DNA of 28,710 bases from a virus. Shown piece by piece: positions 1 to 28,710 of this stretch (its first letter is position 1; every line of letters begins with the position of its first letter). The position numbers and the translations under genes were made by a program. Location of the stretch: the IMG/VR virus record IMGVR_UViG_3300030389_000543, positions 1 to 28,710 of that record. The stretch is one strand, 5' to 3'. The notes under the pieces are model-generated. The model saw nothing but the letters and a program-made list of their open reading frames with translations, was not told the origin of the DNA and searched no databases.

Positions 1-208
1 GTTTAGGTAATGCTTTTGGTGTAACAAATTTTAGTAATGGTTTCTTCACTGATTTAACAAAAGATTTTCTGGGTTTATCTTTTTGTGGCTGCTGCGTATA
101 GCCACAACCAAAACAGTAACCATGTCCATCGTCATAGATGGCTAGGTTATCTTTACTGCCACACTCAGGGCAGGGTTCTTTCCTGACGTATTTACTTTTG
201 GTTTCCAT
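1..208 (-). CDS. Primase-helicase (T7 gp4-like), N-terminal part, cut by window edge
   Basis: The first 69 codons of a T7 gp4-type primase-helicase, which unwinds the replication fork and makes RNA primers. A zinc-binding domain is visible: Cys13, Cys16, Cys32 and Cys35 in CPEC...YCFGC. The spacing is the same as in T7 gp4 (two pairs of CxxC separated by about 15 residues), and this domain reads the priming site on single-stranded DNA. The ATG at 208 lies 17 bases inside the end of the endonuclease gene, in another frame, preceded by a purine-rich AGAAG. A basic linker follows the zinc domain, and the rest (TOPRIM primase and RecA-like helicase) lies outside the window. The order ssDNA-binding protein - endonuclease - primase matches T7 genes 2.5-3-4. 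There is no lysozyme (gene 3.5) between endonuclease and primase here. Confidence 0.9.
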   Translation of the reverse strand, partial: METKSKYVRKEPCPECGSKDNLAIYDDGHGYCFGCGYTQQPQKDKPRKSFVKSVKKPLLKFVTPKALPK

Positions 209-662
209 ACCATTCTTCTGGGATAGAGCCATGACTCCAGAGAAAACCATGCTTAGTTGCCCAAGCACCGTAGGTTAAACTCTTTTTGCCACGACTCAAT
301 TTTGCTTTGCTGTTTTGAAAACAGAACCTAATATCTAAGTCGGGTCGTTGCGTCTTGATCGCAATATGTTTTCTGCGGTCTTCCTTTGAGAAGAAGCCTT
401 TAGTTTCAATACAGATGCCGTTGTCAAGGATGAAATCAGGCTTATAAATGCAACTGATTTGGTAGCTAACATCAAGTGTTTCATAGGTATAAGGAACTTT
501 ATTTGCTTGTAATGTAGCTGCTATTGCAGCTTCAAACTTACTTCTAAAATTCGTCTGCTCCGACTGTTTCAAACCCTGCTTTCGCTTTGGGCTTCTCTTC
601 TTCGATGGTTGCTTCTTCTGTTTCAAAGCCATAGCCTTGGGCGGTTTTAATGTATTCGACAT
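192..662 (-). CDS. Endonuclease I, Holliday-junction resolvase (T7 gp3-like)
   Basis: T7 endonuclease I cuts branched DNA (Holliday junctions, replication branches), degrades host DNA and helps resolve concatemers before packaging. The catalytic set is complete: Glu44 (FRSKFE), Asp76 (YKPDF), Glu86 and Lys88 (IETKG), matching T7 Glu20, Asp55, Glu65 and Lys67. Other stretches match T7 well, such as PDLDIRF and the C-terminal IPEEW. The first ~34 residues are Lys-rich, have no counterpart in T7 and are encoded inside the 3' end of the ssDNA-binding protein gene (119-base overlap). The true start is therefore uncertain: ATG 662, ATG 632 (residue 11, with AAGG just upstream), or TTG 572 (residue 31), which would give a protein closer to T7 in length at the N-terminus. 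Function is near certain, the start is not. Confidence 0.93.
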   Translation of the reverse strand: MSNTLKPPKAMALKQKKQPSKKRSPKRKQGLKQSEQTNFRSKFEAAIAATLQANKVPYTYETLDVSYQISCIYKPDFILDNGICIETKGFFSKEDRRKHIAIKTQRPDLDIRFCFQNSKAKLSRGKKSLTYGAWATKHGFLWSHGSIPEEWYGNQK

Positions 663-1170
663 GATTGTGAATGATTACTGCTTCTGGTTGGATCTTTATA
701 CCAACACCGAAAGCTGCTGTTTCCCAACCACTGCAACGCATATTGACCTGACCAGTTGTACCAGGACCACATTTGTTTACCTTTTCCTTCTGCTCTTCTG
801 TCATAGGAGAACCATCAGCATTGAATAAAACTGGTGGTCTTTGTTTCCACTGTGAACCATCTGCTCTAACTCCACCTCCTTTCATCTTGGTTTTTACTTT
901 GAAGTATGGCTTGCCATCAACTTCAGTAAACTCCCAAGGTAAAGAAGCAAGCTTAAATTTTTTGTTTGGATTAGCAGTTTTTAACTGTGCCTTCCATCTT
1001 TCTAAAAGGCCACTTAGTTGTTCTTCAACTTCAGTTGCATCGTCTGGATTTATAAGACATTCAACTTGCCAAATACCTGACGCATCAAACTTAGTGTCAG
1101 GTTCTACCAGCCATGCAAATTGAAATAGGCATACTGGTGTCGTGATGTTTAAAACTTCTGGTTTAATCAT
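544..1170 (-). CDS. Single-stranded DNA-binding protein (T7 gp2.5-like)
   Basis: This protein coats single-stranded DNA at the replication fork and recruits polymerase and primase-helicase. At 208 residues it is close to T7 gp2.5 (232). It shows a mostly beta OB-fold-like body and the typical tail: a linker rich in Glu/Lys/Ala, then an acidic end closing in a phenylalanine (GADEF). That terminal aromatic residue is the functional mark of T7-type SSBs, where it contacts the partner proteins. The position between RNA polymerase and endonuclease I is that of T7 gene 2.5. The ATG at 1170 has no Shine-Dalgarno sequence, as for most genes here. The last ~40 codons also encode the N-terminal part of the endonuclease reading frame if its upstream starts are used. 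Confidence 0.9.
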   Translation of the reverse strand: MIKPEVLNITTPVCLFQFAWLVEPDTKFDASGIWQVECLINPDDATEVEEQLSGLLERWKAQLKTANPNKKFKLASLPWEFTEVDGKPYFKVKTKMKGGGVRADGSQWKQRPPVLFNADGSPMTEEQKEKVNKCGPGTTGQVNMRCSGWETAAFGVGIKIQPEAVIIHNHVEYIKTAQGYGFETEEATIEEEKPKAKAGFETVGADEF

Positions 1171-1262
1171 TTGGAAATTTCAGTTAGAGTTTTCTTTTAA
1201 TTGCATCCATGTTGGATGTATCACTGATAGTACCGTAGAAAAATTACTTGTCACGCATTTGT

Positions 1263-3656
1263 TCAACTAAACACATATGGTGCTAATAAAACTTCACACA
1301 CATCAAAATCCCCTATGTCTGGTGGTACAGGTAGCTTGCTTGAATCATCTAATTGCTCTACTGCTTGCTGGTATAAATCATCTAATAAATTTTTACTGTA
1401 CATATCAACAAAACTTTCTTTTACATATCCTATAAATTCTTCTATATGTGCAGCAGGTGATCCAAAACAATCGTGGATAGTGCAGAACTGATTAAGACCA
1501 CTAGCTTTACTTTTTTCTAACGCTAAATGTACATTAGCAGCATCTAAACTATGAACAAAGTTTGCAGCAAAACTCTGTGTAGATTTTCTTCTGTCAACCT
1601 CTGTAGTATTTGTATTAAGTGACAACTGTATAGTACTGGAGTGAAGTTTCGTGTCAATTCTTTTTACATTAGACTTGTAATAATGTTGCTTAACATAAAA
1701 CTTAGATGGCGTAATCCATGTCATATCTTTATCTTCTTTACCAAAACATCTTGCAATGTCTGCTAAATATTTCATCACTATTATACATTTAGGACATATA
1801 TTATTAACACTTTTTTCTATAATTTTTGCAAGATAATGATTATGTAAGAAGCAATCCTTTTGCCAAGATAGCTCTTCATCGCTTCCCATAAAATAATCTC
1901 GTATGGCATTTGTAATTCCAAAAGTCTTACCACTATATGGAATCATCATCACAGGTTTTTTAATCATTTTTCTTGTGATTACCTGATGATGTTTATACCA
2001 ATCTTCAGCAATGGTATCTGTTTTTTTTGATAGTTCTTTTATTACTTCATCTTTAACTTCTTCATATAAGTCTTCTACCTCGTCATAGTTTTTTAGGTTA
2101 ACCTTACCTGCAAGCTTACTGTCATAAGACATGGCTGCAAAATGTTGAAAGCCATTGTTTGTACCATCAAGCAATACAGGATGCTTGCTTACATAACCGT
2201 AGCCTTGATCCAATAGCTCATTAAAATCTAAACACCAGGCAAGAAATTGGAATGGTTCTTCTGCCTTACTCCATATGCTGACGTAAGATTCTGGACTGCT
2301 TGCTATCTGCCTAGCTAAAGCTTCCCCCTCTGTCTTAGACCATTCAATACGTTCTTCATAACTGTATTTGCTCATACCCCAAGAGTTAGCACCTGCTATA
2401 CCCAACCAATTCTTTGCTTTCTCATCTGTTATTGCTGCACCTTCTGCAAATCTATGCAAAGCTCTAGCTAAATCATTACCCTGTGGATTAAAAATACCCG
2501 ATACATAATAAATTCTGCCTGTAAAATCTGCTTGTGCCACATGCCAAAAAGGTTCTTCTGCAAATTTTGTAGCAGTATCAAGCAACATGATACATTGATA
2601 CCTTTTCATGCGATCATGTGCGTTTTGATCTTTCCTAATATTTTCTTCTCTTCTCCACCACAATCTTGAGTCTTGATTAGTATCAATATCATGTGGCTTT
2701 GGTACTTGTGGTAGTGGTTCAGCATCTATCAGGCAACCTACTTCTATACCTCTATCCCAACAGCTTTGAGCAATTTCAAGAACAGTTGTATTTATCTCCC
2801 ACTTTGTTTGCTGAAGACAATTCAGTGCTGTATAAAGTGCTGTTGGTTTTCTTTTTGTTACTTCTTCGTGGTAAGTAAGGTCTTTTGATTTGATTGCCTT
2901 GATATGTCTAAGTCTTTTTGTATGAAAACCACCTTCAGTAGTGCTAGTCCAATCAATTGGTTGCTCTACGCATGGTTCATACAATGGATAACAAGCTAAT
3001 CTATTTTTGCGTTGTCGTTTTATCCAATCCATAGTGCCTTGCGTAAATTCAATATATGTTTTTGTTTGTTTTCCTGATCTAATGGTTGCAAGTTTTACCA
3101 TACCAACTGCATTAATCATTATATCTATTAGCCTCATTCCAACCTTAAGTTTGTCCTCCTTTGACCACGATTTGAATACAAAACCTCTGTTTCTCATGTG
3201 ACCTATCATCATATTGCGTCTATATCTTTGATGATTAGTATCTGATATATGTTTTTTGACGTTTGTAAAATGTTTTTTATCTTGCTGTTCAAACAAAGTA
3301 AACCTTTGCTCATCTTCAAGCATATGTCCTACTTGTAACGCTGCTTGTGTAGCGGTTTTGTTTTGGCAAGCACTATCAATAACACCTTTAAAAGTAATAA
3401 AAGCTATAACATCAATATCTTTAAATTCATGTAGTTTTATTGCTGCTGTAGCTTTCACTCCTGGAGTACCTCTCCAAGCCCTATCAAGGAACTGTTGTAT
3501 CGCATTAACAAAAGGTAGAAGACCAGCTTTGATCATGGTTTTTGCATAATCTGTTTCTGATTCTCTACCTTTAGATAAGTTGTTGTTGATGTTGCGTTGC
3601 CGTCTGTCAAAACCACGACTCCACATCCGATCTTCTAAATCAGTTTGCTTTGTCAT
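1263..3656 (-). CDS. Single-subunit DNA-dependent RNA polymerase (T7 gp1-like)
   Basis: The T7-type RNA polymerase transcribes the phage middle and late genes from phage promoters. All key positions are present: Asp497 in LLDGTNNG (T7 Asp537), Lys566 and Tyr574 in the TRKMIKKPVMMIPY motif (T7 Lys631, Tyr639), and Asp729 with His728 in TIHDCFG (T7 Asp812, His811). The family signatures ADFTGR...FNPQGND and FVHSLDA are also clear. At 797 residues it is shorter than T7 (883), mainly in the N-terminal promoter/DNA-melting domain, so its promoter sequence probably differs from that of T7. The C-terminus ends in an aromatic YVFS, like the FAFA foot of T7. The gene starts 17 bases inside the upstream zinc-ribbon gene, which suggests translational coupling. 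A 92-base gap with no gene separates it from the ssDNA-binding protein. Confidence 0.97.
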   Translation of the reverse strand: MTKQTDLEDRMWSRGFDRRQRNINNNLSKGRESETDYAKTMIKAGLLPFVNAIQQFLDRAWRGTPGVKATAAIKLHEFKDIDVIAFITFKGVIDSACQNKTATQAALQVGHMLEDEQRFTLFEQQDKKHFTNVKKHISDTNHQRYRRNMMIGHMRNRGFVFKSWSKEDKLKVGMRLIDIMINAVGMVKLATIRSGKQTKTYIEFTQGTMDWIKRQRKNRLACYPLYEPCVEQPIDWTSTTEGGFHTKRLRHIKAIKSKDLTYHEEVTKRKPTALYTALNCLQQTKWEINTTVLEIAQSCWDRGIEVGCLIDAEPLPQVPKPHDIDTNQDSRLWWRREENIRKDQNAHDRMKRYQCIMLLDTATKFAEEPFWHVAQADFTGRIYYVSGIFNPQGNDLARALHRFAEGAAITDEKAKNWLGIAGANSWGMSKYSYEERIEWSKTEGEALARQIASSPESYVSIWSKAEEPFQFLAWCLDFNELLDQGYGYVSKHPVLLDGTNNGFQHFAAMSYDSKLAGKVNLKNYDEVEDLYEEVKDEVIKELSKKTDTIAEDWYKHHQVITRKMIKKPVMMIPYSGKTFGITNAIRDYFMGSDEELSWQKDCFLHNHYLAKIIEKSVNNICPKCIIVMKYLADIARCFGKEDKDMTWITPSKFYVKQHYYKSNVKRIDTKLHSSTIQLSLNTNTTEVDRRKSTQSFAANFVHSLDAANVHLALEKSKASGLNQFCTIHDCFGSPAAHIEEFIGYVKESFVDMYSKNLLDDLYQQAVEQLDDSSKLPVPPDIGDFDVCEVLLAPYVFS

Positions 3657-3900
3657 TAGAGTATTGAGAGATAAGTTCTTTTAGATCAGCTAACAAGTCA
3701 TCGCATTGACCACGCATAATATCAAGTGATTCTTTATCTTTATCAATAAGATTAGCAAGCTCTTCTAAAGCATATTCTCTTGTACTAAAGTTCTTACCAC
3801 AATCCTTGCAAGTCCTAGACCTCCAAAGATATGCAGCTTCCCTTTCTCTTGTTTGTAGGACAGCAGTATTGTCGCTGTTGCAGTTAGGACATTGAATCAT
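3640..3900 (-). CDS. Small zinc-ribbon protein resembling the NrdR N-terminal domain
   Basis: An 86-residue protein whose first ~45 residues form a zinc ribbon: CPNC near residue 4, then a basic stretch (YLWRSR), TCKDCG near residue 31 and FSTREY. This order (MxCPxC, Arg-rich segment, CxxCxxxFxTxE) closely follows the zinc ribbon of NrdR, the bacterial repressor of ribonucleotide reductase genes. The ATP-cone domain of NrdR is absent; instead an acidic, probably helical tail follows. It may be a transcription factor acting on host or phage promoters, but that is inference. It has one of the few strong ribosome-binding sites here (GGGAGGA, 6 bases before ATG 3900) and overlaps the RNA polymerase start by 17 bases, so it probably sets the translation of the polymerase. 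Confidence 0.82.
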   Translation of the reverse strand: MIQCPNCNSDNTAVLQTREREAAYLWRSRTCKDCGKNFSTREYALEELANLIDKDKESLDIMRGQCDDLLADLKELISQYSNDKAN

Positions 3901-4060
3901 TATTGTCCTCCCTTGTCATGTGTAGGTATTTAGATTCAAGTTTTTCAATACAAAGATCCCAGGCATCTTGTTCAGTGATGTCTAGTTTCTTAGCAATAGA
4001 CTGTGCAAGCTCTCTTAAATGAGTAGCTATTGCTGTAAGGTTGTATGGATAATCACTCAT
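3884..4060 (-). CDS. Small protein of 58 residues, unknown function
   Basis: A short open frame from ATG 4060 to TAA 3884 that ends 17 bases inside the zinc-ribbon gene, giving the same type of short overlap seen between the zinc-ribbon gene and RNA polymerase. The product begins MSDYPYNLTAIATHLREL and reads as a small, largely helical protein (heptad-like Leu/Ile spacing, KKLDITEQDAWDLCIEKLE), without cysteines that could bind metal and without a membrane segment. A GGAG lies 13 bases upstream of the ATG, rather far for a normal ribosome-binding site. The overlap, direction and amino-acid composition support a real gene; I do not recognise the family. Confidence 0.6.
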   Translation of the reverse strand: MSDYPYNLTAIATHLRELAQSIAKKLDITEQDAWDLCIEKLESKYLHMTREDNNDSMS

Positions 4061-4103
4061 TTTAATTTTTGTTCTCCATTGTAGTTGTAAGTAAAAAAAA
4101 GGA

Positions 4104-4133
4104 CAGTTTTATTCGTTAACTGCCAACGAGAGA
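4104..4133. repeat. Degenerate third copy of the second hairpin
   Basis: CAGTT, the 9-base loop TTATTCGTT, AACTG, then CCAACGAGAGA. It matches the second hairpin of the repeat unit in loop length, in loop sequence (TTAWTCGTN) and in the 3' tail (CAA-CGAGAGA). The stem bases differ while remaining paired (CAGTT/AACTG instead of TAGTTC/GAACTA). The first hairpin of the unit is not recognisable here. This was aligned by eye. Confidence 0.5.
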
Positions 4134-4213
4134 ATTTAGTGGTAAGGTGTTGCGTTTCAAAAGGTGAAATAGTGCAGCATAACTTGACAATGAGTCGCAA
4201 AACAGAGTTAAAT

Positions 4214-4283
4214 TCACCTCGCAAACCTATTAAGTTATAGAGGTGTTAAGGATAGTTCTTAATCGTAGAACTAACAAGCGAAA
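4214..4283. repeat. Two-hairpin repeat unit, copy 1
   Basis: On the plus strand this unit has stem CACCTC/GAGGTG (loop 19 bases), then stem TAGTTC/GAACTA around the 9-base loop TTAATCGTA, then the tail CAAGCGAAAGA. Copy 2 lies exactly 132 bases further on; the first 36 bases of the two copies are identical. Within the first loop a CTAT/ATAG pair offers an alternative fold. Which strand carries the RNA, if any, is not known; leftward transcription of the early genes would produce the complement. Confidence 0.8.
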
Positions 4284-4345
4284 GAATCTCAATGAGTCGT
4301 GATGCAACATGATACAAAGCTTGACCAAGTGCAGAATCGTCAAGG

Positions 4346-4415
4346 TCACCTCGCAAACCTATTAAGTTATAGAGGTGTTAAAGCTAGTTCTTAATCGTGG
4401 AACTAGCAAGCGAGA
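4346..4415. repeat. Two-hairpin repeat unit, copy 2
   Basis: Direct repeat of 4214-4283. Both stems are kept intact (CACCTC/GAGGTG and TAGTTC/GAACTA). Differences fall outside the stems: the last base of the second loop (TTAATCGTG), the joint between the stems, and two A-to-G changes in the tail (GCAAGCGAGAGA). Conservation of both hairpins argues for a structural role rather than a chance duplication. Confidence 0.8.
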
Positions 4416-4526
4416 GAGGTGAAAAGAAAGGAATCAAATCGTGGCACAATGAATCAAGAAGTACTGAGTCGATGAGAAACACAGTGAGTTAAATCAGTAG
4501 GACTTACACATAAAGATGCCTACAAG

Positions 4527-5045
4527 CTAGTCTTCATCTGGTGGTTTTATTCTTGGAATAGTTCCACCATCTTTTTCTATCCTCATTACTTGTTTCTTTG
4601 CCCCATCAACAGCAGAACAAATAAAAGCATGACGACCTTGGTTTATATGAAGTTGGTCTTTGTCATATTGACTAAGATTATCTTCATCAATCCTATTAAA
4701 CATTTTTCTAGTAGCTTTCTTATGTATGTTTAAACCTGTATAAGCTCTACCATTTAAATAAGATACAGCTTCTTCATCAGTCAAAATATACAAAGAGCCT
4801 TTATCTTGTTTAATAACAACAGGTTTTCCTATAGATACCCTGCTTTCATCTATCCATTCTTTAACTTGTAAAGATCTAAAACTAATATCTCTATTAGAAT
4901 GATTAGATTTAGAAATAAATCCTTTTGTTGATAAAAGAAAGTACATTTCTTCTACCTTTTCAGCATCAATGGTTTGACCTTTTTTAAGATCTCGCCAAGC
5001 AATACCACAAATCTGAATAGGATAATCTTCAGCGTTTGGTTTCAT
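4527..5045 (-). CDS. Early protein of 172 residues, unknown function
   Basis: I do not recognise this family. The protein is soluble, without signal peptide, membrane segment or cysteine-rich motif. It has a mixed alpha/beta look, with a central stretch IGKPVVIKQDKGSLYILTDEEAVSYL, a basic region (NIHKKATRKMFNR) that could touch nucleic acid, and a charged C-terminus ending PPDED. Its ATG overlaps the stop of the upstream 230-aa gene (ATGA), and a good ribosome-binding site AGAGGT lies 6-7 bases upstream. The two products are therefore co-translated and may work together. It is the last gene before the non-coding hairpin region. Confidence 0.75.
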   Translation of the reverse strand: MKPNAEDYPIQICGIAWRDLKKGQTIDAEKVEEMYFLLSTKGFISKSNHSNRDISFRSLQVKEWIDESRVSIGKPVVIKQDKGSLYILTDEEAVSYLNGRAYTGLNIHKKATRKMFNRIDEDNLSQYDKDQLHINQGRHAFICSAVDGAKKQVMRIEKDGGTIPRIKPPDED

Positions 5046-5734
5046 TGATCTACCTCTTTTATACTTGTAACAGCAAAACGCCCATACCTAGGTCGCCAAG
5101 TGCCAAGCCCTTCAGCTTTACCAGCCATATTAGCTATACGTCTTAATTGATCCATGCCCATAAGTTCATCATCAATAATAAGATGAAAAGTAGCTGCCCA
5201 TTTAGGAAACAATAACCTGTTAACCCAAACACCTCTACTTGTAAAAGCTGCAAGTTGATACTTTGGAGTTCTTGAATTAATCATTTCCATAGCATCTTTT
5301 TCTTTATCTTTTTCTGTACCAAACTCAATCTCAGGATTATTGTCAACAAAGATAGCTCTTGATACATCTTTACCTAGCTTCCATTTCTTGGCTGCTTCCT
5401 TCAAGCATCTTTGAAAGTTTGCTCCTGGTAAATAAGGATTACTAAACCCCTGAAATGATACAGAGTTTTCACTTTCATCAAGTGTTACTGTACCTTCATT
5501 TTTCCAGTAGCCAGAGTAAAGCCAATCTAAAACTCTTACAGCCCTATGGACTCCATCAGTTTTTGCTTTACCCTTCTTATCTGTGAAGTAGGTTTTGTGT
5601 TTCGCATACTCCCCCAAAGGATCAGAGTATTGAACATTTCCGCAAAGTAAGGAAGCTGTTCCTTCTACTGCAATTTCAACGGTGCGTTGTGTCATAATAA
5701 ATTTTACTGGGATAAAGGTTCGTGAAGAACCCAT
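5042..5734 (-). CDS. Early conserved phage protein with RAMP-like features
   Basis: The 230-residue product has three blocks that I recognise from a widespread phage family of unknown function: an N-terminal strand with a short motif (VEIAVEGTASLLCGN), a central segment (LPGANFQRCLKEAAKKWKLG), and a C-terminal part with a strand (ATFHLIIDDELM), a helix and the Gly/Arg-rich end EGLGTWRPRYGRFAV. This layout (two strand-helix units plus a glycine-rich loop) is reminiscent of RRM-like Cas7/RAMP folds. That link is my inference and needs structure comparison. The start may be ATG 5695 (residue 14), because the first 13 residues have no family look and a hairpin GGTTC/GAACC (5717-5731) covers their codons. 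It is translationally coupled to the 172-aa gene by an ATGA overlap. Confidence 0.78.
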   Translation of the reverse strand: MGSSRTFIPVKFIMTQRTVEIAVEGTASLLCGNVQYSDPLGEYAKHKTYFTDKKGKAKTDGVHRAVRVLDWLYSGYWKNEGTVTLDESENSVSFQGFSNPYLPGANFQRCLKEAAKKWKLGKDVSRAIFVDNNPEIEFGTEKDKEKDAMEMINSRTPKYQLAAFTSRGVWVNRLLFPKWAATFHLIIDDELMGMDQLRRIANMAGKAEGLGTWRPRYGRFAVTSIKEVDQ

Positions 5735-5802
5735 AAAAACTATTGAAAAAAGTTTTTAAGAGTTCATCTAAAAATTGGCCAAGGATAATAGAGCCAGGAA
5801 TA

Positions 5803-5845
5803 ATAAAAAATAAAAAGAAGAAAAAGCCTAGAGTTAACTAGGCTT
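5803..5845 (-). terminator. Rho-independent terminator after the first early genes
   Basis: A perfect 8-bp stem AAGCCTAG/CTAGGCTT (5824-5831 with 5838-5845) with a 6-base loop. On the minus strand it is followed by a T-rich run (TTTTTCTTCTTTTT, 5812-5825, then more T). The stop codon of the 51-aa gene lies in the loop. It would end or attenuate leftward transcription from the first early genes before the 230-aa gene. Confidence 0.75.
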
Positions 5846-5989
5846 ATGTTCATAACCATATTCATCTGCTAATAAATATAAATCTCTAAACATTTCGTCT
5901 AGTAACTCATCATTAACAGTTGTTGGTTTGTTTTTATAGCTTGCATAGGTTAATGCAGTTCTATAAATTAAATCGGTTTTTGAATACAT
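5834..5989 (-). CDS. Small early protein of 51 residues, unknown function
   Basis: ATG 5989 to TAA 5834. The product begins MYSKTDLIYRTALTYASYK and is acidic in its second half (NDELLDEMFRDLYLLADEYGYE), probably helical, with no membrane segment. It starts 2 bases after the end of the 25-aa membrane peptide and its stop codon sits in the loop of the following terminator, so it closes the first early operon. Such short acidic proteins encoded at the left end of T7-like genomes often bind host enzymes, but nothing in this sequence proves that. Confidence 0.6.
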   Translation of the reverse strand: MYSKTDLIYRTALTYASYKNKPTTVNDELLDEMFRDLYLLADEYGYEHKPS

Positions 5990-5991
5990 AA

Positions 5992-6069
5992 CTATGCGTT
6001 GTTTTTAAAGTTTTTGATAAAGATATACAAGAGAATAACTAAGCATATCCAAACAATTAAAGTAGTCAT
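5992..6069 (-). CDS. 25-residue single-pass membrane peptide
   Basis: ATG 6069 to TAG 5992. The product is a short N-terminus, a hydrophobic segment of about 17 residues (LIVWICLVILLYIFI) and a basic end (KNFKNNA), the layout of a single membrane helix with a positive, probably cytoplasmic, C-terminal tail. The ATG overlaps the TGA of the 76-aa gene (ATGA) and is preceded by the strongest ribosome-binding site of the window. That makes translation of so short a frame credible. Function unknown; it could act on a host membrane protein, or as a small holin or antiholin. Confidence 0.6.
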   Translation of the reverse strand: MTTLIVWICLVILLYIFIKNFKNNA

Positions 6070-6296
6070 AAGTCCTCCTCTGTCATATCTTCAGCTATTC
6101 TCCAACCTATTGAATTTTCTTCTGGAAAATCTAATAGTTCAAGATTGTTATCAAATTTTTCTTTCTTAATATCAAGAGCTTTATAAGCCTCTAATAATTC
6201 CTTATTAGTTGCTTCTTCAGCAAACCAAAGACGCTCTATCTCTGCACGTTTAGCAGCTTTAAGCTTCTTTTCGTAGTCGTATTTGTTTTTAGACAT
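6066..6296 (-). CDS. Small helical early protein of 76 residues, unknown function
   Basis: The product begins MSKNKYDYEKKLKAAKRAEIERL and is mostly charged and helix-forming (a run of Lys/Glu/Ala with Leu spacing typical of a coiled coil through residue ~50), then an acidic end (EENSIGWRIAEDMTEEDL). There is no cysteine, signal peptide or membrane segment. Second gene of the early operon, after the hairpin at 6338-6373; its stop overlaps the start of the membrane peptide. I do not recognise the family. Confidence 0.7.
   Translation of the reverse strand: MSKNKYDYEKKLKAAKRAEIERLWFAEEATNKELLEAYKALDIKKEKFDNNLELLDFPEENSIGWRIAEDMTEEDL
6074..6081 (-). promoter_or_regulatory. Strong ribosome-binding site for the 25-aa peptide
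   Basis: GAGGAGGA lies 5 bases before ATG 6069 on the minus strand. It is nearly the full anti-Shine-Dalgarno complement, whereas most genes here have none. It lies inside the last codons of the upstream gene. Confidence 0.75.
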
Positions 6297-6337
6297 AATT
6301 AAAAATAAATAACTGGGCGGTTAAGGTTCACTTGTTA

Positions 6338-6373
6338 AGAAAACCCTTTAAAACCTCCGCAGAGGCTTTAAGG
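6338..6373 (-). terminator. Terminator-like or attenuator hairpin after the first early gene
   Basis: On the minus strand CCCTTAAAGCCTC pairs with GAGGTTTTAAAGGG around a TGCG loop, with one bulge and one wobble position, followed by TTTTCT. The U-tract is short, so it may only partly stop transcription and so lower expression of the genes that follow. Confidence 0.6.
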
Positions 6374-6384
6374 GATTATCTAAG

Positions 6385-6822
6385 TTATTGCCCGAAGTAG
6401 AAACAATTACAGAACCACTCAAGGGCTTCATAATCGCTTGTAATGTTTGGGCTTTCATCAGCATAAGTTGAATTAAGCTGTAAAGATTCCCAAGGTGTAC
6501 CCCAATCTTGATATTGAATCTCAATATCTGTTGGTTGGTCGTACTGGTCTAACTTGCCGATAATCTGGCAAGCTGGCCCACCTGTAGAAAGTAATATTTT
6601 AAATTCTTCAGGCCTGAAATCTGCTTCTAATGACAAATACCAACCACTTCTAAATTCAACACTTAGGGCTTCTTCTCTTGCTTTCTCAACTATTGCTTCT
6701 TCTGTATCAAGATTAGAAACAAAAGCTGAAGCATTTTCTTTGTATTCTCTATAAAGTTCTTTTATAGATTCAAGCTGACCTCTTGCATTGGTTATTGCAT
6801 GAGCTTCTTTTGTTGCAGTCAT
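6385..6822 (-). CDS. Conserved phage protein of 145 residues, first early gene
   Basis: I recognise the core of this protein as a family spread over phages of many hosts but without known function. The typical segments are SVEFRSGWYLS, FKILLSTGGPACQIIGKL and IEIQYQDWGTPWESL, and the end is aromatic (WFCNCFYFGQ). The N-terminal third is a helical, Glu/Lys-rich region. No catalytic motif is evident. It is the first gene after the genome-end region, 23 bases downstream of an 18-base palindrome (6845-6862), and is followed by an attenuator-like hairpin. That position suggests immediate-early expression from a host-type promoter. No clear ribosome-binding site precedes ATG 6822. Confidence 0.85.
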   Translation of the reverse strand: MTATKEAHAITNARGQLESIKELYREYKENASAFVSNLDTEEAIVEKAREEALSVEFRSGWYLSLEADFRPEEFKILLSTGGPACQIIGKLDQYDQPTDIEIQYQDWGTPWESLQLNSTYADESPNITSDYEALEWFCNCFYFGQ

Positions 6823-6844
6823 TTGATTAATAAGTTCTGGGAAT

Positions 6845-6862
6845 AGTACTAGGTCTAGTACT
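6845..6862. promoter_or_regulatory. 18-base palindrome upstream of the first early gene
   Basis: AGTACTAGGTCTAGTACT consists of perfect 8-base arms around a 2-base centre. It lies in the leader of the 145-aa gene and looks like a binding site for a dimeric protein, or a compact RNA hairpin. No repressor gene is recognised in the window. Confidence 0.5.
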
Positions 6863-6935
6863 GATTGAATTATTACTATGAGTTGGCTATCGATAAAATA
6901 AAAACATAAATATCTTTACACTCTGTAACAATAGA

Positions 6936-6951
6936 CCCTATATATCCCCCC
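6936..6951 (-). promoter_or_regulatory. Candidate phage RNA polymerase promoter, copy A
   Basis: On the minus strand GGGGGGATATATAGGG. It shares six Gs, a 3-base spacer and TATAGGG with copy B at 7309-7328. TATAGGG is the initiating core of the T7 promoter (bases -4 to +3). It points into the early genes. Untested; the upstream specificity region cannot be compared with a known promoter of this phage. Confidence 0.35.
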
Positions 6952-7027
6952 TCTCTGTCCAATTATTGTCCTTTTACTGTCCAAAACAAGATAAAAACCC
7001 CTAAACCCTAGTCATAAGTCAACTTGC

Positions 7028-7050
7028 AGTGCTGTCTCTATGACAGTACT
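7028..7050. other. Stem-loop in the genome-end region
   Basis: AGTGCTGTC and GACAGTACT pair over 9 positions (one G-T wobble) around the loop TCTAT. No T-run follows on the minus strand, so it is not a clear terminator. It may be an RNA processing or packaging feature. Confidence 0.45.
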
Positions 7051-7167
7051 ACTATAAAAAGACTCTATATATAGCTTTATTTCTACAAAAAATTAACCTA
7101 TATGGGGAAAAATAAGATTTATATATATGCGTAAGCCCTTCAAATTTTTGTGTCAAAAATATTTTGT

Positions 7168-7219
7168 AAGACCCTATGTAGGACCACCCAGAAGGAACTA
7201 TAAGGGTCTTATAGGGTCT
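7168..7219. repeat. Mutually exclusive stem elements
   Basis: AGACCCTAT (7169-7177) pairs perfectly with ATAGGGTCT (7211-7219), or, shifted by one base, AAGACCCT (7168-7175) pairs with AGGGTCTT (7203-7210). The 3' arms also contain the hairpin CTATAA/TTATAG (7198-7214). Only one of these folds can form at a time. Confidence 0.55.
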
Positions 7220-7308
7220 AGTGTGAAGTGAAAGAACCTATGAATTAATTATAATGATGATGTTGATGAAGTCAAATCTATGGTCTGTCTATGGATGAAT
7301 TTTAACGA

Positions 7309-7328
7309 CCCCCCCTATAGTCCCCCCC
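7309..7328 (-). promoter_or_regulatory. Candidate phage RNA polymerase promoter, copy B, between two G7 tracts
   Basis: On the minus strand a run of seven G, then ACTATA, then seven G. ACTATAGGG equals bases -6 to +3 of the T7 promoter. It lies just downstream of the large terminase, comparable to the T7 promoter/origin near the right genome end. The two G7 runs could also fold as a G-quadruplex. Confidence 0.4.
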
Positions 7329-7350
7329 ATGGTCTATCTACAAGTGCAGG

Positions 7351-9072
7351 TTAATAAGAATTACTTATAAAACCATCGTTAGGGGTATTAGAATTACTTA
7401 TTTGATTAGGAGACATTCCAAAAGCTGCTTGAGTGATAGTGTTATTCATAAGAGAACCCCAGTTATCTAGGTGTACTCTTAGTAATTCATCTTTACGAGA
7501 TCTTATATTACGGTCTTCATCCTGGTTCATGTACTCAGTCCAGTAGGCTACAGCACCAGATAGAGCGTCTAAGATGTCATCATGTACTAAAGAACCTCTA
7601 TGTCTAGTGATTCTGGACATTTGATAGAAGAGTTGAAGTTTTAGTTTACGTTCTGGAGCTTCATTAGGGTTAGATCTATAGTCTTTTTCTACGACTTTTC
7701 TGTCGATTATGAGCCTATGAGAGTTCATTACAGGTTCTAAAGTATCTATTATGCGTAGTTCTTTGGTTTTATTATTTCTAACGTCTTGTACTTCGCAGGG
7801 GTGATACCTCATAAGGAAAGGTTTCATTAGTTCAGCAAACATACCACCACCCATATTGGATTCTACGAGGATGGTATTGACTTTATTAGTCTTAGCTATC
7901 TTAGATAGGGTTGTTAATACTGCGTCACTGTAACCACCGTTAAGACCCCCTGCATCAGGAACGTATAAGTTTCCATTAAGCATCTTTACAACAGCGTAAC
8001 CAGTGGCATCACGACCCTTTCCAGAGGGGTCTACGAACATTACAGAGCCTGTATATTCAATCCAATCACCAAATTGTTGGGCAGGTCTATAAAAATGATC
8101 ACCATTAAACCCTACACAAGGTAATTCTTTGATTACATATTCTGGTGAAGATGACCATATGACCTTTTCTGGTGCATGGTCAGGGTTAACTGAAGATATT
8201 ATTAGGTCTGATAGTTTTAAAGGGTATCTATCCTGGTCAGATAAGCTAGTGTCTAGCATAAACTGTAAAGAAAACCCAGAACGGCCATAGGAAGCCTCAC
8301 GTTCCATCAAATCTATTGAACTGAATCTTTCTGGGTCAACAGGTTCTTGAGGCTTTACAAGCTCTTGTACAAGCTTCTCTGTTAACTTAGGAGCTAATCT
8401 GTCTCCATAGTTGTTTTTAAGTTCTGGATAACGTGCAGTCCAAATGCGTGTTGTGTATCCACGTTCTTCTAGTGTTAGATATAAAGATTGTTCTGTTTGT
8501 GGTGTACCAAGAAAGGTTATCTTACCGTTAGGTTTTAGGATTGCATCAAATTCTTTTACAGCTTCACTTAACTTGTCTCTCATCGGTTGAGTAAAGCTGT
8601 TATTCGGCACTTCTACGTCATCTGCTATGACTTCATCTGCACGACTACCAGCCATTTGCCCTAGAACACCCTGAGACTTTACTGAAGGTGCGTGATCAGC
8701 GTGTGCAGGGCCAACATCAAAACTTATCTTACTGTTTCGTTGAGAGTCATCTGGTCGTAATGGAGCAAGTATAGGCATCTCATTGATCAATCTCATAGTG
8801 AAAGTAGAGAAGTTATCGGCTCTATCCTTACTTGCAGAGACAACAAGGAACTTTAATTGTGGATTCATCCTTAGTTTCCATACAACATAGGTAGATGTAA
8901 TCCAACTTTTACCTACCCCTCTAAAGGCTTGTATAATCTTTCTACGAGGACCGTACTGTAAATACTCAGCTATGTCTAATTGAACTGGTGTGGGGTCAGG
9001 TAGGTTAAGATGTCGCCAAGTTATGATTAGAAAGTATCTAAAATCTTGTAATTTTTCTGGTAAAGGTTGCAA
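7351..9072 (-). CDS. Large terminase subunit (T7 gp19-like)
   Basis: The packaging motor ATPase and the nuclease that cuts concatemers into unit genomes. ATPase motifs: Walker A FRGVGKS (residues 50-56), Walker B VIADD (148-152), coupling motif FLGTPQ (188-193). The nuclease domain has Asp348 in FVDPSG, Glu404 in VESN and the HDD pair (498-499), the acidic triad of RNase H-fold terminases. The 573-residue length agrees with T7 gp19 (586). The start is TTG 9072: there is no ATG until well inside the ATPase domain, and the preceding codon is the stop TAA of the small terminase in the same frame. Readthrough of that stop would give a fused protein. The Asn/Ser-rich C-terminal tail lies next to the genome-end region. 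Confidence 0.96.
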   Translation of the reverse strand: MQPLPEKLQDFRYFLIITWRHLNLPDPTPVQLDIAEYLQYGPRRKIIQAFRGVGKSWITSTYVVWKLRMNPQLKFLVVSASKDRADNFSTFTMRLINEMPILAPLRPDDSQRNSKISFDVGPAHADHAPSVKSQGVLGQMAGSRADEVIADDVEVPNNSFTQPMRDKLSEAVKEFDAILKPNGKITFLGTPQTEQSLYLTLEERGYTTRIWTARYPELKNNYGDRLAPKLTEKLVQELVKPQEPVDPERFSSIDLMEREASYGRSGFSLQFMLDTSLSDQDRYPLKLSDLIISSVNPDHAPEKVIWSSSPEYVIKELPCVGFNGDHFYRPAQQFGDWIEYTGSVMFVDPSGKGRDATGYAVVKMLNGNLYVPDAGGLNGGYSDAVLTTLSKIAKTNKVNTILVESNMGGGMFAELMKPFLMRYHPCEVQDVRNNKTKELRIIDTLEPVMNSHRLIIDRKVVEKDYRSNPNEAPERKLKLQLFYQMSRITRHRGSLVHDDILDALSGAVAYWTEYMNQDEDRNIRSRKDELLRVHLDNWGSLMNNTITQAAFGMSPNQISNSNTPNDGFISNSY

Positions 9073-9300
9073 TTATCTCTCTAGTGCAGGTATTACATCA
9101 AGGTCTGGGAGGTTTGACATAAGATCTTCCATAGGATTCTTTTCTGTTGGTATGCACTCTATGCCATTATCCTTCAATAGTTGTCTTGCTACGTTAAGAT
9201 CACCTGGTTTTGCTTCACCACATTTTATCTTGCCTAATAGTTCTTGTATAAGAACAGTTTGAAGATTTTCTAATAATTCTAACTTTTTTTCTTTTCCCAT
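9073..9300 (-). CDS. Small terminase subunit (T7 gp18-like)
   Basis: The DNA-recognition subunit that hands genome ends to the large terminase. The 75-residue product begins MGKEKKLELLENLQTVLIQ and has the segment KPGDLNVARQLLKDNGIE, typical of small terminases of T7-like phages, followed by an acidic, Pro-containing end. T7 gp18 is 89 residues. I chose ATG 9300; an in-frame TTG at 9342 would add 14 residues (IKQGILVSKPILI-type) with no family look and would overlap the divergent plus-strand gene. Its position directly before the large terminase, in the same frame and separated by a single TAA, supports the assignment. Confidence 0.85.
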   Translation of the reverse strand: MGKEKKLELLENLQTVLIQELLGKIKCGEAKPGDLNVARQLLKDNGIECIPTEKNPMEDLMSNLPDLDVIPALER

Positions 9301-9345
9301 AATTAGAATTGGTTTTGAAACTAATATACCTTGTTTTATCAAATT

Positions 9346-9567
9346 ATGCCTAATAAGCTAATCGGACAAAGATTCCAAATCAATGATCGTGTATCTAGAA
9401 AGAACTATTCTGCTATAGCTAATACATATACAAAGAAATATGGAAATATTACTGAAATGATAGAAAGAAAAAATTCTGTTGGTACTAAAATGTATTACTA
9501 CAAGGTGTTGTGGGAAGATAATAGATCATCCGAACACGCCCAACATAGTCTTGACTCTGTTGAATAA
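9346..9567 (+). CDS. Small protein on the opposite strand, family seen in cyanophages, unknown function
   Basis: A 73-residue protein starting MPNKLIGQRFQINDRVSRK from ATG 9346 (an in-frame TTG at 9331 exists but adds nothing recognisable). A run of strands, with GNITEM, YYYKVLWED and the end HAQHSLDSVE, looks like a small beta-barrel (SH3/KOW-like). It recalls short cyanophage proteins that carry a WD-H motif (KVxWD...HA). It diverges from the small terminase with a 45-base gap, and its last 42 bases overlap the end of the convergent 102-aa gene. No ribosome-binding site is evident. Coding is supported by composition and resemblance; function is unknown. Confidence 0.65.
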   Translation: MPNKLIGQRFQINDRVSRKNYSAIANTYTKKYGNITEMIERKNSVGTKMYYYKVLWEDNRSSEHAQHSLDSVE

Positions 9568-9834
9568 AGTCTTCTTTTTTGCTTTTAAATTTTTTTTGTA
9601 ATGATGAAGAGCCATTTCAGTTCTTAATAACTTAGTTTCTGTATCAGTGATACGTTGCATGGCTGCCATAATCAACATATCTTGCAGTTTGTTTTCTTTA
9701 ACTAAGTTAAGACAATATTCTTTCATTACAAAATTCGGTAATTCTTCTACTTCTCGTTTCTTGATTTCTATTTCTAGTTCTATTTCTGGTGGAGGATTAC
9801 CAATAAGAACATTGAAAAATTCTTTATGGTTCAT
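9526..9834 (-). CDS. Small protein of 102 residues, probably helical, unknown function
   Basis: The product begins MNHKEFFNVLIGNPPPEIELEI and then forms a long amphipathic helix region (residues ~35-90: LVKENKLQDMLIMAAMQRITDTETKLLRTEM) that could make a coiled coil. The end is basic (KKNLKAKKKTLFNRVK). The gene starts 1 base after the stop of the 54-aa gene and so belongs to one leftward unit with it. Its 3' end overlaps the opposite-strand gene by 42 bases. A membrane-associated or virion-accessory role would fit its place in the lysis section, but no family is recognised. Confidence 0.7.
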   Translation of the reverse strand: MNHKEFFNVLIGNPPPEIELEIEIKKREVEELPNFVMKEYCLNLVKENKLQDMLIMAAMQRITDTETKLLRTEMALHHYKKNLKAKKKTLFNRVKTMLGVFG

Positions 9835-9835
9835 G

Positions 9836-10000
9836 TCAATTCATTCTAGGGAACAACTGTTGTTCCAACATATCCACAGCACGATCATCTAGTGTGTTGG
9901 TAGTTTGTTTGCAGATAGCTCTAAGCAGATCGACTACTAACCTCTTTACAGCAGTTGTAGTAAAAAATTTTAGTAGGATTGGTTTTAAGAGTTTGAGCAT
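9836..10000 (-). CDS. Small conserved phage protein of 54 residues
   Basis: Begins MLKLLKPILLKFFTTTAVKR, continues VVDLLRAICKQTTNTLDDRAVDMLEQQLFP. I recognise the pattern (hydrophobic start, TAVKRLVVDLLRA, then K-T-NTLDD) from small phage proteins that often lie near lysis genes; their function is not established. I use ATG 10000; an upstream in-frame TTG at 10033 would add 11 residues without a family look. The N-terminal ~20 residues are hydrophobic but interrupted by Lys, so they form a membrane-surface helix rather than a clear membrane span. It diverges from the plus-strand operon, with a 66-base gap that probably holds promoters. Confidence 0.72.
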   Translation of the reverse strand: MLKLLKPILLKFFTTTAVKRLVVDLLRAICKQTTNTLDDRAVDMLEQQLFPRMN

Positions 10001-10066
10001 AATTACTATTGTGTTACTTTCCAAACATACCAATATTTGCTAAGTTTGCCATAGTTACTACTTCTT

Positions 10067-10321
10067 ATGGAAGAACCAGAAGAAAAAGAAGGTACGGATT
10101 GGGCTGAACTTTTTGGTCACGCTGTACGATTTATGATTCTTTGCTGGTCATTAGCAATGATGACTCTTGGATACATGGATAAGATCCGTAATGATGGAGC
10201 GTTTTTAGCTGGCTTGACCAGTGGGGTTTTAGGATCTTATGGTATAAGTGTGAACAAAAAGAAACCTAATAACGCTGCTAAGATAGTAGATAACAAAGAC
10301 ACTAACGTAGGTATCAAATGA
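10067..10321 (+). CDS. Two-TM membrane protein, holin-like
   Basis: 84 residues. After an acidic start (MEEPEEKEGTDW) come two hydrophobic segments: residues ~20-37 (VRFMILCWSLAMMTLGY) and ~45-62 (AFLAGLTSGVLGSYGISV), joined by a short charged turn, then a basic, Asn/Lys-rich tail. This size and layout fit a class II holin, which pores the inner membrane to release the lysis enzyme. Similar short proteins occur in marine phages. It is the first gene of a three-gene plus-strand operon and overlaps the next gene by ATGA. No endolysin gene lies next to it, so the lysis role is likely but not proven. Confidence 0.65.
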   Translation: MEEPEEKEGTDWAELFGHAVRFMILCWSLAMMTLGYMDKIRNDGAFLAGLTSGVLGSYGISVNKKKPNNAAKIVDNKDTNVGIK

Positions 10322-10677
10322 AAAAACTACTCTTACTAGGTTTGTTTTTAGTAGCACCTTGTTATGCAAACGGAGTGCCAACCTGGACTACTGGTACATC
10401 TAACAGAACTGAGAACACTACTCAGACAATAACTCGCAGTATCGTCACAGAAAAATATGGTGCAGCAGTAAATTCTTGGGAAGCAACTAATATATCTGTA
10501 GCTGCATCTGCTGGTATAGCTGGTGGTGATGCAGTTTTTACAGTTCATACAGCTACTGCTCCTTGGTCACTTTCTGTTTCTACAAGAGCTGCAAGTCAAA
10601 TGGTTGAAAAAGTAACTCAGAATGATGCGATTACGACTACTAGCGTTATCACTTCTTTGTCTGTCTTTAGTCAGTAA
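10318..10677 (+). CDS. Secreted protein of 119 residues, unknown function (cyanophage-type family)
   Basis: A clear signal peptide MKKLLLLGLFLVAPCYA (residues 1-17) with cleavage predicted after AxA-like YA; the mature protein is rich in Thr, Ser, Ala and Val. The layout TENTTQTITRSIVTEKYG ... WSLSVSTRAASQ ... TSVITSLSVFSQ recalls small secreted proteins of cyanophages, also with Thr-rich strands and an ITE/TSVFSQ-type end. It has no cysteine after the signal and no catalytic motif. The protein would reach the periplasm, possibly helping lysis or surface modification. It overlaps the holin-like gene by ATGA at the 5' side and the next secreted-protein gene by 56 bases at the 3' side. Confidence 0.7.
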   Translation: MKKLLLLGLFLVAPCYANGVPTWTTGTSNRTENTTQTITRSIVTEKYGAAVNSWEATNISVAASAGIAGGDAVFTVHTATAPWSLSVSTRAASQMVEKVTQNDAITTTSVITSLSVFSQ

Positions 10678-11149
10678 TAAAGCAAGAGCCGAAGGCGATA
10701 CAAACGTACAGGCTCAACCTAATGCTGTTGGTAATTCTAGTATTATCAATCAGAATATGAATATTAATAATGGTATGACAGGTAAACAGCAGTTTGGAAA
10801 CTTAGTTTGTAGTCAACCAACTATGGCTGTAACACCTTTTTATACAGGTAATGATGCACAAGGAGAGGAGACATATAGCATCAATGAAGGTTGGGGAGTA
10901 CAGATGAGTTTTATGATACCTCTGGGAGATAATCAAACTTGTAACGAACTATCCAAAGTAAAACTAGACCAAGCCAAAGAAGAACTAGACAAGCAAGTCC
11001 ATGATAAGCAATTAGTGAGAGTTTTAAAGTGTTCACAACTCCACGCTGCTGGTTATATGATTAATCCTAAGTCCAAATTCGCATATATTTGTAATGACGT
11101 AATAAATATTAGAAGTTATGTCCGAGCTAATCCAGAAAAATTTAAGTAG
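10622..11149 (+). CDS. Secreted protein of 175 residues, unknown function (cyanophage-type family)
   Basis: The signal peptide MMRLRLLALSLLCLSLVSNKARA has cleavage near ARA-E. The mature part begins with a Gln/Asn-rich segment (NVQAQPNAVGNSSIINQNMNINNG), then CSQPTMAVTPFYTGND, a strand with MIPLGDNQTCNELSK, and a helical region with two more Cys. It matches, as I recall them, cyanophage secreted proteins with an N-rich start and an IPLGDN motif. There is no lipobox, so it is not an obvious outer-membrane spanin. It overlaps the previous gene by 56 bases in another frame; ATG 10622 and 10625 are both possible. Its TAG stop lies in a stem of the convergent terminator. Role unknown; periplasmic. 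Confidence 0.7.
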   Translation: MMRLRLLALSLLCLSLVSNKARAEGDTNVQAQPNAVGNSSIINQNMNINNGMTGKQQFGNLVCSQPTMAVTPFYTGNDAQGEETYSINEGWGVQMSFMIPLGDNQTCNELSKVKLDQAKEELDKQVHDKQLVRVLKCSQLHAAGYMINPKSKFAYICNDVINIRSYVRANPEKFK

Positions 11150-11193
11150 CTAGTTTAGACACCACATAGTACAGGTATGTGAACTCTAGCTAC
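11146..11193. terminator. Bidirectional terminator-like structure between convergent genes
   Basis: Outer stem GTAGCTAG/CTAGCTAC (11146-11153 with 11186-11193), inner stem CACATA/TATGTG (11163-11168 with 11176-11181). The stop codons of both convergent genes lie in the two outer arms. On the plus strand CTTTATTATTAT follows; on the minus strand TTAAATTTTTC follows. Confidence 0.6.
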
Positions 11194-11686
11194 CTTTATT
11201 ATTATCCATCTTTTCTTTTACATTTGCGACTTCTTTTTTAAGAACTTTAGTAAAGATTTTCTTAAATGTTTTCTTGATAAAAGCTAATACGCTTTGCATG
11301 GCAATACCGCCTACTACGCTTGCTACTGATGCAGTACCCGCAGCGATTACAGAAGATGCAATGACCTCTGGTGCAGGTATTGGCATCTCTCCAAAAAATG
11401 GTAGATTAAACGTAGCTATAGCTTCTTCAGTTGATAAAATTTCTTTGGTGTCTGGCAGGTTTGTCGGTATTGTCTCTGGTGTTGCTCCTGACACTTCCTC
11501 CTTTGAAGATGCTTTTTCTTTTTCAGCAGAAGATTCCTGACCTCCCAAACCCGACTCTACCTGTTCCAGACTTGGAAGGAGTAGGGGATCTAAATAAGGT
11601 TCTTCCACTATCGGAGGATAAAAAATTGTTCTAGGTGGAACGAGAATAGAATCTGTATCTGGTAAATCAGGCAGATTTATTTCCAA
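11186..11686 (-). CDS. Pro-rich protein with a membrane-like C-terminal segment, unknown function
   Basis: 166 residues, starting at TTG 11686; the frame has no ATG before residue ~100. The N-terminal third is rich in Pro, Leu and acidic residues (EINLPDLPDTDSILVPP), followed by a Ser/Glu linker. Then comes a Gly/Ala-rich hydrophobic segment (EVIASSVIAAGTASVASVVGG, residues ~110-130), possibly a membrane helix, and a very basic amphipathic tail (FIKKTFKKIFTKVLKK). Similar Pro-rich proteins lie near tail-fibre genes in marine phages, without assigned function. The preceding gene is in the same frame and its TAA is only 3 bases upstream of the TTG, so readthrough is possible. The hydrophobic plus basic C-terminus could bind membranes. 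Confidence 0.65.
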   Translation of the reverse strand: MEINLPDLPDTDSILVPPRTIFYPPIVEEPYLDPLLLPSLEQVESGLGGQESSAEKEKASSKEEVSGATPETIPTNLPDTKEILSTEEAIATFNLPFFGEMPIPAPEVIASSVIAAGTASVASVVGGIAMQSVLAFIKKTFKKIFTKVLKKEVANVKEKMDNNKGS

Positions 11687-11689
11687 TTC

Positions 11690-12025
11690 TTAAAATGCAA
11701 CGCCAGTAGCTTGTACTGGTGTGTTAATTAAATCAATCTCTGCTTTTAATTCAGCTTCAATAGCTGTAACTTTATCCGTTCCAAGAGCATCTTTAACCCA
11801 AGTTATCATGGTTGCACTGTCTGGTGTCTTTTTAGATTCGTCAAAAGCAATAAATTCAGAGGGTAATGATTCAGGTTTGACGTAGGTTATTTCGCCTGTG
11901 CGTCTTGCCTTTTCTTTTGTGCCGTCCATACCTTTTACACGATAGACAACATTTGTAAAATAACCATCGGCAACATCTCTTTTACAAGCAGTGCCATTGA
12001 TTTCCCAGGTGTAAGAAATAGTCAT
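11690..12025 (-). CDS. Conserved small protein next to tail fibres (DUF7936-like)
   Basis: 111 residues, starting MTISYTWEINGTACKRDV. The pattern is that of small marine-phage proteins found near tail genes: a beta start with W-I-N, DGYFTNVVYRVKGMDG, a Tyr/Val strand, then a helix with MITWVKDAL and the end TPVQATGVAF (usually NPxxxxGxPW). I believe it belongs to the family called DUF7936, but I give this from memory. No enzyme motif. It lies between a small helical protein and the Pro-rich protein in one leftward unit, 64 bases... see neighbours at 12053 and 11686. It may be a minor virion or fibre-assembly protein. Confidence 0.72.
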   Translation of the reverse strand: MTISYTWEINGTACKRDVADGYFTNVVYRVKGMDGTKEKARRTGEITYVKPESLPSEFIAFDESKKTPDSATMITWVKDALGTDKVTAIEAELKAEIDLINTPVQATGVAF

Positions 12026-12052
12026 AATAGAATTTTTTTATATATTTAAATA

Positions 12053-12271
12053 TTACTCTATAATTTCGTTTATAACTTCTTTTGCTCCTTCTTCTTCTTT
12101 TATTTGTGAAAGTAATTCTGCATATTGAGCACTTTTTACGTCAAATTCTTTTTTAACCTGTATTCTTTCATTTTCTATTTTTTTACCTTCCTCTGTTAAA
12201 GAATTAAATTTGTCAGCTAAAGCTTGTGCTTCTTTTTTGCGTTCTTCGCATCTTTCAGATAATTTTGACAT
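12053..12271 (-). CDS. Small coiled-coil protein, unknown function
   Basis: 72 residues, from ATG 12271, almost entirely charged and helical with heptad-like Leu/Ala spacing (SERCEERKKEAQALADKFN ... IENERIQVKKEF ... YAELLSQIKEEE). One Cys near the N-terminus. It is probably a parallel or antiparallel coiled coil that oligomerises; a chaperone or connector for the tail fibre is possible given its place directly after the second fibre gene. The 27 bases to the next gene hold only an AT-rich spacer. Family not recognised. Confidence 0.68.
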   Translation of the reverse strand: MSKLSERCEERKKEAQALADKFNSLTEEGKKIENERIQVKKEFDVKSAQYAELLSQIKEEEGAKEVINEIIE

Positions 12272-12325
12272 AAAATTTTTGTAATTATTTTTTAGTATAA
12301 CTGTAGGTATTTATTAAGGCAATAC

Positions 12326-12357
12326 AACTTATTTGGCCGTTTTGTCTGCAATAAGTT
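12326..12357 (-). terminator. Weak hairpin after the second fibre gene
   Basis: AACTTATT (12326-12333) pairs with AATAAGTT (12350-12357) around a 16-base loop; the fibre stop codon TAA begins in the stem. No T-run follows, so termination would be weak at best. Confidence 0.35.
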
Positions 12358-14287
12358 AAGCCTCTAACGCTGCAACTTTGGCTTTTAGTGTTTCGACCTC
12401 TGTGGATAGTTCTTTTACTGCTTCAATAAAATATCCTGTCAAAGCTGAATAATTAACCATTTTATAAGGATCACTATTAGTTTCATTAGGTAGAACTGTT
12501 TGAGTCGTTATTAAATCAGGTAATACTGTTTCAACTTCTTGTGCAATAACTCCAAAACTTTTTTTATTATCTTCTTTCCACGTAAATGATCTACCAGTAA
12601 GTTTTTTGATAGTATCTACTGCACTTGTAATAGTTGTTATGTCTTTTTTACGTCTTTCATCAGAGCTAGAATAAGTACCACTACTATTTATGTTTGCAGT
12701 TTCCGTCCCATTAGGAAGTCTAAACACCCAAAAACCACTGTTTGAAGCATTTTGAAGATACATATGACCGCTATGAGTCTGTATTTTTCCAGTAGAACTC
12801 TCACCTGTCCAAGTACTATTATTAAATCTAACATCACCAGATAACGATATTCCACTAGTTGTTGTCTCAAACTTTTTAACGTCATCATAATTAAGTTCTA
12901 CTGCACCATCAACTAAAAATTTTGCAAAAGATTCAGAATTTCCTTTTTGTAGATAAATTCCGGGACCATTAGTTGTTATTACTAAACCACCAGTGCCTTC
13001 ATCAGATACATAACTATGTGAACCATTGTGATAAATTTGTAGATCGTTTGAGGCTCCTAAATAAATTGTGGCATTATCGGTTCCAAACAAATAGCCATGA
13101 AATGTATTTCCACCACTTGTAGTCTCAAACTTTTTACTACCGTCATAATAGAGTTCTACGGCTCCGTTAACTGTTCCTGTTATATATTTTTCTGTACCAG
13201 TTTTACTGTTAAGTCTTAAATTATCGGAATAAATATAAAGATAATCACCAGCTTTAGCATCTATGACACTGGCAGTGCTACCATCGTGATAAATTTGTAG
13301 GTCGTCACCTGCACCAGCTACTAATTTATCATTGTCACCTACTTTAACCTTATCTGCTCCCAGCGTTCCAATAACATCAACTCCAAAAGATGCAGTCTCA
13401 AACTTTTTACTGTTGTCGTGATATAGCTCTACTGATCCATTAGCATTGCAAGCTATGTGATATTCGGTTGATGCAGAGTTTCTAACTTGGAATCCATCTG
13501 ATCTAACTATTAATTGACCAGCACCATCATCGTGAATATAACTATTAGATCCATCATGAAAAATTTGTAGGTCATTACCATAACCAAAGTATGCATGTTG
13601 ATTATCTTCAAGATATAAAGCACCACCATTAATATCACAATTACCAGTTATTGTTACGCCGTTTGCTTGTGTCTCAAACTTTTGAACGTTGTCGTAATAA
13701 AGTCTTACTGATCCGTTTACAAAAGCTTCTATTAAATCTTCGTCAGCAGACTTACCTCGTAATTTTATTGTGTCACCTCTTACAAAAAGAGAACCAGTTG
13801 AGTTATCTATATAAGAATGTGAACCATCGTGATAAATTTGTAGATCTTGAGAATCACCAAAATATAAAATTCCAGTTGAATTGTTTATATTAGCATCATC
13901 CAAATAAGCTGATCCTTGAATATGCACGTTTTGATTAGCTCTAATTCCATGACTATAAGTTTCAAGCTTTTTACTGTTGTCGAAATATAACTCTACTGCT
14001 CCATCAGTAATAGCTCTGAGCATATTTTCAGAACCATGTCTTAAGTTTATTGCTTGTGTAGAATCACAAACTAAATTTAAGTTACCTGTATTATTATCAA
14101 TTATTGAATCTGTACCATCGTGATAAATTTGTAGGTCTTGAGAATCCCCTAACCTTGCTTTTTCGTTGTCGGCAAAGTCTAAAGGTTTAGCTAACTTACT
14201 AGACTCTATCGCTGCACTAGCGTTTATATCGGCATTAATGATTTCACCATCTTTAATACCTTTTTCTGTTATTTGAGTTAATGTCAT
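12356..14287 (-). CDS. Second tail fibre/appendage with S74 self-cleaving chaperone
   Basis: 643 residues. After an N-terminal stretch (GEIINADINASAAIESSKLA) come five copies of a repeat of about 80-90 residues, each with a DLQIYHDG-type strand and, about 50 residues later, NGAVELYYDNSKKFET; this makes a long trimeric beta fibre. The C-terminus is a Peptidase_S74 intramolecular chaperone: Ser542 and Lys547 in SDERRK form the Ser-x4-Lys dyad that cuts the domain off after trimer folding, followed by GVIAQEVETVLPD and a coiled coil (KELSTEVETLKAKVAALEA). There is no T7 gp17-type N-terminal domain, so it probably attaches to the larger fibre. It resembles the end of the neighbouring 1527-aa fibre, including a 25-base identical 3' sequence. 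Confidence 0.88.
   Translation of the reverse strand: MTLTQITEKGIKDGEIINADINASAAIESSKLAKPLDFADNEKARLGDSQDLQIYHDGTDSIIDNNTGNLNLVCDSTQAINLRHGSENMLRAITDGAVELYFDNSKKLETYSHGIRANQNVHIQGSAYLDDANINNSTGILYFGDSQDLQIYHDGSHSYIDNSTGSLFVRGDTIKLRGKSADEDLIEAFVNGSVRLYYDNVQKFETQANGVTITGNCDINGGALYLEDNQHAYFGYGNDLQIFHDGSNSYIHDDGAGQLIVRSDGFQVRNSASTEYHIACNANGSVELYHDNSKKFETASFGVDVIGTLGADKVKVGDNDKLVAGAGDDLQIYHDGSTASVIDAKAGDYLYIYSDNLRLNSKTGTEKYITGTVNGAVELYYDGSKKFETTSGGNTFHGYLFGTDNATIYLGASNDLQIYHNGSHSYVSDEGTGGLVITTNGPGIYLQKGNSESFAKFLVDGAVELNYDDVKKFETTTSGISLSGDVRFNNSTWTGESSTGKIQTHSGHMYLQNASNSGFWVFRLPNGTETANINSSGTYSSSDERRKKDITTITSAVDTIKKLTGRSFTWKEDNKKSFGVIAQEVETVLPDLITTQTVLPNETNSDPYKMVNYSALTGYFIEAVKELSTEVETLKAKVAALEA
12360..12384. 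repeat. 25-base direct repeat at the 3' end of the second fibre gene
   Basis: Identical to 14328-14352. It encodes the final coiled-coil residues KAKVAALEA on the minus strand. Together with the neighbouring copy it flanks the whole 643-aa gene and could mediate its gain, loss or exchange by recombination. Confidence 0.85.
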
Positions 14288-14320
14288 AATAATGTTATCT
14301 TAAAGTTTTAATTAATTTTA

Positions 14321-17300
14321 CTAAGCAGCCTCTAACGCTGCAACTTTGGCTTCTAATGTTTCTATTTTTGCTATTGCTTCTTGTAATGCCTTTACTGCTT
14401 TCATATATAAAACAGAATATTTAACAGACTTAATGCCTTCACTATCTTCTTGTACAAGACCTGCACTAACTTTTTCTATTTCTTGTGCAACAACACCGAT
14501 TTGTAATACACCTGTTGGGTTATCTTTAAATCTAAATTTTCTTACTCTTAAATTTTTTATATCATTCCACTGTGAAGCAGCGTCTACAATATCTTGTTTT
14601 AATGTTTCGTCTGATGCTTGTCCATAACTATTATTTGTGTTTGTAATATCACCATCACCAAATATATTTGCAAGACCTTGATTTCCTCCTGCACGAAAAA
14701 CATCACCAGAGCCACCTATATTTTTAAACATTCCGCTACTACCATCACTGCCTAAAACTATTCCAAAATTTGATGAGTTTACAGTGGTAGAAGTAGTTGC
14801 TACAAGTACATTCCCAGACGAATCTATAACCATCGCCTCATTCATATTGGCTACATTATTCGCTCTTGTATAGAATTTTAAACTTCCAGCGTAGTTATGA
14901 ATTGTGCTATTTTCTTTTACACCTTCAATCGTTGCATAAAAAGTTGTAGAATCACTATCTTTATAACCCCCAAAAGTTAAAGCTCCACCTGTTCCAGCAG
15001 CATAACTTGTATCAGTATCTAAAATAGACACTTGATTTTGAATTAAACCTGTTGCATTTGCATATTTCGATTTAGCACCTGCAAAAAATCCAACTTGTGT
15101 TCCTACAACATTAGTTTCACTTGTGTTGGGATTGCCTACAGTTATTCCAGTACTTGTAGTCTCAAGCTTTTTAACCCCATCATAATAGAGTTCTACTTGT
15201 GCGTTGTGATAACCAATAAAATGAGATTCACCAGTTTGTGCTCTTAACATTAATTTGTTATTTTCACTTGCTTGAATTATTAAATCTCCTGTATTGTTTT
15301 GAATTTCAGATCTTGTCCCATTATGAAATATGTTAAGATCGTTACCATTTCCAGCAAGAAATTTTTTATTATCAGCAACGTGTATGTTATTTTGTGCTTC
15401 TACGTTGGCAGTAGCAATCAAGCTTCCTGACACTGTTGCTCCACCACTGGTAGTCTCAAACTTTTTACTGTTGTCGTAATAAAGCTCTACGGCTCCATTA
15501 GGATGTATGTCAATGGCATTCTCTGCATTACCAGATCCATCATTAGTTTGAATATATAAATCACCAGTTAAATTTCTTACATAAGTATTGGTGCCCGTGT
15601 GATAAATTTGTAGGTCATTACCATCACCAAACTTAACAGCGTGGTTATCATCTAATAATATTTCAAAACTATTTGTATCTAAGTCACCGCCTAGCTGTGG
15701 TGAGGTGTCATCTACTAAATCTACGTTTGCAAGTTTTGTTCTTGCTATCGCTGCACTAGCGTTCACGTCAGCGTTAACTATATCTAAAGAAGCAAGTTTT
15801 GATTTTGCTATCGCTGCACTACTTGATATTTCTGCATTACTTATACTTCCATTAATTATTTGAGCTGCTCCAACAGTATCGTTACTTGGTGTACCAATAT
15901 TTACTGACGATCCAATCGTAATAATAAAGAACGGAGCAGAAGTAGTAGGAGCAGAAGCAAATATAATATCAGCACCATCAATAGCAAATCCTTCACTTGG
16001 ACTTGTGCCACTATTAGGTTTTTGAATTACACCATTAACACTAACAAGAAGTTGTTGAGCATTTAGTGGTGGGTTAGACAATGTAAATCTTGTAGCTGTA
16101 CCATTAAATGTTGCACTTCCTCCTCCTGATCCGCTTGAACTAGATAACGTATTTATAAAGAAATTACCAGGTGTTGCTACATCATCCCAAGTACCACTAG
16201 CATGAGTACCGTTATATACTTTCATCTTATTATCTGAGTCATTGAAATACAAATCTCCGTCCTGACGATCAGCTCCTGATGGCCTAGTTGCAGGGTTAGT
16301 TGATAAAGGTCCGTAATATCTTTCGTTAAAATTAGAAACTAAAGTATCAGCAGTAGCAACACCAGAGGGGTCAATAATTTCTCTGTGAAAATTATATGTA
16401 TGTAGTGTTGTAGTAGTTTCTAATAATATTCCTTTTCCAGCTTCAATGGTATCGTTATTAGCCATACCATTAATTGTGACCGTAACACCAGTTCCAGCTC
16501 CATTAGTAATTGTGGCGACTCCACTTCCATTAGAAGTTAAATTACTTCCTAATGCTTTAATACTGATAATAGTACCAGCCCCATCATTAACATCTGGATT
16601 TGTTGAAGGGAAACTTGTTTCATTGGCTATTGGTACAAAACCACCGACTTCAGTAACAAGTTCAATAATTCTTTCATTAACAGCTTGAGCTGAAGGTAAC
16701 TGTGTATCTGTTGCATTACCAGCTATAGAAGTAACTATACTTTTACCATCCAATAAATTTAGTTCTGCTGTAGATGCAGTTAAACCATCGAGTTTATTTA
16801 ATTCGGTTGTAGTTAAAGTTGAGCTAATACCGTCTAATACATTAATTTCAGCAGCAGTAGAAGTTACGTTTACACCAGATAATTGTAAAGTAGTTATTGG
16901 TAAAGTTGCAGGGAACCTAGCATCAGGTATTGTTCCAGCGTTAAGATTATTAGCATTAACAACATTAGTACTTGTAGTTACACTATTTCCCATATAAGCA
17001 TCAGTTGTAGATCCGTAATGCAAAACTACTGGAGTTGTATCAGTTACAGCAATTTCAACATATGCTCCAGAACTACCAGCTGTTCCAACAGTAGTAACCC
17101 CTGTAGTGTATTGTGTGGTTCTATCAGCCTCTAAATAAAAAGCTAATTGATGATTGGCGTTAGTAGATTGAGACTGATCAAACCTATATGTTATTCCAGC
17201 TGTTAAATATAAGAATGGTGCTTGTTTAGCATCTCCTAATGGAGTAGGGTTACCGCTTACATTAAAACCTTTATTAGCAAAATCTTGTATTACATATCCT

Positions 17301-18904
17301 TCACTAGATCCAGTTCCATGATATCTATGTTGACTACCATCTTTAGTGGCAACAGTAACATAGAATTGCTTAAGTGATTGATAAATATTTGCAAAACCAC
17401 CACTCCAAGTAGTATCTGTGCATACCAAAGGTGTATTACTAGTATTTGGTCCAACATGCGGTCCAAATACAAAAGTATCATAAAAACTTCCACCTCCTCC
17501 ATAAACCCTATTAATTGCTAAATTACCAGTAGAGGTGTGTCTTATCTTGGGTCCAACAGAAGCATTACTCCCAGTAAACATTATTTGGCTGAGGAGAGAC
17601 GAACCGTTTTGAAGAGTTAACCTGTTTACATTAGTAATTGCTTTTTGAAGACCATCTAAGTCACCACCTAGTTGAGGAGTAGTATCATCAACAACCTCAA
17701 ATAAAACACCACTATTACTAAAGTGATCTAAAACAGCACCAGATGTAGGTAGTGCAGTATCAGTATTACTAAGGGTTGTTTGTATTGAAGTTACTCCTGT
17801 TGTGCCAGATATTTGTAAGGTTCCAGTAACACTACTTGAACCTATCTCTATTTTATTTTTAGCTAATATACCGCCTTGAATAATACGCATATCAGCATTA
17901 TTTCTAGCTTCAGTTATATTGTCTTCATAACTATTACCATAAGTAGCATCTTGCGGCATGTTACTTCCAGACAAATAATATTCTGCACCAGTAGTTGGTG
18001 TATCTGGATGGTAGAACATCAATCCATCAGGATAAGATGCTCTCATTACTAGTTCATTAGTAGAGTAAACAGGATTTGATTTTGCAACCGTCATGTATGC
18101 TCTACCAAGACTTATGCGAGCAACGTGTCCAATTTGATTACTGTTAAGTTCTGTACTACCAAAAGGTAAACCTAAATTACTAGCACCTAAATTGATATTA
18201 TTAATAGAAGCAAAATTACCTTGATTATCCATAATCCCATGCCTTTGGGCTGAGATCTCCATGGTATGAGCTTGAGAAATATTACTTTCATTTAGACCGT
18301 TATTACCAAATTGAAGTTCTAAATCTCTACCTCTTAGAATTGTATTGTTTACAATACTTGAATTAGGTAATGGTCCCTCAAAGGTAAGAGTACGTCCAGT
18401 AAATACGTCACTTGTATTTGATCTTAAAAATGAATCTCCACCTACATTTCCAGATGAAGTAGTTATAGTTGCAGCGTTTATATTTTGTGAATTTATAATT
18501 GCTAAAATTTCCGCTGGTGTCATGTCAGCAGTAGCACCATCTTCTATCCCATTAATCTTGTCAGTAAATTCTTGAAGGCCAAATAAAAGTTGATCACTAT
18601 TAGTATCTAAATCAGTTTCAGTAAGAACAGAACCATCTTGAAAGTCTACTTTTTTAGCACTTATATTAGTATCTCTTTTAATAACAATAGCTGCTCCATT
18701 GGGAGGTTCATTACCAGAAGTAAATGTTATTTGAGTACCGCTAGTAAAAGTATATTTAACACCTAAAGCTTGTAATGTCCCATTAACAGTAACATCAACA
18801 TCAGACTGATCTAAATAACTAAAACTAATAGCATAAGGACCAGCAGTAGAACCAGAATTAGGGGCAGTATGGTTAGTAAATGATGTTGCAGTGTTAGTAG
18901 CCAT
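14321..18904 (-). CDS. Main tail fibre (T7 gp17-like) with S74 self-cleaving chaperone
   Basis: 1527 residues, the host-binding fibre. The N-terminal ~115 residues (SFTNHTAPNSGSTAGPYAISF ... GVKYTF ... DTNSDQLLFGLQEFTDK) match the T7 gp17 domain that joins the fibre to the tail. The shaft is long and Ser/Thr/Asn-rich with short tandem repeats of the TAAEINVLDG / TTELNKLDG / TAELNLLDG type (residues ~685-725) and INGSISNAEISSSAAIAKSKLA. Near the end are two copies of the DLQIYH...VELYYDNSKKFET repeat, as in the next gene. The C-terminus is a Peptidase_S74 domain with Ser1431 and Lys1436 (SDETLK), GVVAQEIEKV and a coiled coil. T7 gp17 is 553 residues, so this fibre is nearly three times longer. 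Confidence 0.92.
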   Translation of the reverse strand: MATNTATSFTNHTAPNSGSTAGPYAISFSYLDQSDVDVTVNGTLQALGVKYTFTSGTQITFTSGNEPPNGAAIVIKRDTNISAKKVDFQDGSVLTETDLDTNSDQLLFGLQEFTDKINGIEDGATADMTPAEILAIINSQNINAATITTSSGNVGGDSFLRSNTSDVFTGRTLTFEGPLPNSSIVNNTILRGRDLELQFGNNGLNESNISQAHTMEISAQRHGIMDNQGNFASINNINLGASNLGLPFGSTELNSNQIGHVARISLGRAYMTVAKSNPVYSTNELVMRASYPDGLMFYHPDTPTTGAEYYLSGSNMPQDATYGNSYEDNITEARNNADMRIIQGGILAKNKIEIGSSSVTGTLQISGTTGVTSIQTTLSNTDTALPTSGAVLDHFSNSGVLFEVVDDTTPQLGGDLDGLQKAITNVNRLTLQNGSSLLSQIMFTGSNASVGPKIRHTSTGNLAINRVYGGGGSFYDTFVFGPHVGPNTSNTPLVCTDTTWSGGFANIYQSLKQFYVTVATKDGSQHRYHGTGSSEGYVIQDFANKGFNVSGNPTPLGDAKQAPFLYLTAGITYRFDQSQSTNANHQLAFYLEADRTTQYTTGVTTVGTAGSSGAYVEIAVTDTTPVVLHYGSTTDAYMGNSVTTSTNVVNANNLNAGTIPDARFPATLPITTLQLSGVNVTSTAAEINVLDGISSTLTTTELNKLDGLTASTAELNLLDGKSIVTSIAGNATDTQLPSAQAVNERIIELVTEVGGFVPIANETSFPSTNPDVNDGAGTIISIKALGSNLTSNGSGVATITNGAGTGVTVTINGMANNDTIEAGKGILLETTTTLHTYNFHREIIDPSGVATADTLVSNFNERYYGPLSTNPATRPSGADRQDGDLYFNDSDNKMKVYNGTHASGTWDDVATPGNFFINTLSSSSGSGGGSATFNGTATRFTLSNPPLNAQQLLVSVNGVIQKPNSGTSPSEGFAIDGADIIFASAPTTSAPFFIITIGSSVNIGTPSNDTVGAAQIINGSISNAEISSSAAIAKSKLASLDIVNADVNASAAIARTKLANVDLVDDTSPQLGGDLDTNSFEILLDDNHAVKFGDGNDLQIYHTGTNTYVRNLTGDLYIQTNDGSGNAENAIDIHPNGAVELYYDNSKKFETTSGGATVSGSLIATANVEAQNNIHVADNKKFLAGNGNDLNIFHNGTRSEIQNNTGDLIIQASENNKLMLRAQTGESHFIGYHNAQVELYYDGVKKLETTSTGITVGNPNTSETNVVGTQVGFFAGAKSKYANATGLIQNQVSILDTDTSYAAGTGGALTFGGYKDSDSTTFYATIEGVKENSTIHNYAGSLKFYTRANNVANMNEAMVIDSSGNVLVATTSTTVNSSNFGIVLGSDGSSGMFKNIGGSGDVFRAGGNQGLANIFGDGDITNTNNSYGQASDETLKQDIVDAASQWNDIKNLRVRKFRFKDNPTGVLQIGVVAQEIEKVSAGLVQEDSEGIKSVKYSVLYMKAVKALQEAIAKIETLEAKVAALEAA
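14328..14352. repeat. 25-base direct repeat at the 3' end of the main fibre gene
   Basis: Identical to 12360-12384 (GCCTCTAACGCTGCAACTTT... on the plus strand); similarity continues more weakly on the inner side. It encodes the last coiled-coil residues of the S74 domain in both fibres. Confidence 0.85.
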
Positions 18905-18906
18905 GA

Positions 18907-21900
18907 TTAATCAGATAAAGATGGAAGAGATTTTAAAGCTTCAAAATTGTCATTGATTGCTTCTTGTTTAATAAGAGCTTGTACCTTTGAATATTCTAAT
19001 GCACGTTCTGGATTTTTTTGTAACCATAATTGTTTTCCAGCTTTTTTATATACGTTTATAATATCTCTTAAAATATCTTCTGCCAGGTCACGATTAGCTT
19101 CTTGTGCTTGAACTTCTACATCCATATTATTTTGTTCAATCATTTCACCTCTTACACTTTTCATTAAAGCTTGAAAATCTTTTTGTTGGATACGGTTATG
19201 TAAAGCCCTAACCATAGTCATACCATTTATTTTTGCAAAAGCAGTTTCTTCAATAAGATCTAAATGTTCATCGTAAGTTAGTTCAATACCACTTCCTACC
19301 GCAGCACCACTTGGTAAATTACCTAATGTTAATTCATCTGAAGGTTGTGTAATTCTTGCACCTATTTCATCAAGAGTTGTTAAGACTGTATTATTTATAC
19401 TGTTTGTTTCTTTAATTGGATTAATAACACTCATAGTATCAGGGCCAAAACCAACTGGATATTCAATAATTGAACCAGTTATAAAGTTTCTCATTGGTCG
19501 TAAATCGCCATAACCAGGAACTGTTGCTTTTATTTCATTATGAAACTTTCTTAACCATATAAAACCGTCATCACCTGCTCTTACTTTTTTATCTAATATT
19601 TCTCTATTAGAAGTTACGTTTCTTTTAACTGATCTACTTAATGCACTAAAAGGATTTACTGTTGCTGCAAGTCTTCTGGCAACCCATTGCTGCATTTTGT
19701 AAGGCTTACCTAGCAAATCAGCAAGCTCAGTTATACCTTGTAAATAAGTTTTGTTTGTAATGTTACGACCTAATGCAACAGAAGCAGCCACACCAAAATC
19801 ATCACGATCTTGTTTACTTAAACCGCCTGTAATAGCTGCTGCATCAGCAGCCATCATTAAGAAAGAAGCCCAGGGGTCCAATCTTCTGAAACTGACATAT
19901 TTATACCTTGGTTTACCATCTTTACCCATTCTTACATTGCCATCTTCGTCTTTTAAAAGAAATCTAAAGCTATAAGGTTGCCAGCCTGTAGCTCTTTTTT
20001 GATTAAGCATATTGAAATCAGAAGGTCCACCACCAGTAATTGCTAGTTCAGACATTGGATCATTTATTGAATATGCTGTAGCACCTGCTATTAACCATAT
20101 TGCACCACCCAAATACATTTCACCTCTTGCTTTTGCTGCCACAGATGGATCAGTACTCCTAAGTGCTTGTCTATATTCTTTTAAAGCATAATTAAATCCA
20201 GGTGTTCTTCTTACTTGTGCTTTAAATATATTTACTGGTGTTCTTACAAAAGGTAGAAAAATTCGACCAAACGGATGTCGTGACACTCCTTGTATCGCAG
20301 CACCCAAACTATCTTCTGGTAAATCAGCAGTAAATGTAGTTTCAGCAGCATATTGCTGTGCTTTTTCGTATAGATCTAAAACAGACTTATCTTTAACATT
20401 TGCCATGCTGTTTTTATTAACAATTTCAATAGTTCCATCAAATTGTTGCTGTATGTGTTTTTGTAAATCAGCACCTTGTAAACCTTTTCTCATGCCATCC
20501 TCCCAAGCACTTGCTTTTACATAAGCTCTAAAGTTTAGTTGTTTAAAAAATTCATCTTCTGCAAGTAAAAACCTACCTGGCAAACGAACAACAGTGCCTA
20601 ATGTATTAATAATATTTGCTAAGGGTTTATCTCCTTCCATTCTTATTTGAAAACGATCAGCTTCTTGTATCATTGCACCAGGATTAACAATATTATCTTC
20701 AATTTGAAATGCTTGTTTTGCTGCTTTTAATGAATCTGTAATAGATGACATTAGATAATAAAGTTCTTTACCACCTCTCATGGCTTGCATCGAATCAAAT
20801 CCTTGACCCGAAACAGAACCTAATGTGTTTTCTAATGGTCTTGCTAATGTATTTAAAGCAGTGGACATTATGTTTACAGCGTGTGTTTCTGGACCTGATA
20901 GTATTGAGTTTATAAAAATTTCATTTTGTATTTTCACTCCTCTCATAAATTTACTTTCACTAGCCATCTTTTGTAAGGCTTGAGGATTACCTTGTGCAGC
21001 TTGTAATTTCTTTGTAATTATTCTTAGTCTTTTCCATGATGCTTTATCACCTTTTTCAGCAGCTTCTATGATTTCTTTAATTGAAAACTCACCTAATGGA
21101 TCAGTTGGTTCTTTTACTGTTCCTCTAATATCAGTCGCTTGATCTATTGCTTTTTCTGCTGGTGTTCTACCTGCTAAATCATCTATAGAAGCTGCTACAT
21201 TACCTACTCCACCACCTGCTCTGTTAGCAGCTAATGTTTGTGCTGGTACTGTTTTTAAAGGTTTGTTAAGAGTAATAAGACCGTCTAATACTTTTGCTTC
21301 TGTAATAAATTGTTCTTTTAACTCTTCAGTTAAACCACTTTTATTACCTGTAGCTAAAGTTTCATCTATAGTTTTTGCTAATGATGCTAAATTAATAGCA
21401 TTTCTATTCATCAATTTATTCATCGCTATTAATGTTGCAGGTAAGTCTTGCTCTCCTCCTCTGCCATATCTAGCATTAAATTGTCTTGCATACTCTATAG
21501 TTTCTTGTGGTAATTGACTGTTTGCAGAAATAACCATATCTTTGAATGTTCTTTTGTAAGGCCAAGCATTATTAGCATCAAGTTCTTTTAATTTGTCTGC
21601 TTCATCAAGAATTAGTTTTTGCACATCAGGATCACCACCACCTGTAAATTTAGGATTAAATGTAGTTTGTACTTTTGGATCTGCTAAAGCGTCAAGATCT
21701 ACTTTATTAATATCAATTTGATTTGCAGGGTCAAAATATATTTTTACTTGATGCAACCTTTTGCCTTTACCTGCTTTCTTTCCTCCTTGATGAGTAAAAC
21801 CACCAAACCCTTTTTCTTTAAAATATTCTTGAAAATTACCAAATATATCGTCAATTACTGTATTAGAACTTACACCTCTTGCATTTGAATAAGCTCTTAT

Positions 21901-23334
21901 TTCATCAAATAATTGACCTAATGTATAATTATCACCTAAATCATTAATTGATTCTGAAACAATATTTTCAAAAGGACTGTCATCAAAATTATTTATAAAT
22001 GTTTTTAAATCTGCATCAACAGATTGATCTAGGTCATAAAAATTTACAGGTTGTTTTTCTGTAATTTCATAAGTAACTGGTCTAAAGTCTGGTGTTTTAG
22101 GAGGGTTATCTGCTAACTCATCTAAACGATCAGCTATTTTATTAAAGTTTTCACTAATTGTTCGACTTCCATCAGAAAACGGATTATCTATTGGAAATTG
22201 TCTTGCTTGATTAGCTAGATCTCTTAAACGATCAGGAGAAGGAACTTTAATTCCTGGTGTTGTTAGTTGATTTAATTCTTCATCTGTAATATTTAATTTT
22301 TTTAAATCTTTGTGTATTAAAAAAGGTAGGTCTCTTTCTTTTTTAATACCTTTAGCAATAGGAATTTCTGGTTTTAAAATTTGTTTTTTGCCTTTTTTTT
22401 CATATTTACTAGCTGTTATTAAATCCTCTGTTGTATAAAATCCGTTGCCATAAATATTTTGTGATGATGCTGCCTCTCCACCTTCCTCAAGTGCTATTTC
22501 TTGTGATGTGCCATGATAAAACTTACCTTGACCTCTCGTGTCAGGTAAATCAAACTTTACTGGTGTTGTATTTTTAGGTGTTACCTTAGTAGGTTGTTTA
22601 TTAAGACCAAGATCTATCATTTCATCGCCAAGATTATCAACGACATTATCTGTCATTAATATTTCATCTCGTCTTGCTAGTCTTTTTATTATCCTTTCAT
22701 ACAACTCAGGTGTTTTTTTAATTGCCTTTACACCTACACCAAAAGCAGTAAGAGCTTCACCTGCTACCAATCCACCACTTGCTTGCCTAAAACGTGCTTC
22801 AGCTACACCTATCTCCTCTTGCGTTTTAGCTTTTAAAAGATCACTTATAGGTGTTGCTAACCTTGGATGCTTGTCAATCATATTGAACAAGTTTTCTTCA
22901 TATGGATCTTGCACAACAGCGTCAGTAATAAAACCTGCAAGAGCATTTCTAGTCCAAGCATTGTTCATTCCTACTAGCTTTGTACCTTTTAGTCCTTTAC
23001 CAATAACACCAGCAGGTAGTAAAAACTGTGTTATAGCTTGTGGCATCGTATAAGCCCAATCTTCTTTATCACCTTTTATTTCAAGACCTAATGCTTGTAA
23101 GTCTATAAGTTCATTATTATCGTATGGATTGCCAACAGCGTAATCATAAATATCATCTACAAATTCAACAGTTTCATTTACAGCTTTTAAAGGACCAGAT
23201 AAAGCACCTCTGATAACTTTAGAAGTTTTAGTTTTTTTTAGTTCTTCTCCACTTTTTTTTAATTTTTCACGAAATTCTTTACCAGCTTGTTGTCTGTTTT
23301 CAAAAAAACGACCTATTGGATTTGAATCAGTCAT
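18907..23334 (-). CDS. Internal core protein (T7 gp16-like) with embedded ADP-ribosyltransferase-like domain
   Basis: 1475 residues, in the position and size range of T7 gp16 (1318), the core protein injected to form the DNA channel through the cell envelope. T7 gp16 starts with a transglycosylase; here that activity sits in the upstream gene, and residues ~268-545 instead look like an ADP-ribosyltransferase of the type found in phage polyvalent proteins: FYHGTS (His274), GNGFYTTEDL (Tyr300) and near the end RLHQVKIYFDPANQI (Gln529, Asp535). The rest is long and helical, with hydrophobic stretches (GGAIWLIAGATAYSI) and the segment FGRIFLPFVRTPVNIFK known from such large injected proteins. The domain call is by motif from memory, not by search. 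The ATG is 2 bases after the gp15-like stop; the fibre gene follows 2 bases later. Confidence 0.85.
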   Translation of the reverse strand: MTDSNPIGRFFENRQQAGKEFREKLKKSGEELKKTKTSKVIRGALSGPLKAVNETVEFVDDIYDYAVGNPYDNNELIDLQALGLEIKGDKEDWAYTMPQAITQFLLPAGVIGKGLKGTKLVGMNNAWTRNALAGFITDAVVQDPYEENLFNMIDKHPRLATPISDLLKAKTQEEIGVAEARFRQASGGLVAGEALTAFGVGVKAIKKTPELYERIIKRLARRDEILMTDNVVDNLGDEMIDLGLNKQPTKVTPKNTTPVKFDLPDTRGQGKFYHGTSQEIALEEGGEAASSQNIYGNGFYTTEDLITASKYEKKGKKQILKPEIPIAKGIKKERDLPFLIHKDLKKLNITDEELNQLTTPGIKVPSPDRLRDLANQARQFPIDNPFSDGSRTISENFNKIADRLDELADNPPKTPDFRPVTYEITEKQPVNFYDLDQSVDADLKTFINNFDDSPFENIVSESINDLGDNYTLGQLFDEIRAYSNARGVSSNTVIDDIFGNFQEYFKEKGFGGFTHQGGKKAGKGKRLHQVKIYFDPANQIDINKVDLDALADPKVQTTFNPKFTGGGDPDVQKLILDEADKLKELDANNAWPYKRTFKDMVISANSQLPQETIEYARQFNARYGRGGEQDLPATLIAMNKLMNRNAINLASLAKTIDETLATGNKSGLTEELKEQFITEAKVLDGLITLNKPLKTVPAQTLAANRAGGGVGNVAASIDDLAGRTPAEKAIDQATDIRGTVKEPTDPLGEFSIKEIIEAAEKGDKASWKRLRIITKKLQAAQGNPQALQKMASESKFMRGVKIQNEIFINSILSGPETHAVNIMSTALNTLARPLENTLGSVSGQGFDSMQAMRGGKELYYLMSSITDSLKAAKQAFQIEDNIVNPGAMIQEADRFQIRMEGDKPLANIINTLGTVVRLPGRFLLAEDEFFKQLNFRAYVKASAWEDGMRKGLQGADLQKHIQQQFDGTIEIVNKNSMANVKDKSVLDLYEKAQQYAAETTFTADLPEDSLGAAIQGVSRHPFGRIFLPFVRTPVNIFKAQVRRTPGFNYALKEYRQALRSTDPSVAAKARGEMYLGGAIWLIAGATAYSINDPMSELAITGGGPSDFNMLNQKRATGWQPYSFRFLLKDEDGNVRMGKDGKPRYKYVSFRRLDPWASFLMMAADAAAITGGLSKQDRDDFGVAASVALGRNITNKTYLQGITELADLLGKPYKMQQWVARRLAATVNPFSALSRSVKRNVTSNREILDKKVRAGDDGFIWLRKFHNEIKATVPGYGDLRPMRNFITGSIIEYPVGFGPDTMSVINPIKETNSINNTVLTTLDEIGARITQPSDELTLGNLPSGAAVGSGIELTYDEHLDLIEETAFAKINGMTMVRALHNRIQQKDFQALMKSVRGEMIEQNNMDVEVQAQEANRDLAEDILRDIINVYKKAGKQLWLQKNPERALEYSKVQALIKQEAINDNFEALKSLPSLSD

Positions 23335-23336
23335 AA

Positions 23337-25628
23337 TTAATTAGAATTTTGTTGAAATCTTCCTTGTTCTGACAAAAAGTCAAGAGCGTTGTTGTAATGA
23401 GAACCTCCTTGATTTAGCTCTGGTAAAGCACTCTCTACTGAAGTTCCAAAAGAATCTTTTCTTGTCAAGCCATCAGTATCTAAAGTTGATACGTTACCTG
23501 TCAATATAGCTGCATATAACTCTTTTACGCCATGTCCTGGTTTAACACCTCTATCTTTTAAATACCTTACAACTGGCCCTAACATTTGCTCTTCAAAACT
23601 CATGCCATCTCGGTATCCATAAGCTTTACGTTCTGGAATACCAAATTGAATTAAACCTTTAAAATTATTATTTTCTCCACCTATTATTTGAGGATCAAAT
23701 GTACCCATTGTTTCTTGTGAAATTACAGCAGCTAGGTCTTCGGGTCTTACTCCTAATTCATTTGCTGCTGAGACAATAGCTTGTTGTTTGCTGCCATCAG
23801 TGATGTTAAGGGTTTGGACATCACCAACAGGCATTATAAGTTCTTGCCCTGCCTGTATAAGATCTGCATTTGTAATGTTATTTTCTCTCATAATTGCTTC
23901 TACTGTTGTACTGAACTGGTCTGCTAATTGTGTAAGAGTGTCTCCTTGTTCAACAGTTACTGTGGTTGGAGTGTCATCGTCAGTAAACGCACCAGCTTCT
24001 AAATTAGAATTTGCATCACCTTGAATATCATCTAGATTATTTGAATTATTGGTTGGATTTTTTCCTGATTCAATAATTGTAGCTGGATTCATTTCTCTAG
24101 CTTTATTTATATATTTCATTTTTATTTCATTTATCTTATTAATAATTTCTAATGTAGTTGCTTTTCTGCCAGCTTCACTTGTTCTATATTCATATAATTC
24201 TATTTTTGCTTGATTATAAAAATCATTAACATTTCTTGTTCCACTATTATTAAGTTGACCAGTACCAAAAATACTCATCACACTATCTTTTCTAAATTCA
24301 CCAGTTAATTCTGATTTGAGTTCTGTAAGACCTTTATTGATTTCTGTATATAAACCTTTTTCTGCATCATCTGTTGCATCTAATAAATCCTTTAAAAGAC
24401 TTCTGTTTTGTGGTGAATTTTCTACACTGTTAAACCAATTCATGGCAGCATTAAAAGCTCCTTCTTTAGATCCATATGCGTTTGATTGTATATTTATTCT
24501 TGTTTCAGCCCAAGTTGTTCTACCATCCATATCCAAAACATTACCAGTTGATAATATATCTTTTGCTTTAAATGGATATTTTTTTGCAGTGTTTTCTAAA
24601 ATTCTTGGATCACCAGTTTCTATGAAAGCTTTTACATTATTTTCAATATCTTCATCTTGCAATCTTTTCTTTTGCAAGTCTTTTCTTTTCTCTGATTTAT
24701 AAACATAATCATTAACTTGTCTTCTTAATGTGTTTACTTTACTTTGATAATCAGGATGAGATGTAAGGTTTAAACTGCCACCTGGTCCATAAGGAAACTT
24801 TTCTGCTATAGCTAAAATTTCTTCTGTACTATCTATATCACCATTACCCGAAAGGCCTATAGCTTCTGCTGATTCGGTAATAACTTTTACTAATGTTTTA
24901 TTTATATCACTTCTATCTTTTGCTGGTAAACCTAAATTATTAATAGTGTTTTCAAAATCAAGTATTAGTTTTTCATCTAATGTATCAGGACTAATAATAA
25001 TATTTTCTACTAAAGGAATTGCTAAAGATTTAATATTTTCTACTTTAATTTTTTTAAATTCTTTTATATGGTGTGATGATACTGTTTCAGTCGCAGATGC
25101 CAATTTTGGCAAGAAATGTTCTGCTACATAAATTGATCTAACATCACTTAATTGATCAACTACCTTTTCTCTTTCACTTGCTAACCAATTTTGATATTCT
25201 GGAGAATCAATAGAAAATTCACTTAAAGACTTTCCATCTATTCGAGTTGTTTGATAACTTGTTGATAAATTTGTTTCAAAGTTATTACCTAATATTTGAG
25301 CTTTTGTTTTTTGATATGCTCTGTCAGCAAAAATGCTACCTCCAATTAATTGTCTTGCTGCATCTTCACCCTTATTTTTGCCGATTTCTTTACTTGTTTC
25401 TTTAAAACCTTCAAAGGATCGTTCAATAGCAATATCCATGCCTTCAGCTTGTTCATCTTCAATACTTCTTTTCATAAACATATCAAGCACTGGATTTACT
25501 GCCGATAAGGCTTTTGTTAGCTGACTAAATCCATCTTCTTCTATTAGAGGTACAGTGCTTTGCCTAACAAAGGTATCAACAGGTCTTGCTGAAGATTGAA
25601 AAGAGGTACTTTGGTAACTAGAAGTCAT
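23337..25628 (-). CDS. Internal core protein (T7 gp15-like) with LysM and lytic transglycosylase domains
   Basis: 763 residues (T7 gp15 is 747). The first ~530 residues are helical and charged, as expected for the middle core protein. The C-terminal part is different from T7: a LysM peptidoglycan-binding domain at ~555-600 (VEQGDTLTQLADQF ... IQAGQELIMP), then a lysozyme-fold transglycosylase-like domain at ~610-745 with the catalytic Glu639 in VISQETMG and the GLIQF motif typical of soluble lytic transglycosylases. It would cut the cell wall locally during DNA injection. In T7 this activity is at the N-terminus of gp16. The gene overlaps the gp14-like gene by ATGA, which suggests coupled translation and a fixed ratio. 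Confidence 0.86.
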   Translation of the reverse strand: MTSSYQSTSFQSSARPVDTFVRQSTVPLIEEDGFSQLTKALSAVNPVLDMFMKRSIEDEQAEGMDIAIERSFEGFKETSKEIGKNKGEDAARQLIGGSIFADRAYQKTKAQILGNNFETNLSTSYQTTRIDGKSLSEFSIDSPEYQNWLASEREKVVDQLSDVRSIYVAEHFLPKLASATETVSSHHIKEFKKIKVENIKSLAIPLVENIIISPDTLDEKLILDFENTINNLGLPAKDRSDINKTLVKVITESAEAIGLSGNGDIDSTEEILAIAEKFPYGPGGSLNLTSHPDYQSKVNTLRRQVNDYVYKSEKRKDLQKKRLQDEDIENNVKAFIETGDPRILENTAKKYPFKAKDILSTGNVLDMDGRTTWAETRINIQSNAYGSKEGAFNAAMNWFNSVENSPQNRSLLKDLLDATDDAEKGLYTEINKGLTELKSELTGEFRKDSVMSIFGTGQLNNSGTRNVNDFYNQAKIELYEYRTSEAGRKATTLEIINKINEIKMKYINKAREMNPATIIESGKNPTNNSNNLDDIQGDANSNLEAGAFTDDDTPTTVTVEQGDTLTQLADQFSTTVEAIMRENNITNADLIQAGQELIMPVGDVQTLNITDGSKQQAIVSAANELGVRPEDLAAVISQETMGTFDPQIIGGENNNFKGLIQFGIPERKAYGYRDGMSFEEQMLGPVVRYLKDRGVKPGHGVKELYAAILTGNVSTLDTDGLTRKDSFGTSVESALPELNQGGSHYNNALDFLSEQGRFQQNSN

Positions 25629-26200
25629 GAGTTATATAAACCTACATATGACTGAACACCAGCACCTAAGAAATCAAAAATACCTTTTGTACTTGCTCTA
25701 GCAGTTGCATAAGCTTGATTTTGCATGTCTGTTGCAGCATTTAATCTGCTGTCTCTTTGTGCTGCAAGACCAAGAGCATTTCTCCTGTATTGACCCTCTG
25801 CTGATTGCATTGTTTGGTTTATACGATTTCTTAAATTGGCTGATTGTCTTCCAGCATCCATTGATAATAGCTGTGCAGTACGACCACTTAATCCTTCTGT
25901 AGCTGCAATAGATCCTCTAGCTTGTTGTCCTTGTATAGTTGCTGCTAATCTTTCTTGTGCTTTAGCTGCTCTTGTTTCTTTTAAATTTGCTGCCAAGCCT
26001 TCTTGTTGTTGTGCAAATGCTCTTTCTGCTGATTCTGCTGATCTTCTAGCTGCTTCGTATTGATAGTTAGCAGCTTGTCTAGCTGTTCTGTTTTGTTGTA
26101 CCATTTGTGCTCCTTGTATTCCTAAACTTGCTAAGAAAACATTACTGGCAGTACCTCCCAACCCTAAGATTCCAGGTGCAGCAGCAGCAAAAACACACAT
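25625..26200 (-). CDS. Internal core protein (T7 gp14-like)
   Basis: 191 residues (T7 gp14: 196). Starts with a short hydrophobic, Ala/Gly-rich segment (MCVFAAAAPGILGLGGTASNVFLASLGI) and continues as a long Ala/Gln/Arg-rich helix (RQAANYQYEAARRSAESAERAFAQQQEGLAANLKE in pieces), the usual composition of gp14, which inserts into the outer membrane when DNA is injected. The gene order gp13-gp14-gp15-gp16 is as in T7. Its start follows the gp13-like stop directly (TAA then ATG), and its own stop overlaps the gp15-like start. Function is assigned mainly from order, size and composition. Confidence 0.86.
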   Translation of the reverse strand: MCVFAAAAPGILGLGGTASNVFLASLGIQGAQMVQQNRTARQAANYQYEAARRSAESAERAFAQQQEGLAANLKETRAAKAQERLAATIQGQQARGSIAATEGLSGRTAQLLSMDAGRQSANLRNRINQTMQSAEGQYRRNALGLAAQRDSRLNAATDMQNQAYATARASTKGIFDFLGAGVQSYVGLYNS

Positions 26201-26653
26201 TTAAGAGATCCTCAGAAATTCGTAAAATGGTTTACTTTCCTGTCCGTATTCCTCGTGATAGCTAATAAAAGTAAACCCAAGAGCTTTTAACCATTTTATA
26301 GCAGAATGGTTCTCTGCATATACCATATTGTATAGCATTTTATAATTTTTCAATAGGCTGTCTACCCATTTTCTACCTTCTCTAATTAATTGTATTTTAT
26401 ATTTTTTATTAATAAACAACTCATCGGTTGCTACCATCCATATACATCCATCAGAAATAACACCACATAAGCCTATAGGATTGTCATTATCATCAGCTAT
26501 AGCCATGTTTGTTTGACCATATAAATAAGATAACTTCAATGCTTCTTCTGGTTGTTTTCCTGTTTGATAATAAGCTTCCATTTTATCCATAGTTCTCATG
26601 TTTTTTGCAACATGATTAAGATCACTTAATTTTGATTTTCTTAAATACCCCAT
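26201..26653 (-). CDS. T7 gp13-like protein with acetyltransferase-type (GNAT) fold
   Basis: 150 residues (T7 gp13: 138). The pattern is that of a GNAT fold: an N-terminal strand-helix (LRKSKLSDLNHVAKNMR), a strand pair (MAIADDNDNPIGLCGVISDGCIWMVAT), a helix with KIQLIREGRKWVDSLL where acetyl-CoA would bind, and the typical end NHSAIKWLKALGFTFI. The acetyl-CoA loop (Q/R-x-x-G-x-A/G) is not intact (KYKIQLIREG), so enzyme activity is doubtful, as in other gp13 proteins, which act in virion assembly. It shares one base with the stop of the tail tube gene (TAATG). Confidence 0.82.
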   Translation of the reverse strand: MGYLRKSKLSDLNHVAKNMRTMDKMEAYYQTGKQPEEALKLSYLYGQTNMAIADDNDNPIGLCGVISDGCIWMVATDELFINKKYKIQLIREGRKWVDSLLKNYKMLYNMVYAENHSAIKWLKALGFTFISYHEEYGQESKPFYEFLRIS

Positions 26654-28710
26654 TAAATACGTCTTGACCTCATATGGAACATAGCTTCATATTCAGCACT
26701 TGATAATATTGTTGGCAAGAAACTGTCATTTTTTACATCAATAGTAACTCTATCTGCTCTGCTCATGATAGGAACTTTAAATGTACCTGTTTCAAGATTT
26801 ATTTGACCAATAGCAGAAGATGAAGCGCCAAGAAAACGACCAGTAAATTTATGTATAGAAGTTGTATTATTATCAGGAGTTACTTCTACTTTAAAAAATC
26901 CAGAGTCCTCAAATTTAATATAAAAATGTTTTAGCTGTAAACGACCACTAATGATTTCACCACTTTTTTGTCCTCCTGATGATTCTGTAAGACGTTGTGA
27001 TGAAAATCTATAGTGCATTTCAAAAGGTTCACCAATAATAAATTTACTATTTCTGTAATCTCCGCTAGCTGTAATTGTACTTGTAGTATTGTTTGTAAGG
27101 TTAGTAGAATTTACAACTTGTCCTGGCTTAAATGGTTGTGTATTACCTTGAGTATCAACATAAGTACTTGTTTCACCTGCTGCTAAATATCTACCTACTA
27201 CTTGCATTGCAGCATTTAATTTATATGGGACAGTAAAAGTACTAACATCTGTAGCAGAATCATAAGTAACAGAAACACCTGATGTTGCCTCTGTAACTTT
27301 ATGATCTAAATGATATTCAAATGAGGCATTAGGTTCTTTAAAATCAGAAGCAAATGGCATTTTTTCTAAAGTAACTCTTGCTATATCTTCACTAATATCA
27401 TCAGTAACAATAAATAAATCAGTCCCAATAAACTCTATATTTTTAATTGCTTTTTTTGAATTAAATGTATAAGTAAACCAAGAATTTAATATTTTCTCTG
27501 ACCTAGAACCATATAGCCATCTATTGACGTACAAAACATTAGGGTTAGTTGCCCCCACTAAAACCAATACATCTTCGTTGGTTGATACCGCAACCTTAAA
27601 AATATCATTTGGTATTAATCTTGGAATATGAATTGTAATATTAGAAGCATCTCTTACTTCTATGCCTTGTTGTGATATGTATTCCCTCACACCAGCGAAG
27701 TTTCCTTTCTTTGTAAGATAGTAAATAGAGCTACCAGAACCTACAGGAGCAGCTTGGTCTGTTGATTCAAATTCAGTTGTAACAATTACGTTAGCTGTTT
27801 TAGGTGTTAACGAGTCAGATGAAGACGTAAGGTTAAATTGCGTTTGATCAGAAAATAAGATTAATTTCTCACCCATGTTTACTGCGTTTTTAAGAATAGC
27901 AACTTTTGTATGAGATGCAGCTACATCAATAGGATCACTATCTATAACAGACAAAACTGTTTCTGGGAAAAAATTAAAAAATTCAGAAACTCTTGAAAGA
28001 ATTACATTATCATCAGCTAAAAATCCTAATCTATTTCTAAAGAAAAACACATTATTCATTGTTGACCCGATAAAAGAGGGGTCTGGGGCTGAATCTAAAT
28101 CACCAACTGTTCTTTCTCCCCATTTTGGTAATGTATATGAAGTTGTTGAACCCCCAATAGTTACGTTATAACTATCACCATCTACCCTTGCAAATCTAAA
28201 ATTACCATCAGCTTGTCTTATTAAAACATGTGGCATTGTGTCGTAATTGAATTTAAAAGGTATGCCAGCTTCTACTGATTCTTCCCACTGTCCTTCTTCA
28301 AAAGCACCTCCATTATTCGTTACAAATTTAACGTAATAATTATCAAAATTAGTTGATTCATCTCCTTTTACTTCTACAACCATTCCGTTAGGAGAGACTG
28401 TTGGTAGATCAGAAAATTGCTGTACAGAATTTTTAACTGTAGTTATTTGACTATTACCTTGTGTGTCAGATGAATCTATTGAGAAATTAGAATTATCATT
28501 CTTTTTTATATGTAGGACAGGACCATTTCTTGCAATCGTAAAACCTGTCAGACTTGATTGAAGACTTGATTGTATAGATGTTGCAACAGTGCTTGTACTT
28601 AATGGGTTATCTGATGATGTGTCTTTTGTAGCAGTAACTCCATCTACTGTTACAGAATAGACAGTAGCATCAGTTACTTGATTAAAAAATACTATTGCTT
28701 GTGTAATACC
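26653..28710 (-). CDS. Tail tubular protein B (T7 gp12-like), N-terminus outside window
   Basis: The open frame continues without a stop to the window edge, giving at least 685 residues (T7 gp12: 794); the ATG at 28383 is internal, because the upstream codons encode typical sequence (e.g. ITQAIVFFNQVTDATVYSV, FTIARNGPVLHIKK). Family segments: WGERTVGDLDSAPDPSFIG, FFRNRLGFLADDNVILSRVSEFFNFFPETV, VVTTEFESTDQAAPVGSGSSIYY, and the C-terminal SRADRVTIDVKNDSFLPTI. gp12 forms the nozzle of the short tail to which the fibres attach. It ends overlapping the gp13-like start by one base. Confidence 0.93.
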   Translation of the reverse strand, partial: GITQAIVFFNQVTDATVYSVTVDGVTATKDTSSDNPLSTSTVATSIQSSLQSSLTGFTIARNGPVLHIKKNDNSNFSIDSSDTQGNSQITTVKNSVQQFSDLPTVSPNGMVVEVKGDESTNFDNYYVKFVTNNGGAFEEGQWEESVEAGIPFKFNYDTMPHVLIRQADGNFRFARVDGDSYNVTIGGSTTSYTLPKWGERTVGDLDSAPDPSFIGSTMNNVFFFRNRLGFLADDNVILSRVSEFFNFFPETVLSVIDSDPIDVAASHTKVAILKNAVNMGEKLILFSDQTQFNLTSSSDSLTPKTANVIVTTEFESTDQAAPVGSGSSIYYLTKKGNFAGVREYISQQGIEVRDASNITIHIPRLIPNDIFKVAVSTNEDVLVLVGATNPNVLYVNRWLYGSRSEKILNSWFTYTFNSKKAIKNIEFIGTDLFIVTDDISEDIARVTLEKMPFASDFKEPNASFEYHLDHKVTEATSGVSVTYDSATDVSTFTVPYKLNAAMQVVGRYLAAGETSTYVDTQGNTQPFKPGQVVNSTNLTNNTTSTITASGDYRNSKFIIGEPFEMHYRFSSQRLTESSGGQKSGEIISGRLQLKHFYIKFEDSGFFKVEVTPDNNTTSIHKFTGRFLGASSSAIGQINLETGTFKVPIMSRADRVTIDVKNDSFLPTILSSAEYEAMFHMRSRRI

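Follow-up and report, generated by a model that had tools for sequence, protein, structure and literature searches.

The stretch of viral DNA analysed here, 28,710 nt from the IMG/VR record IMGVR_UViG_3300030389_000543 and referred to below as the window, very probably carries a VIPR system. The system would belong to a T7-like marine phage, most likely one that infects Prochlorococcus, and would disable genes in accessory islands. The analysis is computational throughout, and the repressive activity is carried over from the VIPR system of Escherichia phage SUSP1.

VIPR is an RNA-guided phage system described in a 2026 preprint, and comprises a RAMP protein (Vipr), an accessory gene (vap) and vrRNAs (PMC13142463). 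Vipr is a RAMP homologue with a single RRM core, a G-loop and a thumb; a vrRNA has 9–16 YNNGG repeats and ends in a 3′ tail that forms a pseudoknot. Pairing with double-stranded DNA is through the NN dinucleotides; each repeat passes over one target base, which is mostly a codon third position (PMC13142463). For SUSP1, whose system is type II among seven types, RNA binding, DNA binding, repression and enhancement by Vap1 have all been shown, and 18 of the 20 targets of its clade lie on a satellite (PMC13142463). The earlier VIPR targets were determined in E. coli and Pseudomonas; the words Prochlorococcus, marine, cyanophage and tycheposon are all absent from the main text of the preprint (PMC13142463). 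A literature search on the names of the system, in a limited collection, returned no other paper. By homology, architecture and code, the window locus appears to be a member of VIPR; by repeat consensus, partner protein and targets, it appears to be a variant.

The Vipr homologue and its partner

The open reading frame at 5042–5734 on the minus strand was confirmed, and encodes 230 aa with the C-terminus ...GLGTWRPRYGRFAVTSIKEVDQ; the motif LGTWRPRYGRF is nearly invariant among the relatives of this protein. Because most relatives align only from the conserved Met14 onwards, the real start is probably there (position 5695), giving a protein of 217 aa. The frame overlaps by ATGA a 172-aa frame at 4527–5045, also on the minus strand. 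The gene, its C-terminal motif and its coupling to the 172-aa partner, as described in an earlier note on this DNA, are all present.

The 230-aa protein belongs with phrog_4652, a PHROG family of unknown function (E 7e-27), and a Pfam search with it returned no family. The sole clear match in the PDB was chain 36pp_D of entry 36pp, named 'SUSP1 Vipr protein' (phmmer E 7e-13; profile E 7e-20). When profiles were compared with hhalign, the alignment to SUSP1 Vipr covered columns 5–211 (99.1%, E 1e-18), and the conserved GLGTWRPRYGRF of the marine protein lined up with GVGDWRPRFGRF. On these comparisons, the window Vipr is homologous to SUSP1 Vipr over its length.

An AlphaFold model of Vipr, with 28 sequences as input, had a pLDDT of 84 and a pTM of 0.81. 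The best 50 rows from Foldseek were Csm, Cmr, type VII, gRAMP/Cas7-11 and type IV RAMP subunits, the best match having an E of 8.8e-6 and a TM-score near 0.4. With VIA-align, the model matched the Csm subunit Csm3 at Z 10.9 over 157 residues (rmsd 3.3, 12% identity). We therefore annotate the gene product as a predicted RAMP/Csm3-like RNA-guided protein. The earlier note had proposed an RRM-like Cas7/RAMP fold, and would have abandoned it had structure prediction and Foldseek produced no RRM-like fold; the match of the model to Csm3/Cas7, together with the homology to a solved RAMP-type Vipr, bears the proposal out. The RRM-based RAMP fold predicted for residues 1–217 of Vipr is common to Csm3/Cas7 of Class 1 CRISPR (type III-A and others). 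However, the guide in those systems consists of spacer plus repeat, whereas here there would be a repeat-coded RNA with neither a CRISPR array nor a cas operon: no CRISPR array was found among the repeats of 3900–7360, and the neighbouring proteins tested gave no cas match.

In all marine relatives whose sequence extends far enough, the 172-aa partner gene comes after vipr. Its model had a pLDDT of 84 and a pTM of 0.66 and found no confident match to a known fold (best Foldseek E 0.59; best VIA Z 6.8, over a helical stretch). Winged-helix proteins are scattered through the structure-match lists, which we do not take as evidence for that identity, and the Pfam match to CAT_RBD (E 0.069) is noise. 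Comparison with SUSP1 Vap1 by hhalign was not significant (E 0.054, probability 1). The partner appears to occupy the vap position of VIPR, as a predicted accessory protein with no detectable kinship to SUSP1 Vap1.

Inspection of vipr, vap1 and the flanking spaces of SUSP1 revealed a hairpin, GG-rich repeats and a tail, a plan that the window shares. Full-length Vipr homology, the order vipr, vap and downstream array, the 5′ hairpin, the pentanucleotide repeats and the 3′ pseudoknot tail are alike in both.

The putative guide RNA array and its marine relatives

The earlier note had pointed to a repeated, structured RNA region next to the gene pair. The region is real: it lies on the minus strand, as does the pair, directly downstream of it, and contains two 79-nt copies (4207–4285 and 4339–4417) that are 90% identical. 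A copy spans a unit's tail and the hairpin of the unit that follows, and the two copies thus mark out three units. The region is best described as an array of three putative guide RNAs, each with a 5′ hairpin, some 12–16 five-base repeats and an H-type pseudoknot tail. Unit 1 (4383–4523) has its hairpin at 4523–4497, about 15 NN-YDY repeats and its pseudoknot tail at 4413–4383; unit 2 (4252–4377) has its hairpin at 4377–4347, 12 repeats and a tail starting at 4281; and unit 3 (4102–4245) has its hairpin at 4245–4215, about 14–16 repeats and its tail at 4129–4102. Behind the last tail is a terminator-like run of eight T on the same strand (4093–4100). The hairpins ahead of the units are imperfect, and the SUSP1 hairpin is comparable. 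They may be a processing or loading signal; we did not see 5′ hairpins described in the main text of the preprint (PMC13142463).

A scan of the window against Rfam returned no family, a match to sbrA at a permissive threshold being a chance one, and hammerhead ribozyme motifs, looked for by eye, were not seen. Taken by itself, the window shows weak five-base periodicity (unit 1, P 0.024; unit 3, P 0.17, not significant; these were the two units evaluated, unit 2 being identical in the related locus L007); the periodicity became clear only once relatives were included. Unit 2 stands beside different neighbours in L007, and guides therefore seem to move as modules.

Two scans of IMG/VR for relatives of vipr yielded overlapping sets of 17 and 77 loci. 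The partner gene was present in 85 of 96 matched loci, a count that includes the window and two SUSP1 stretches; the 11 loci without it are nine contig ends and those two SUSP1 stretches. We called a locus testable if the partner was present with 350 nt or more of sequence behind it, a requirement of which 11 deduplicated loci fell short. At least one vrRNA unit was found within 1.5 kb in 67 of the 68 deduplicated testable loci, with a mean of 3.4 units; the sole testable locus without a detected unit was L046. That 67 of 68 testable marine loci keep the entire layout is far beyond chance. The suggestion that the pair and the repeated RNA form one system, which the earlier note had labelled speculation, therefore stands, and the finding named in advance as speaking against it, a pair that occurs generally without the RNA element, did not materialise. 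Some loci have an extra unit upstream of vipr, as does SUSP1 (15 of 54 testable loci; for example with tails at L008 2101, L009 3302, L011 5975 and L012 1529).

Across the marine relatives the repeats keep a fixed register, two bases ahead of the tail. Phase 5 was a pyrimidine in 12 of 12 repeats in 145 of 243 candidate units, compared with an average of 1.4 and a maximum of 6 in shuffles. In the 218 units with at least 9 of 12 phase-5 pyrimidines (25 of the 243 candidates being left out), phases 1 and 2, the NN, are nearly even in composition, whilst pyrimidines make up 79% of phase 3 and 96% of phase 5 (Y 0.958), and G or T 85% of phase 4. The marine triplet that alternates with NN is thus YDY and not the GGY of VIPR. 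Since the preprint, which gives GGY as the repeat triplet, also allows 'a related consensus' (PMC13142463), we treat YDY as a variant within VIPR rather than as grounds for exclusion.

The tails were located without requiring a second stem beforehand. A second stem of at least six Watson–Crick pairs was nonetheless present in 135 of 166 units, against 2.8 expected, with 53 different arms. Between related guides (36 pairs of 70–80% identity, not independent of each other), differences per site at phases 1 to 5 were 0.24, 0.16, 0.36, 0.26 and 0.27, compared with 0.74, 0.73, 0.66, 0.60 and 0.46 between unrelated pairs. Relative to unrelated guides, the NN thus appear better kept than the spacers, as a guide code requires.

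Predicted guide targets in Prochlorococcus islands

The RNA polymerase gene of the phage lies a short way downstream of the VIPR operon. The nearest isolate is Prochlorococcus phage P-SCSP2 (terminase 78%, RNA polymerase 45%), and the window phage is most likely a T7-like marine phage infecting Prochlorococcus. In P-SCSP2, an integrase gene (L172 892–1731) precedes the RNA polymerase gene, in the place where the window phage has VIPR. Just before the RNA polymerase gene, the window encodes an 86-aa zinc-ribbon protein like the N-terminal domain of NrdR (3640–3900; Pfam E 6e-10). The window also has AGACCCTATATA-type repeats with an inverted copy (6933–7224), possibly a genome end or a promoter region, in the gap that separates the terminase gene from the genes lying upstream of the RNA polymerase gene. 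A tRNA search found none in the window, L002, L007, L011 or P-SCSP2.

The three guides of the window were read by the published one-base-skip rule. For unit 2, a search of 266 Prochlorococcus genomes found a site with 23 of 24 positions matching, where 0.002–0.003 sites with at most one mismatch are expected. For unit 3, a scan of bacterial genomes with nine NN gave 30 stretches, of which the best two by extension were Prochlorococcus single-cell genomes matching at 22 of 22 positions, with eleven NN and in frame; a third stretch equalled them in total extension score but lacked the unbroken run. For unit 1, one gene matched at 21 of 24 positions in 7 of the 266 genomes (expected approximately 0.14–0.18; backward control 0), the seven sites being in one homologous gene and hence not independent. 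Across the 266 genomes, unit 3 again had its two exact sites, and further matches with three mismatches were near background: 12 for unit 3 (backward control 5), 1 for unit 2 (control 2) and one further for unit 1. Four scans of IMG/VR with 8-NN cores gave 40 (unit 1), 31 (unit 3), 35 (unit 2) and 3 stretches (a guide common to several relatives), none of which extended convincingly. Nothing stood out when all guides were compared with the loci gathered in the IMG/VR target scans and the nearest-isolate search, and P-SCSP2 had no guide site above the shuffled level. Taken together, the three window guides appear to match Prochlorococcus gene islands that are mobile or accessory.

We also set 207 marine guides against 255,507 bases surrounding the window-guide sites, regions picked partly because the window guides matched them. 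There were 53 runs of at least 17 at a skip of one base, compared with 0 at skip 0, 0 at skip 2 and 1 at skip 3; fourfold shuffled guides gave 1 such run against the 53 real ones. When the four guides that had selected the regions were removed, 41 of the 53 matches remained, from 26 of 203 guides; that no more than these 26 match within the 255 kb counts against the reading. The skipped base was a codon third position at 35 of 36 sites with an open reading frame (23 sense and 12 antisense), with three further sites having no frame call, and sites that recur in related genomes are not independent. A target would therefore stay recognisable after most synonymous changes. SUSP1 likewise has targets read with one skipped base on either DNA strand and a skip at the codon third position. 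These target statistics indicate, in silico, that the one-base-skip code fits the marine guides.

The target of unit 2 is a 127-aa open reading frame within an 11.4-kb island (L267 2806–14157) that lies between identical 96-bp copies including tRNA-Thr and carries a tyrosine integrase (PF00589). Guides of different phages match seven places in this island, counting two rows 6 bases apart as one, and these include both strands of the integrase gene. The integrase is only distantly related to that of P-SCSP2 (25%, E 4e-9). A tycheposon is defined in PMC10872708 by a tRNA border and a tyrosine recombinase; with its tRNA-Thr direct repeats, tyrosine integrase and cargo, the L267 island resembles the tycheposons of Prochlorococcus. 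The operons targeted by units 1 and 3 lie in a variable segment between conserved flanks, and no integrase is visible among the reading frames listed for their target stretches (L240 and L270).

A PD-(D/E)XK, Cas4-like nuclease gene in L270 and L276 is matched by three related guides, the family assignment coming from a scan of the L270 protein. The operon-bearing segments of L270 have no counterpart between the conserved flanks in L274 and G001. No known families were found in the unit-3 target operon, and its 153-aa gene occurs in 6 of the 266 Prochlorococcus genomes. A search of the target operons with defence models gave no confident match except the Cas4-like/DruK-like nuclease, plus a marginal one to Cas5_IIId (E 0.0057); an IMG/VR scan for the targeted nuclease and integrase found no close relative. 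A guide of L007 and L027 (tail at 3896) matches, with a 20-base run, an EVE-domain gene in the conserved flank beside the island (L241 2055–2099; L242 1540–1584; L269 1222–1266; L270 14455–14499; L274 13688–13732). A gene in a conserved flank is an unexpected target for VIPR. The integrase-bearing island speaks for mobile elements as targets, whilst the nuclease operon and the EVE-domain gene leave room for counter-defence.

Proposed role and alternatives

The position of the operon in what is presumably the early region, upstream of the RNA polymerase gene, makes expression on phage entry probable. By analogy with SUSP1, Vipr subunits would assemble on each vrRNA, with the pseudoknot tail capping the 3′ end. 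The variable NN would then pair with one strand of double-stranded DNA, one target base being skipped at each step, and the bound complex would repress or otherwise disable accessory-island genes, including those of the tycheposon-type tRNA-Thr island with its integrase. Silencing of the islands would stop rivals, satellites or island-borne defences, to the benefit of the phage. The role of the system is likely to be early silencing of rival mobile elements. Of the roles proposed in the earlier note, 'RNA binding, host takeover or anti-defence', what we retain is a more specific proposal: RNA-guided recognition of DNA, directed at host islands that are mobile or accessory. As in SUSP1, the guides of the marine clade appear to converge on rival elements. 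The marine clade differs from SUSP1 in its NN-YDY repeats, which are GGY there, in a Vap that looks unrelated, and in being carried by a T7-like marine phage with Prochlorococcus islands as targets.

The system could instead be a VIPR whose guides serve counter-defence or host takeover, silencing accessory and possibly defensive operons of the host rather than satellites. We hold this to be possible, if somewhat doubtful. The targets of units 1 and 3 lie in small operons that lack a visible integrase and are sporadic in the genus, one targeted operon has the PD-(D/E)XK/Cas4-like nuclease, and the guide of another phage matches the EVE-domain gene. However, beyond the nuclease and the marginal Cas5_IIId, the defence models gave nothing confident; unit 2 and many other guides fall on the integrase-bearing tRNA island, several within the integrase gene itself; and the published SUSP1 guides are aimed at a satellite (PMC13142463).

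Two further readings would dispense with foreign targets or with a code. A RAMP protein and structured RNA that regulate the phage's own genes would suit an operon adjoining the RNA polymerase gene, but 0.46 Mb of the phages' own loci, searched at a skip of one base, contained no guide site that rose above background, and guides match strongly in Prochlorococcus islands, which makes self-regulation highly unlikely. It is barely credible that the guide–target matches reflect coincidence or shared sequence ancestry instead of a code. Guides and targets are both AT-rich and the regions were partly selected by the matches; yet the excess is seen only under the one-base-skip reading, disappears with shuffled guides and places the skipped base at the codon third position in all but one of the 36 sites, and for unit 1 backward patterns gave no 0- or 1-mismatch-level matches comparable to the real sites.

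Returning to the silencing of rival elements, we think it probable that T7-like cyanophages of the ocean carry small, mosaic libraries of noncontiguous guides, swapped as modules, with which they would silence mobile Prochlorococcus islands in advance, among them tycheposon-type integrases and nuclease operons, at wobble-tolerant sites. That an independent clade from the ocean, whose repeat consensus differs, fits the same one-base-skip code supports, without an experiment, the generality of the code. The decoded targets also supply a host assignment for an uncultivated phage. By linking these phages to Prochlorococcus islands and to a tycheposon-type element, they make the encounter of a lytic phage with the mobile elements of its host testable site by site. 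Prochlorococcus, a photosynthetic cell, is very abundant in the ocean. If our reading is true, VIPR would be a standing front in the conflict of phages with the elements by which the pangenome of this phototroph is shaped.
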